DNA of 64,000 bases, from the NCBI RefSeq assembly GCF_003054555.1, contig NZ_CP026304.1, positions 4,774,001-4,838,000 of the forward strand, written 5' to 3'. Below, piece by piece: positions 1 to 64,000 of this stretch. This DNA is from Streptomyces lunaelactis. Lineage in GTDB: Bacteria > Actinomycetota > Actinomycetes > Streptomycetales > Streptomycetaceae. Position 1 is the first letter of the stretch, and every line of letters begins with the position of its first letter. The notes beneath the pieces are model-generated. The model saw nothing but the letters and a program-made list of their open reading frames with translations, did not search any database and was not told where the DNA came from. The translations under genes and the position numbers were made by a program.

Positions 1-219
1 CTGCGGGCGGTGGTGCGCGGGCCGTACGCCGCGGGGCTGGACGAGCAGTGGGTGGCGGACGCGCTAGGGCTGCCGCTGGCGGGTGAACTGCCCATGGAGG
101 CAGGACTGTTGGCGGCCCAGGACAGCGGCGCTCCGCCGGGCGGCAGTGCGCGCGGGCCGCTGGCCAGGTTCTGCACGGCCTTCTGGGAGCGGGCGCTGGC
201 CGGGGGTGGGGTCTCATGA
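1..219 (+). CDS. Ssd/MinD-like septum-site protein, C-terminal end (partial)
   Basis: The reading frame is open at the left edge of the window, so only about the last 72 codons are present. It ends 4 bases inside the next gene (ATGA overlap with tadA), which indicates translational coupling. In actinobacterial Tad loci the gene before tadA normally encodes an Ssd/CpaE-like MinD-family ATPase thought to place the pilus machine or affect septation. The visible tail carries no catalytic motif, so the assignment rests on position and on the alanine/glycine-rich C-terminal style of that family. Confidence 0.6.
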   Translation: MRAVVRGPYAAGLDEQWVADALGLPLAGELPMEAGLLAAQDSGAPPGGSARGPLARFCTAFWERALAGGGVS

Positions 220-1364
220 GCGCCGGACTGCTGGATGCCGTACGGCAGCGGCTCGCGGAGAGCGGGGCCGAGCCGACTCCGGCCAGGGTGGCGGCCGCGC
301 TGCGGGCACAGGGGCGGCTGCTGGGGGATGCCGAAGTGCTGGGCGGCACCGAGAAGTTGCGGTGCGAGCTGGTGGGCACGGGGCCGCTGGAGCCGCTGCT
401 GGCAGACCCGGCCGTGACGGATGTGCTGGTGTCCGCGCCCGACCGGGTGTGGGTGGACCGGGGCTGCGGGCTCGAACTGACCCGGGTGACATTCGCGGAC
501 GCTATGGCGGTGCGCAGGCTGGCCCAGCGGCTCGCGGCAGTGGCGGAGCGGCGTCTTGACGACGCCCGGCCCTGGGTCGACGCGCGGCTGCCGGACGGGA
601 CGCGGATGCATGCCGTGATCCCGCCGGTGGCCGTCGGCTCGACGTGTCTGTCGCTGCGGGTGGTGCGGCCGAGGGCGTTCTCGGTGGGGGAGCTCGTCAC
701 AGCGGGGACGGTGCCGCCCGGCGGCGCCTGGGTGCTGCGGGCGTTGATCGAGGCCCGGCTCTCGTTCCTGATCAGCGGCGGCACAGGGTCCGGCAAGACG
801 ACCCTGCTGTCGAGCTTGCTGGGACTGGTGGGGGAGCGCGAGCGGATCGTGCTGGCCGAGGACTCGGCGGAGCTCAGACCCGAACACCCGCATGTGGTGC
901 GACTGGAGTCGCGCACGGCCAACCAGGAGGGCGCCGGCCGGGTGACGCTGCAGGACCTGGTGCGGCAGGCGCTGCGGATGCGGCCCGACCGGCTGGTCGT
1001 CGGGGAGGTGCGCGGCGCGGAGGTCACCGAGCTGCTGGCCGCGCTCAACACCGGCCACGAGGGCGGGTGCGGCACCGTCCACGCGAACGCGGCGGCGGAT
1101 GTGCCGGCGCGGCTGGAGGCGCTGGGGACGGCGGCCGGGCTCGACCGGGCGGCGCTGCACAGTCAGTTGGCTGCGGCACTCTCGGTGGTGATCCATCTCG
1201 TACGGGACAGGGGCGGGCAACGGCGGATCGCGGAGGTGCATGTGCTGGAGCGGGACGCGGCGGGGCTGGTGGTGACCGTGCCCGCGCTGCGGTGGGGCGC
1301 CGACGCGTTCGCGTACGAGCGGGGCTGGGCGCGGCTGCGGTCGCTGATCGGGGGTGCGCTGTGA
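216..1364 (+). CDS. tadA: TadA/CpaF-type pilus assembly ATPase
   Basis: A 382-residue secretion ATPase that powers assembly of Flp/Tad pili at the inner face of the membrane. The Walker A motif GGTGSGKTTLL lies near residues 187-197. The Walker B region MRPDRLVVGEVRG near 255-267 is followed by a histidine-containing segment (NTGHEGGCGTVHAN) typical of GspE/TadA ATPases. The N-terminal third resembles the CpaF domain that precedes the motor. The ATG at 216 overlaps the upstream stop, and the stop at 1362-1364 overlaps the start of the TadB-like gene, so this is a tight operon. Length is normal for short actinobacterial TadA proteins. Confidence 0.9.
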   Translation: MSAGLLDAVRQRLAESGAEPTPARVAAALRAQGRLLGDAEVLGGTEKLRCELVGTGPLEPLLADPAVTDVLVSAPDRVWVDRGCGLELTRVTFADAMAVRRLAQRLAAVAERRLDDARPWVDARLPDGTRMHAVIPPVAVGSTCLSLRVVRPRAFSVGELVTAGTVPPGGAWVLRALIEARLSFLISGGTGSGKTTLLSSLLGLVGERERIVLAEDSAELRPEHPHVVRLESRTANQEGAGRVTLQDLVRQALRMRPDRLVVGEVRGAEVTELLAALNTGHEGGCGTVHANAAADVPARLEALGTAAGLDRAALHSQLAAALSVVIHLVRDRGGQRRIAEVHVLERDAAGLVVTVPALRWGADAFAYERGWARLRSLIGGAL

Positions 1365-2212
1365 TGGCCGCTGAGTCGGTGTACGCGGCCGCGCTGTGTG
1401 CGGGGGCCGCGGCGTGGCTGACAGTCGGGCGGGAGCGGGGGCTGCGGCGGGCGCGGCTGCTCCTGGCCGGTGGCGGTGCGGTGGAGATGGCCCCGTGGTG
1501 GTCGCGGACGCGGCTGCTTCCGGTGGTCCGGCTGCGGCCGGAGTGGCTGTGTTTTCCCGCGGGGCTGGTTCTCGCGGTGCTGGGGGAGTCGGTGCTGCCG
1601 CTGGTCGCGGGCGCGGTGGCGGTGCCACTGATGAGGCGGCGGCTGCGGGCCCGGGAGCGGAGGCGGGAGCAGGAACGGCGGGCCGAGGGCGTCATCACCT
1701 TGTGCGGTGCGGTCGCCGGCGAGCTGCGGGCGGGGCTGCAGCCGGGGCAGGCGCTGCTGTTCGCCGCCAGATCCACGCGGGCGCTGGGTGGTGCTGAGGC
1801 TGCCGTACTGGCGGCGGCGCGGTTCGGGGGCGATGTGCCTGAGGTGCTGCGGGAGGCGTCCCGGGGGCCGGGCGCGGACGGGCTCGCCGGGGTCGCGGCC
1901 TGCTGGCGGGTGGCTGTGGACAGCGGAGCCGGTCTGGCCGCGGGCCTCGACCGGCTGGAAGCTGCACTGCGGGCGGACCGGGACCAACGGCAGGACCTCC
2001 GCTCCCAGTTGTCGGGAGCCTGGTCGACCATCAGCCTGCTGGCGCTGCTTCCCGTGGCCGGCCTGGCGATGGGCTGGGCGCTGGGCGCCGCCCCTCTGAG
2101 GGTGCTGCTGCACTCCCCGGCGGGCTTGGTGTGCCTGGTGATCGGCGGACTGCTGGAAGTCGCGGGGCTCTGCTGGGCCGCGCGGATCGTGCGGGGCGGG
2201 GAGGAGGCGTGA
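1364..2212 (+). CDS. tadB: TadB-like type II secretion F-domain membrane protein
   Basis: A 282-residue protein with hydrophobic segments near residues 3-20, 45-75 and two long ones at the C-terminus, around a cytoplasmic T2SSF domain (EQERRAEGVITLCGAV to SGAWSTISLLALLP). It is the inner-membrane platform of the Tad pilus machine and works with TadA and TadC. The start is GTG 1361 or ATG 1364; both lie within the tadA stop, and I use the ATG. Its 3' end overlaps the following tadC-like gene by 4 bases (GTGA). Confidence 0.85.
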   Translation: MAAESVYAAALCAGAAAWLTVGRERGLRRARLLLAGGGAVEMAPWWSRTRLLPVVRLRPEWLCFPAGLVLAVLGESVLPLVAGAVAVPLMRRRLRARERRREQERRAEGVITLCGAVAGELRAGLQPGQALLFAARSTRALGGAEAAVLAAARFGGDVPEVLREASRGPGADGLAGVAACWRVAVDSGAGLAAGLDRLEAALRADRDQRQDLRSQLSGAWSTISLLALLPVAGLAMGWALGAAPLRVLLHSPAGLVCLVIGGLLEVAGLCWAARIVRGGEEA

Positions 2213-2979
2213 CCGGGGACGCCGTCCACCGGCTGGAGGCAGTGGTGTCCGTACTGGCCGCGGCGGCCTGCCTGGGCTTCGCGGTCGCGGGCAGACGGCG
2301 CGAGCGCAGGGTGCGCAGACGGATCGAGGCGCTGCTCGCGGTGGAGTGCGAACGGCGGCGGTGGCGGCCGGAATGCGGCGCCTGGGTGAGGCGCTGGGCC
2401 GCTCCGCTGGGCGCGGTGATCACCGGCTGTGTCCTGGTCGGCGGGGTGACCGGCGGCGTTGTCGGGCTCGCCGGGGCGTACGGCGTATGGCGCTGGCAGC
2501 GAAGCCGAAAGCCCGGCCCGGACATCCGCGATCGCGAGGCGAGCCGTCAACTGCCGCTCGCCGCCGACCTCCTGGCCGCCTGCATCTCCGCCGGGGCCGG
2601 TCCGCGCGAGGCGGCGGAGGCGGTCGGAGAGTCACTGGGCGGCCCGGTCGGCGAACGGCTCGCACGGGCGGCGGCCGAACTGCGGCTGGGTGGTGAACCG
2701 GCGCAGGCGTGGGGGTGGTTCGGGCGGATACCAGGCGCGGCGGCACTGGCCCGCTGTCTGGAGCGGGCCGACTCCACTGGGGCTCCGGCGGCGGAGCCTG
2801 TGGCCCGGCTGGCCGAGCGCTTCCGGGCGGACCGGGCGCGGACGGCCGTGGCCAGGGGCCACAAGGCCCAGGTGTTGATCACTGCTCCGGTGGGGCTGTG
2901 CTTCCTGCCCGCCTTCCTGGCGGTCGGGGTGGCTCCGGTGGTGATCGGCTTGGCGGGCGGACTGCTGAACGGCAACTGA
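2209..2979 (+). CDS. tadC: TadC-like type II secretion F-domain membrane protein
   Basis: A 256-residue protein starting at the GTG that overlaps the tadB stop. It has an N-terminal membrane segment (VVSVLAAAACLGFAVAG), a pair near residue 65-85, a soluble F-domain with the usual LPLAADLLAACISAGAGP segment, and a C-terminal hydrophobic pair. It is the second platform protein of the Tad system. Short F-domain proteins of about this size are usual in actinobacteria. The open frame extends upstream to 2131, but that part overlaps tadB and is not used. Confidence 0.82.
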   Translation: MTGDAVHRLEAVVSVLAAAACLGFAVAGRRRERRVRRRIEALLAVECERRRWRPECGAWVRRWAAPLGAVITGCVLVGGVTGGVVGLAGAYGVWRWQRSRKPGPDIRDREASRQLPLAADLLAACISAGAGPREAAEAVGESLGGPVGERLARAAAELRLGGEPAQAWGWFGRIPGAAALARCLERADSTGAPAAEPVARLAERFRADRARTAVARGHKAQVLITAPVGLCFLPAFLAVGVAPVVIGLAGGLLNGN

Positions 2980-3011
2980 ACATGGCCGGTTGCGCAACTG
3001 AACGAGATCTC

Positions 3012-3224
3012 ATGGGGGTTGATATGTGGAATCCGGTGCGGGGATGGCTTCGCGGACTCGCTCGCAGGATGCGCGGAGACGCGGGGATGACCACGTCCGA
3101 GTACGCGATGGGGACGATCGCCGCGTGTGCTTTCGCGGCCGTTCTGTACAAGGTCGTCACCAGCGGGGCCGTTTCGGGGGCACTGCAGTCGGTGATCGGC
3201 AAGGCGCTCAATGCGCAGTTCTGA
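3012..3224 (+). CDS. Flp pilin-like small protein (DUF4244 type)
   Basis: A 70-residue protein with the segment GDAGMTTSEYAMGTIAACAF followed by a single hydrophobic helix and the ending ALNAQF. The G-M-T-T-S-E-Y motif resembles the prepilin E-Y signature of Flp pilins, so this is the likely major pilin of the locus. ATG 3012 and ATG 3024 (MWNPVRG) are both possible; the run of five G just before 3024 is a good ribosome binding site and may favour the shorter form. The 3' end overlaps the next gene by 14 bases. Confidence 0.75.
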   Translation: MGVDMWNPVRGWLRGLARRMRGDAGMTTSEYAMGTIAACAFAAVLYKVVTSGAVSGALQSVIGKALNAQF

Positions 3225-3699
3225 GGGGGCCGACAGGGGCTCCGTGACGGCGGAGGCGGCCGTCGCGGTGCCGGCCCTGGTGGTCTTCGCCATGGCCCTG
3301 GTCTGGGCGCTGATGGCGGCCTCCGCTCAGATCCGGTGCGTGGACGCGGCTCGGGCCGGGGCACGGGCGGCGGCCAGGTCCGAGCCGCGGGCGGCCGCGC
3401 TGGCCGCTGCCCGCTCGGCCGCCCCGGAGGGCGCTCGGGTCACGCTGGGGCGGGCAGGGGAGCTGTGGCGGGTGCAGGTCGAGGCTAAGGCTCCGGGGCC
3501 GGGCGCGCTGACTCTGACGCTGAGCGCGGAGGCGGCGGCCCTCGCCGAGGACACGGTGGGCGGTCATGACCCCGCGGGCCAGGACGACGCGGGTCAGGAC
3601 CCTTCGGGCCAGGACGACGCGGGTCAGGACGGCGCCACGGGCCCAGGGGCCGTCGGCCGTACCGACGCCGGCGGCGGCACTGGGGCGGTGGCCCCGTGA
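3211..3699 (+). CDS. TadE-like pseudopilin
   Basis: A 162-residue protein opening with RGSVTAEAAVAVPALVVFAM, the TadE signature of an acidic residue just inside a single N-terminal membrane helix. The C-terminal third is a low-complexity Q-D-D-A-G-Q-D repeat region encoded by a 30-bp periodic DNA repeat (26 of 30 bases identical, 3575-3600 and 3605-3630). TadE proteins are minor pilins of the Flp system. The repeat tail is outside the family domain and is probably variable in length between strains. The gene overlaps its neighbours on both sides. Confidence 0.8.
   Translation: MRSSEGADRGSVTAEAAVAVPALVVFAMALVWALMAASAQIRCVDAARAGARAAARSEPRAAALAAARSAAPEGARVTLGRAGELWRVQVEAKAPGPGALTLTLSAEAAALAEDTVGGHDPAGQDDAGQDPSGQDDAGQDGATGPGAVGRTDAGGGTGAVAP
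3575..3630 (+). repeat. Two-copy 30-bp periodic repeat inside the tadE-like gene
   Basis: A 26-base string occurs at 3575-3600 and again at 3605-3630, a 30-bp period that keeps the frame (10 codons). It encodes the Q-D-D-A-G-Q-D repeat near the C-terminus of the pseudopilin. Confidence 0.9.
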
Positions 3700-4061
3700 A
3701 CCGGGACCGCGGGTCGGCGACCGTCTGGGTGGCCATGGCGACGACCGTGCTGTGCGCCGTCTTCGCGGTCGTGCTTGCCATGGGGCAGGCCGTGGTCGCC
3801 CGCCACCGGGCGGGCTCCGCCGCGGACCTGGCGGCCCTCGCCGCGGCAGACCATGCCCTGAGCGGCACCGACGCAGCCTGCGCGAAGGCGGCCCAGGTGG
3901 CCGGGGCACAGGGCGCGACGGTGGTGCGGTGCGCGGTGCGGGGTGAGATCGCCGATGTGACGGCGCAGGCCCGCTTCGGTCCGTACGCCCCGACGGTCAG
4001 GTCGCGGGCGGGGCCGCCGGGGCCTTCTGGTCCGCCGGAGCTCCCCGGAGCAGTTCCGTGA
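3696..4061 (+). CDS. Tad-locus helicase-adjacent pseudopilin (Rv3654c/TadG-like)
   Basis: A 121-residue protein starting at the GTG that overlaps the previous stop by 4 bases. NRDRGSATVWVAMATTVLCA followed by a hydrophobic helix and RHRAGSAADLAALAAAD is the signature of the actinobacterial Rv3654c/TadG-like family of secreted or membrane-anchored pseudopilins. It is the last gene of the pilus operon. Its final 65 bases overlap the 3' end of the convergent helicase gene. Confidence 0.78.
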   Translation: MNRDRGSATVWVAMATTVLCAVFAVVLAMGQAVVARHRAGSAADLAALAAADHALSGTDAACAKAAQVAGAQGATVVRCAVRGEIADVTAQARFGPYAPTVRSRAGPPGPSGPPELPGAVP

Positions 4062-6480
4062 GGAGGCGGACCGCGCCGCGCTTGTGCAGCGGATCGTTGC
4101 CGTTACCGCACTTGGGGGACTGGATGCAGGACGGGCAGCCCGCGTCGCACTCGCAGGAGGCGATCGCCTCACGCGTGGCGGTGAGCCACTCACGGGCGGT
4201 GTGGAAGGCCCGCTCGGCGAAGCCCGCGCCACCCGGATGGCCGTCGTACACGAAGACCGTCGGCAGCAGCGTGTCCGGGTGGAGCGGTACGGAGACCCCG
4301 CCGATGTCCCAGCGGTCGCAGGTGGCGAAGAGCGGCAGCATCCCGATGGAGGCGTGCTCGGCGGCGTGCAGGGCCCCGCCCAGCTGTTCCGGGTTGACAC
4401 GGGCAGCGTCCAGCTGGTCCTCGGTGACCGTCCACCACACGGCCCGGGTGCGCAGCGTCCGCGGCGGCAGATCGAGCTTGGTCTCGCCGAGGACCTCGCC
4501 GGTGATGAGTTTGCGGCGCAGGAAGGAGACGACCTGGTTGGTGACCTCGACGGAGCCGTAACAGAGGCGTCCGGCGCCCCAGGGGATCTCGGTGTCGGTT
4601 TCGAGTACGGAGATGGAGGTGGTGTCGCGCGCGGTGGTGGAGTACGGCGGATCGGCCTCCTCGACGAGCGCGGCCGAGTCCTCCAGGTCCAGGTGCTTTA
4701 CCAGGTACGTACGGCCCTGGTGGAGGTGTACGGCCCCGTCGTGGACGGCGGTGTGGGCGGCCGATTCGTCGACCGTGCCCAGCAGCCGGCCGGTGGCGGC
4801 CTCGACGATCTGGACCGGGCGGCCGCCCTCGCCCCGGATGTCGGTGAGGTCGGCCGCCCGCTCGCGGCGGGTCCAGTGCCAGGCGGTGGCCCGGCGGCGG
4901 AGCAGCCTGGCCGCTTCCAGCTGGGGCATGAGCTCGGCGGTCGCCGGGCCGAAGAGCTCCAGATCCTCTTCCGTGAGCGGGAGCTCGGCGGCAGCCGCGC
5001 ACAGATGGGGGGCGAGCACATACGGGTTGTCCGGGTCGAGGACCGTGGACTCCACCGGCTGCTGGAACAGCGCCTCGGGGTGGTGGACGAGGAAGGTGTC
5101 CAGCGGGTCGTCGCGGGCGACGAGGATGGCCAGGGCGCCCTGGCCCGACCGTCCGGCGCGCCCGGCCTGCTGCCACAGGGATGCCCGCGTCCCCGGGTAG
5201 CCGGCGATGACGACGGCATCCAGGCCCGAGACGTCGACGCCGAGCTCCAGCGCCGTGGTGGCGGCGAGACCGAGGAGCTCGCCGGAGTGCAGTGCCCGCT
5301 CCAGGGCGCGGCGCTCCTCGGGGAGATAGCCGCCCCGGTAGGCGGCGACACGCGCGGGCAGCGAGCGGTCTACCTCGGCCAGGCGTTCCTTGGTGATGAC
5401 GGAGATGAGCTCGGCGCCGCGACGGGAGCGAACGAAGGCGACCGTCCGGACGCCCTGCACGGTCAGATCGGTGAGGAGGTCCGCCGTCTCGGCCGTGGCG
5501 GTGCGGCGGACCGGCGCGCCCTTCTCGCCGTGGAGCTCGGTGAGCGGGGGCTCCCAGAGGGCGAAGACGAGCTCGCCGCGCGGTGAGGCGTCGTCGGCGA
5601 CCTCCTGGACGGTCAGGCCGGTGAGCCGTCCGGCGGCGAGCGCGGGTTCCGCGGCGGTGGCGGAGGCGAGGAGGAAGACCGGATTCGCACCGTAGCGGGC
5701 GCATACACGGCGAAGACGGCGCACCACCTGGGCGACGTGGGAGCCGAAGACACCCCGGTAGGTGTGGCACTCGTCGATCACGACGTAGCGCAGGGAGCGC
5801 AGGAAGGAGGACCAGCGGGGATGTGAGGGAAGTATCCCGCGGTGGAGCATGTCGGGGTTGGTGAGGACGTAATTGGCGTACTGGCGGACCCACTCGCGTT
5901 CCTCGACGGGCGTGTCGCCGTCGTAGACCGCGGGGCGGATGCGGTTGCCGAGCGGCGCGCTGAGCTCCTTCACCGCGCGGCGCTGGTCGGCGGCGAGGGC
6001 CTTGGTGGGGGCGAGATAGAGGGCCGTGGCGCCGCGCCCGTTCGCGGCCTCGGAGCCGTCGAGCAGCGTGGTCAGTACGGGCGCGAGATAGGCCAGGGAC
6101 TTGCCCGAGGCTGTGCCGGTGGCGATCACGACGGATTCGCCGTCCAGAGCGTGCTCGGCGGCGGCCGCCTGGTGGGCCCAGGGGTGCTCGATGCCGGCCT
6201 GCTGAATGGCGTTGATCACTTCCGGGCGGATGCGATGGGGCCAGACGGCATGACGGCCCGGCCTGGGGGGCAAGTGCTCCGTATGAGTGATGCGCGCAGC
6301 CCGGCCCGCCCCCGCGGTGAGCCGGTCGAGGACCGCACCGGGCGAGGGGCGGGTTTCCCCGGTCTCGGGAGGTCGTCTGGGGCGGAGATTCTTGGCCATC
6401 GGCACCGAGTGTGTCACCGGAGTGACGGACAATGGTCCCAAGGCGTCGTGCATGGCTGTTGGTAAGTGATTGAATGCCAT
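3997..6480 (-). CDS. DEAD/DEAH-box helicase with DUF1998 zinc domain (MrfA/YprA-like)
   Basis: An 827-residue superfamily 2 helicase. Walker A is ATGTASGKS near residue 120, the Walker B box is IDECHTYRG near 235, and the second RecA-like domain holds AGYPGTRASLWQQAGRAGR. The C-terminus carries a four-cysteine cluster (SCECDAGCPSCIQSPKCGNG), the DUF1998/MZB zinc domain. This layout is that of Bacillus MrfA (YprA) and Hrq1-like repair helicases, so a role in repair of mitomycin-type or crosslink damage is plausible but inferred. I chose the ATG at 6480 because longer open frame runs over the divergent bldG gene. The 3' end overlaps the convergent pilin-like gene by 65 bases. Confidence 0.85.
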   Translation of the reverse strand: MAFNHLPTAMHDALGPLSVTPVTHSVPMAKNLRPRRPPETGETRPSPGAVLDRLTAGAGRAARITHTEHLPPRPGRHAVWPHRIRPEVINAIQQAGIEHPWAHQAAAAEHALDGESVVIATGTASGKSLAYLAPVLTTLLDGSEAANGRGATALYLAPTKALAADQRRAVKELSAPLGNRIRPAVYDGDTPVEEREWVRQYANYVLTNPDMLHRGILPSHPRWSSFLRSLRYVVIDECHTYRGVFGSHVAQVVRRLRRVCARYGANPVFLLASATAAEPALAAGRLTGLTVQEVADDASPRGELVFALWEPPLTELHGEKGAPVRRTATAETADLLTDLTVQGVRTVAFVRSRRGAELISVITKERLAEVDRSLPARVAAYRGGYLPEERRALERALHSGELLGLAATTALELGVDVSGLDAVVIAGYPGTRASLWQQAGRAGRSGQGALAILVARDDPLDTFLVHHPEALFQQPVESTVLDPDNPYVLAPHLCAAAAELPLTEEDLELFGPATAELMPQLEAARLLRRRATAWHWTRRERAADLTDIRGEGGRPVQIVEAATGRLLGTVDESAAHTAVHDGAVHLHQGRTYLVKHLDLEDSAALVEEADPPYSTTARDTTSISVLETDTEIPWGAGRLCYGSVEVTNQVVSFLRRKLITGEVLGETKLDLPPRTLRTRAVWWTVTEDQLDAARVNPEQLGGALHAAEHASIGMLPLFATCDRWDIGGVSVPLHPDTLLPTVFVYDGHPGGAGFAERAFHTAREWLTATREAIASCECDAGCPSCIQSPKCGNGNDPLHKRGAVRLLTELLRGAPADQKAPAAPPAT

Positions 6481-6558
6481 CGCGGCTGGCGACCGTCCTC
6501 CGGCTCCGCCGGGGAGACCTGAGGGGCGGCCGCTCGATAGCAAGGTGCTGGAGGATCC

Positions 6559-6912
6559 GTGGACCTGTCCCTGTCGACTCGCAATGTGTCCGGCCCTGGT
6601 GGCGACCGTACGGTCGTCGAGGTCGGTGGCGAGATTGATGTGTATACCGCGCCCAAGCTGCGCGAGCAGTTGGTCGAGTTGGTGAACGACGGCAGCTACC
6701 ACCTGGTTGTCGACATGGAGGGCGTGGACTTCCTCGACTCCACCGGCCTCGGCGTGCTCGTGGGCGGCCTGAAGCGTGTACGTGCGCATGAAGGCTCGCT
6801 GCGCCTGGTCTGCAACCAGGAGCGCATTCTCAAGATCTTCCGGATCACAGGTCTGACCAAGGTGTTCCCGATCCACACCACGGTCGACGAAGCTGTCGCG
6901 GCGACCGACTGA
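6559..6912 (+). CDS. bldG: Anti-sigma factor antagonist BldG
   Basis: A 117-residue STAS-domain protein almost identical to BldG as I remember it, but with about four extra residues near position 11-15. The phosphorylatable serine is Ser61 in [10 protein letters not shown] (the residue usually numbered 57). BldG is required for aerial growth and antibiotic production in Streptomyces; it binds anti-sigma factors when unphosphorylated. The GTG start has GGAGGA just upstream. Only 78 bases separate it from the divergent helicase gene. The anti-sigma kinase gene follows 91 bases downstream, and the two are known to be co-transcribed in S. coelicolor. Confidence 0.95.
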
Positions 6913-7003
6913 CGGTCGGCCGGAGACTGCCGGAAGAAGTGAGGGGTACCGGGCATCCAGCCCGGCCCCTGAGATGCACGCCCGTACGTCCGAGGGGGAT
7001 TGC

Positions 7004-7450
7004 ATGGCCACCGTTGAACTCCGATTCAGCGCCCAGCCCGAGCATGTCAGGACGGCCCGTCTGGTGGCCGCTGCCGTGGCTCGCAGGGCCGGAGTCGACG
7101 AGGCCGTGCTGGACGAGGTGCGGCTCGCTGTCGGCGAGGCGTGCAGCCGCGCCGTTGGGCTGCACCGAAGCAATGGCATCACCGCGCCCGTCACGGTCCG
7201 GCTCTCCGAGGAGGAGAAGACCTTCTCCATCGAGGTCCGGGACGAGGTCCCTGGTGTGGGCGCCGAGGGAGCCAATGGGGTCCCCGGCGCGCGTAACGGC
7301 ACCGCCGAGGACCCTGACTCCGACGGCGAGGACGAGATGGGCCTCGCGGTCATCAGCGGCCTCGTCGACGACGTGGAGGTCACCTCCACCGAGGAAGGTG
7401 GCGAGATCCGGATGAGCTGGCCCACGACGCCGGTCACCGCACTGCCCTGA
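7004..7450 (+). CDS. Anti-sigma factor kinase partner of BldG (SCO3548/ORF3-like)
   Basis: A 148-residue GHKL-type ATP-binding protein of the RsbW/SpoIIAB family. The N-box DEVRLAVGEACSRAV is clear, and the C-terminal part has DEMGLAVISGLVDDVEV. I place the start at ATG 7004, preceded by GAGGGGGA; an upstream ATG at 6974 adds only 10 unconserved residues. In S. coelicolor the equivalent gene next to bldG encodes an anti-sigma factor that binds BldG and antagonises it. An acidic loop (EDPDSDGEDE) interrupts the usual glycine-rich ATP lid. Confidence 0.88.
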   Translation: MATVELRFSAQPEHVRTARLVAAAVARRAGVDEAVLDEVRLAVGEACSRAVGLHRSNGITAPVTVRLSEEEKTFSIEVRDEVPGVGAEGANGVPGARNGTAEDPDSDGEDEMGLAVISGLVDDVEVTSTEEGGEIRMSWPTTPVTALP

Positions 7451-7500
7451 GCACGCTGTGTTGACCGAGCTGACAGTCGGCTGATCGTTCTGAAGTGAAG

Positions 7501-7526
7501 AGGCCCTGCTTGAGCAGGGCCTTTTT
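7501..7526 (+). terminator. Rho-independent terminator after the bldG operon
   Basis: A perfect 10-bp inverted repeat (7501-7510 with 7513-7522) is followed by a T-run at 7522-7526, 50 bases after the stop of the anti-sigma gene. The remaining 190 bases to the next start hold its leader, which is unusually AT-rich for this genome, but I cannot assign a promoter there with certainty. Confidence 0.85.
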
Positions 7527-7715
7527 CGCTTTCCCTAGATCATTCGAGGGACGTCAATGCCTTTGTCCCGTTACCTCTTTCGGGGGCATTTTGGGAACGC
7601 GATCATTTGCTGAGTAGCAAGTGAAGGTCAATTAGATTTGTCGCGCCCTGTTTTGATCAGGTTCCGCTCCCTACAATCCGTCCACATCTTGAGCTCTGAG
7701 CGTCAAGGAGGACGA

Positions 7716-10121
7716 ATGGCGGGGCTCGTCAACACAGAACTGTCCGATCAACCCACTTCTCTCGCAGCCGCGGTACTTACGGACGACAACCGGATGATCG
7801 TGATCGTCATCGCGGTGGTCGCGCTGGCGGCACTGGTCGTCGCCCAGCTGCTGGTGCGCCAGGTGCTTGCCGCCGGCGAGGGTACCGATTCCATGAAGAA
7901 GATCGCGGCAGCCGTGCAGGAGGGCGCGAATGCCTATCTGACCCGGCAGCTGCGCACCCTCGGCGTCTTCGCCGTCGTGGTGTTCTTCCTACTGCTGCTG
8001 TTGCCGGCCGACGACTGGTCACAGCGAGCCGGACGTTCGGTGTTCTTCCTGGTGGGTGCGCTTTTCTCGGCGGCCACCGGATACATCGGCATGCGTCTGG
8101 CCGTACGGGCAAATGTGCGCGTGGCCGCGGCCGCGCGTGAAGCGACACCCGCGGAGGGCGAGCCGGCAAAGGATCTGACGGCCGTCTCGCACAAGGCCAT
8201 GAAGATCGCTTTCCGTACGGGAGGCGTGGTCGGCATGTTCACGGTGGGCCTCGGCCTGCTCGGTGCCTCCTGCGTGGTTCTCGTCTACGCGGCCGACGCG
8301 CCCAAGGTGCTCGAGGGCTTCGGTCTCGGCGCCGCGCTGATCGCCATGTTCATGCGTGTCGGCGGCGGAATCTTCACCAAAGCGGCCGACGTCGGAGCCG
8401 ACCTGGTCGGCAAGGTCGAGAAGGGCATCCCCGAGGACGACCCGCGCAACGCCGCGACCATCGCCGACAACGTGGGTGACAACGTCGGCGACTGCGCGGG
8501 CATGGCGGCCGACCTCTTCGAGTCGTACGCCGTGACGCTCGTCGCGGCACTCATCCTCGGCAAGGCCGCCTTCGGTGACGCCGGGCTCGCCTTCCCGCTG
8601 ATCGTCCCGGCGATCGGCGTGGTCACCGCGATGATCGGTATCTTCGCGGTCGCCCCGCGGCGCGCCGACCGCAGCGGGATGACTGCCATCAACCGTGGAT
8701 TCTTCATCTCCGCGGCGATCTCGCTGGTCCTGGTGGCCGCGGCGGTATACATCTATCTGCCGTCCACGTACGCCCAGTTGGACGGTGTCACCGAGGCGGC
8801 CATCAAGACGCACAGCGGGGACCCGCGGGTTCTGGCGGTCGTCGCCGTCGCCATCGGCATCGTGCTGGCGGCCCTGATCCAGCAACTGACCGGGTACTTC
8901 ACCGAGACCAACCGCCGTCCCGTCAGGGACATCGGCAAGTCCTCGCTGACCGGACCCGCCACGGTCGTGCTGGCCGGTATCTCCATCGGCCTCGAATCGG
9001 CTGTCTACACCGCGCTGTTGATCGGCCTGGGCGTGTACGGCGCGTTCCTGCTCGGCGGTACGTCGATCATGCTCGCGCTCTTCGCGGTCGCGCTGGCCGG
9101 CACCGGTCTGCTCACCACCGTGGGCGTCATCGTCGCGATGGACACCTTCGGACCCGTCTCCGACAACGCCCAGGGCATCGCCGAGATGTCGGGCGATGTG
9201 ACGGGCGCGGGCGCGCAGGTGCTCACCGACCTCGACGCCGTCGGCAACACCACCAAGGCCATCACCAAGGGAATCGCCATCGCCACGGCCGTACTGGCCG
9301 CGGCGGCGCTCTTCGGCTCGTACCGCGACGCCATTGCGACAGCGGCCAGGGATGTCGGCGAGGTGGTCGGCGACGGCGCCCCGATGAACCTGGTGATGGA
9401 CATCTCGCAGCCCAACAACCTGGTGGGGCTGATCCTCGGTGCCGCGGTCGTCTTCCTCTTCTCGGGGCTGGCGATCAGTGCGGTGTCCCGGTCGGCCGGA
9501 GCCGTGGTCTACGAGGTGCGGCGGCAGTTCCGCGAGCACCCCGGGATCATGGACTACACCGAGCAGCCGGAGTACGGACGCGTCGTCGACATCTGCACCA
9601 AGGACGCGCTGCGCGAGCTGGCCACACCCGGTCTGCTCGCCGTACTGACCCCGATCGCGGTCGGCTTCTCGCTCGGCGTCGGAGCCCTCGGCTCCTTCCT
9701 TGCGGGCGCGATCGGCACCGGCACCCTGATGGCCGTCTTCCTCGCCAACTCCGGTGGGGCGTGGGACAACGCCAAGAAGCTCGTCGAGGACGGCCACCAT
9801 GGCGGCAAGGGCAGTGAGGCCCATGCCGCCACCGTCATCGGTGACACCGTCGGCGACCCGTTCAAGGACACCGCGGGCCCTGCCATCAATCCGCTACTGA
9901 AGGTGATGAACCTGGTGGCGCTGCTCATCGCACCCGCGGTGGTGCAGTTCAGCTACGGCGACGACGCCAACGCCGGCGTACGGGCACTGGTGGCCGTGCT
10001 CGCCATCCTTGTCATTACCGGCGCGGTGTACATCTCCAAGCGGCGAGGCATCGCTGTGGGTGACGAAGACAACTCCGCGGAGCGGAGCGCAAAGTCGCCT
10101 GATCCGGCGGTGGTTTCGTAA
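7716..10121 (+). CDS. hppA: Proton-translocating membrane pyrophosphatase, K+-independent type
   Basis: An 801-residue integral membrane pyrophosphatase that couples PPi hydrolysis to proton export. It has about 16 hydrophobic segments, the substrate loop DVGADLVGKVEKG near residue 226 and the acidic motif DNVGDNVGDCAGMAADLF nearby. The motif GNTTKAITKG near residue 510-519 has lysine (about residue 514) where K+-dependent enzymes have alanine, which marks the K+-independent class. ATG 7716 is preceded by AAGGAGGA; the longer open frame from 7638 is not used. It sits alone between two terminators. Confidence 0.95.
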   Translation: MAGLVNTELSDQPTSLAAAVLTDDNRMIVIVIAVVALAALVVAQLLVRQVLAAGEGTDSMKKIAAAVQEGANAYLTRQLRTLGVFAVVVFFLLLLLPADDWSQRAGRSVFFLVGALFSAATGYIGMRLAVRANVRVAAAAREATPAEGEPAKDLTAVSHKAMKIAFRTGGVVGMFTVGLGLLGASCVVLVYAADAPKVLEGFGLGAALIAMFMRVGGGIFTKAADVGADLVGKVEKGIPEDDPRNAATIADNVGDNVGDCAGMAADLFESYAVTLVAALILGKAAFGDAGLAFPLIVPAIGVVTAMIGIFAVAPRRADRSGMTAINRGFFISAAISLVLVAAAVYIYLPSTYAQLDGVTEAAIKTHSGDPRVLAVVAVAIGIVLAALIQQLTGYFTETNRRPVRDIGKSSLTGPATVVLAGISIGLESAVYTALLIGLGVYGAFLLGGTSIMLALFAVALAGTGLLTTVGVIVAMDTFGPVSDNAQGIAEMSGDVTGAGAQVLTDLDAVGNTTKAITKGIAIATAVLAAAALFGSYRDAIATAARDVGEVVGDGAPMNLVMDISQPNNLVGLILGAAVVFLFSGLAISAVSRSAGAVVYEVRRQFREHPGIMDYTEQPEYGRVVDICTKDALRELATPGLLAVLTPIAVGFSLGVGALGSFLAGAIGTGTLMAVFLANSGGAWDNAKKLVEDGHHGGKGSEAHAATVIGDTVGDPFKDTAGPAINPLLKVMNLVALLIAPAVVQFSYGDDANAGVRALVAVLAILVITGAVYISKRRGIAVGDEDNSAERSAKSPDPAVVS

Positions 10122-10137
10122 TACCTGCTCAAAAGGC

Positions 10138-10171
10138 GGGCGGACGGCGCACTTTGATGTGCCGTCCGCCC
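10138..10171 (+). terminator. Terminator after the pyrophosphatase gene
   Basis: An inverted repeat of 13 paired bases with a 2-base bulge (left arm 10138-10152, right arm 10159-10171) sits 16 bases after the stop and is followed by a short T-rich stretch. Confidence 0.75.
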
Positions 10172-10308
10172 GTTTGCGTGTGTGGGTGAGGCTTGTCTCC
10201 CTTGGTGCAAATGGCTTCAATAGCGGACAGATCGGTCGCACGGCACGCGGTTGTCGCCCACTCGGCGTGTATGTTCCGGGGCCGAGAGCCTTGGAAGGGA
10301 CCAATCCG

Positions 10309-10968
10309 GTGAACAAGAAGCTTGCGGCCGCACTGTCCGGCGGTGCGGTACTGGTACTGGCACTGTCGGGTTGCAGCAACGGCGACGACACCGACAGCAA
10401 GGTGAATGCCTGGGCCAAGACGGTCTGCGACCAGGCACAGCCGCAGATCCAGAAGAGGGCCAACGCCCAGCAGACCATCATCTCGACCGCTGCCGACGGC
10501 AAGCCGAGCGACATCCAGGCTGCTGACTCGAAGGCCTTCCAGGAGATCGCCGACGCGGACAAGGCGCTCGCCACCGCCGTGAAGGGGGCCGGTACGCCGC
10601 CCGTCGACAACGGCGAGAAGCTCCAGCAGGACGCGGTCAATGAACTCGAGGCCACCTCCAAGGCGTACCTCGATCTGAAGAAGCAGGTCGACGCCCTCGA
10701 CTCCAAGGACCAGCAGAAGTTCGCCGACGGTCTGCAGGGTGTCGCGGACGGCCTGAAGAAGATCGAGAAGATGGACCAGGACGCGCTCACGAAGCTGCAG
10801 TCCGGTGAGCTGGGCAAGGCGATGGCGAAGGAGCCCGGCTGCCGGACGGCGAAGGCGTCGACTCCGCCCGCAGCCGCCTCCGACCCGTCCAAGCCCGCCG
10901 GCGCGTCCTCCTCGGCGCCCGCGAAGGCCGGGGCGACCCCTTCGGACAAGGCATCGAGCAAGGCGTAA
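10309..10968 (+). CDS. Small lipoprotein of unknown function
   Basis: A 219-residue secreted lipoprotein. The signal peptide NKKLAAALSGGAVLVLALSG ends in the lipobox L-S-G-C, so the mature protein is expected to be lipidated at about Cys22. The body is helical and rich in lysine and aspartate (KAYLDLKKQVDALDSKDQQK), and the tail is a low-complexity P/A/S/K linker. No enzymatic motif is visible. The GTG start has GGAAGGGA 10 bases upstream. It is flanked by terminators on both sides, so it is probably monocistronic. Confidence 0.75.
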   Translation: MNKKLAAALSGGAVLVLALSGCSNGDDTDSKVNAWAKTVCDQAQPQIQKRANAQQTIISTAADGKPSDIQAADSKAFQEIADADKALATAVKGAGTPPVDNGEKLQQDAVNELEATSKAYLDLKKQVDALDSKDQQKFADGLQGVADGLKKIEKMDQDALTKLQSGELGKAMAKEPGCRTAKASTPPAAASDPSKPAGASSSAPAKAGATPSDKASSKA

Positions 10969-10998
10969 CCGCCCGGCTCCGCCCGCCGCTGTACGGCT

Positions 10999-11042
10999 CC
11001 GCACGGCCCGGCCTCCCGCACCACGGGGGCCGGGCCGTGCGG
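10999..11042 (+). terminator. Strong hairpin terminator after the lipoprotein gene
   Basis: A perfect 15-bp inverted repeat (10999-11013 with 11028-11042) begins 30 bases after the stop codon and is followed by a short T-containing tract. Confidence 0.8.
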
Positions 11043-11074
11043 CGTTTGTCAGTGGCGGCGGCCACAATGGGCGA

Positions 11075-12586
11075 GTGAGTACGAACAGCTCTGCCGCAGG
11101 CCTTCCCTCGCCCGACCGCTTGAACCGGCTGCGCGAAGCGCTCCTCGCCGCCGCCTTCACCGCTGACGGACTGCTCGAGCTGCTCGGCGCCCCCGCGTAC
11201 GCCGCGCTCGCCCGCAGCGAGACCGTGCCCGCGCTGCGGGCCACCCGCGGGGGCGGCGCCCTGGACACGCTCGTGCGGCTCTTCCTGCTGCAGCGCCCCG
11301 TCCCGTACGAACGGGCGCAGGCGGCCCTGCCGCTCGAGGAGTGCCTGGCCGACGGCTGGGTGGTGCGCGACGGCGACGAGGTCCGGGCCACGGTGGATGT
11401 GCGGCCGTACGGCGGACCCGAGGGGCAGGACTGGTTCATCGTCTCGGACCTGGGCTGCGCGGTGGGCGGTGCGGGCGGTGCGAGCGGGCACGGCGAAGGG
11501 GTGGTGCTCGGCGTCGGCGGGGCGTCCACCACGCTCGCCGGGATCACCGTGCGTACGCCGGTCTCGTCCGCGCTCGACCTCGGCACCGGTTCCGGCATCC
11601 AGGCGCTGCACGCCGCACAGCACGCGACCCGGGTCACGGCCACCGATCTGAACCCGCGCGCCCTGCACTTCGCGCGGCTCACGCTCGCGCTCTCCGGTGC
11701 GCCGGAGGCCGACCTGCGCGAGGGCTCGCTCTTCGAGCCGGTCGGGGACGACACGTACGACCTGATCGTGTCGAACCCGCCGTTCGTGATCTCTCCCGGC
11801 GCCCGGCTGACCTACCGGGACGGCGGGATGGGCGGGGACGATCTGTGCCGCACGCTCGTTCAGCAGGCGGGGGAGCGGCTGAACGACGGGGGGTACGCGC
11901 ACTTCCTCGCCAACTGGCAGCACGTGGAGGGGGAGGAGTGGCAGGAGCGGCTGCGCTCCTGGGTGCCGCGCGGCTGCGACGCGTGGATCGTGCAGCGCGA
12001 GGTGCAGGACGTGACGCAGTACGCCGAGTTGTGGCTGCGCGACAGCGGCGACCACCGCAGCGATCCCGCCGAGTACGCCGCGCGGTACGACGCCTGGCTG
12101 GACGAGTTCGAGGCGCGTAGGACCAAGGCGGTCGGCTTCGGCTGGATCACACTCAGGAAGTCGGGTGCCGCGCGCCCGTCGATCGTCGCCGAGGAGTGGC
12201 CGCACCCCGTGGAGCAGCCGCTCGGCGAGAGCGTGCAGGGGCATTTCGCGCGGCAGGACTATCTGCGTACGCACGACGACGCGGCCCTGCTGGCCGGGCA
12301 CTTCAGGCTGGCGGCCGAGGTCGTGCAGGAGCAGGTCGGGCTGCCGGGCGCGGAGGACCCCGAGCATGTGGTGCTGCGTCAGAACCGCGGTATGCGGCGC
12401 GCCACCAAGGTGGACACGGTCGGCGCCGGCTTCGCGGGGGTGTGCGACGGGACGCTCAGTGCCGGGCGGATCCTGGACGCGATCGCCCAGTTGATCGACG
12501 AGGACCCAGTGGTGCTCCGGGACCGCACGCCGCAGGCCGTACGGCTGCTGGTGGGGGAGGGCTTTCTGGAACCGGTCCGTCCATGA
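11075..12586 (+). CDS. SAM-dependent methyltransferase (PrmC/HemK-like N5-glutamine type domain)
   Basis: A 503-residue protein. The SAM-binding motif LDLGTGSGIQALHAA near residue 168-182 and the catalytic NPPF motif near 234-237 (IVSNPPFVISPG) place it with amino-group methyltransferases such as HemK/PrmC and RlmG-like enzymes. It also has a separate N-terminal helical region and a C-terminal domain with winged-helix character. The substrate cannot be deduced. The GTG start at 11075 is the first plausible one after the terminator; the frame extends upstream through the lipoprotein gene without meaning. Actinobacteria usually have one copy near topA. Confidence 0.85.
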   Translation: MSTNSSAAGLPSPDRLNRLREALLAAAFTADGLLELLGAPAYAALARSETVPALRATRGGGALDTLVRLFLLQRPVPYERAQAALPLEECLADGWVVRDGDEVRATVDVRPYGGPEGQDWFIVSDLGCAVGGAGGASGHGEGVVLGVGGASTTLAGITVRTPVSSALDLGTGSGIQALHAAQHATRVTATDLNPRALHFARLTLALSGAPEADLREGSLFEPVGDDTYDLIVSNPPFVISPGARLTYRDGGMGGDDLCRTLVQQAGERLNDGGYAHFLANWQHVEGEEWQERLRSWVPRGCDAWIVQREVQDVTQYAELWLRDSGDHRSDPAEYAARYDAWLDEFEARRTKAVGFGWITLRKSGAARPSIVAEEWPHPVEQPLGESVQGHFARQDYLRTHDDAALLAGHFRLAAEVVQEQVGLPGAEDPEHVVLRQNRGMRRATKVDTVGAGFAGVCDGTLSAGRILDAIAQLIDEDPVVLRDRTPQAVRLLVGEGFLEPVRP

Positions 12587-12900
12587 GGTGAAACCGGCCA
12601 ACATCCGCACGGCGAACACGACGCAGAGGAAGAGGAAGAGGAAGAGGAAGAGGAAGAGGAAGAGGAGCGGCCGCCTCCGGTGAACCGTTCGCACCTCCTC
12701 CCGCCCGGCTCCCGTACGTCTTTCGACTCGTCGTCGACCCGGCGGGACCCAGCCGTCCCGATGTGCCGGCGCGACCGGGCGGGTGAACCCACGCGGCGTT
12801 CACCCGGAATTCGCACCCCTGACGCCCGGAGGTGTCAGCCTCGGGCCGCCGGGGAACGCCGGACATCAGGCCGGACAGCAGGGAAGTACGGGGTGCGGGC
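12587..12900 (+). other. Gene-free interval with a hexamer repeat and a hairpin
   Basis: No convincing gene. The interval holds seven perfect copies of AGAGGA at 12625-12666 and a 9-bp inverted repeat (12780-12788 with 12798-12806) upstream of the small membrane-protein gene. Confidence 0.7.
12625..12666 (+). repeat. Hexanucleotide microsatellite (AGAGGA)7
   Basis: Seven perfect tandem copies of AGAGGA, 42 bases of pure purine on the + strand, 38 bases downstream of the methyltransferase stop codon. It lies outside any supported gene. Confidence 0.95.
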
Positions 12901-13098
12901 ATGGAGAGCGGGCCAGCGATCTTCGCCGGGACGGCATTCGCGCTGTTCGGGGCCGGGCTGCTGGTGTGGACCGGAGCACGCGTGCTGCACCGCGCCCCCG
13001 TCGCACACGGAGTGAGCCCCGCCACGGCCATCGCCCTCTCGACCCTCTTCGGCGCGGTCTCCTTCGCCCTCGGCGTGTGGTGCTTCGGCCGCGTCTGA
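12901..13098 (+). CDS. Small two-helix membrane protein of unknown function
   Basis: A 65-residue protein with two hydrophobic helices (IFAGTAFALFGAGLLVWTGA and IALSTLFGAVSFALGVWCF) separated by a short basic loop, so it should span the membrane twice. I do not recognise a family. It sits 200 bases upstream of topA; a small integral membrane protein at this place is, as far as I remember, conserved in streptomycetes. Confidence 0.65.
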   Translation: MESGPAIFAGTAFALFGAGLLVWTGARVLHRAPVAHGVSPATAIALSTLFGAVSFALGVWCFGRV

Positions 13099-13298
13099 TC
13101 TGGGGCCGGAGCGCCGACGTGCCGGTCCGGGCGGCAGGAATGGCCGGAGTCGGGTTACCGTTCGAGTGGCCGTTGCGGGCTTTTGCCGTTTGACACGGGG
13201 GCGGGTTGTACCGTCACACTCCGCAGCGACAGCAGCGTCACAACGGTGCCGTACTGCCGTTTGTGCCCATCGAGCGTCGACCGGAGAGAAGAGCGAAG

Positions 13299-16139
13299 TT
13301 GTCCCCGACCAGCGAGACCGCAAAGGGCGGCCGCCGACTCGTGATCGTCGAGTCTCCTGCCAAGGCGAAGACGATCAAGGGCTACCTCGGCCCCGGATAC
13401 GTCGTCGAGGCGAGCGTCGGGCACATCCGCGACCTCCCCAACGGCGCCGCCGAGGTGCCCGATAAGTACACCGGCGAGGTGCGCCGCCTCGGCGTCGACG
13501 TCGAGAACGACTTCCAGCCGATCTACGTCGTCAACGCCGACAAGAAGGCCCAGGTCAGGAAGCTCAAGGAGCAGCTCGCCGAATCCGACGAGCTCTTCCT
13601 CGCAACCGATGAGGACCGTGAGGGCGAGGCCATCGCCTGGCACCTGCTCGAGGTACTCAAGCCCAAGGTCCCCGTCCACCGGATGGTCTTCCACGAGATC
13701 ACCAAGGACGCGATCCGCGAGGCCGTCGAAAACCCCCGCGAGCTCAACCAGCGCATGGTCGACGCCCAGGAAACCCGCCGCATCCTCGACCGTCTCTACG
13801 GCTACGAGGTCTCGCCGGTCCTGTGGAAGAAGGTCATGCCGCGACTGTCCGCCGGCCGCGTGCAGTCCGTCGCCACCCGCCTCGTCGTCGAGCGGGAGCG
13901 CGAGCGCATCGCCTTCCGCTCCGCCGAGTACTGGGATCTGACCGGCACGTTCTCCACCGGCCGTGCCGGGGACGCCTCCGACCCCTCGACCCTGACCGCC
14001 CGCCTGAACACGGTCGACGGACGGCGCGTGGCCCAGGGCCGCGACTTCGGCTCGGACGGGCAGCTCAAGTCCGGCCAGGTCCTGCACCTGGACGAGGCGA
14101 ACGCCCGCGCCCTGGCCGCCGCTCTCCAGGACGCCTCGTTCGCCGTCCGCGCGGTCGAGTCGAAGCCGTACCGCCGCTCTCCGTACGCACCTTTCCGTAC
14201 GACGACCCTCCAGCAGGAGGCCTCCCGCAAGCTGGGCTTCGGGGCCAAGGCCACCATGCAGGTCGCGCAGAAGCTGTACGAGAACGGCTTCATCACCTAC
14301 ATGCGTACCGACTCCACGACCCTCTCCGACACTGCGGTCTCGGCGGCGAGGGCGCAGGTCACGCAGCTGTACGGCGCCAACTATCTGCCGGAGAAGCCGC
14401 GCGTCTACGCCGGCAAGGTCAAGAACGCGCAGGAGGCGCACGAGGCGATTCGCCCTTCGGGTGATCGTTTCCGCACTCCGGCCGAGACGGGTCTGACCGG
14501 CGACCAGTTCAGGCTCTACGAGCTGATCTGGAAGCGGACCGTCGCCTCCCAGATGAAGGACGCGGTCGGCAACAGCGTCACCGTCCGGATCGGCGGCCGG
14601 ACGAGCGACGGCCGGGACGCGGAGTTCACCGCGTCCGGCAAGACGATCACCTTCCACGGCTTCATGAAGGCGTACGTGGAAGGCGCCGACGACCCCAATG
14701 CCGAGCTCGACGACCGCGAGCGGCGCTTGCCGCAGGTCGCGGAGGGCGACGCCCTGTCCTCCGAGGAGATCTCGGTCGACGGCCACGCGACCAAGCCGCC
14801 CGCCCGCTACACCGAGGCCTCGCTGGTCAAGGAGCTGGAAGAGCGCGAGATCGGCCGCCCGTCGACGTACGCCTCGATCATCGGCACGATTCTCGACCGT
14901 GGCTATGTGTTCAAGAAGGGGACGGCGCTCGTGCCGTCGTTCCTGAGCTTCGCCGTGGTCAACCTGCTGGAGAAGCACTTCGGCCGGCTCGTCGACTACG
15001 ACTTCACCGCCCGCATGGAGGACGACCTCGACCGCATCGCGCGGGGCGAGGCGAAGGCCGTGCCGTGGCTGAAGCGCTTCTACTTCGGTGGAGATCCGGC
15101 GGGCGCGGGTGTTGCCTCCGGCGCGGGCAACGGCGACGGCGATCACCTCGGCGGTCTGAAGGAGCTGGTGACCGACCTCGGCGCGATCGACGCCCGGGAG
15201 ATCTCCAGCTTCCCGGTCGGCGATGGGATCGTGCTGCGCGTCGGCCGCTACGGCCCGTACATCGAGCGGGGCGAGAAGGACTCGGAGGGCCACCAGCGCG
15301 CCGACGTCCCCGAGGACCTCGCGCCCGACGAGCTGACCGTGGAGTACGCGGAGGAGCTGCTGGCCAAGCCGAGCGGCGACTTCGAGCTGGGCGCGGACCC
15401 GGTCACCGGTCACCAGATCATCGCCCGTGACGGTCGCTACGGCCCGTATGTGACCGAGGTGCTGCCCGAGGGCACCCCGAAGACCGGCAAGAACGCGGTC
15501 AAGCCGCGGACGGCCTCCCTCTTCAAGTCGATGTCGCTGGACACGGTGACCCTCGACGACGCGCTGAAGCTGATGTCCCTGCCGCGGGTGGTCGGCACCG
15601 ACGCGGAAGGCGTCGAGATCACCGCGCAGAACGGCCGGTACGGCCCGTATCTGAAGAAGGGCACGGACTCGCGCTCGCTGGAGACCGAGGACCAGCTCTT
15701 CAACATCACGCTGGACGAGGCGCTGGCGATCTACGCGCAGCCGAAGCAGCGGGGTCGAGCTGCTGCCAAGCCGCCGCTGAAGGAGCTGGGCACGGACCCG
15801 GTGAGCGAGCGTCCGGTGGTCGTCAAGGACGGCCGCTTCGGTCCGTACGTCACGGACGGCGAGACCAACGCGACCCTGCGCACGGATGACAGCGTCGAGG
15901 ACATCACACCGGAGCGCGGCTACGAGCTGCTCGCCGAGAAGCGTGCCAAGGGACCCGTCAAGAAGAAGACGGTGAAGAAGGCTCCGGCCAAGAAGGCGCC
16001 GGCGAAGAAGACCGCCGCGAAGAAGACGGTGGCTGCCAAGAAGACGGCGGCCAAGAAGACTGCCGCGAAGAAGACGACCACGTCGGCGGCCGCGGCGAAG
16101 AAGACCGCCGCGTCGGCGAAGGCGTCGACGGACGAGTAG
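13299..16139 (+). CDS. topA: DNA topoisomerase I
   Basis: A 946-residue type IA topoisomerase that relaxes negative supercoils. The N-terminal TOPRIM domain starts RRLVIVESPAKAKTIKGYLG and contains DEDREGEAIAWHL near residue 105-117. The active-site tyrosine is in GFITYMRTDST near residue 333. The C-terminal half has four TopoI repeats with the R-Y-G-P-Y signature instead of zinc fingers. It ends in a roughly 60-residue lysine/alanine tail (from about residue 886), known in Streptomyces TopA to increase processivity. The TTG start is chosen because the conserved sequence begins there; longer open frame upstream is not conserved. Confidence 0.95.
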   Translation: MSPTSETAKGGRRLVIVESPAKAKTIKGYLGPGYVVEASVGHIRDLPNGAAEVPDKYTGEVRRLGVDVENDFQPIYVVNADKKAQVRKLKEQLAESDELFLATDEDREGEAIAWHLLEVLKPKVPVHRMVFHEITKDAIREAVENPRELNQRMVDAQETRRILDRLYGYEVSPVLWKKVMPRLSAGRVQSVATRLVVERERERIAFRSAEYWDLTGTFSTGRAGDASDPSTLTARLNTVDGRRVAQGRDFGSDGQLKSGQVLHLDEANARALAAALQDASFAVRAVESKPYRRSPYAPFRTTTLQQEASRKLGFGAKATMQVAQKLYENGFITYMRTDSTTLSDTAVSAARAQVTQLYGANYLPEKPRVYAGKVKNAQEAHEAIRPSGDRFRTPAETGLTGDQFRLYELIWKRTVASQMKDAVGNSVTVRIGGRTSDGRDAEFTASGKTITFHGFMKAYVEGADDPNAELDDRERRLPQVAEGDALSSEEISVDGHATKPPARYTEASLVKELEEREIGRPSTYASIIGTILDRGYVFKKGTALVPSFLSFAVVNLLEKHFGRLVDYDFTARMEDDLDRIARGEAKAVPWLKRFYFGGDPAGAGVASGAGNGDGDHLGGLKELVTDLGAIDAREISSFPVGDGIVLRVGRYGPYIERGEKDSEGHQRADVPEDLAPDELTVEYAEELLAKPSGDFELGADPVTGHQIIARDGRYGPYVTEVLPEGTPKTGKNAVKPRTASLFKSMSLDTVTLDDALKLMSLPRVVGTDAEGVEITAQNGRYGPYLKKGTDSRSLETEDQLFNITLDEALAIYAQPKQRGRAAAKPPLKELGTDPVSERPVVVKDGRFGPYVTDGETNATLRTDDSVEDITPERGYELLAEKRAKGPVKKKTVKKAPAKKAPAKKTAAKKTVAAKKTAAKKTAAKKTTTSAAAAKKTAASAKASTDE

Positions 16140-16196
16140 TTCAGGACGGACGAGTAGTTCAGTTCGAGTAGCCGGTTCATTCGAGTAGCCGGTTCA
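16127..16196 (+). repeat. Two adjacent short tandem duplications across the topA stop
   Basis: An 18-bp unit is repeated perfectly at 16127-16144 and 16145-16162, the first copy holding the topA stop codon. Directly after it a 17-bp unit is repeated at 16163-16179 and 16180-16196. Confidence 0.95.
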
Positions 16197-16249
16197 TACG
16201 GGCGCTTTGTGCGGGGAGGATTCCCACCCTCCGCACATAGCGCCCGTAT
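16196..16249 (+). terminator. Long hairpin between topA and tmk
   Basis: An 11-bp perfect outer stem (starting at 16196, closing at 16249) continues into an imperfect inner stem. It lies 57 bases after topA and 48 bases before the tmk-fusion start, a position suited to a terminator, though there is no T-run. Confidence 0.65.
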
Positions 16250-16297
16250 GTTCGGCCAGGCCTCCGGGGAGCAGTGCGCTCCGGATAGGCTGGGCGG

Positions 16298-19200
16298 ATG
16301 ACGCGAGCCGAGCAGCCAGCCGAGCAGCAGGCGGTCCTGAACACCGCCTCAGAGACTGCCTCAGACTCCGACGCCCTTGTCGCGGACTCACGTGAGCGCG
16401 CCGTGCGCGCCCTGCTGCGCTTCCCTCCGCTGAGGCGTCTCTGGAGTGCGCAGGTCGTCGGCGGCATCGGGGATGCCGTCGCCGTTCTCGTGCTTCTGCT
16501 GCTGACGCTTCAGGCGTCGGTCCTGCAGGGCACGTTCGGGGACGGCTATCGCGGTGCGGCCTTCGCCGTCGCCGCCGTGCTCGGTGCGCGCGTGCTCGCC
16601 ACGCTGCTCTTCGGTGCCGTGCTCCTCGGCCCGCTGACGACACTCACCTCGCCGAGCGGGCCGCTCGACCGCCGCTGGACCATGATCGGCGCGGACGGCC
16701 TGCGGCTCGCGCTGCTGATCGTGGCGCCGCTGTGGATCGACTGGTCGCCCGAGAACGCGCCGGCGGTCCTGCTGATCACGGTCTTCGTCGCCGGTGTCGC
16801 CGAGCGATTCTGGACGGTCGCCCGGGAGGGCGCCGCCCCCGCGCTGCTGCCGGCCCCGCCGCTGGAGGGCGCGGCGGTCCGTCCGCTGCCGGATCACCTC
16901 GACGCGCTGCGCAGGCTCTGGCTGCGTACGGGCTTCGCAGTCATCCCAGCCGGAGCGGCGGTGCTGCTCGTCGCCACGCTGATCGGCAATCTGCTGGGCT
17001 CGGGCATCGAGTGGTTCTCGCTGCACCAGGCGGCGCTCGGTTCGTACGTCGCGGCCGGCCTGTTCGCCGCGTCCGTATCCACGCTGTACTTCCTGGAGCT
17101 GCCAGGATCGCTGACCCCGCGGCCGCGCTCGCCGCTGGAGGGGCTGCGCCGTCCGTCCACCGGCAACGGTCTGGACAAGGGGCGTACGGGCGCCATACCG
17201 CTGTTCGTTCTCGCCTGCGCGGCCGTCGCCGGGGCGATCTCGTCCGCCGTCGCCGTCTCCGTACTGCACGCCTTCGACCTGGGCGGCGGGCCGGCGACCT
17301 TCGCGCTGCTGGTGCTCGCCCTCACCGGCGGCACCGCGCTCGGCATCCGGGGCGCCGGCTCCGTACTGCCCACGCTGTCGCGCCGTCGGCTGCTCGCCCT
17401 CGCGCTCGCCCTGACCGGCGTCGCGCTGCTCGCCATGGGGCTGGTGCCGGACACGGCGACCGTGCTGTTCCTCGCGCTGCTCGCGGGCCTCGCGGCCGGC
17501 GTCGCAGCGAGCATCGGGCATGCGCTCGTCGACCAGGAGGCCGAGGAGTTCCGGCGGGGCCGGATCAGCGAGCACCTGCAGGCGGTCGTACGGGTCGCGA
17601 TCGGGCTCGGCGCGATCGCAGCGCCGCTGCTCGCCGCCGCGATCGGGCCGCACCGGCTCGCGAGCGGCGACTTCGTCTTCGCGCACGGCGGCGCGGCGTT
17701 CACGCTGATGCTGGTCGGCGCGCTGCTGCTGCCCGTCGCGGCGATCGTCCTCGCGAAGACGGACGACCGGGCGGGCGTGCCGCTGCGCCGCGATCTGGGT
17801 GACGCGCTGCGCGGCGGGTCGGATCCGGCGCAGGCGCCGGCCGCGACCGGTTTCTTCATCGCCATGGAGGGCGGCGACGGAGCCGGGAAGTCGACGCAGG
17901 TCGACGCGCTCGCGGAGTGGATCCGCGCGAAGGGCCACGAGGTTGTTGTGACGCGTGAGCCGGGTGCGACACCGATCGGGAAGCGGCTGCGGTCGATCCT
18001 GCTGGATGTGTCGTCGGCGGGGCTCTCGAACCGGGCGGAGGCGCTGCTGTACGCCGCGGACCGCGCCGAGCATGTCGGCTCGGTCGTACGGCCCGCGCTG
18101 GAGCGCGGCGCGATCGTCATCTCCGACCGCTACATCGACTCGTCCGTGGCGTATCAGGGTGCGGGGCGCGATCTGTCGCCGACCGAGATCGCCCGCATCT
18201 CGCGGTGGGCGACGGACGGTCTCGTACCGCATCTGACGGTGCTGCTCGACGTCTCGCCCGAAGCGGCGCGTGAGCGCTTCACGGAGGCGCCGGACCGGCT
18301 CGAGTCGGAACCGGCGGAATTCCACCAGCGGGTGCGCGCCGGTTTCCTGACGCTGGCCGCGGCGGACCCGGGCCGGTATCTGGTGGTGGACGCGGGCCAG
18401 GAGCCGTCGTCCGTCGCGACGGTCGTACGGCACCGGCTCGACCGGCTGCTTCCGCTCTCCGACGCCGAGGTGAAGGCGCAGGAGGAGGCGCGGAAGGCGG
18501 CCCGGGAGGAGGCCCGTCGGCGGGCCGAGGAAGAGGCCGCGCGCAAGGCGGAGGACGAGCGGGCCGAGCGCGAGCGGCAGGAACAGCTCGCCAAACTCCG
18601 CGCCGAGGAGGAGGAGCGCAAGCGCCGCGAGCTGGAGGAGGCGCGGCAGCGCGAGGCCGAGCGGCAGGCGGAGGAGGCCCGGCTGCGGGCAGAGGACGCG
18701 CGGCGGCGGGCGGACGAGGAGCGGGCGCGGCGGCTGGCCGAAGAGAAGGCGGCCGCGGCTGAGCAGGAGCGGCTGCGCAGGCAGGCGGAGGAGGAGGCGC
18801 GGCTCCGGGCGGAGGCGGAGGAGCGGCGGCTGGAGAAGCAGCGCAAGGCGGAGGAGGCGTTGCTGCTGGCGGAGGAGGCGCGGCGGGCGGCGGAAGCCGC
18901 GGCGGCTTCCGCGGCCGCGGCGGCTGAGATTACGGTGCCGACGCCGGTGGTCACTTCTGAGGTCGCCCCGGAGGTCGCTCCGGACGAGGTGACGCAGCAG
19001 GTTCCGGTTCCGGACGCGGCGGAGACGACGGTGCTTCCGAAGGTTCCGGATGCTTCGGATGTTCGGGACGTGGACGAGACGGCGGTGCTGCCGCCGGTAC
19101 GGGAGCGGGAGCCGGCGCGGGAGTCGGATCCGGCTGACCGGGTGCCGCCGGGCATGTTCCGCGACGAGCCGTCGGCCGACGGCACGAACGACCGCACGCG

Positions 19201-19354
19201 CGAACTCCCCCAGGTCGACCCCGCGTCGGGCAGCCCGCGCCGCCGCTCGGACTGGGCGGAGGAGACCCCGCTGGACGACCTTCCGACCCTGGCGGACGAG
19301 CTGCTGGGCCCGCACGACGGCGACGACGAGAAAGGGTCTCGGGGACGCCGCTGA
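16298..19354 (+). CDS. tmk: Thymidylate kinase fused to an MFS-like membrane domain and a charged coiled coil
   Basis: A 1018-residue three-part protein. Residues about 40-500 are hydrophobic with roughly a dozen membrane segments, resembling a degenerate MFS transporter. Residues about 520-725 are a complete dTMP kinase: P-loop GGDGAGKST near 525, the DR-Y/F motif VISDRYIDSS near 608, and the downstream helix LLDVSPEAARERF. Residues about 730-870 are an almost uninterrupted Arg/Glu/Ala-rich coiled coil, followed by an acidic disordered tail. The kinase makes dTDP for DNA synthesis. This fusion is characteristic of streptomycetes; why a nucleotide kinase is tethered to the membrane is not known to me. 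Confidence 0.92.
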   Translation: MTRAEQPAEQQAVLNTASETASDSDALVADSRERAVRALLRFPPLRRLWSAQVVGGIGDAVAVLVLLLLTLQASVLQGTFGDGYRGAAFAVAAVLGARVLATLLFGAVLLGPLTTLTSPSGPLDRRWTMIGADGLRLALLIVAPLWIDWSPENAPAVLLITVFVAGVAERFWTVAREGAAPALLPAPPLEGAAVRPLPDHLDALRRLWLRTGFAVIPAGAAVLLVATLIGNLLGSGIEWFSLHQAALGSYVAAGLFAASVSTLYFLELPGSLTPRPRSPLEGLRRPSTGNGLDKGRTGAIPLFVLACAAVAGAISSAVAVSVLHAFDLGGGPATFALLVLALTGGTALGIRGAGSVLPTLSRRRLLALALALTGVALLAMGLVPDTATVLFLALLAGLAAGVAASIGHALVDQEAEEFRRGRISEHLQAVVRVAIGLGAIAAPLLAAAIGPHRLASGDFVFAHGGAAFTLMLVGALLLPVAAIVLAKTDDRAGVPLRRDLGDALRGGSDPAQAPAATGFFIAMEGGDGAGKSTQVDALAEWIRAKGHEVVVTREPGATPIGKRLRSILLDVSSAGLSNRAEALLYAADRAEHVGSVVRPALERGAIVISDRYIDSSVAYQGAGRDLSPTEIARISRWATDGLVPHLTVLLDVSPEAARERFTEAPDRLESEPAEFHQRVRAGFLTLAAADPGRYLVVDAGQEPSSVATVVRHRLDRLLPLSDAEVKAQEEARKAAREEARRRAEEEAARKAEDERAERERQEQLAKLRAEEEERKRRELEEARQREAERQAEEARLRAEDARRRADEERARRLAEEKAAAAEQERLRRQAEEEARLRAEAEERRLEKQRKAEEALLLAEEARRAAEAAAASAAAAAEITVPTPVVTSEVAPEVAPDEVTQQVPVPDAAETTVLPKVPDASDVRDVDETAVLPPVREREPARESDPADRVPPGMFRDEPSADGTNDRTRELPQVDPASGSPRRRSDWAEETPLDDLPTLADELLGPHDGDDEKGSRGRR

Positions 19355-19737
19355 GGGTGCCGGGTCCCCCATTGGGGGCTGAGGTGCGCTTCCTGCGGCG
19401 CGAGGCTGCCGCGTGGGATGTGGGGGCGACAGCCCCCACATACCCGTCCCCCTGCCTGGGGTCTGGGGCGAAGCCCCCGGTTTCGGGAAGGGGCGGGGTG
19501 GGGGACGAGCAAGCCCCGCACCCCCAGGGACCTGAGGCCTCGCCCCCACCGCGCGGCCGAGGCGCATATCGGATGCAGCGGGAAGAGGACGGGGGGCAAC
19601 CCGGCCCCGCGCCCATCCGCGGTGTGCGGCGTTGGACCACGCGTCCACCTCCCGGGGCGGGGGGACACCCCCACGGCCGGGACCCGCTGTCAGACCCCTG
19701 CCCCACAATGGAGACCCACGAAAGGCGGTGACGGCAC
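19355..19737 (+). other. Gene-free interval rich in GC hairpins
   Basis: No gene is supported in these 383 bases. A perfect 10-bp stem (19418-19427 with 19432-19441) can terminate tmk transcription. A second short palindrome with a GAA loop follows at 19465-19477, in a GGGG/CCCC-rich block of a style that recurs between Streptomyces genes. Confidence 0.6.
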
Positions 19738-20943
19738 ATGACCGTATGGGACGACGTGGTCGGCCAAGAGCGCGTCCAGGTGCAGCTGTCCGCCGCCGCC
19801 CGCGACGCCGACACCCGCGTCACCCTCGAAGCCCGGCGCGAGCCCGCCCCCGACGCCTCGAAGATGACGCATGCCTGGCTGTTCACCGGACCCCCCGGCT
19901 CCGGGCGGTCCACCGCCGCGCGGGCGTTCGCCGCGGCGTTGCAGTGCACCAGCCCCGACCGCGCCCTCGGCGGTGAGCCCGGCTGCGGCTTCTGCGACGG
20001 CTGCCACACCAGCCTCATCGGCACGCACGCCGACGTCGACGTCATCCGCACCGACCTGCTCTCCATCGGCGTCAAGGAGACCCGCGACCTCGTCCGCCGC
20101 GCCCAGCTCTCCCCGGCCGGAGGCCGCTGGCAGGTGATCATCCTGGAGGACGCCGACCGTCTCACCGAGGGCGCGGGCAACGTCCTGCTGAAGGCCGTGG
20201 AGGAGCCCGCGTCCCGCACCGTGTGGCTGCTCTGCGCGCCCTCCCTCGAGGACGTACTGCCCACCATCCGCTCCCGCTGCCGCCACCTCACCCTCCGTAC
20301 GCCCTCGGTCGCCGCCGTCGCCGACGTGCTGATCCGGCGGGACGGCATCGAGCCCGAGGCCGCCCACTCCGCCGCCCGCGCCACCCAGGGGCACATCGGC
20401 CGCGCACGCCGGCTCGCCACCGACGAGCGGGCCCGCGCCCGGCGGGCCACCGTGCTCAAGCTGCCGCTGCGCGTCGAGGACATCGGCGGCTGCCTCAAGG
20501 CCGCGCAGGAGCTGATCGACGCCGCGGCCGAGGACGCCAAGCAGGTTGCCGAGGAGGTCGACGTCAAGGAGACGGAGGACCTCAAGGCGGCCCTCGGGGC
20601 CTCCGCCGGCGGGCGGATGCCGCGCGGGACGGCCGGGGCGATGAAGGAGCTGGAGGACAGGCAGAAGCGCCGTAAGACCCGTAGCCAGCGCGACAGTCTC
20701 GATCTCGCGCTCACCGATCTGACCGGCTTCTACCGCGATGTGCTGGCTCTCCAGATGGGTTCCGAGGTCGCGCTCGCCAATGACGATGTACGGGACTCCC
20801 TCGACCGGATCGCCCGGGGTTCGACCCCCGAGGGCACCCTGCGCCGGATAGAGGCGGTAGTCGCCTGCCGACAGGCGCTGGACCGCAATGTCGCGCCGTT
20901 GCTGGCTGTCGAGGCGATGGCGGTGGCGCTGCGGGCCGGCTGA
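19738..20943 (+). CDS. holB: DNA polymerase III subunit delta-prime
   Basis: A 401-residue clamp-loader subunit of the AAA+ family. The P-loop reads GPPGSGRST, with arginine in place of the Walker lysine, which fits a delta-prime subunit that does not hydrolyse ATP. A zinc module (CTSPDRALGGEPGCGFCDGC spacing) lies near residue 65-85. VILEDADRLTEGAGNVLLKA and PTIRSRCRHL are the sensor-type motifs. It loads the sliding clamp with the tau/gamma and delta subunits. The ATG start is supported by the conserved V-W-D-D-V-V-G-Q opening. Confidence 0.92.
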   Translation: MTVWDDVVGQERVQVQLSAAARDADTRVTLEARREPAPDASKMTHAWLFTGPPGSGRSTAARAFAAALQCTSPDRALGGEPGCGFCDGCHTSLIGTHADVDVIRTDLLSIGVKETRDLVRRAQLSPAGGRWQVIILEDADRLTEGAGNVLLKAVEEPASRTVWLLCAPSLEDVLPTIRSRCRHLTLRTPSVAAVADVLIRRDGIEPEAAHSAARATQGHIGRARRLATDERARARRATVLKLPLRVEDIGGCLKAAQELIDAAAEDAKQVAEEVDVKETEDLKAALGASAGGRMPRGTAGAMKELEDRQKRRKTRSQRDSLDLALTDLTGFYRDVLALQMGSEVALANDDVRDSLDRIARGSTPEGTLRRIEAVVACRQALDRNVAPLLAVEAMAVALRAG

Positions 20944-21032
20944 CGCGTCGCGCTCGCGCCACCGGTCGGTTGACCTCTCACCCGTACGGGCGCGAGAAGG
21001 CGTCACTGGTCACGCTCTACTACGCTCCGAGG

Positions 21033-22580
21033 ATGGACACCAGGCGCCTGCTCCGTACTTCCGCCCTCGCGCTGGCCACGGCCGGTCTGCTGATTTCCGG
21101 CTGCAGCGGGGGGAGTTCGTCGCCGGGCGCCTCGGCATCGGCATCCACCAAGGACGGCGGGCTTGCCCCCGCCTCCGCTCTCCAGCCGTACTACGCGCAG
21201 GAGTTGAAGTGGCGGCCCTGCGGCGCCCCCGGCTTCGAGTGCTCCACGATGAAGGCCCCGCTGGACTACGACAAGCCCGACGGCAAGTCGATCAAGCTGG
21301 CCGTCGCCCGCAAGAAGGCCACCGGCCCCGGCAAGCGCCTCGGCTCCCTGCTCGTCAACCCGGGAGGCCCCGGCGGCTCGGCCGTCGGCTATCTCCAGGC
21401 GTACGCGGGCATCGGCTACCCCGCCCCGGTCCGCGCCCGCTACGACATGGTCGCAGTCGACCCGCGCGGCGTCGCCCGCAGCGAGCCCGTCGAATGCCTC
21501 ACCGGCAAGGAGATGGACGCGTACACCCAGGTCGACCAGACCCCCGACGACGCGGCCGAGGCCACCCGCCTCGCCGCGTCGCTCAAGAACTTCGCGGCGG
21601 GCTGCGAGAAGCGTTCCGGCGCGATCCTGCCCCATGTCTCCACCGTCGAGGCGGCCCGTGACATGGACATCCTGCGCGCCGTGCTGGGCGACGAGAAGCT
21701 GACGTACGTCGGTGCTTCGTACGGCACCTTCCTCGGCGCGACCTACGCCGAGCTGTTCCCCGACCGCGCCGGCCGGCTCGTCCTCGACGGCGCGATGGAC
21801 CCGTCGCTGCCCTCCCGGCAGCTGAACCGGGACCAGACCGAGGGCTTCGAGACCGCGTTTCAGTCATTCGCCACCGACTGCGTCACGCAGACGGACTGCC
21901 CGCTCGGCACCGAGTCGGCCGCCGACGCCTCCACCCGCCTCAAGGCCTTCTTCGCCGCGCTCGACGCCAAGCCGGTCGAGACCGGCGAGAGCCGCAAGCT
22001 CGGCGAGTCCCTGGCGACCACCGGAGTGATCGCCGCGATGTACGACGAGGGCGCCTGGCCGCAGCTCCGCGAGGCCCTCGCGGCCGCCATGGACGGCGAC
22101 GGCGCGCCCCTGCTCGCGCTGGCCGACAGCTACTACGAGCGCGAGGGCGACGGCTCGTACGCGAATCTGATGTACGCCAACGCCGCCGTGAACTGCCTGG
22201 ACCTGCCGCCGGCCTTCACCGCCCCCGCGGCCGTACAGTCGGGCCTTCCCGAATTCGAGAAGGCCTCCCCGGTCTTCGGCCGCGGCTTCGCCTGGGCCTC
22301 CCTGAACTGCGCGTACTGGCCCACCCCGGCCACCGGCGCCCCGCACCGTATCGAGGCGAAGGGCGCCGACCCGATCGTGGTCGTCGGCACCACCCGGGAC
22401 CCGGCCACCCCGTACAAGTGGGCGCAGGGGCTGGCGGAGCAGCTCGACTCCGGGACCCTGCTCACGTACGAGGGCGACGGCCACACGGCGTACGGACGCG
22501 GCAGCGACTGCGTCGACACGGCGATCAACACCTACCTGCTGGAAGGCACGCTCCCGCCCAAGGACAAGCGTTGCCGCTGA
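21033..22580 (+). CDS. Secreted alpha/beta-hydrolase peptidase lipoprotein (Tap/SlpD-SlpE family)
   Basis: A 515-residue exported hydrolase. The signal peptide ends in the lipobox L-I-S-G-C (Cys24), so the protein should be lipid-anchored outside the cell. The nucleophile serine is in GASYGT near residue 229, the acid in GTTRDPATP near 455 and the histidine in GDGHTAYG near 483, the triad order of the streptomycete tripeptidyl aminopeptidase family. VNPGGPGGS near 107 supplies the oxyanion hole. It probably removes short peptides from secreted proteins. The stop lies 13 bases from the convergent broken MFS gene. Confidence 0.88.
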   Translation: MDTRRLLRTSALALATAGLLISGCSGGSSSPGASASASTKDGGLAPASALQPYYAQELKWRPCGAPGFECSTMKAPLDYDKPDGKSIKLAVARKKATGPGKRLGSLLVNPGGPGGSAVGYLQAYAGIGYPAPVRARYDMVAVDPRGVARSEPVECLTGKEMDAYTQVDQTPDDAAEATRLAASLKNFAAGCEKRSGAILPHVSTVEAARDMDILRAVLGDEKLTYVGASYGTFLGATYAELFPDRAGRLVLDGAMDPSLPSRQLNRDQTEGFETAFQSFATDCVTQTDCPLGTESAADASTRLKAFFAALDAKPVETGESRKLGESLATTGVIAAMYDEGAWPQLREALAAAMDGDGAPLLALADSYYEREGDGSYANLMYANAAVNCLDLPPAFTAPAAVQSGLPEFEKASPVFGRGFAWASLNCAYWPTPATGAPHRIEAKGADPIVVVGTTRDPATPYKWAQGLAEQLDSGTLLTYEGDGHTAYGRGSDCVDTAINTYLLEGTLPPKDKRCR

Positions 22581-22593
22581 CACGCCCGCTGTC

Positions 22594-23237
22594 TCAGTGG
22601 CCTGCCGTCACCTTGAAACCGCGCGGCACCAGCCACACGACCAGCAGCGTCACGGTTCCGACGATGCCGACCGAGACGTACGCCGTCGTGGTCAGCGCAC
22701 TGTCGAAGGCGGCCTGCGCGGCGTCCATCACCCGGCCGCCCGCGGTCCGGGCCAGCTCGTGCGCACCGCCGATCGACTCCCGGGCCAGTTGCGGCCTCGC
22801 ATATGGCTGACGTACACCGCGCCGTGGATCGACCCCAGCAGGGCCACGCCCCTCCGACCCCGAGCTCGTAGTTGGTCTCGGACACGGCTCCGGCCTGCCC
22901 GGCCCGCTCGGCCGGCACGGCCGAGACCAGCACGGACGCACAAAGCCGGTCAGGAACAGCAGCTTGCGTCCGTAGCGGTCACTGATCGCGCCTGTGGTGA
23001 CGAGGAGACCGCCCAGTACCAGGCCGTAGATGTCGATGATCCACAGCTGCTCGAGTGCGCCGGGCCGGAGGTCGTCGATGAGCGACGGAAGCGCGACATT
23101 GAGGATGGTGGCGTCCATGGCCACCAGCAGAAGGCTGGAACACAGCACAGCGAGCATCGCCCAACGCCCGGCACCGGGCGTCTGGCGGCCTTCCGCGGCG
23201 GGGGCAGTGGGTTCACGGCTCGGGCCACGGGATATCT
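22594..23237 (-). pseudogene. Broken DHA2-family MFS drug transporter
   Basis: On the minus strand the first two membrane segments of an EmrB/QacA-type transporter are intact (LLLVAMDATILNVALPSLID and YGLVLGGLLVTTGAISDRYG). The protein then jumps to its C-terminal part, LVSAVPAERAGQAGAVSETN, then GVALLGSIHGAVYVSHM, then ARESIGGAHELA and the final helix. The three C-terminal pieces lie in three different frames. About 300 residues of the middle are missing, so this is an internal deletion with at least two frameshifts. It cannot make a functional pump. The start is also unclear. Confidence 0.8.
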
Positions 23238-23439
23238 CATCCCTTCGAGGGCTAAAAGTGCGGTATGCCGGATACGGCACACCTGGGCAAATATGCGGCG
23301 GTTCACCCCGCGCTGCGCAAGCCGACCGGGGACCGTGGGGTGCCCCGGACCTGGTGCGGGGCACCCGAAAGAACCCTGTAGACTTGGCGCCGCTGCGGAT
23401 GCGAACGTGTCCTCTTGAGGACGGTCATATCCGCAGCTT

Positions 23440-23513
23440 GCCGCCTTAGCTCAGCTGGCCAGAGCAACGCACTCGTAATGCGTAGGTCTCGGGTTCGAAT
23501 CCCGAAGGCGGCT
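23440..23513 (+). tRNA. tRNA-Thr (anticodon CGT)
   Basis: A full cloverleaf of 74 bases without encoded CCA: acceptor arm GCCGCCT pairs with AGGCGGC, the D-arm has AGCTC/GAGC, and the anticodon loop CTCGTAA gives CGU, which reads ACG. The T-arm has GGGTTCGAATCCC. Its 3' part (23472-23514) is the left copy of a 43-bp direct repeat, so this gene is the attachment site of an inserted element. Confidence 0.93.
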
Positions 23514-23514
23514 C
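23472..23514 (+). repeat. attL-like direct repeat (3' half of tRNA-Thr)
   Basis: 43 bases, from the anticodon loop to one base past the discriminator, are identical to 24998-25040. The flanks differ immediately on both sides. This is the pattern left by site-specific integration into a tRNA 3' end. Confidence 0.9.
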
Positions 23515-23520
23515 TGTAGA

Positions 23521-23553
23521 AGCCCCAGGACTCACTCGCCGTGACCTGGGGCT
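23521..23553 (+). terminator. Terminator downstream of tRNA-Thr
   Basis: A perfect 9-bp inverted repeat (23521-23529 with 23545-23553) followed by TTTGCTTTTT. It lies just inside the inserted element, and the end of the PIN-domain gene on the other strand overlaps it. Confidence 0.85.
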
Positions 23554-24185
23554 TTTGCTTTTTGGGTCACGTGGAAGCACCTTCCTGAGGATGGCGGAGG
23601 TGCTTCTGCGTGAGCGCCGGGGGCGCGCGCCATCAGCCGGCCCGGAGAGCGGCGGCCGACTCTACGGCCGTCTCGCTCAAGCCGATCGAGGACGTCACTC
23701 GCAGCGCCAGGCGGCTTTCGCCAGGAGTCGGCGATCTGCTGGACAGCTGCGAAGACTTGCTGACGATCCAGGTCGATCTGGGCCAAGACGAAGTCGTCTG
23801 CGCTAACAGCTTCGACGTTCCACGCTGTGAGGGTCTCTTGGGGAAAGTCCTTGAGGTTGTTGGTGACGATGAGTTGAGCCCGGGACTTGACGGCGGCAGC
23901 GAGCACGTGGCGGTCGTCAGCGTCTGGCAGTTCCAGCACCGCCTCCAGGGGCTCGTAGTCCTTGACGAGGCAGTCCCGGACGGCGCGCATCATCAACTCC
24001 CGTGTGCGGGCCAGTTTCGTTGGATCAAGCTCAGGTCTGTTGGCCTGGAGATTCCGGAACACTTCGTCCAGGATCCGATCAGTCCACTTCGCCTGAACGA
24101 GTCCGGCCTGGGCTATCCGGATCAGCAGGTCGCGCAGTGTGCTCGGGTACAGAACGCAGGCGTCGTAGACGACGATGAACGCCAC
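23532..24185 (-). CDS. PIN-domain toxin (VapC-like RNase)
   Basis: A 217-residue protein. The N-terminal AFIVVYDACVLYPSTLRDLL supplies the first PIN acidic residue (Asp8), a middle acidic residue lies in RILDEVFRNL, and LPDADDRHVLAAA supplies the third acidic cluster. PIN toxins cleave RNA. The GTG start lies 4 bases after the stop of the helix-turn-helix gene, so the pair forms a toxin-antitoxin operon. The last 60 or so residues are basic and proline-rich, outside the PIN fold, and the extreme end is translated from the antisense of the tRNA terminator. It lies inside the tRNA-flanked insertion. Confidence 0.82.
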   Translation of the reverse strand: MAFIVVYDACVLYPSTLRDLLIRIAQAGLVQAKWTDRILDEVFRNLQANRPELDPTKLARTRELMMRAVRDCLVKDYEPLEAVLELPDADDRHVLAAAVKSRAQLIVTNNLKDFPQETLTAWNVEAVSADDFVLAQIDLDRQQVFAAVQQIADSWRKPPGAASDVLDRLERDGRRVGRRSPGRLMARAPGAHAEAPPPSSGRCFHVTQKAKAPGHGE

Positions 24186-24189
24186 GGGA

Positions 24190-24645
24190 TCAGATCAGCC
24201 CCATTTCCTGGTTCAGGGCCGTGAGTTCGTCTGCAGCCGCCCGGCGCTTCTGATCGTCCTGGCGCTGGTACTCAATCAGCGACTGCGCCTTGATCCGGCG
24301 GTGTGTGCCGACCTTCCGGTAGTCGATCTCACCGGCCTCCAGCAACCCGATCAGGAACGGCCGCGACACGTTCAGCATGTCGGCGGCCTGCTGTGTGGTC
24401 AGCTCCGCGTGCTCGGGAACGATGGAGACGGTGCGACCTGCTGCCATGTGACTCAGGACTGTCGCCAGGAGCTCCACTGCCTCACGGGGCACCTCAAGAT
24501 CTGGTTCTCCGTCCTCGATCCTGAACCGGATCCGATCGGCGTGCGGCGAGCGGGCGAGAGATCGCTTCACCGGCTTCAGCGCGCGCGCCGCGAAGTCAGC
24601 GTTCGCCCCGGCTGGGGGAGTGGGCCGAGCGGTCGATGTGCTCAT
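24190..24645 (-). CDS. Excisionase-family helix-turn-helix protein, likely antitoxin
   Basis: A 151-residue protein whose C-terminal half contains ELTTQQAADMLNVSRPFLIG followed by GEIDYRKVGTHRRIKAQSLI, the MerR/Xis-type winged-helix of the excisionase (excise) family. The N-terminal half holds an Asp/Glu-rich segment (RIRFRIEDGEPDLEVPREAV). Proteins of this type pair with PIN toxins in actinobacteria, with the DNA-binding part repressing the operon. The ATG at 24645 has AAGGGACGG upstream; a longer frame to 24729 would include the promoter. Because it is Xis-like, a role in excision of the island is an alternative. Confidence 0.78.
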   Translation of the reverse strand: MSTSTARPTPPAGANADFAARALKPVKRSLARSPHADRIRFRIEDGEPDLEVPREAVELLATVLSHMAAGRTVSIVPEHAELTTQQAADMLNVSRPFLIGLLEAGEIDYRKVGTHRRIKAQSLIEYQRQDDQKRRAAADELTALNQEMGLI

Positions 24646-24700
24646 GATGTGACCGTCCCTTCGTGTGGCGGCATGGGCTCGCGAAGGCGAACCTATTCGC

Positions 24701-24729
24701 ATTATCCGCAGTAACCGAAATAATCGCAA
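24701..24729 (-). promoter_or_regulatory. Predicted promoter of the toxin-antitoxin operon
   Basis: On the minus strand a -35 box TTGCGA (24724-24729) and a -10 box GATAAT (24701-24706) are separated by exactly 17 bases, in an AT-rich patch that stands out from its surroundings. The start codon lies about 55 bases downstream. The rest of 24730-24997 shows no gene. Confidence 0.65.
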
Positions 24730-24997
24730 CAGGCATCCCCTGTGGCGTGGTGTGAGTCCCGACGCCGCTCACCGTCGCGGTGTCCCTCTGTGCGAGGCGA
24801 TCCATCGCCCGCATCACTCCAATGCCGCCCCTCCTTCTGTGTCCGAACTGCGGCTTCGCTGCGTGAGCGCCGCGTGAGCGGACGGGGTGGCACAGGGTGG
24901 ATTGGGCGGCATGCGGAGGCCGGGCCGTACCTTCACGACCTGCGGAAATGGGATTCAGCGGCACGGTCCGGCACGAAGCGGGATGATCTTGTGGGGC

Positions 24998-25040
24998 CTC
25001 GTAATGCGTAGGTCTCGGGTTCGAATCCCGAAGGCGGCTC
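24998..25040 (+). repeat. attR-like direct repeat (tRNA-Thr 3' fragment)
   Basis: A 43-base copy of the 3' half of the tRNA-Thr gene, identical to 23472-23514, with no 5' half. It marks the right end of the insertion; the two copies start 1526 bases apart. Confidence 0.9.
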
Positions 25041-25043
25041 AAG

Positions 25044-25099
25044 AAAGCCCAGGTCAGGGCCTTGAAGGTCCCCTCGCGAGAGATCACGGGGGCTTTTTT
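25044..25099 (+). terminator. Terminator beyond attR, probably the ancestral tRNA-Thr terminator
   Basis: A 7-bp stem (25044-25050 with 25090-25096) ends in a run of six T at 25094-25099. In the uninterrupted chromosome it would lie just after the tRNA gene. The following bases up to 25316 hold no supported gene. Confidence 0.5.
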
Positions 25100-25316
25100 G
25101 TGCCTGCTGGGAACATCCTGGGAACGATGGTTGTGGAGTTTGTGCCGTTTTGGTCAGATTCGTATCTCAGGTAGCAGTCTGGGCTGATGGGGACAAGGCA
25201 GCTTGTGTAGGGAGGCCGGTGGGCGGGCCGGGCCGGGCGGGCAGGGCGGCGCGGGGCCGCGACCGGTCTCCTGTTCCGTCGCGGAATGGCTGGTGTGAAG
25301 GTCGGTCATCCGGCGG

Positions 25317-25781
25317 TCAGCAGCAGTCGCTCGCGGCGACCGGTTCGTTCGCGCCGGTCTCGGCCCCGGCCGGGCTGGAACAGCAGGTGCTGCCTTGCTG
25401 CTTGGACAGGCTGTCGGCGTCGGCCTTGACGACGTACACCTCCCAGGGCTCCTGACCGGGGCCGTGGACCCAGACCTTGTCCTGGAGGGCGTAGCAGCAG
25501 GTGGTGTCGCTCTCCACGTCGGTGGCCAGGCCCGCGTCGGCCAGCCGGGCCGTGGCCGCGACGACGGCTTCGGTGGAGTCGACCTCGACGCCCAGGTGGT
25601 CCATACGGGTGTCGTCGCCTGCGGTGCCTTCGACGAGGACGAGCTTGAGCGGGGGTTCCGCGATGGCGAAGTTGGCGTAGCCGTCGCGGAGTTTGGCGGG
25701 CTCGGTGCCGAAGAGCCTGGTGTAGAAGGCGATGGACGCGGCGAGGTCGGGGACGCGGAGGGCGAGCTGTACGCGGGACAT
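25317..25781 (-). CDS. cadI: ArsI/CadI-family metalloenzyme (glyoxalase fold)
   Basis: A 154-residue vicinal-oxygen-chelate protein: SRVQLALRVPDLAASIAFYT, DHLGVEV with the metal histidine, and the vicinal cysteine pair in DTTCCYALQDKVW that ArsI uses to bind trivalent organoarsenicals. ArsI is an iron-dependent C-As lyase; the relatives named CadI are cadmium/arsenic inducible. The tail carries additional cysteine pairs (STCCSSP, SDCC). ATG 25781 has GAGG at the right spacing; an upstream ATG at 25793 would add four residues. It lies in a four-gene arsenic group with an ArsR regulator. Confidence 0.87.
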   Translation of the reverse strand: MSRVQLALRVPDLAASIAFYTRLFGTEPAKLRDGYANFAIAEPPLKLVLVEGTAGDDTRMDHLGVEVDSTEAVVAATARLADAGLATDVESDTTCCYALQDKVWVHGPGQEPWEVYVVKADADSLSKQQGSTCCSSPAGAETGANEPVAASDCC

Positions 25782-25811
25782 GGCGAACCTCATTGGGGGG
25801 AGTGGGGGAGT

Positions 25812-27173
25812 TCAGCAGCCGCCGGCGGAGACCGGGGTGCCGATGTCGATCTGGAGGGTGGTGGGGGCGGCGCAGCAGCCTCCGCCGGACTGCTCCGCGT
25901 TCTCCGGCTCGTCGAAGAGGCCCGCGCCGCCGCAGACTCCGGTCTCGGGGAGGGTGAGTTCGACGCGCTCGGCGGCCTCGTGGTCGCCGGCGAGGGCGGC
26001 GGCGATGGAGCGGACCTGCTCGTAGCCGGTCATGGCGAGGAAGGTCGGGGCGCGGCCGTAGGACTTCATGCCGACGAGGTAGACGTCCTTCTCCGGGTGG
26101 GAGAGCTCGTTCACGCCATGCGGATAGACGGTGCCGCAGGAGTGCTGGTTGGGGTCGATCAGCGGGGCCAGCTCGACGGGGGCCTGGAGGCGCTCGTCGA
26201 GGCCGAGGCGGAGCTCGTCCAGGAAGGTGAGGTCGGGGCGGAAGCCGGTGAGGACAATGACCTCGTCGACCGGGTCCAGGCGGCGGCCGTCCTCGCCGAC
26301 GAGGACCAGGCGGCCGTCGTCGGTCTTCTCGATGGCCTCGGTGCGGAAGCCGGTGGCCGCGTCCGCGTAGCCGCCGTCGACGGCGGCCTTGGCGGCGAGG
26401 CCGAGGGCACCGCGGGCGGGAAGCTGGTCGGCTTCGCCGCCGCCGAAGGTGGAACCGCTGATCCCCCGACGCAGGATCCAGGCCGCGTGGGTGCCCTCCT
26501 CGTCCATCGCCAGGTCGGCGAGGTACGCGAGGGCGGTAAAGGCAGAGGCTCCAGAGCCGATTACGGCGGTGCGCTTGCCGGCGTAGCGCGCGCGGACGGC
26601 CGGGTCCTTGAGGTCGGGCACTCGGTAGGTGACGTGGTCGGCCGCGCTCGTCTCACCGAGCGCGGCCAGTCCGCTGCCGCCCGCCGGGCTGGGGGTGGAC
26701 CAGGTGCCGGAGGCGTCGATGACCGAGCGGGCGAAGACACGGGCCTCGCGGCCGTCGGCCACGGTGTAGTGGACGACGAAGGGCCGGGCCTCGCGATCGG
26801 CATCGACAATCCGGTCCCGACCCGTGCGGGAGACGCCCGTGACCTGGGCGCCGTAGCGGACGCGCTCGCCGAGGACATCAGCCAGGGGCTGGAGATAAAG
26901 CTCAGCCCAGTCGCCGCCGGAGGGATAGGTGTCGGCGTCGGGCTTGACCCAGCCGGTGGGGGCCAGGAGCTTCTCCGCTGCCGGGTCCACAACCTCGCCC
27001 CAGGTGGAGAACAGGCGCACGTGCGACCACTCGCGCACCGCGGATCCGGCGACCGGTCCGGCCTCCAGGACCAGCGGTTCCAGGTCGCGGTCGACGAGGT
27101 GGGCGGCGGCCGCGAGTCCGGCGGGTCCGGCCCCGATGACGACGACGGGCAGGGTCTCGATGGATGCGGTCAC
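25812..27173 (-). CDS. FAD/NAD(P)-dependent flavoprotein monooxygenase, ArsO-like
   Basis: A 453-residue flavoprotein. The N-terminal dinucleotide site VVVIGAGPAGLAAAAHL binds FAD, a second Rossmann motif AVIGSGASAFTALAY near residue 215 binds NAD(P)H, and LTGFRPDLTFL is the usual C-terminal FAD contact. The tail has cysteine pairs (GVCGGAGLFD, GGGCCAAP, SAGGC). Similar genes in streptomycete arsenic islands are called arsO. Its substrate is unproven. The GTG at 27173 is preceded by GGGGAG; a longer frame would run into the shared promoter. It is divergent from the arsR-like gene. Confidence 0.78.
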   Translation of the reverse strand: MTASIETLPVVVIGAGPAGLAAAAHLVDRDLEPLVLEAGPVAGSAVREWSHVRLFSTWGEVVDPAAEKLLAPTGWVKPDADTYPSGGDWAELYLQPLADVLGERVRYGAQVTGVSRTGRDRIVDADREARPFVVHYTVADGREARVFARSVIDASGTWSTPSPAGGSGLAALGETSAADHVTYRVPDLKDPAVRARYAGKRTAVIGSGASAFTALAYLADLAMDEEGTHAAWILRRGISGSTFGGGEADQLPARGALGLAAKAAVDGGYADAATGFRTEAIEKTDDGRLVLVGEDGRRLDPVDEVIVLTGFRPDLTFLDELRLGLDERLQAPVELAPLIDPNQHSCGTVYPHGVNELSHPEKDVYLVGMKSYGRAPTFLAMTGYEQVRSIAAALAGDHEAAERVELTLPETGVCGGAGLFDEPENAEQSGGGCCAAPTTLQIDIGTPVSAGGC

Positions 27174-27188
27174 GGCAGGCTCCCCATT

Positions 27189-27267
27189 GATTCGATGACT
27201 GTCGATGCGATGTGTCGCCAGAGTGGACCCTAAATCGACGTTCGTCAACATAGACATTCATCGAATC
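27189..27267. promoter_or_regulatory. Divergent ars promoter region with paired operator-like sequences
   Basis: The 10-base sequence GATTCGATGA occurs at 27189-27198 and its exact reverse complement at 27258-27267, so each copy faces one of the two divergent genes. This symmetry in the 112-base gap fits two ArsR binding sites. Confidence 0.5.
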
Positions 27268-27285
27268 TTCTCGGATGATAGGTGC

Positions 27286-27657
27286 ATGTCCGCTGTGAAG
27301 ACCGCCCTGCCTCTACTGGAGCCCGAGGCCGCCGTGGCGCCGTGCTGCCCGCCCCTGACCGAACGGCCTCTGACAGCAGAGGAGGCCGAGCGCAGCGCCC
27401 TGATGTTCAAGGCACTCGGAGATCCGGTCCGGCTGCGCCTCTTCTCGCTGGTGGCCTCTCACGAGGGCGGCGAGGCGTGCGTGTGCGACATCTCCGATGT
27501 GGGCGTCTCCCAGCCGACCGTCTCCCACCACCTGAAGAAGCTCAAGGAAGCGGGGCTGCTCAGCTCCGAGCGCCGGGGAACCTGGGTGTACTACCGCGTG
27601 GAGCCGTCGGTCCTCGCCGCCATGGCACAGCTCCTGACCCGCGCGGGTGCCGCGTGA
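27286..27657 (+). CDS. arsR: ArsR-family metalloregulator
   Basis: A 123-residue winged-helix repressor: MFKALGDPVRLRLFSLVASH leads into the metal loop EACVCDISD with its C-V-C pair in helix 3, then VSQPTVSHHLKKLKEAGLL is the recognition helix and GTWVYYRV the wing. Another cysteine pair (APCCPP) lies near residue 20 and may join the arsenite site. It should repress the divergent arsO-like gene and its own operon until arsenite binds. The next gene starts inside its stop codon (GTGA). Confidence 0.92.
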   Translation: MSAVKTALPLLEPEAAVAPCCPPLTERPLTAEEAERSALMFKALGDPVRLRLFSLVASHEGGEACVCDISDVGVSQPTVSHHLKKLKEAGLLSSERRGTWVYYRVEPSVLAAMAQLLTRAGAA

Positions 27658-28148
27658 ACCTGGTGATCGCACCGCTGACCGAGGCGCACGCGAACGAGGT
27701 ACTGACGATCTACCAGGCCGGGATCGCCGAGGGGAACGCCACCTTCGAGACCACGGCGCCGCAGTGGGCGGAGTTCGACGCCGCAAAGCTGCCCGAGCAC
27801 CGCTTCGTCGCACTGGACGAGGACGGCAAGGTCCTCGGCTGGGTCGCCGCCACCAGGGTCTCCGACCGCTGCGCGTACGCGGGCGTGGTCGAGCACTCCG
27901 TGTACGTCCACCCGGGCGCCCGAGGACGAGGCGTCGCCCGCTCGCTGCTCGGTGCGTTGATCGCGTCGACCGAGGCGGCCGGCATTTGGACGATACAGTC
28001 CGGGATCTTCCCCGAGAACGCCGCCAGTCTCGCCGTGCATGCGCGGGCCGGCTTCCGGGTCATCGGCACCCGCGAAAGCATCGGCCGTCACCACGGCGCG
28101 TGGCGGGACGTGGTGCTGCTGGAACGCCGCAGCCCGGCGATCAGCTGA
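27654..28148 (+). CDS. GNAT acetyltransferase, ArsN/phosphinothricin type
   Basis: A 164-residue GNAT enzyme with TIYQAGIAEGNATFET at the start, the acetyl-CoA site HPGARGRGVARSLLGALI and the C-terminal HARAGFRVIGTRE typical of phosphinothricin N-acetyltransferases. Members inside ars operons (ArsN1) acetylate arsinothricin, an arsenic-containing glutamate analogue, or give phosphinothricin resistance. It is translationally coupled to arsR. Its last 8 bases overlap the convergent DinB-like gene. The arsenic link rests on position. Confidence 0.8.
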   Translation: MNLVIAPLTEAHANEVLTIYQAGIAEGNATFETTAPQWAEFDAAKLPEHRFVALDEDGKVLGWVAATRVSDRCAYAGVVEHSVYVHPGARGRGVARSLLGALIASTEAAGIWTIQSGIFPENAASLAVHARAGFRVIGTRESIGRHHGAWRDVVLLERRSPAIS

Positions 28149-28716
28149 CTGGGCTCTCGTTGCCGCCGAGGGTGAGCTGGCGGTGGTGGAAGTCGAAGTG
28201 CTGGGTCGGGTAGCGGTAGATGTCCGCGAGGGTCATGCAGTCCTTGAAGAAGGGGTCCCAGCGGACGGGGTAGTGCATGCCGCGTGCGAGGTCGGCTTCG
28301 GATTCCGCGGTCAGGTGGCGTTGCAGGGAGCCGATGACGCGGTCGAACTTGGCACCCATCCGGCGCGGCCCGTAGACCTTCACCGCTCCGCACGGCCCTA
28401 GGTAGTTGACCAGGTCGAACGGTGGCGTGGCCGCGTTCAGTACCTGCGCGAACATCTTGCCCACCCAGCGGGGCAGCCGCCCGAAGACGCGTACCAGGAT
28501 GAGCAGCGCCCGGACGACCATGTAGCCGAAGAGCATGTGCCACAGCAGTTGCTCGTTGGTCCACTTGGTGCCGCAGGTGGGCCGGGCCAGGTCGTCCTTC
28601 GAAGCAGCGTCGAGGAGTCGGTGAAAGGTCTGGCGGGTGCGCTCGTATTCGTTGTGCACGGCCTGCCGGTCCATCGGGTCTGCGCTCGTCATGGCCTGCC
28701 AGCTTTCGGTCGGCAC
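28141..28716 (-). CDS. DinB-superfamily protein
   Basis: A 191-residue four-helix-bundle protein. A histidine in EQLLWHMLFGY and a C-terminal pair in TQHFDFHHRQL occupy the positions of the DinB/YfiT metal triad. Members are metal-binding proteins, some of them thiol-dependent transferases, but no specific reaction can be given. The GTG at 28716 has GGAGG at good spacing; an internal ATG at 28692 is the alternative. About 180 bases without a gene separate it from the divergent CapA-like gene. Confidence 0.7.
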   Translation of the reverse strand: MPTESWQAMTSADPMDRQAVHNEYERTRQTFHRLLDAASKDDLARPTCGTKWTNEQLLWHMLFGYMVVRALLILVRVFGRLPRWVGKMFAQVLNAATPPFDLVNYLGPCGAVKVYGPRRMGAKFDRVIGSLQRHLTAESEADLARGMHYPVRWDPFFKDCMTLADIYRYPTQHFDFHHRQLTLGGNESPVS

Positions 28717-28899
28717 TCGGGCGCCTCCGCCCCGGGGCTGCGATGATGCGCGCGAGGCTGCTCGAGGGGAGCCCAGCGTCGCTCTCTGGCTGCCGACCCG
28801 GCCTCGCTCCCAAGGGGCGGGCGCCGGACAGGCTTACGCTTGCGGGCCCCTGTTCGCCGCCCGGGAGCAGTACCCGCCGGACCGGCCTAGCCTGGAGGA

Positions 28900-30027
28900 A
28901 TGGGCGGTGACCTCGTCACGCTGTTCCTGGCCGGCGATGTGATGCTCGGCCGCGGAGTCGACCAGATCCTTCCGCACCCCGGCGATCCGAAGCTGCCGGA
29001 GTCGTACATCAAGGACGCCCGAGCCTATGTGGAGCTGGCCGAGGCGGCGAACGGCATGATTCCCCTTCCGGTCGACTTCCCCTGGCCCTGGGGCGACGCG
29101 CTGGACGTGCTCGCCGCGGCGGCGCCCGACGCCCGGATCCTCAACCTGGAGACCGCCGTCACGCAGAACGACGAGATCGCGCCCGGCAAAGAGATCCATT
29201 ACCGGATGCACCCGGCCAACCTGCCCAGTCTGGCCGCCGCCCGTCCGCACGTCTGTGCCCTGGCCAACAACCATGTGCTGGACTACGGCCGCCGCGGGCT
29301 GGACGAGACCCTCGACGCCCTGGCGGACGCGGGTCTTCGCTCGGCAGGGGCGGGGCGGGACGCCCACGAGGCCCGGCGTCCCGCGATCGTCCCTGTCGTG
29401 GGCGGTCGGCGCGTCCTGGTCTTCTCCGTGGGGATGGCCTCCAGCGGCATACCCGGCAGCTGGGCCGCCACGGCACAGCGCAGTGGGGTCGACTTCGTCG
29501 CCGAGCCGTCGGACGCCGCCGCGGCCGGGATCGCTGCCCGGCTGCGTCCGGCCAAGCGGCCGGGCGACATCGTGGTCGTCTCGGTCCACTGGGGCTCCAA
29601 CTGGGGCTACGGCGTCCCGCGTGACCAGGTCCGCTTCGGCCATGCGCTCATCGACGGCGGCGCGGACGTTGTGCACGGGCACTCCTCGCACCAGCCGCGA
29701 CCGTTGGAGTCGTACCGGGGAAAGCTCATCACCCACGGCTGCGGCGACCTGATCAACGACTACGAGGGCATCGGCGGCTGCGAGGAGTACCGGGACGATC
29801 TCCGGCTGCTGTACTTCGTCACCGTGGACCAGGACGACGGCAGGTTCCATGACGTGCGCATCGCCCCGATGCGGTCCCGGCGGATGCGGCTGGAGCACGC
29901 GACGGTCGAGGACTCGCGGTGGGTGCAGGACGTTCTGGGCCGGATCAGCCGGGCCTACGGCTCACGCGTCGAACGGAACCCGGACAACACCATCACCGTC
30001 CGGCCGTCCCAGGGGCCGCAGGCGTGA
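28900..30027 (+). CDS. CapA-family metallophosphatase-like protein
   Basis: A 375-residue protein of the PGA_cap (CapA/PgsA) family with the calcineurin-like motifs LFLAGDVMLGRG near the N-terminus, LNLETAVT near residue 85, ALANNHVLDYGRRGLDETL near 118, VVSVHWGSNWGYG near 230 and VHGHSSHQPRP near 258. Relatives take part in poly-gamma-glutamate synthesis, but many soluble members lack a membrane anchor, as here, and have unknown roles. GGAGG lies only one base before the ATG, an unusually short spacing. About 180 gene-free bases follow. Confidence 0.82.
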   Translation: MGGDLVTLFLAGDVMLGRGVDQILPHPGDPKLPESYIKDARAYVELAEAANGMIPLPVDFPWPWGDALDVLAAAAPDARILNLETAVTQNDEIAPGKEIHYRMHPANLPSLAAARPHVCALANNHVLDYGRRGLDETLDALADAGLRSAGAGRDAHEARRPAIVPVVGGRRVLVFSVGMASSGIPGSWAATAQRSGVDFVAEPSDAAAAGIAARLRPAKRPGDIVVVSVHWGSNWGYGVPRDQVRFGHALIDGGADVVHGHSSHQPRPLESYRGKLITHGCGDLINDYEGIGGCEEYRDDLRLLYFVTVDQDDGRFHDVRIAPMRSRRMRLEHATVEDSRWVQDVLGRISRAYGSRVERNPDNTITVRPSQGPQA

Positions 30028-30207
30028 GCGGGACCATGCACCCGACGGGGAGCGCGGACCGCTCGGCGACGCATACGCCCGCCGCGCCGTTGGCGCGTGC
30101 CGTGGACTCACCGGGCTCCGGGGCTCTGGACCGTCTCCGCAACGGCCGCCCGGCGCGCACAACGGACAGTCGGGACTCGAGGACCTCACCTCACCCGGGA
30201 GGCGACC

Positions 30208-31536
30208 ATGTACTTCACAGACCGAACCGACGCGGGCCGGCGACTCGCCGCCCGGCTGAACCACCTCAAGGGCCAAGACCTGGTGGTCGTGGGACTTCCC
30301 CGCGGCGGCGTCCCGGTCGCTGCACAGATCGCAGAGGCCCTGGGCGCTCCGCTCGACGTCTGCCTCGTACGCAAGCTGGGGGTGCCCTTCCAGCCGGAAC
30401 TGGCCATGGGCGCCATCGGCGAGGAAGGCGTGCGCGTCGTCAATGAACCGGTGGTGCGGGGCATGGGTGTGACGGACCGTGATCTGGCGGCGGTGGAGGA
30501 ACACGAGCGCGGCGTCCTGGAGCAGCGCGCCCGCCGCTATCGGGGCGAGCGGCAGCCGGCCCGGTACGAGGGACGCACGGTTCTGGTGGTGGACGACGGT
30601 CTGGCGACCGGCTCCACGGCACTGGCGGCCTGCCGGATTGCGCGCGCCCGCGGCGCGTCGCGGATCGTGCTGGCAGTTCCCGTGGCGCCGCACGACTGGT
30701 CGGCCCGCCTCGGAGGCGAGGCGGACGAAGGCGTCTGTCTGCACACCCCCCGGCAGTTCCACGCGATCGGTGAGTTCTACGCGGACTTCGGGCAGACGAG
30801 CGACGAGGAGGTCATCGCCTGCCTGGCGCACAACCGCGCGGCGCACGCCACGTCCGACGCGCCGCCGGCCGCGGGCAGCGCCTCCCCGGAGCACGATTCC
30901 CTGCCCTATGACAGGTCGGTCCGGATACCGGCCGGAGGCGCCGCGCTCGACGGGCGGCTCACGGTGCCCCGCGGTGCCCCCGGGGTCGTCCTCTTCGCCC
31001 ACGGCAGCGGCAGCAGCAGGAAGAGCCCGCGCAACCGCTTCGTCGCCACCGGGCTGAACCGCGCCGGTCTGGGCACCCTTCTGTTCGATCTGCTCACCGA
31101 GGCCGAGGCGGTGAACCGGGACAACGTGTTCGACACGGCGCTGCTCGCCCGCCGCCTGACCGAGGCGACCGAATGGCTGCGTGAGCAGCCCGACACCCAG
31201 GGCATGGAGTTCGGCTACTTCGGTGCCAGCACAGGCGCCGCCGCCGCGCTGTGGGCCGCGGCGGAGCCCGCCGCGGACGTCACGGCAGTCGTCTCCCGCG
31301 GAGGCAGGCCGGACCTGGCCGGCCCCAGGCTGCCGGAGGTGAAGGCTCCGACGCTGCTCATCGTCGGGGGCCGCGACCACCTGGTGCTGGACCTCAACCG
31401 GCAGGCCGCGGCGCGCCTGAGCTGCGAGCATCAGCTGGCCATCGTCCCCGGTGCCACTCATCTCTTCGAGGAACCCGGCACCCTGGAATCGGTCACCGAG
31501 CTGGCCACGGACTGGTTCAGCAGGCACCTGGCCTGA
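30208..31536 (+). CDS. Phosphoribosyltransferase fused to a dienelactone-hydrolase-like domain
   Basis: A 442-residue two-domain protein. Residues about 1-215 are a PRTase with VVGLPRGGVPVAAQIAEALG and the PRPP loop VLVVDDGLATGSTA near 133. Residues about 230-442 are an alpha/beta hydrolase with VLFAHGSGSSRKSPRNRFVA, the nucleophile elbow YFGASTGAAAALWAA, an acid in VGGRDHLVLDL and a histidine in PGATHLFEE. The natural substrates are unknown. GGGAGG precedes the ATG. The stop codon lies in the first copy of a 44-bp tandem duplication. Confidence 0.82.
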   Translation: MYFTDRTDAGRRLAARLNHLKGQDLVVVGLPRGGVPVAAQIAEALGAPLDVCLVRKLGVPFQPELAMGAIGEEGVRVVNEPVVRGMGVTDRDLAAVEEHERGVLEQRARRYRGERQPARYEGRTVLVVDDGLATGSTALAACRIARARGASRIVLAVPVAPHDWSARLGGEADEGVCLHTPRQFHAIGEFYADFGQTSDEEVIACLAHNRAAHATSDAPPAAGSASPEHDSLPYDRSVRIPAGGAALDGRLTVPRGAPGVVLFAHGSGSSRKSPRNRFVATGLNRAGLGTLLFDLLTEAEAVNRDNVFDTALLARRLTEATEWLREQPDTQGMEFGYFGASTGAAAALWAAAEPAADVTAVVSRGGRPDLAGPRLPEVKAPTLLIVGGRDHLVLDLNRQAAARLSCEHQLAIVPGATHLFEEPGTLESVTELATDWFSRHLA

Positions 31537-31621
31537 TCGGGAAGAAACGGCTAGTGCTTCGTTTCCGGGCGTGCCCGTGATCGGGAAGAAACGGCTAGTG
31601 CTTCGTTTCCGGGCGTGCCCG
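31534..31621 (+). repeat. Perfect 44-bp tandem duplication
   Basis: 31534-31577 is repeated exactly at 31578-31621. Each unit carries a 6-bp inverted repeat (GAAACG / CGTTTC). The first copy starts with the stop codon of the PRTase-hydrolase gene. Confidence 0.95.
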
Positions 31622-31679
31622 TGGGTGAGGGCGTAGCGGCAGGCGCGGGCGTTCCGATGGGCGCGGAAGCCCCCGGCGT

Positions 31680-32545
31680 CTGCCCCGCTGCATTCCTCCG
31701 TCCCGGCGTGGGCCGCGGCGGCCCGGTTCGCGCTGCGGCTGCTTGCCGACGGGCGGTTGTATCCGGTGCTGACCTCTGAGGCGTACGACACCTGGCGTGC
31801 GGGCAGGCCCGTTCGAGGCCGTCCATCGGCGCGCTGGCGGATCTCGTCGCGGCGTTTCCGCCGCACGCTCACTGTCTGCCCGAGCCGGGGCCGGCGCCGC
31901 TGCGGATCAGTGAACCGGACGTGCTGGCCCGGCGGTTCTGCGATGCCGTGGCGGACACCCTGGTGCGTACGCCGGCCGTTCCGCTGGCCGTCGGCGCGGT
32001 GCCGTATGCCTGGCGTGAGGTGCGGCCGGTGCCGGGGCTGTGGGAGTGGGCCGAGGAGATCGAGGCGGCGCTGGCCGCCGATGTCACCGTCTCGATGCGG
32101 GTCGATCCGCCGGAGGGCCGGCGCAGGCAGTTCAGGGCCGTGCTTCACGATCCGGCCGTGGTCGTCGAGGCCGCCCGGATGTGCGACGACCCGGCCGGTA
32201 CCGAACGGCTCCTCGGACCGCGCGCCGAGACGGAGATGCTGCTCGCCCTGCGGCATGGAGCACGCGTCTGGGAACCACTCGGCGGCATCCTCCAGAACGC
32301 CGCTCCCGACCAGCTGCGCCTGACCGACGACGAGGCCTTCGGCCTGCTGGGGGATGCCACCGACGCGCTGAGTGGCGCGGGCATCGTGGTCCACTGGCCG
32401 CGCGACCTGGCCAAGGCGCTCACCGCCCAGGCCGTCGTCGGCGGGCCTGCCGCGCCCGGCTCCACGGTCTCTGGGCTACTGGACGCCGATACGCTGCTCG
32501 ACTTCCAGTGGCGGGTCTTGCTCGGCGACGAGGAGCTCACCGACG
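31680..32545 (+). pseudogene. N-terminal fragment of a SNF2-type helicase
   Basis: The plus strand encodes AWAAAARFALRLLADGRLYP and further N-terminal accessory-domain sequence of actinobacterial SNF2 helicases, ending near LLDFQWRVLLGDEELTD. A frameshift near 31812-31825 separates the first 45 codons (third frame) from the rest (first frame). Only about 285 of a usual 950 or more residues are left, and the motor domains are missing. The remaining part is cut where a minus-strand methyltransferase fragment begins. Confidence 0.7.
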
Positions 32546-32700
32546 CGGGACGTACTTGGCACGGGCTGTGCCGGCCGGTGCGATCCGAGCTGGTGCGTCC
32601 GCCGGAGTTGTACGGGGGCGGTGATGACCGCGTTGATGCTCTCGTCCAGCAAGGACTTCAGCACGGTGAGGGCATCGCATCGCTGCGGCGTGTAGCTCAT
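32546..32700 (-). pseudogene. N-terminal fragment of a DNA methyltransferase
   Basis: From an ATG at 32700 the minus strand reads SYTPQRCDALTVLKSLLDES then INAVIT, the opening of DNA N4/N6-methyltransferases found in actinobacterial mobile elements. The catalytic D-P-P-Y region follows but is shifted: PYNSGGRTSSDRTGRH is readable only in another frame. The gene ends abruptly at about 32546 against the SNF2 fragment. The cytoplasmic enzyme cannot be functional. Confidence 0.65.
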
Positions 32701-33297
32701 GTGCGGGGCCTCTTTCAGGGCGCGACGCGGCTCTGCCCGCTCCGAATGGTGCTCAGCAACGGCTGTACGAAGCGGGAGCGTGCCGGAGGTCAGCCGGGGT
32801 TTCCGGCCGCACCTGACGAGGTTGCGCCACGCTCCGGGCAGGTGATCGGCAGTCGTTTGGTGCGGCCGGATTCCGGGTCTGCTGTCTCGCCCTGTCACCG
32901 CGGCGGAGCCAGGCTCCACGGCCGCTGACCTGTGCTGATTCGTGCTGCTGCGTCCAAACATGGGCACAGATAGGTGCGTTGACCCCCGCCCTCCAAGCCA
33001 TGAGGAGAGCCCGGTGCATCGCCTGAGATCAAGAGCGCGGCTGGCTGCGGCATGACCTGAGACCTGTGTCCGGGAGCTACCAACCCCTGCGCCGGGCCCG
33101 CCCTGCCAGGCGGATTCACATCGGCGCGGTGCCGACCACTCTGCACGAGAAGTCGGCACCGCGCGCCTCCTGCGAATCACGAGGAGCCGCTGCGATACAC
33201 CATGCCCTGATACGCCCACGATCCGGCCCAACCCCGTTGCCGGGATGGACTGTGTCCGCTCCGGCGGATGGCCGGGGCGAAGAGGAGGACCACCTGA
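32701..33297. other. Gene-free interval in the scar region
   Basis: I see no supported gene in these roughly 600 bases. Open frames here lack ribosome binding sites and recognisable domains. Confidence 0.5.
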
Positions 33298-33657
33298 GCC
33301 GTCGTCGGCCTCGTCGCCTCCGGTCCGCTGCTGCTGGCGATTCCGGTGCTCGGCATCGCAGCCGGGAGCGCCTCCGCCTCCTGCTCAACCGGCGATGCAC
33401 AGGCTGTGGACACCTCGGCCAGCGCCGCGCAAGTGAAGGCGATTCTGGACGGCGGGAGCAAGGGCTCGGTCACCGTGCCGGGGCTCGACGCCCCCGCCGA
33501 ACAGGTTTCCGATGCCAAGACCATCCAGGCCACCGGTGGGAACCGCCGGGCCGACGTACACCACCGCCACGCCTCGATCCACACCTGCTACGTGACAGAA
33601 CAGTTGCCCCGGCCGGGCCCGACAACACTCCCGCCCGACGGCATGGACGACGTTTGA
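33298..33657 (+). pseudogene. N-terminal fragment of an NlpC/P60 (C40) cell-wall peptidase
   Basis: The frame reads VVGLVASGPLLLAIPVLGIA then GSASASCSTGDAQAVDTSAS and GLDAPAEQVSDAKTIQATG, matching from memory the secreted N-terminal part of C40 peptidases carried by Streptomyces conjugative elements. Similarity stops at about 33537 and unrelated sequence follows to the stop. A TGA at 33295 replaces the expected start codon. The catalytic domain is missing, so this is a remnant. Confidence 0.6.
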
Positions 33658-33706
33658 CAGACCCACGCCAGCCGTCACCCGGCCGGTCCAGCACCCGGAA
33701 ACCGGG

Positions 33707-34195
33707 TCACTGGAGGACCTTCGCGAGGAAGCCCGCCAGATTCTTCCTGATCCGCCCGATCCGGTCGTCCAGGTCGAGCGTCTCGTCCATCTGCCCCATA
33801 GGCGCCGCGATCTTCCGCCGCGCGTAGAGGGAGCAGGCCAGGTTCCGGCACATGTAGAGCCCCACGGAGTTGCCGAGCCGCCCTTCTTTGCCGCCCTTGA
33901 GTGAGGAAAAGAGCGCTGTGCCACCGACCGGATGGGTGGTGAAGCAGAGCCCGCAGATCGACTTCCGGCGGAAGTCCGTGGTGCGGCGGGTGGCCCGCAG
34001 CTCCACGCCCACCAGCTGGTCCGCCCGCTGGACCACGAGATAGGCGCGGCTGAGGTCCCGGCCGTCCGCCCACGAGAAGAAGTCGAGGTCGTCCCACTCC
34101 ACCTCGTCGAGGACCGGGATGGTGAGCGCCTTGGAACGGCTCCTCGACATGTTGACGAGCGAGCGGCGTATCTCGTCCTGCGTCACGGGGTTCAA
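33707..34195 (-). CDS. EF-G-binding FBP-domain protein (FusB-like treble-clef zinc protein)
   Basis: A 162-residue FBP-family protein. The zinc knuckle is formed by SICGLCFTTHP near residue 79-89 and YMCRNLACSLYARRK near 114-128; the N-terminal half is helical. FBP/FusB proteins bind elongation factor G, and FusB rescues it from fusidic acid. The TTG start (34195) overlaps the NRPS stop by 4 bases (TTGA) and has GGAGAG upstream, so it is translationally coupled to the NRPS gene and is the last gene of that operon. A protective role is inferred from position only; similar proteins also occur outside biosynthetic clusters. Confidence 0.8.
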   Translation of the reverse strand: MNPVTQDEIRRSLVNMSRSRSKALTIPVLDEVEWDDLDFFSWADGRDLSRAYLVVQRADQLVGVELRATRRTTDFRRKSICGLCFTTHPVGGTALFSSLKGGKEGRLGNSVGLYMCRNLACSLYARRKIAAPMGQMDETLDLDDRIGRIRKNLAGFLAKVLQ

Positions 34196-37100
34196 TGATC
34201 TCTCCTTACGGGTCGCCCTACGGGCCTTGCGGGCCGGGCTGTGCGGCCGCGGCGGACGACTCGGGGGCCGTCGTCGGCGGGGCCGGTCCCGGGGACGGAA
34301 CCGCTCGCGTCGATCACCCGGGCCAGTCCGGCGACCGTCGGCTCCTGGAAGAACCGCCGGATGGGCAGGGACACCCCGAAACAGGAACGGATCTTGCTCA
34401 CGGCCTGGATCACCAGCAGCGAATGGCCGCCCAGTGCGAAGAAGCTCTCCTCCGTGCCGACCCGCTCACACCCGAGCAGTGACACCCAGATCCCGGCCAC
34501 CGCCCGCTCGGTCTCCGTCACCGGAGCCGTGTATGCGCGCCCCTCGGTACGGATGTCCAGGTTCAGCAGCGCCTTCTGGTCCAGCTTCCCGTTCGGCGTC
34601 ATCGGCAGCGCGTGCAGCACGCAGTAGGCGGACGGCACCATGTACTCGGGCAGCGCCGCCGCCGCGCGTTCCCGCAGCAGCGCCTCGGTCGGCGCCTCGG
34701 CTCCCGGCACGGGCACCACGTACGCGACCAAATGTCGGCCGGCCAGCAGGACGCGGACCTGCTCGACCGCCGGATGGGCGGCGAGTACGGCCTCGATCTC
34801 ACCCAGCTCGATCCGGAATCCCCGGATCTTCACCTGGTCGTCGCTGCGGCCGAGGAACTCCAGCACTCCCTCACGCCGCCAGCGCGCCAGGTCCCCGGTG
34901 CGGTACATCCGGGTCCCTGGTGCCCCGAACGGGCAGGCCACAAAGCGTTTGGAGGTCAGCCCCGGACGCCCCAGATAGCCCCGGGCCAGCCCGTCGCCCG
35001 CCAGGTACAGCTCACCCGCGACCCCTTCGGGAGCCGGGCTCAGGTCCGCGTCGAGGACGTACACCTGGATGTTGTCCATCGGGCGGCCGATCGGCGGATT
35101 CCGGTCGTAGCTGCCGACGCAGTCCATGAGGGTGACGGCGATCGTGCTCTCGGTGGGCCCGTAGCTGTTGATGAACCGGCGTCGCTCGCTGACCCATTCG
35201 CCGACCAGGCTGCCGGGGAACGCCTCGCCGCCGACCGAGACGATCCGCAGGGCGGGCAGCCGCTCCGGGACCAGCAGGGGCAGTAGGGCGGGCGGCAGGT
35301 CGCCCACCGTGACGCCCGACTCCCGCATGAACGCCATGAGCAGCTCGGGATCGCGGCGCTGGTCGGCGTTGGCGACCGCCAAGGTGGCACCGGCCAGCAG
35401 GGCGCAGAACATCTCCAGCACCGAGACGTCGAACGTGGGCGTCGCGAACTGCAGCAGGGTGTCGGCCGAGGTGATCTCGTAGTGGGCGTTGGTGGCCCGG
35501 ACGAAGTTGACCGCCGAACGGTGCTCGATCACCACGCCCTTGGGGTGGCCCGTCGAACCCGAGGTGTAGATGACGTACGCCGGATGGGAGGGGGACAGCG
35601 GCCGCACCCGGTCCGCGTCGGCCGGATTCCCGGCCCACGCATGACCGCCCGACGGCTCGTCCCCGTTCAGCAGCTCCGCGATCGCCTCGGCGGTGAAGAC
35701 CGCCGCCGGGGCCGCGTCCTCCAGCGTGGCAGCGATCCGCGATGCCGGATGGGCCGGGTCCACCGGCAGGTACGCCGCGCCCGCCTTGAGTACGCCAAGC
35801 ACCGCCGTCACCATCTCCGCCGACCTCGGCAGCACCAGCGCCACCAGGTCCTCGGGCCCCGTGCCCCCGGCGATCAGCCGGCGTGCCACCCGGTTCGCCC
35901 GGGCGTTCAGCTCCGCGTAGCTCAGGACCTGGCCGTCCAGGCGGACCGCTGGGGCGTCCGGGGTCCGGGCCGCGCGTTCCTCGAACAGCTCGGTCAGCGT
36001 CGTCGGCTCGCCGGGACGCGCGGTGTCGTTCCACTGGACCAGGAGGCGGTCCCGCTCGGCCCGGCCCAGCAGCCCGACGGCCGCCGTCCGCTGGTCGAGA
36101 TCGTCGGCGAAGGCACCCAGCATCCGGACCAGCCGCTCGCCGAACCCCTCGGCGGACTCCCGGTCGAAGAGGTCCAGGCAGTACTCCACGTAGCACTCCA
36201 TGCCGCCGGGCGTGCCGTCCTCGGCACGGCTCTCGGTCAGGTCGAAGTGCAGGTCGAAGAGGGCGGCGTCGAGGTCGATCGGCATCGCCTCGGCGGCCAC
36301 GGAGGGCAGCTCCAGCAGGTCCTCGGTGCTGTTGTGGAGGGCCAGCATCACCTGGAACAGCGGGTGCCGGGCCATGGAACGGACCGGGTTGAGCACCTCG
36401 ACCAGCCGCTCGAACGGGACGTCCTGGTTCTCGTAGGCAGCGAGGTCGGTGTCGCGGACACGCTGCAGCAGCTCGCGCGGCGTCGGGTCGCCCGAGGTGT
36501 CCGTGCGGAGCGCCAGCGTGTTGACGAAGAAGCCGACGAGATCGTCGAGCGCCTCGTCGGTGCGGCCCGCAATCGGCGTGCCGATCACGATGTCCGTACC
36601 GCCGCCGAGTCGGGTGAGGACGGCGGCCAGGGCGGCCTGCACCACCATGAACAGGCTGCTGTCCGTCTGCTCCGCGACCTCCATCAGCCGCCGGTGCAGC
36701 GCCGCCGGGACCTGGAAGGGCGCCATGCCGCCCCGGTGGGACGGGACGGCCGGGCGGGGCCGGTCGGCGGGCAGCGCTGTCTCCTCGGGTGCCCCGTCGA
36801 GCGCCTCGCGCCAGTAGGCGAGCTGGCGGGAGACCGCGCTGTGCGGGTCGTCCTCGCGGCCGATGAGATCACGCTGCCAGAGGGTGTAGTCGGCGTACTG
36901 CACAGGGAGTTCCGGCCCGGTGTACGCGGACCCGCCCAGGCGCTCGGTGTACGCGGCCGACAGGTCGTGCCAGAGCGGCCCCATCGACCAGCCGTCGCCC
37001 GCGATGTGGTGGACGACCAGGACGAAGACATACGTGCTGGGCCCGGTGACGAACAGGTGGGCGCGCACCGGCGGGTCGACGGTGACGTCGAAGCCCTCAG

Positions 37101-40100
37101 CGGCCACCCGGGCCGCCGCCGAGGCGACCTCCTCCTCCCTGGTCTCGGCCACGCGCAGCGCCGGGCGGGCCCGCTCAGCGCTGAGCACCAGCTGGTGTGG
37201 CCCGTGCTCGGAGTCGGGATAGACCGTCCGCAAGCTCTCGTGCCGGGCGACGAGGTCACCGAGGGCGGCTTCGAGGGCCGGGATGTCCAGCGCGCCTGAC
37301 AGCCGGAACGCCGACGGCATGTTGTACGCCGCGCGCTGGCCCTCGAACTGGTTCAGGAACCACAGCCGCCGCTGGGCGGACGACAGCGGTACGACGGCGG
37401 GCCGCTCGGCGCGCAGCAGCGCCTGCCGCGCCGCGCCGGCCCCGGATCCGGGACCGGCGAGCGCCTCCGCGAGCGCCGCCACGGTGGGGGTCTCGAAGAC
37501 CGTACGGATCGGCAGTTCCGCGCCCAGCTCCGAGCGGATGCGGCTGATCAGCCGGGTGGCCAGCAGGGAGTGGCCGCCGAAGGCAAAGAAGTTGTCGTCG
37601 ACGCTGTCCCAGGGGCGGCCCAGAACCTCACCGAACAGGGCACACAGCTCCCGTTCCAGCGCGGTGCGCGGCGCCCGGCCGCTCAGCTCCGCGTCGAGCG
37701 GCGGGGCGGGCAGGGACCGGCGGTCCAGCTTCCCGTTCGGCGACAGGGGGAAGACGTCCATGGCCACGAAGGCCGTCGGCACCATCGACGTGAGCAGGAA
37801 CTCCTCGCCGAACCGGCGCAGTTCGTCCGGATCCCAGCCGATCGCAGGGTCCGGCACGACGTAGGCGACGAGGTACTTGCCGCCGGGCCGGTCGTCCCGG
37901 GCCACCACGGCGACCTGGGTGACCGACGGGTGCTTGGCCAGCACCGCCTCGATCTCCCCGGGCTCGATCCGGATGCCCCGGATCTTGACCTGGTGGTCGG
38001 CCCGGCCCAGGAACTCCAGTTCGCCGTCGGGCCGCCTGCGGGCGAGGTCGCCGGACCGGTAGATCCGGCTGCCCGGCGGGCCGTAGGGGGCCGCGACGAA
38101 CCGTTCGGCCGTGAGCCCCGGGCGGTCCGCGTACCCCCGGGCGACGCCCTCGCCCCCGATGTACAGCTCACCGGCGACGCCCAGCGGCACCGGGCGCAGC
38201 CGGTCGTCCAGGACGTAGACGCGGGTGTTGGCGACCGGGCGGCCGATGGGGGCCGCGTCGGGCCAGGCGGAGCTGTCGCCCGGGAGGGAGTGGACGGTCG
38301 CCCCGTGGGCCTCGGCGGGCCCGTACAGGTTGTGCAGGCGTCGGGCGGGGTCCGCGTGGCGGCCGCGCGTCCGGTCGCCCAGGGTGAGTGCCTCTCCGGC
38401 CTGCTGGACGTCGGTGAGGCAGGACAGGCTGAGCCCCAGTTCCTCCGCCGCCTCGTACACCGCGTCGATGACGGGGGCGGGGGCGTAGAGCTCGTTCACG
38501 TCGTAGCGGTCCAGCCAGCGGGCGAGCTGCTCGGCGCTGCGCCGGGTGTCCTCGGTGGGGACGACCAGGGTCTTGCCCGAGATGAGGCTCGCCAGGATCT
38601 CCTGGACCGAGACGTCGAAGCCGACCGCCGTGAACTGCGCCGTGCGGGCGCCGGTCATGCCCGTCATGGTGTCGCGCTGCCACAGGACCAGGTTGCGCGG
38701 CCCGGCGGCGGGCATCAGCACGCCCTTGGGGCGGCCGGTCGAGCCCGAGGTGTAGATGACGTAGGCCGTGTTGAGGTCGGTGAGCGCGCTGGTGCGGTCG
38801 GAGTCGGTGGGGTTGGTGTCGGGGCGCGTGGCAGCCTCGGCGATGAGGTCGGCGTCGTCCAGGAGCACGGTGCCGGTGCCGTCGGGCACCAGGCCCACCG
38901 TGCGGGAGTGCGCGAGGACCAGGGTGGGGGTGGCGTCCGTCAGGAGGTACGTGATGCGGTCGCGCGGGTAGTCCGGGTCGACGGGGAGGTAGGCCGCGCC
39001 GCTCTTGAACACCGCGAGCAGGCCGACGATCATGTCGAGCGACCGGGGTACCAGCAGGGCGACCGCCCGTTCCGGTCCCGCTCCGCGGGCGATCAGCGCG
39101 TGGGCGAGCCGGTTGGCGCGGGCGTTGAGCTCGGCGTAGGTGAGCGTCTGGCCCTCGAACATGACGGCTGTCGCGCCGGGCGACCTGGCGACCTGGGCCT
39201 CGACCAACTCGGGCAGGGAGAGCGGTGAGACGGGCGCGTCGGTGGCATTCCAGACGGCGAGTTCCTGCTGCCGCTCCGCTCCGGAGAGCAGTTCGGCGTC
39301 GTCCACCCGGGTGTCCGGTGCCGTCAGGACGGCCCGCAGCACGGCCAGGTAGTGGGCGGCCATCCGCTCAACGCGCGCCGCGTCGTAGAGGTCCTTGCTG
39401 TACACGAAGCGGCAGGTGGTGCCCTCCTCCTTGGCCTCGAAGTGCAGCTCGAGGTCGAAGCGGGTGACCTGCTCCTCGATCTCCAGGACGGTCGTGGTGA
39501 GGCCGCCGACGGCGGGCCCCTCGCGGAGGTCGAGGAAGTTGCAGAGCACCTGGAAGACGGGGTTCAGCCCGAGGTCCCGGTCGGGGGCGAGCTCCTCCAC
39601 GACGCGGGCGAACGGCGCCTCCTGGTTGGCCTGCGCCGCGAGCAGCGTCTCCCGCGTGGTCCGCAGCACGTCGGTGAGGGTCGCGGTGCCGGGCACGTCG
39701 GAGCGGAGCGCGACGGTGTTCACGAAGAACCCGACGATGCCCTCGAACTCCCGGCGGGTCCGGTTGGCGACCGGTGCGCCGACGATGATGTCCTCCTCCC
39801 GCGTGTAGCGGTGCAGCAGGACGTTGAACGCGGTGAGCAGCACCGTGAGGGGGGAGACCCCGCCCCGCCGGCACAGCTCCCGCAGCCGCCGCTCCAGGTC
39901 GCCGGGCAGGGCGGCCAGGGTGGTGCCGCCCTCGAAGGTGGGCCGGGCCGGGCGGGGCGGTCGGCGGGCAGCCGGAGGGTGGGCAGCTCTCCCGCCAGGT
40001 CCACGATCCAGTGGTCCACCTGGCGGCGTAGTTCGCCGTCGGCCAGCGAGTCGCGCTCCCAGTGGGCGTAGTCCGCGTACTGGAGCGGGAGTTCGGGCAG

Positions 40101-40730
40101 TACGGCGCGGGTGCCGGACGCGTGCCCCGCGTAGAGCTGCCAGAGTTCGCGCGCGAAGACGCCCTCCGACCAGCCGTCGGTGACGGTGTGGTGGAAGTTG
40201 ATGAAGAGGTAGTGCCGGGCGGGGTCCGTGCGGTAGACGGCGGCCCGGAGCAGCGGGCCGTCGGTGAGCGAGAAGGGGATCTGGGCCTCGGCCGCGATCT
40301 GGCGCAGGACCTCCCGCTCGCCCTCTTCGGCCGTCAGCCCGGGGACCTCGACGCGGGGCACGTCGAGCGTGAGCCGGTCGGCGATGCGCAGGACCAGGTC
40401 GTCATCGGCGCCGGCGAGGGTGGAGCGCAGGATCTCGTGCCGGTCGACGAGGTCCTGGAGCGCGGCGCACAGCGCGTCGATCCGCAGGTCGCCGTCTATG
40501 CGGAGGGCGAACGGCACGCTGTACGTGGCGTTGCTGCCGTGCAGCTGGTCGAGGAACCAGAGCCGCTGTTGGGCGCTGGAGGCCGGGAGCCGGCCCTCGC
40601 GGGGCGTCCGGCAGACGGTGGAGGGCGCGAGGACCTCCTTCTTGTTGTCCAGCAGCATGCTGAGCAGTTCGGCCTGGAGGTCCCGGGTGTCCGGGTCCAG
40701 GGTGTCCGGGGCGAGTTCGTTGGGGCTCAT
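34192..40730 (-). CDS. Nonribosomal peptide synthetase, C-A-T-C-A-T, with a frameshift in the first C domain
   Basis: Two modules across about 6.5 kb. The first C domain (LPASSAQQRLWFLDQL, FHHTVTDGWSEG) starts at ATG 40730. Near 39937-39957 the frame breaks in a G/C run: the upstream frame gives ADRPARPG and the next gives TFEGGTT, so either the gene is interrupted or a base was miscalled. Downstream follow A1 (YVIYTSGSTGRPKG), T1 (FFAFGGHSL), C2 (HHIAGDGWS), A2 (YVIYTSGSTGHPKG) and T2 (FFALGGHSL). There is no thioesterase. My reading of the specificity positions is D-V-Q-Y-Q-A-L-G-A for A1 and D-V-L-D-S-G-S-I-A for A2, neither of which I can assign. It starts 1 base after the aldolase stop. 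Confidence 0.85.
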
Positions 40731-40731
40731 G

Positions 40732-41784
40732 TCAGTTGCCCCGCCCTTCGGTGAGCACCTGGCGCACGATCGACAGCGCCGTGTCGATGTCCGCCGTGCT
40801 GACTCCGTTGTGGGTCACGGCGCGCAGCCTGCCGTGGCCGAGTTCGGCCAGTGAGAGACCGAGGTGCCCGGCGGCCTCGACGAACATCTGCCAGGTGAAG
40901 CGGGGGTCAGTGACCTTGAACATGACGATGTTGGTCTGCACGGCGGCGGGGTCGGTGTCGATCCCGTCGATCTCCGCGAGGCCCTCGGCCAGCCGCAGCG
41001 CGTTGGCGTGGTCGTCCTGGAGCCGTCCCAGGTCGTTGAGGGCCACCAGGCCGGCAGCCGCGATGATGCCCGCCTGGCGCATACCGCCGCCGAGCATCTT
41101 GCGGGCCCGGCGGACCTCGGTGATGAAGTCCTCGCTTCCGGCGACCATCGAGCCGATGGGTGCGCCGAGCCCCTTGGAGAGGCAGAACTGCACGGAGTCC
41201 GCGTACTGCGCGATCTCGCTGGCCGGGATCGCGAGGGCTACGGCGGCGTTGAACAGGCGCGCGCCGTCCAGGTGCACGGCGACGTCGCGCTCGTGGGCGA
41301 ACTCCCACACCTCCTTCATGTAGCTCTGCGGGAGCACCACGCCGCCGCAGCGGTTCTGGGTGTTCTCCAGACAGATGAGGGAGGGCAACGCGAACTGCTC
41401 GTCCTCGGGTTCGTCGGGGAACCCGGCGCGCAGGTCGGAGAGGAGGAGCCGGCCGTCGGGCTGGTTGGGGATCCGCTCGTACATCACGCCGCCGCAGACC
41501 GTGGCACCAGCGGCCTCGTAGATGTAGATGTCGCTCTCGGCGCCGGCCAGCATCTTCGAGCCGCGCGGGGCGTGCACCAGGATGGAGGCGAGGTTGGCCA
41601 TGGTGCCGCTCGGCATCAGGCAGGCCGCCTGCTTGCCCAGCAGGTCGGCGGAACGTTCCTCCAGCTGGCGGACGGTCGGGTCCTCCCCGTACACGTCGTC
41701 ACCCAGCGGGGCCTCGTTCATCGCCCGTATCATCGCCGGAGTGGGCAGGGTGAAGGTGTCACTGCGCAGTTCGATCATGGTCAC
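40732..41784 (-). CDS. Low-specificity L-threonine aldolase-like PLP enzyme
   Basis: A 350-residue fold-type I PLP enzyme with IELRSDTFTLPTPAM at the start, HLDGARLFNAAVA in the middle and the cofactor lysine in FCLSKGLGAPIGS near residue 203. Threonine aldolases interconvert threonine/allo-threonine with glycine and acetaldehyde, or make other beta-hydroxy amino acids. Within this NRPS operon it may set threonine stereochemistry or supply a hydroxylated building block; which one is unclear. Start GTG 41784 or ATG 41778. It sits 13 bases after the PLP/ATP-grasp gene. Confidence 0.85.
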   Translation of the reverse strand: MTMIELRSDTFTLPTPAMIRAMNEAPLGDDVYGEDPTVRQLEERSADLLGKQAACLMPSGTMANLASILVHAPRGSKMLAGAESDIYIYEAAGATVCGGVMYERIPNQPDGRLLLSDLRAGFPDEPEDEQFALPSLICLENTQNRCGGVVLPQSYMKEVWEFAHERDVAVHLDGARLFNAAVALAIPASEIAQYADSVQFCLSKGLGAPIGSMVAGSEDFITEVRRARKMLGGGMRQAGIIAAAGLVALNDLGRLQDDHANALRLAEGLAEIDGIDTDPAAVQTNIVMFKVTDPRFTWQMFVEAAGHLGLSLAELGHGRLRAVTHNGVSTADIDTALSIVRQVLTEGRGN

Positions 41785-41797
41785 TGGTCTCTCTTCA

Positions 41798-44074
41798 CTA
41801 CTTCGCGAACGTGTCGGTGCACAGCTGGACGCTGATCCCGCGTAGGGCCGAGTCGAGGGCGTCCATCACGTCGGCGGCGTCGTCACCGCGCGCGATGACA
41901 TGGCCCAGCCGGTCGTAGGCGTTGCGCGGCGGGCGGACGTCGATGCCCTCGGACGCCGTCACGGTCACCCGCTCGATCCCCTCGGCGGACAGCACCTCGG
42001 CGGTGCCGTCGACGGAGGCCAGCGTGCCGGGGTGCTCGGCAAGCAGGAACTGGATGCCCGCGTGGCCCGACCGCTCGGCGGAGAGATCCACCGGCAGCGC
42101 GGCGGCGGCCCGGACCTGCTGTTCCAGCAGGTCGGATCCGGTGGCCAGCCTGATCAGTTCGGGGATCATGCCACCGGCCAGCCGCGGGTTGATCTCGATG
42201 ATCTCCGGGCCCCGGGCGGTGAGCTTGACCTCGGTGTGCGTCGGGCCGAAGCGCATCCCGGTCGCCTTCAGCGCCAGGGTGACGGTATCGGTCAGCGCGG
42301 CCCGCTCGGCTTCCGGCAGCGGGGCCGGGAAGACGTGCCGGGTCTCCACGAAGTACGGCGTCCCGGTGAGGTACTTGGCGGTGACGCCGACGCACGTGAC
42401 CTCGTCGCCGTCGCTGAACATCTCGACGCTGTACTCGAGCGCATCGAGGTACTCCTCGATCAGCACGGTGCGGGCCGTGGGCAGCCCCCGTACGTTGCTC
42501 TCGACGGCCAGCACCCGGGCGGCGTGCTCCGTCGCCTCGGCGGCCGTGGCGCACAGCAGCACGTCGTTGGAGCCGGAGTCGTCGGCGGGCTTGACCACGC
42601 ACGGCAGGCCCACGGCGGCGACGCCCGCCGCGACCTGCGCGACGTCCGTCACGACGGCGAAGCGGGGCTGCGGGACGCCTGCGTCCTTCAGCGTCCGGCG
42701 CAGCGACGCCTTGTTGCGACAACGGTTCGCCGCGTCCTCGGAGTTGCCGGGCAGGCCCAGCCAGTCGGCGAGTCCGGCGACCGTGGGGACGTAGAAGTCG
42801 CTGGTCGTGGTGATGCCGGCGATCTCCTCCCGGCGGAAGCGCTCCTGGATGGCCTTACGGAGGACAGGCATCTGGTTGGTGTCACAGACCAGCACCTCGC
42901 AGCCCGTCTCCACGGCACCGACGTACCGCTCCGGCTTGCTGGTGAGCAGCACGGCGGTGAGGCCGAGCGCGGCCGCCGCCCTCAGCGCCTGCACCCCGGT
43001 GCCGCTGGTGTTGGCCTCGACGAAGAGCAGGTGGCGCTGGCGGGCGGGCCGCTCGTCCAGACCGGCGCGGGACCAGGAGCGGACGGCGGTGCCGTAGCCG
43101 ACCGGGGCCGGGGCGTCTGAGAACGGGAGCTCCTCCAGCCGGTGCGCGGCCCAGTAGGCGTCGCTGTAGACGGTCTCGGTGTACCGGTCGCCACGGTCCG
43201 GGAAGATGCCGACGATCCGACTGCCCGGCGTGGCCGTCAGGGCCAGCTCGCGCAGCAGGCGGTAGACGGAGCCGGACGTGTTGCCCGCGAAGATCTGCTG
43301 CTCACGGGCGAGGTCACGGGTGGCGGCGAACGCCTCGCGGTCGTTGAGCCAGTGGATCTCGTCGATCGCGGTCCGGTCGAGGTTGTTCGGGTGCAGGCTG
43401 TTGCCGAGACCGCTCTGGAGGCGGCCGGGCACGTCCGGCTGGTCAAAGAGGGTGCTGCCGACGGAGTCCACGCCGACGACCCGCAGTCCGGGCAGGGTAC
43501 GGCGCAGGGCGCGACCGGTCCCGCACAGCGAGCCGCCGCTGCCGACCGCGCCGACCAGCGTGTCGACCGGGCCGAGGTCGCGCAGGATCTCGTCGGCGAG
43601 GACCCGGTACGCGCCGGGGTTGTCCGGGTTGCTGTACTGCTGCGGCCAGAAGGAGCCGGGGAGTTCGCGCATGAGCTCCGCCAGCCGGGCCAGCCGGGCG
43701 CCCTGCCAGCCGCCGTCGGTCATGGCGGGCACCACGTGCACCTCGCACCCCAGGGCGCGCAGCTTCGCCAGGGTGGTCGGGTCGGTCCGTGGGTCCGTGA
43801 CGATGTGCACCGGGTGGCTGAGCGAACGTCCGACCAGGGCCACGCCCAGAGCCATGGTGCCTGACGAGCTCTCCACGATCGGCGCGCCCGGCCGCAGCAC
43901 GCCCAGGCGGCGGGCCTCGGCCACGATGTTCTTGGCGACGCGGTCCTTCATGCCGAACGCGTTGGCGAGTTCCAGCTTGGCGTACACCCGCGTCCCTTCG
44001 GAGGCGGAGACGGCGAGCCGGACCAGCGGTGTGTTGCCGATCGCTTCGTTCATTGACTCAAAGATCATGTTCAC
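41798..44074 (-). CDS. Fusion of a cysteine-synthase-like PLP enzyme with an ATP-grasp ligase
   Basis: A 758-residue two-domain enzyme. The first 320 residues are a beta-replacement PLP enzyme: NAFGMKDRVAKN with the Schiff-base lysine, ESSSGTMALGVAL, and the phosphate loop GSGGSLCGTGRAL. Residues about 345-758 are an ATP-grasp domain: LPCVVKPADDSGSNDVLL, VLIEEYLDALEYSVEMF and IIEINPRLAGGMIPEL. The PLP part fits replacement of phosphate in O-phosphothreonine by an amino donor, as proposed for DabA-C type enzymes of friulimicin. The role of the ATP-grasp half is unknown. The GTG start overlaps the kinase stop by 4 bases. Confidence 0.85.
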   Translation of the reverse strand: MNMIFESMNEAIGNTPLVRLAVSASEGTRVYAKLELANAFGMKDRVAKNIVAEARRLGVLRPGAPIVESSSGTMALGVALVGRSLSHPVHIVTDPRTDPTTLAKLRALGCEVHVVPAMTDGGWQGARLARLAELMRELPGSFWPQQYSNPDNPGAYRVLADEILRDLGPVDTLVGAVGSGGSLCGTGRALRRTLPGLRVVGVDSVGSTLFDQPDVPGRLQSGLGNSLHPNNLDRTAIDEIHWLNDREAFAATRDLAREQQIFAGNTSGSVYRLLRELALTATPGSRIVGIFPDRGDRYTETVYSDAYWAAHRLEELPFSDAPAPVGYGTAVRSWSRAGLDERPARQRHLLFVEANTSGTGVQALRAAAALGLTAVLLTSKPERYVGAVETGCEVLVCDTNQMPVLRKAIQERFRREEIAGITTTSDFYVPTVAGLADWLGLPGNSEDAANRCRNKASLRRTLKDAGVPQPRFAVVTDVAQVAAGVAAVGLPCVVKPADDSGSNDVLLCATAAEATEHAARVLAVESNVRGLPTARTVLIEEYLDALEYSVEMFSDGDEVTCVGVTAKYLTGTPYFVETRHVFPAPLPEAERAALTDTVTLALKATGMRFGPTHTEVKLTARGPEIIEINPRLAGGMIPELIRLATGSDLLEQQVRAAAALPVDLSAERSGHAGIQFLLAEHPGTLASVDGTAEVLSAEGIERVTVTASEGIDVRPPRNAYDRLGHVIARGDDAADVMDALDSALRGISVQLCTDTFAK

Positions 44075-45063
44075 GCCCCCCAGGCATGTTCGGTGCTCGC
44101 GGTGCGAGCCGGTGCGGTGTTATCCCGCGCCGTCACTTCCATGGAGCAGGCGCTCCACACGTCGCCATGGCCCAGCGACCGGTGCACGGTGGTGGTGCCG
44201 GGCAGTGCGGAGCACGCGGCCCGGGCCGCCCCGACCTTCCTCGTCAGCTCCGGGTCGTCGGCGGCGTAGAGGATGCCGAGCACCGTGCCGCTGTGGGCAC
44301 AGGCCACCCCCAGTCCGCCGGTCTCCTCGCAGATCCGGCGCAGCTCGGGCAGGCTCCGGCGGGACCGGGCCGCCGCGTTGAGCTCGGAGCTGCGGGTGGC
44401 GACGCGGCCCACGGCGGTCAGGTCACGGGCCCGGACGGCGCCGCACAGCTCGTCCAGCAGCCGGGCGTACTCCGCCTTGTCGGCCTCGCTGACCTGCCGC
44501 GCGTCCCGGTTGTGCGCGATCGTGTCGACCTGACCGCCCTCGTCGTACGCGACGATGGCCAGCGACGGCAGGATCCCCAGCCCCTCACGGAGTTCGGCCT
44601 CGCGGTGGTAGTACGCGACGATCTCGTCGTACATGACCCCGTCGGTCGGTTCGATCTCCCGCAGGAACGACTCGATCGCCGCCGCGTCGAACGTCGTGCC
44701 CAGCGCCGCGCCCACCGCGCGCACGGTGGCCACCAGGTCCGCGGAGGAACTGGCCATCCCTTTGCCCTCGGGCAGTTCGCTGCTCAGCTCCAGTGAGCCG
44801 CCGCCGCTCCGCCCGGCGGCGGCCAGCGCCAGCTCGGCGATGCGCACCGCCTTGCCCTTGTGCGGCGGCCAGACCACGAATCCGTCGCGGTCCGGAGAGT
44901 GGCGGAAGACCGCCGTGCTCCATGCGGCGACCGGGAAGGTCACCATGAAGTGCCGGTCGCCGCCGGGCAGTACGCCTTGCAGGAGTTCGCCGAAGGTGCC
45001 GAACGCCGTGCCGGTGCCGCGCACGATCGTCTCAGTCGCCTTAGGGCGCGCTTGCGTGTCCAT
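44071..45063 (-). CDS. GHMP kinase, L-threonine kinase (PduX)-like
   Basis: A 330-residue GHMP-superfamily kinase. The ATP-binding motif PEGKGMASSSADLVATVRAV near residue 98-117 closely resembles PduX, the threonine kinase of cobalamin salvage, and AFGTFGELLQGVLPG near residue 20 is the PduX-type opening. No cobalamin or propanediol genes are near. Instead it is coupled to a PLP beta-replacement gene and a lyase gene inside an NRPS operon, so it most likely makes O-phospho-L-threonine as the activated precursor of 2,3-diaminobutyrate. It overlaps the lyase gene by 23 bases. Confidence 0.83.
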   Translation of the reverse strand: MDTQARPKATETIVRGTGTAFGTFGELLQGVLPGGDRHFMVTFPVAAWSTAVFRHSPDRDGFVVWPPHKGKAVRIAELALAAAGRSGGGSLELSSELPEGKGMASSSADLVATVRAVGAALGTTFDAAAIESFLREIEPTDGVMYDEIVAYYHREAELREGLGILPSLAIVAYDEGGQVDTIAHNRDARQVSEADKAEYARLLDELCGAVRARDLTAVGRVATRSSELNAAARSRRSLPELRRICEETGGLGVACAHSGTVLGILYAADDPELTRKVGAARAACSALPGTTTVHRSLGHGDVWSACSMEVTARDNTAPARTASTEHAWGA

Positions 45064-46525
45064 TTCCGTCCTCCCCCGTTGCCCGGGCGGTCGCCGCCCG
45101 CGCCGCCCACTCCCGTACGAGCCGCTCGTGCTCGTCCCGCTGCGCGCGCAGTGCCGCGCCCACCGCGTCCGGGTGCGCCGACCCGCTGGACTTCATCCGG
45201 CGCAGCGCCCGCCCCACGTCGAAGGCGTCGCCCAGCGTCCTGGCCGGGTCGCGCAGCACGTGACCCTCCGCCTCGGCCGCCGCGCGCAGCAGCTCCGGGT
45301 CGCCGTCGGCAGGCTTGCGGCCTGCCGCCACCGCCGCGACGATGTACCGCCCCGCGATCACCTGGGCGCGTCGCCAGGGGACCTCCTCGGCCAGCGTCAG
45401 GGAGTTGGCGAGGGCGAAGCCGCCCAGGAACTCCCGCTCGCAGACCTCGGCCATCCGGTCTGCCCGGAAAGTGAGGTGCCGCAGGACCTCGGTGAACAGC
45501 CGCAGCGTGCTGCGCAGCGCCTCGAACGCCTCGTAGACGTGCGCTCCGGCCTCCTTGGAGACCTCGACGGTGTTGGAGTACGGCGTGTTGCGCTGACCCA
45601 GCGTCACATCGATGTGGAACGACGACAGATGGGCGCTGCGACCGCGGATGCGCTCCAGGATCGGGAAGTTCTTCTTCTGCGGCATGGCCGACGAGATGCC
45701 CGACAGCTCGTCCGGCAGGTCGATGAAGCCGTACTCGCTGCTCCCCCAGGCCAGCAGGTCCGTCGCGAACCGGCTCAGCGCCACCCCGAAGACCCCGAAC
45801 TCGGCGGTGATCTCCAGGGCCCAGCCGCGCGAGGCGACCGACATCAGCGCGTTCGGCTGTGCCCGCCGGAAGCCCAGCAGGGATGCCATCCTGTCCCGGT
45901 CCCAGGGCAGTTCCTGGCCGGACATGGCGCCCGCACCCAGCGGGCAGGCATCAAAGCCGTCGTACGTGGCGAGCAGTCGGCGCAGCGTGTGCTGGACGTG
46001 CTCGGAGAGCGCCGCCAGGTAGAAGCCCGGGGTGATGATCTGGGCGGCCTGGTGGTGGGTGTAGCCGGGCATGGGCAGATCGGTGGTGGCCTCCGCCAGC
46101 TGCCGGGCCGCCTCCTGGAACTCCAGCAGTGACTCCGCCGCGCCGATGAGCCGGCCACGGCCGAACATCAGCTGGGCGCAGGCCTGGAGGTCATTGCGGC
46201 TCCGGTCGAGGTGCCAGGTCGGGACCGGCGCGGACAGCCCGGCCTCCACGTGCCGCTCCAGCGCGAACGCGATGTCGGACATGTTCGCCTGCTGCTGCCC
46301 GGTGATGACCTCCCGGGTCGCACCGGCGAGCAGGCCGTCCAGCTCCCGCGTCTGTTCCGGGCTGATGAGCCGCATACGCGCGTACTCGGCGACGAGCGTG
46401 CGCTCGATCTTCACGTAGTAGGGGAGCAGGTGCTCGGCCTCGTAGGCGAACTGCGGATCGAGCAGCTCGGTCCGGAGGAGGAAGCTGGGGCCGCTAGAAA
46501 TGCGGCCGCTGAGTGTGTGCTTCAC
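45041..46525 (-). CDS. Argininosuccinate-lyase-like enzyme
   Basis: A 494-residue member of the fumarase/aspartase superfamily. HLDRSRNDLQA, MPGYTHHQAAQ and the mobile-loop signature ISSAMPQKKNFP with its catalytic serine are intact. A second argB-argH context is absent, so arginine synthesis is unlikely. With the kinase and PLP enzyme beside it, the expected reaction is removal of fumarate from an aspartate adduct to leave 2,3-diaminobutyrate. The GTG start follows the MFS stop by 11 bases. Confidence 0.83.
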   Translation of the reverse strand: MKHTLSGRISSGPSFLLRTELLDPQFAYEAEHLLPYYVKIERTLVAEYARMRLISPEQTRELDGLLAGATREVITGQQQANMSDIAFALERHVEAGLSAPVPTWHLDRSRNDLQACAQLMFGRGRLIGAAESLLEFQEAARQLAEATTDLPMPGYTHHQAAQIITPGFYLAALSEHVQHTLRRLLATYDGFDACPLGAGAMSGQELPWDRDRMASLLGFRRAQPNALMSVASRGWALEITAEFGVFGVALSRFATDLLAWGSSEYGFIDLPDELSGISSAMPQKKNFPILERIRGRSAHLSSFHIDVTLGQRNTPYSNTVEVSKEAGAHVYEAFEALRSTLRLFTEVLRHLTFRADRMAEVCEREFLGGFALANSLTLAEEVPWRRAQVIAGRYIVAAVAAGRKPADGDPELLRAAAEAEGHVLRDPARTLGDAFDVGRALRRMKSSGSAHPDAVGAALRAQRDEHERLVREWAARAATARATGEDGNGHASAP

Positions 46526-46536
46526 GCTTTCCCGCC

Positions 46537-47810
46537 TCAGACCGCTACAGGGTCGGCATCGGGGATCTCCCGCACCGATCGGACGCCGGACAGCAGGATC
46601 ACGACGCCGGAGAGCAGGACACCGACGGCGCCGAGCGCCAGTGTCTGCTGGGCACCCAACCAGCCGCCGAGAAAGCCGCCGGCGAGGGCGCCGACCGGGG
46701 TGACGCCCATCACGACCATCCGGATCGTCGCGTTCATCCGGCCCTGGAGGTCGTCGGGAGTGACGGCCGACCGCAGGCTGCGCTGGTTGACGTTGTAGAT
46801 GATGACCATGGCCGAGTCGATGAAGTGCATGGCCACGATGAGCAACGACGCCTCGGTCTTCGGCAGCTGCGTGGCCACCGGGATCAGCAGGGCCGACAGC
46901 CCCGCGATCACCAGGGAGAAGACCATCGCGCGCCCGACTCCCAGGAGTCGGGTCGCTCGCTCGGCGACCAGCGCCCCGACCAGCGCGCCCGCCCCGGCGG
47001 AGGCGAAGATCAGCCCGATGAAGAACGGTTCCAGGCCCAGCGTCCGGGTGATGAAGATCAGGAAGACCGGCTCGATCACCAGGGTGAAGAGGTTGAAGAC
47101 CAGCGTGGCGGTGACCAGCGTGCGGACCACCTTGTTACGCAGCACGGGCTGCGCGCCCTCGGCGATCTCCCGCCAGACGCCGGGCTGTACGGCGGCCTCG
47201 ACCGCGCCGGCCGGGGCGGGCTTCGCCTCGCGGTGCCCGATGAGGCCGGTGAAGACGGCCGACACCAGGTACGTGAACGAGTTGATGATCACCGCGAGAG
47301 GCGCGGAGATGATCTGGAGCAAGCCGCCACCGATCGCGTTGCCCGCGATGTCCGAGGCGGAACTGCTCAGCTCCAGCTTGCTGTTGCCTTCGACCAGGTC
47401 CTTGCGGTCGATGAGCAGCGGCAGATAGGAGGCGCTGCCGATGTCGGAGACCACCGTGCAGACGCCGACGGCCAGCGACACCGCGAGCAGCAGCGGGAAG
47501 GAGAGGAAGTCGCCCGCCCAGCCGATCGGCAGGAGCAGCAGCAGCCCCGCGCGCACCAGGTCGGTGAGGATGAGGATGGGGCGCTTGGCGCTCCGGTCCA
47601 GCCACACCCCGGCGAACAGGCTGATGAAGAGGTAGGGCAGTCCCTCCGCCGCGATCAGGACGCCCATCTCGAACGGCGTCGCCGCCAGCGAGACGGCTGC
47701 GATCAGCGGAAGCGCCACGGCCGTGACTTTGGACCCGAACAGCGACGCGGTCAGTCCGAACCACAGGTTGCGGAAGTCGGCGTGCCGCCACAGGGTCGTT
47801 CTCTTGTCGG

Positions 47811-47814
<4 letters not shown>
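46537..47814 (-). CDS. MFS exporter of the peptide cluster
   Basis: A 425-residue major-facilitator protein with 12 predicted membrane helices, opening with the DFRNLWFGLTASLFGSKVTA motif of the MFS_3/enterobactin-exporter-like group and a loop DRSAKRPILILTDLVRA between helices 2 and 3. It should export the peptide product across the cytoplasmic membrane, with resistance as a side effect. The GTG start overlaps the NRPS stop by 4 bases, which couples export to synthesis. Confidence 0.85.
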
Positions 47815-55154
<7,340 letters not shown>

Positions 55155-55219
55155 GAAGTCCCCATCCCTTGGTACCGGGCGGCTCGTACAGCCGCTTGTC
55201 CGCCGTCGTCCGGCGCTGG

Positions 55220-58783
<3,564 letters not shown>

Positions 58784-59122
58784 AGATCAACTGCCTCAAG
58801 AGGCATCGCTTTACCCTGGCATCCAGGGGCGGCCGAAACGAGCAAGCTGGTGCCTCATATAACTGCATGACAGCAAGCTGAGCGCTTGGCATACAACACC
58901 AAAGGGAGCGAAACGGACGCACGGGAGAGAGCGTTGACGTGCAGGTACTCGCGGATCCCGTGGTCCGCGAAGAGCGGCCCGCGGCCGTGACGCCCGCCGA
59001 TTCCCCCGGCTCCTGCGCGCGAAATACTTCGAAAAGCGCCGAGGGCACCCGGTGTATCACCTCGTCACGGCCGACCGTGCGAATGAAGTAGGTCCGGGCA
59101 TCCGGCTCAGGCCTACGGGGAC
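58784..59122. other. Upstream region of the starter NRPS gene
   Basis: No gene can be supported. One minus-strand frame (about 58860-59100) reads TYFIRTVGRDEVIHRVPSAL, which looks protein-like, but it has no clear start or family and is probably a remnant. The NRPS promoter should lie here. Confidence 0.4.
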
Positions 59123-59435
59123 AGGGCTGTTGCAAAGTCGTGTGATCTTGTAATGGTCCTGGTCGGCGGTACTTGTCGCGCCGTCCGTGCCGTAAACAAC
59201 GAAGCCCCGTTGGAGCGAGTGACTTTGCCAAGTCGCTGCACTCAACGGAGCTTCGAGGGGAGGAGGTCACCGCCTGCCATGCGGAAGGCGATACCGGGCA
59301 CGGGCGGCGTGAACTGCGCGCCGTAAAGGCCCTGACGGTCACTGAACTCGGTGTGGACTTCCCCGGCGCGGTCCAAGCCGCGCGGCTTGCCCCGACCAGC
59401 GAAGTCACAAGATCAGTCGACTTTGCAACAGCCCT
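59123..59435. mobile_element. 313-bp remnant of an ISAs1-like insertion sequence with both terminal repeats
   Basis: The ends are inverted copies: 17 bases at 59123-59139 match the reverse complement of 59419-59435 exactly, and similarity extends to about 28 bases with a few mismatches. Inside, the plus strand still encodes HGRRELRAVKALTVTELGVD followed by FPGAVQAARL, a piece from the transposase of the ISAs1 family. The rest of the transposase is deleted, so the element could only move with help from an intact relative. Confidence 0.7.
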
Positions 59436-59497
59436 CCCCACGGGGAAGCCCGGGTACGGCAGCGTGACCCCGACTACCGTGCCGAGACCGGCACCCC

Positions 59498-59545
59498 GGA
59501 CGGCCAACACCCGGGCCAAGTCATTGGCCCGGGTGTTGGCCGTCC
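59498..59545 (-). terminator. 22-bp perfect hairpin between mbtH and the starter NRPS gene
   Basis: A 22-bp perfect stem (59498-59519 with 59524-59545) with a 4-base loop, about 100 bases downstream of the mbtH stop. Strong hairpins without T-runs act as terminators in Streptomyces. Confidence 0.75.
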
Positions 59546-59642
59546 GTACACAACTGCCCCGCTGCCTACCGACGATCAGTGCCACCGCGTCCGGGGACTC
59601 GCGTACTTTGGTCCTCGATCGGGCGGTGCGGGGCCGTACCGC

Positions 59643-59861
59643 CTATCGCGCGGAGGTCGCCATCTCGTCGACGAGGCTCTTGGGCCGCATGTCGGTCCAG
59701 TTCTCCTCGATGTACGCCAGGCACTCTTCGCGGCGGGCCTCCCCGAAGGCCGCTGCCCAGCCCTCGGGCACCGCGACGAACGAGGGCCACAGCGAGTGCT
59801 GGTTCTCGCCGTTGACCAGCACGAGGTAGGTGCCGTCCGCGTCCTCGAAGGGATTGCTCAT
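59643..59861 (-). CDS. MbtH-like NRPS helper protein
   Basis: A 72-residue protein with the full family signature: [20 protein letters not shown] followed by [19 protein letters not shown] and [12 protein letters not shown]. MbtH-like proteins bind adenylation domains and are needed for their folding or activity. It is encoded upstream of the NRPS operon on the same strand, but an IS remnant and a strong hairpin lie between them, so it may be transcribed separately. GAGGA precedes the ATG. Confidence 0.93.
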
Positions 59862-60087
59862 GGTTGGTTCCTCATCTCTTCTTGGGGCCTTTTCGGGAGC
59901 TTCGGTGGGATCGGATCCGTGATGCCGGACCCGAAGTCAAGTACGGGTTGGTCAGGCCCACGAGGTACGCGTCCGACGCACGAACCAGCGGCTCCGTGCC
60001 GGTGCCCGCGCTCCCCCCGGAGGCGGTCCACCCCACGGGCCACGCCCGGACACCCCGCTCCCGCATGACCAGCCGGCTGGGCGCCCG

Positions 60088-60560
60088 TCACGGCAGTCCA
60101 CCGCCCGCACATGCGGCTGGGCGACCGTCGGCTGCCCGGTGAACACCCGTGTTGATCTCACCGGGCTCGATCCGGCAGACCTGGATCTTCACCTGGTCGG
60201 CCCGGCCGAGGAACTCGCCAGGCCGGCCGGACGAGCCTCTCCGCCCACCGGCACCAGCCGGAGGCCATGCAGAAGGCGAGGGTGGCCGCCTGGTCCCGCA
60301 CGAACCCATCAGCCGCTCAGGGTCGTAGCGCTGTCATCGGCGACCGCCAGCCGCGCGCCGCTGAGTGACCTGCAGTAGATCTCCAGCAACGAGGTGTCGA
60401 AGGCCGTCGACGCAGAGTGCGGCATGGTGGCGCCCGGGCCGAACCCGTACGCGTCCGTCGTGCTGCATACCCCGCAGGGCGCCTCTTCGTTCTCCCGCAC
60501 GTCCAGCACCACCTCGCGGGGTCCTGCTCATGCTGTACGTGGTCAGCGGAGTGGTGACGT
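60088..60560 (-). pseudogene. Decayed NRPS adenylation domain
   Basis: Two recognisable A-domain pieces remain in the correct order on the minus strand. An A4-like segment (AYGFGPGATMPHSASTAFDT followed by SLLEIYCRSLSGARLAVAD) lies at about 60320-60450, and an A8-like segment (EFLGRADQVKIQVCRIEPGE) at about 60160-60230. The normal distance between them is more than twice as long, so the middle is deleted, and they are in different frames. Between it and mbtH (59862-60087) I see no gene. Confidence 0.65.
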
Positions 60561-60587
60561 CCGGCCTGGCGCCCCCGTCCCGTAGCG

Positions 60588-60836
60588 TCAGGCGTCGCGG
60601 GTGGGGGAGCCCCAGCCGGTGTCCGACGACGCCAGGGTCTTCGCGCCGGGACCACCCCAGCCGGTGTCTACTCGAGTGAGGCCCTTGAAACCGTGGTTGC
60701 CCCTGCCGGTGTCCGCCACGACGGCGGTGGGCCGCTGGTCGGCCGCCTGCCCCGCGGTGGTGACAGCGGTCGCCCCCGCGACGGCCACGACGGCGAGCGT
60801 GCAAGCGGTGCGGAATATGGTGGTGAAGTGCCTCAT
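60588..60836 (-). CDS. Small secreted peptide with repeated DTGWG motif
   Basis: An 82-residue precursor. MRHFTTIFRTACTLAVVAVA is a signal peptide with likely cleavage after A-G-Q-A-A near residue 32, leaving about 50 residues. The mature part has three spaced copies of the motif: VVADTGRG, RVDTGWGGP and SSDTGWGSP. No cysteine remains in the mature part. It is divergent from a TrmB/LuxR-like regulator gene with 140 bases between the starts. Function is unknown; a signalling peptide, a modified-peptide precursor or a cell-surface peptide are all possible. AAGGA lies about 11 bases upstream of the ATG. Confidence 0.65.
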   Translation of the reverse strand: MRHFTTIFRTACTLAVVAVAGATAVTTAGQAADQRPTAVVADTGRGNHGFKGLTRVDTGWGGPGAKTLASSDTGWGSPTRDA

Positions 60837-60976
60837 TGCGTTACATGTCCTTCAACAGTTCCACTGAGAGGGATCTGGTCGGAAACCCCCCCTTGCGCCC
60901 CCTGGCACGCCTTCACTCTGGCAGGCCATCCTGGCTGGATCCTGCATAGTGGTGGATCATTAATCTGCATGTCAGC
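60837..60976. promoter_or_regulatory. Divergent promoter region of the DTGWG peptide and regulator genes
   Basis: These 140 bases separate two divergent starts and must hold both promoters. They include a run of seven C and repeats of CTGGCA/CTGGCTGG type near 60899-60940, but no box I can assign with confidence. Confidence 0.4.
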
Positions 60977-62038
60977 ATGATGAGCACTGGACGTAGAGAC
61001 GTGAATCAGCAGCAAACGGGCATACCTGGCGATGTGCATCCCTCAGGTGTCATGCACGCCGTCTACCGACACACGCTGCGCCAGTCCCCCGTCACTGTGG
61101 AGGGCATCGCCTCCAGCCTGGGCCTGGCCCTCGCTGTGGCCCAGCGGTCCTGCACGGAACTGGCCGAGCTCGGCCTGCTGCGCGAGGACGCAGAGGCGCC
61201 TTCCGGTTTCGTCGCCGTCGACCCTGAGACTGCCGCCGAGCGCGTCATCAGCCCGATGGAACGCTCCATCCGCGCGCAACGCTCCACCGTCGAGACCCTG
61301 CGCGGGCAGCTTCTGGAGTTCAGCCGCGTCTACGAGGAGCAGCCCGCCAGAAGCGACGCGCGCGGCTCCGTCGAGTTCCTGGCGACGCTCAGCAGCACCC
61401 GGGCGGCCATCGCCGAACTCGCCTCGAAGTGCGAGAGCGAGGTACTGACCTCCCAGCCCGGTGGCGGCCGTAAGGCCGACGTCCTGGAGGAGGCCATCGC
61501 CCGCGACGAGGCGATGCTGGAGCGCGGGGTCAGCATGCGCACCCTCTACCAGCACACCGCCCGTTTCAGTCAGGGCACCCGCGAGTACGTGGAACGGGTC
61601 TCCCAGCGCGGCGCCGAGGTGCGGACGCTCGACGACCAATTCGTACGTCTGCTGATGTTCGACCAGAAAGTGGCCGTCATCGGGGTCGAGGGCGACCCGG
61701 GCGCTGCGATCATCGTGCGCGAGCCCAACCTGATCCACTTCATCAGGAGCACCTTCGAGCTGTGGTGGGTCAGCGCGACCCCGTTCCCCCTGGAGTGGAA
61801 CAACCAGGAGGTCGCGGACATCTCCGAGCAGCTGAAGCAGCGGATCACCCTGCTGCTCAGCGAAGGACTGACCGACCAGTCGATCGCCACCCGCATGGGC
61901 ATGTCCGTCCGCACCTGCCGCCGCCACATCGCAGAGGTCATGGACCGCCTCGGCGTGAAGAGCCGTTTCCAGGCGGGCTACCTCCTCGGTACCCAGCGCA
62001 CCGAGCCGCCGGCCCGGCCCCCGACAGCTCAGCCCTAG
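60977..62038 (+). CDS. Regulator with TrmB-like N-terminus and LuxR-type C-terminal helix-turn-helix
   Basis: A 353-residue DNA-binding protein. Residues about 25-75 (MHAVYRHTLRQSPVTVEGIA) look like a TrmB/MarR winged helix, the middle (85-230) is helical, and the end (LTDQSIATRMGMSVRTCRRH followed by IAEVMDRLGVKSRFQAGYLL) is a GerE/LuxR recognition domain. Streptomycetes carry many such regulators next to small secreted peptides. It may control the divergent DTGWG gene or the nearby NRPS cluster. Start ATG 60977; a GTG at 61001 is also possible. Confidence 0.78.
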   Translation: MMSTGRRDVNQQQTGIPGDVHPSGVMHAVYRHTLRQSPVTVEGIASSLGLALAVAQRSCTELAELGLLREDAEAPSGFVAVDPETAAERVISPMERSIRAQRSTVETLRGQLLEFSRVYEEQPARSDARGSVEFLATLSSTRAAIAELASKCESEVLTSQPGGGRKADVLEEAIARDEAMLERGVSMRTLYQHTARFSQGTREYVERVSQRGAEVRTLDDQFVRLLMFDQKVAVIGVEGDPGAAIIVREPNLIHFIRSTFELWWVSATPFPLEWNNQEVADISEQLKQRITLLLSEGLTDQSIATRMGMSVRTCRRHIAEVMDRLGVKSRFQAGYLLGTQRTEPPARPPTAQP

Positions 62039-62040
62039 TC

Positions 62041-62248
62041 CCGGCCGCTGGGCACGCCGGCCGCGCCACTCCACCCAGCGCGGATCGTCCAGCACCGTCT
62101 CCGGGTCGACCACGCCAGCGGCCTCCAGGAATACCACCAAGTCGCGGTCGGAGAGCGCCAGGCCGTGGATCTCGTCCCGGCCGTGCCGGTGCATCCTCAC
62201 CCGCTGGCCGCCCGATGCAGACGGCCGATGCACGACGAATCGGCGCAC
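62041..62248 (-). pseudogene. Remnant of a small conserved protein
   Basis: From a GTG at 62248 the minus strand reads RRFVVHRPSASGGQRVRMHR then LALSDRDLVVFLEAAGVVDP and DDPRWVEWRG, which resembles a small conserved actinobacterial protein. No stop follows, and the frame runs on across the regulator gene in antisense, so the natural end has been lost. Confidence 0.45.
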
Positions 62249-62421
62249 CGCCCATATCGGCCAGACTGCCCCGATTTGCCTGCGGCTTGCGGGCCGTCGG
62301 CGCCTTGGGGCTGAGGGGTACGCAGTAGCTGACGGTCGGCGCGCGCACTAGAAGACCGATGAAGATGTTGGGGTCTGGACCCGCCGCGCGAGCGGCGGGG
62401 TCAGACTGTTCTGTTGTGGCG

Positions 62422-62538
62422 ATGAGTGAATGGGCCGGGGAGACGGTCGGGCCGGATGTGTGGGCGATCTGCCGACTGATCAACCTCGGACTCACCCGGA
62501 CCAACGAAACCTGGACCATCACCCCAGCCACCGCATAG
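62422..62538 (+). CDS. Possible 38-residue protein of unknown function
   Basis: A short frame from ATG 62422 to a TAG at 62536-62538 (MSEWAGETVGPDVWAICRLI and a threonine-rich end). Codon use is plausible, but I see no family and no ribosome binding site. It may be the end of a decayed gene. The rest of 62249-62587 contains nothing I can support. Confidence 0.25.
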   Translation: MSEWAGETVGPDVWAICRLINLGLTRTNETWTITPATA

Positions 62539-62587
62539 ACAGAGGGGCCGCCCGGCCTGCGGCCGGACAACCCCTCAGCAAGATCTT

Positions 62588-62790
62588 CATGAGTCTTCTG
62601 CCTCGTCGCCGCCCGTCTGCCGGATACGGGAGCGGCCGCGGCCCTTCGCGCGCTGGGTGAGAGCGTCGGCGGGCGCGGCCCGGCGCGGCGTACGACTGCC
62701 GGTGTCGCGGCTGCCGGCCGCCTGCTCGATGACGCCCCAGTCCTCGGCCTCGGCGATCTGCGTGACCCGGCGCGGCTGCCCGCCCGCCGC
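62588..62790 (-). pseudogene. C-terminal fragment of an unidentified gene
   Basis: A minus-strand frame ending at the TGA 62588-62590 reads PRRVTQIAEAEDWGVIEQAA followed by a basic tail (QRAKGRGRSRIRQTGGDEAE), with actinobacterial codon bias. The upstream part is proline/alanine-rich and no start is found. I cannot name it. Confidence 0.35.
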
Positions 62791-62829
62791 CGGAGCGGGC
62801 CCGGCGGATCGCGCGGCCCGCCGAGCCCG

Positions 62830-63454
62830 CGTCGTGGGGACGGCCGGCGCCTACGGGGGCGTGCCGGGCGATGGTCCGGACGGGACGTCGGTGGCCGACG
62901 CGAAGCGGGACGAGGGCACCCGGCCGGAACCGCGCGTCACGATCACCGGGAAGCCGGACCCGCGAATCGGCGATCCCAAGTGGTACATGCGCCAGCGCCG
63001 ACCAGATGATCAAGCTGCTGGAAATCAGCCTGCCCAAGGGGGAGTTCAGCAAGCAGCGGGGCACCAGCAACTTCGGCGGCCCGGGCGACATCGCAAACGC
63101 CTCCCTGGTGTACGACGACGGCTTTGGCACGTCGCTCATCTCGATCTCCGCCAAGCGCGTCGACCCAAGGACCCGGCGCTCAAGAAGTCACTCAAGGTCA
63201 AGACCTTCCTGCGGGTGACCGTCGCGCCCGGTACTCCGGACGGCGGCATGGTGCGCACACAGCAGAAGGCGGGCAAGCAGCCGGGCTCCCTGGAGTGGTC
63301 GGCCGAGACCGTCACGCCACAAGGGATGCGAGTCACCGTGACCGCCTTCAACTCGCAGTATCCGAACCAGGCGGCCGTCCGCCCCGAGCCCGCGCTCACC
63401 CTCGCGCAACTGTCCGCCATCGCCACCAGCGACAAGTGGCACAACTTCATGTAG
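62830..63454 (+). pseudogene. Frameshifted conserved hypothetical gene
   Basis: Protein-like sequence continues across three segments in two frames: RVTITGKPDPRIGDPKWYMR, then DQMIKLLEISLPKGEFSKQR with SNFGGPGDIANASLVYDDGF, then PGTPDGGMVRTQQKAGKQPG through TLAQLSAIATSDKWHNFM. Frame changes fall near 63000 and 63170. It resembles a Streptomyces conserved hypothetical protein. It is convergent with the polymerase gene. Confidence 0.55.
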
Positions 63455-63466
63455 CCCCGGGCGCGG

Positions 63467-64000
63467 TCACTTCGCGTCGGCGTAGCACTCCACCACCGCC
63501 GTCGTGAACGGAAACCGCACCGGCGTGTCCCCGAAGGCGATCCGCCCGGCCAGCTCCCCGGCCGCGCGGATCGCCTTCGCGACCTCCTGTGCCTCCTGTG
63601 CCGGGCAGTGCACGATCACCTCGTCGTGCTGGAAGAACACCAGCTCTGCGCGCAGGCCCGCCGTCGACTGCCTCAGTGCCGCCAGCATCAGCAGCGCCCA
63701 GTCCGCCGCGCTGCCCTGGACCACGAAGTTGCGGGTGAAGCGGCCCCGGGCCCGGGCGTTCGTCGAGGCGTAGCCCGGTGTGAACTCGCCATCCGTGGAC
63801 GGCGGTTCCTCGCTCTCCTGCGGTATGCCCGCCTCGTCGTCGTCCCCCGACCCGGCCGCCCGTGGGCTCGTACGCCCCAGCCAGGTCCGTACGAGCCGGC
63901 CCTCCTCGCCCGCCTTCGCCGCGTCGTCCACATACGCCACGGCGAGCGGGAATCTGCGCCTCAGCATGGCCAGGTTCTTCAGGCCGTCGCCCGAGGTCTG
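63467..64000 (-). CDS. PolA-family DNA polymerase (bifunctional 3'-5' exonuclease/polymerase type), 3' part
   Basis: The last 177 or so codons of a family A DNA polymerase; the frame is open at the right edge of the window. FVVQGSAADWALLMLAALRQ is the O-helix-distal conserved region and ELVFFQHDEVIVHCP holds motif C (H-D-E), which binds catalytic metal. An acidic insertion (GSGDDDEAGIPQESEEPPST) precedes it, typical of the actinobacterial second PolA-like enzyme. Core genome seems to resume here. Confidence 0.85.
   Translation of the reverse strand, partial: QTSGDGLKNLAMLRRRFPLAVAYVDDAAKAGEEGRLVRTWLGRTSPRAAGSGDDDEAGIPQESEEPPSTDGEFTPGYASTNARARGRFTRNFVVQGSAADWALLMLAALRQSTAGLRAELVFFQHDEVIVHCPAQEAQEVAKAIRAAGELAGRIAFGDTPVRFPFTTAVVECYADAK

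Follow-up and report, generated by a model that had tools for sequence, protein, structure and literature searches.

The window analysed here, a stretch of 64,000 nucleotides (positions 4,774,001–4,838,000 of contig 1) from the 8.57 Mb genome of Streptomyces lunaelactis, contains a real and conserved operon in which a cassette of the kind known to supply 2,3-diaminobutyrate is combined with nonribosomal peptide synthetase (NRPS) genes and with a gene coding for a stand-alone FBP_C protein, one that resembles the C-terminal domain of FusB/FusC. The constant company of this FusB-type gene is the surprising part of the arrangement, and no description of it was found in the literature searched. 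The chances appear about even that the operon directs the synthesis of a diaminobutyrate-containing nonribosomal peptide, probably of five residues, the target of which would likely be EF-G or EF-G-driven translocation.

Organisation and conservation of the operon

The operon lies on the minus strand and reads, from right to left, MbtH, NRPS-A, NRPS-B, an MFS exporter, an ASL-like lyase, a GHMP kinase, a PLP/ligase fusion, a threonine-aldolase-family enzyme, NRPS-C and the FBP_C gene, several adjacent genes overlapping by a few bases (Table 1). The domain scan on which these assignments are based covered part of the window's ORFs, namely those of the operon plus selected flanking ones. A preliminary description of the same DNA had recognised a tightly overlapping operon, and its MbtH, NRPS genes, exporter, lyase, kinase, PLP enzyme and aldolase were all confirmed by the scan; it had overlooked both the FBP_C gene, which occupies the first 489 bases of the range described, and the break in the reading frame of the third NRPS.

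Table 1. Features of the operon and its divergent regulator, numbered from the first base of the window
Feature	Coordinates	Strand	Basis and remarks
FBP_C (FusB/FusC C-terminal-domain-like) gene	33707..34195	-	4-bp overlap with the NRPS-C stop; putative role in self-protection
NRPS-C remainder, C(second half)-A-PCP-C-A-PCP	34192..39936	-	Pfam; codes DVQYQAL-G, DVLDSGSIA
NRPS-C, first half of first C domain	39936..40730	-	Pfam C positions 2-217 of 456; tblastn with L001 NRPS-C
GntG/threonine-aldolase-family PLP aldolase	40732..41784	-	NF041359, 442.2 bits vs cut-off 230
SbnA/CysK-like PLP enzyme (~1-320) fused to ATP-grasp L-amino-acid ligase (~350-755)	41798..44074	-	Pfam, NCBIfam, fold
GHMP kinase, proposed threonine kinase	44071..45063	-	PF00288, 39.6 bits vs cut-off 22.3
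ASL-superfamily lyase, proposed fumarate-releasing step	45041..46525	-	PF00206
MFS exporter	46537..47814	-	PF07690, PF05977; 76-89% identity in relatives
NRPS-B, C-A(Thr)-PCP-C-A(Ser)-PCP-TE	47811..~55220	-	Pfam; codes DFWNVGMVH, DVWHISLVD
NRPS-A, PCP-C-A-PCP	55220..58783	-	Pfam; A-domain code DDLQVSTID; candidate diaminobutyrate module
MbtH-like protein	59643..59861	-	PF03621, 96.4 bits
LuxR-type regulator	60977..62038	+	Divergent from operon; Pfam GerE

The same gene order was recovered, as far as the contigs reach, from six named Streptomyces records (Streptomyces sp. Isolate_45, L001; S. toxytricini, L002; S. fimicarius, L003, on a short contig; S. durocortorensis, L004; Streptomyces sp. 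cf386, L005; S. griseoluteus, L074) and from G671, with identities per protein of 56–92% across the named relatives, a recurrence that is more than chance. Two further species (L026 and L028) have the cassette and an NRPS-A 52–53% identical to that of the window, no aldolase being seen in either.

The FBP_C gene and its link to the cluster

The 162-residue FBP_C protein scored 161.6 bits against PF16571 (cut-off 27.2), and its cysteines C81, C84, C116 and C121 were invariant in 14 sequences. Searching solved structures by sequence gave no match to this protein, and Foldseek alone ranked unrelated SH2-type chains first; it was a second-look aligner alone that revealed the match to the C-terminal treble-clef domain fold of FusB/FusC, the alignment extending over residues 84–222 of the latter only. 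Unlike FusB and FusC, the window protein has no N-terminal four-helix bundle and sits in a putative peptide-producing cluster, and the spacing of its cysteines (x2, x31, x4) differs from that of FusB (x2, x23, x5).

Two FBP_C copies are present in the S. lunaelactis genome, one of them inside the cluster; G001, G002, G003, G004 and G005 likewise have a second copy elsewhere besides that in the cluster, while the fragmented genome of S. fimicarius (G008) yielded an in-cluster copy only. The gene was thus present in eight of eight clusters of the window type, of which G671 is not an independent case because it was found by its FBP_C gene, the other seven having been found by their PLP enzyme. 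Two placements were observed: in type I the gene follows NRPS-C (window, G001, G002, G005 and G671), and in type II it is flanked by MbtH and NRPS-A and read from the opposite strand (G003, G004 and G008). That it is a mere chromosomal neighbour was rejected, given this position between MbtH and NRPS-A in S. fimicarius, S. durocortorensis and cf386. When 46 FBP_C proteins, that of G671 not among them, were placed in a tree, those of type I and six relatives from the database formed a clade of their own (support 100/100) on a long stem, and those of type II fell within the chromosomal copies, that of cf386 on a long branch away from its two counterparts. Because of this split, the gene has been acquired or exchanged by the cluster more than once.

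The extra FusB-like gene in every relative examined gives a hint that protein synthesis may be what the peptide attacks, and that the gene may shield the maker. The more specific proposal, that a stand-alone protein of the FusB C-terminal type guards the producer's EF-G while a diaminobutyrate pentapeptide stalls EF-G on the ribosome, is advanced tentatively, at somewhat less than an even chance. The principal alternative, plausible enough to be weighed alongside it yet on balance doubtful, retains the diaminobutyrate peptide and has FBP_C tuning translation during production, the target of the peptide lying elsewhere, for example in the cell envelope, on which the known diaminobutyrate lipopeptides act. 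Such a role would suit a family that is probably a housekeeping one, at least one copy being present in 357 of 392 sampled Streptomyces genomes; because about 44 of these (counted by eye) have two or more, the mere possession of a second copy is no rarity. Tuning of translation sits less easily with the presence of the extra copy inside the cluster in all eight cases, with its repeated recruitment or exchange, and with the single FBP_C copy of 13 of the 14 sampled genomes that have other diaminobutyrate-type cassettes; the four of those 13 copies with listed places are on another contig or more than 1 Mb from the cassette, and in the fourteenth genome (G261) the nearer copy is 188 kb from it. 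Five FBP_C neighbourhoods from other two-copy genomes had no NRPS A domain within the 18–20 kb covered. A further sample, comprising 394 genomes from the family, contained three with an FBP_C protein that shares 75% identity or more with that of the window, and in all three its gene adjoins NRPS-C.

If the proposal that FBP_C guards EF-G is true, FusB-type target protection would serve as self-resistance inside an antibiotic cluster and would have been recruited more than once; a peptide family that is as yet uncharacterised would have its likely target named ahead of the isolation of the compound, and a natural context for the rise of FusB-type protection would be suggested. The origin of such protection was described in 2012 as remaining to be analysed (PMC3352095, available portion). 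A FusB-type gene in a producer's cluster was not found in the literature searched, including the available portions of PMC12493156, PMC9282665, PMC9290621, PMC13372681, PMC12008383 and that same 2012 paper; PMC9290621, in which translation genes were mined as markers of producers of protein-synthesis inhibitors, is without FBP in the available portion of its main text.

The NRPS assembly line

A product of five residues is suggested by the make-up of the assembly line, which has five A domains, as many condensation motifs, six PCPs and a single thioesterase; the first PCP of NRPS-A is without an A domain of its own, and the start of NRPS-B is uncertain, its ORF being open to 55646. With pocket letters taken from the alignment, and with code positions and meanings that we take to be the usual ones, the two NRPS-B codes correspond to Thr (DFWNVGMVH) and Ser (DVWHISLVD), as had been predicted for the terminal modules in the preliminary description. 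Its statement that an epimerase domain is absent was also borne out. A dual epimerase/condensation motif was sought and not found, and because the five modules take up all five condensation motifs, so that no condensation-type domain is left over, there is no epimerase. Neither a fatty-acyl(-AMP) ligase nor a free ACP gene occurred among the operon ORFs scanned, so that a lipopeptide product is unlikely.

NRPS-A, the orthologues of which are 68–84% identical in five relatives, is the likely diaminobutyrate module because of the suggestive place of its A domain in a tree of 170 of the 205 A-domain hits (fragments shorter than 380 aa and the majority of loci numbered L081 or higher being omitted). 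That domain fell in a fork of 53 rows, comprising 40 with DIW, nine with DDLQ/DDVQ and four with DSDD codes, which was supported at 81 by a local test in a tree that carried a long-branch warning. Among the best 80 of 136 cassette loci (vide infra), 64 had any A-domain match and 43 had codes starting DIW or DDLQ/DDVQ.

A frame break near 39,935 splits the first condensation domain of NRPS-C into two ORFs. A possible though somewhat improbable explanation is that the break is real, the cluster decaying, and the operon inactive in this strain of S. lunaelactis, which would accord with the occurrence of NRPS-C as one full-length ORF of 2170–2199 aa in four relatives and with the joining of the two frames, in a tblastn search with the L001 protein, without lost homology. 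The remaining operon genes are nevertheless open, and a lone break in a high-GC assembly may be a sequencing error. A near-identical NRPS-C protein encoded on a 14-kb contig begins exactly at the break point, its first residues differing.

The precursor cassette

The lyase scored below the cut-off of the ArgH model TIGR00838 (228.7 versus 279.5 bits), retained the motifs SRND, THHQ and SSAMPQKKN, and was 31% identical to its sole other match in the S. lunaelactis genome. Its second-best solved match, 6g3d–6g3i, is labelled argininosuccinate lyase and is, we presume, ethylenediamine-disuccinate lyase; on that identification, the release of fumarate from an N-alkylated vicinal diamine is a known reaction of the superfamily, and by analogy would be the step needed for diaminobutyrate here. 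The kinase, with its glycine/serine-rich loop motif PEGKGMASSSA, was without a second match in the genome at E values of 0.001 or below.

The structure model of the fusion protein (pLDDT 86.6) joins a PLP half, for which the SbnA model TIGR03945 gave 246.4 bits (cut-off 349.95), to a ligase half that scored 77.1 bits with LAL_C2 (PF18603, cut-off 29.4) and matched the fold of 3vot, resembling dipeptide ligases. With K495, E540, E615, E627 and N629 invariant, the ligase looks intact. A family model gave the fusion 1386 bits and the next locus in the genome 304 bits, for the PLP part only; that locus (975187–976176) and an ATP-grasp match (977126–978205) lie near each other elsewhere in the genome as separate genes. 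The aldolase fell just below the cut-off of the low-specificity threonine aldolase model (309.2 versus 312). Scores, identities and paralogue search alike indicate that the cassette enzymes are not housekeeping ones, and identification of the lyase and PLP enzyme as plain ArgH and CysK was rejected on the first two of these.

Of the 7995 candidates scored in a search with the fusion protein, which were those sharing most words with it, 596 had E values of 1e-20 or below, and 17 of the 392 genomes of the genus sample held a relative at E up to 1e-150. In a scan of named genomes 136 cassette loci were recorded and the best 80 kept, 61 of which have lyase, kinase and PLP/ligase genes contiguous and in this order, the remaining 19 including some contig ends and some loci with a gene elsewhere. 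An aldolase directly follows the cassette in 21 of the same 80, six being clusters of the window type. The cassette is therefore widespread in actinobacteria, and common rather than unusual, and so is the fusion of an ATP-grasp ligase to the PLP enzyme within it. When the A-domain ORF beside the cassette was scanned at six loci, it proved to be A-PCP-TE in four (L054, L058, L060 and L068), A-PCP in L067 and an A domain alone in L048. Since the cassette is widespread and an A-PCP-TE protein of the PstA type precedes it in four of those six loci, the diaminobutyrate reading is supported as that of a known kind of cassette, enzyme families and conserved gene order pointing the same way. The preliminary description, which had proposed the diaminobutyrate logic, holds to that extent; its cysteine-synthase-like PLP enzyme is one half of a fusion whose ligase half it missed, and its PduX-like threonine kinase is indeed a GHMP kinase, the family-model matches of which were weak GHMP kinase models with none PduX-named.

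In the pathway proposed, the GHMP kinase would phosphorylate threonine to phosphothreonine, the PLP domain would eliminate the phosphate and add aspartate, and the lyase would free fumarate to leave 2,3-diaminobutyrate, the aldolase probably topping up threonine or allo-threonine. Diaminobutyrate would then be loaded by the A domain of NRPS-A, Thr and Ser would be added by NRPS-B, two further residues would be contributed by NRPS-C, and release would proceed via the NRPS-B thioesterase; the peptide would be exported by the MFS protein, with EF-G or the ribosome protected by FBP_C. It is unlikely that the cassette instead makes another diamino acid, such as 2,3-diaminopropionate from phosphoserine, which is the substrate of SbnA, or that the ligase forms a dipeptide before the NRPS: the lack of a detectable kinase even at E 0.01 in L012, L015, L025, L027, L073 and L077 favours the former, and the invariant residues and fold of the ligase the latter, but phosphoserine is a normal metabolite for which no dedicated kinase would be needed, whereas one lies between lyase and PLP gene in most of the best 80 loci, and threonine aldolase follows in the 21 mentioned above.

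Comparison with known systems

Position 2 of friulimicin is diaminobutyrate, and in pathways of this type cysteine-synthase-like and ASL-like enzymes coded for by dab genes supply the 2,3-diamino acid. Trans-acting A-PCP-TE proteins, PstA and LpmA, are common to friulimicin and laspartomycin and act at position 2, malacidin having the same mechanism (PMC9113097, available portion); the dab gene names of the friulimicin/laspartomycin/malacidin type are from the available portion of PMC11117518. Compared by enzyme family and gene context, the window cassette has the SbnA/CysK-like PLP enzyme, the ASL-like lyase and the kinase of such a cassette together, and the likeness extends to the A-PCP-TE protein that the cassette follows in the four relatives listed above. 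Unlike the friulimicin type, the window operon was without a trans A-PCP-TE, a fatty-acyl ligase or a free ACP among the ORFs scanned, diaminobutyrate is apparently activated by an A domain within NRPS-A, and aldolase and FBP_C genes are added. No open account of friulimicin dab enzymology or of this S. lunaelactis cluster was found in the literature searched.

Cluster genes also make the diaminobutyrate of mureidomycin and pacidamycin (as N-methyl-diaminobutyrate), and removal of one proposed gene abolished mureidomycin-type products (PMC4572928, available portion). The uridine genes of those clusters were not recognised in that of the window. The PLP enzyme differs from SbnA of the staphyloferrin B diaminopropionate pathway in its score, about 246 bits against a cut-off of 350, and in its fusion to a ligase, and that pathway has SbnB where the window cassette has a lyase. 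Viomycin and capreomycin, which are cationic peptides of five residues based on a 2,3-diamino acid, also inhibit translocation; the resemblance lies in size and possible target only, capreomycidine genes not being recognised in the window cluster.

Cirratiomycin and antrimycin contain diaminobutyrate; the loci of S. cirratus are L007 and L009, and that of S. xanthocidicus is presumably L067. The two peptides come from S. cirratus and S. xanthocidicus, respectively (PMC4282715, available portion). Neither could be matched to the product here, these three loci differing from the window cluster; nor could the peptide and the cluster family be matched to any other known product, the diaminobutyrate cassette itself being of a known kind.

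Genes flanking the operon

The ORFs scanned to the left of the operon differ from it in function and include those of a GNAT acetyltransferase, a PGA_cap protein and a phosphoribosyltransferase; genes for thymidylate kinase, tRNA-Thr and a DNA polymerase III subunit lie further left. On the other side, homologues of the LuxR-type regulator adjoin MbtH at 79–80% identity in L100 and L101, and at 61% in L102.

Distribution and variation of the cassette

Among the loci related to the fusion of an SbnA/CysK-like PLP enzyme with an ATP-grasp ligase, eleven from Streptomyces (L006, L008, L009, L010, L013, L014, L017, L022, L023, L029 and L066) represented one repeated cluster, in which A domains with codes reading Thr and Ser, or corresponding to DAYFMGAT, DIWE and mostly DVENVG, flanked MbtH and the lyase, kinase and PLP/ligase cassette proposed to supply 2,3-diaminobutyrate.

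The cassette adjoined NRPS genes with DIW-type A domains in Kitasatospora xanthocidica (L067), linked through synonymy to antrimycin, and in S. cirratus (L009), a species linked to cirratiomycin; assigning these cassettes to antrimycin and cirratiomycin, respectively, is only a guess. Two cassettes were recorded in both S. cirratus (L007 and L009) and Kutzneria sp. 744 (L064 and L076), and three in S. acidiscabies (L012, L040 and L044).

At L012, L015, L025, L027, L073 and L077, the last from Paenibacillus, the lyase and PLP/ligase were present but no kinase was found by tblastn, and these cassettes may use a different activated amino acid. Alignment of two Salinispora loci (L078 and L079) to the fusion began only from residue 219. 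At L098, in the genome of S. lunaelactis itself, SbnA-like (42% identical) and ATP-grasp (36%) genes were, unlike the fusion, separate and ~1 kb apart.

Architecture of the NRPS genes

The first 110 codons of NRPS-A encoded a PCP at the start, without an A domain of its own on that polypeptide. In NRPS-C, a frame break interrupted the first condensation domain, whereas the gene was a single open frame in four relatives; the break may be a sequencing error or an inactivation.

Coordinates of the features discussed (window positions unless stated)
Feature	Position	Strand
NRPS-C	34,192-40,730	-
NRPS-C frame break	~39,935	
Fusion	41,798-44,074	-
NRPS-A	55,220-58,783	-
L098	C1:966001-985999
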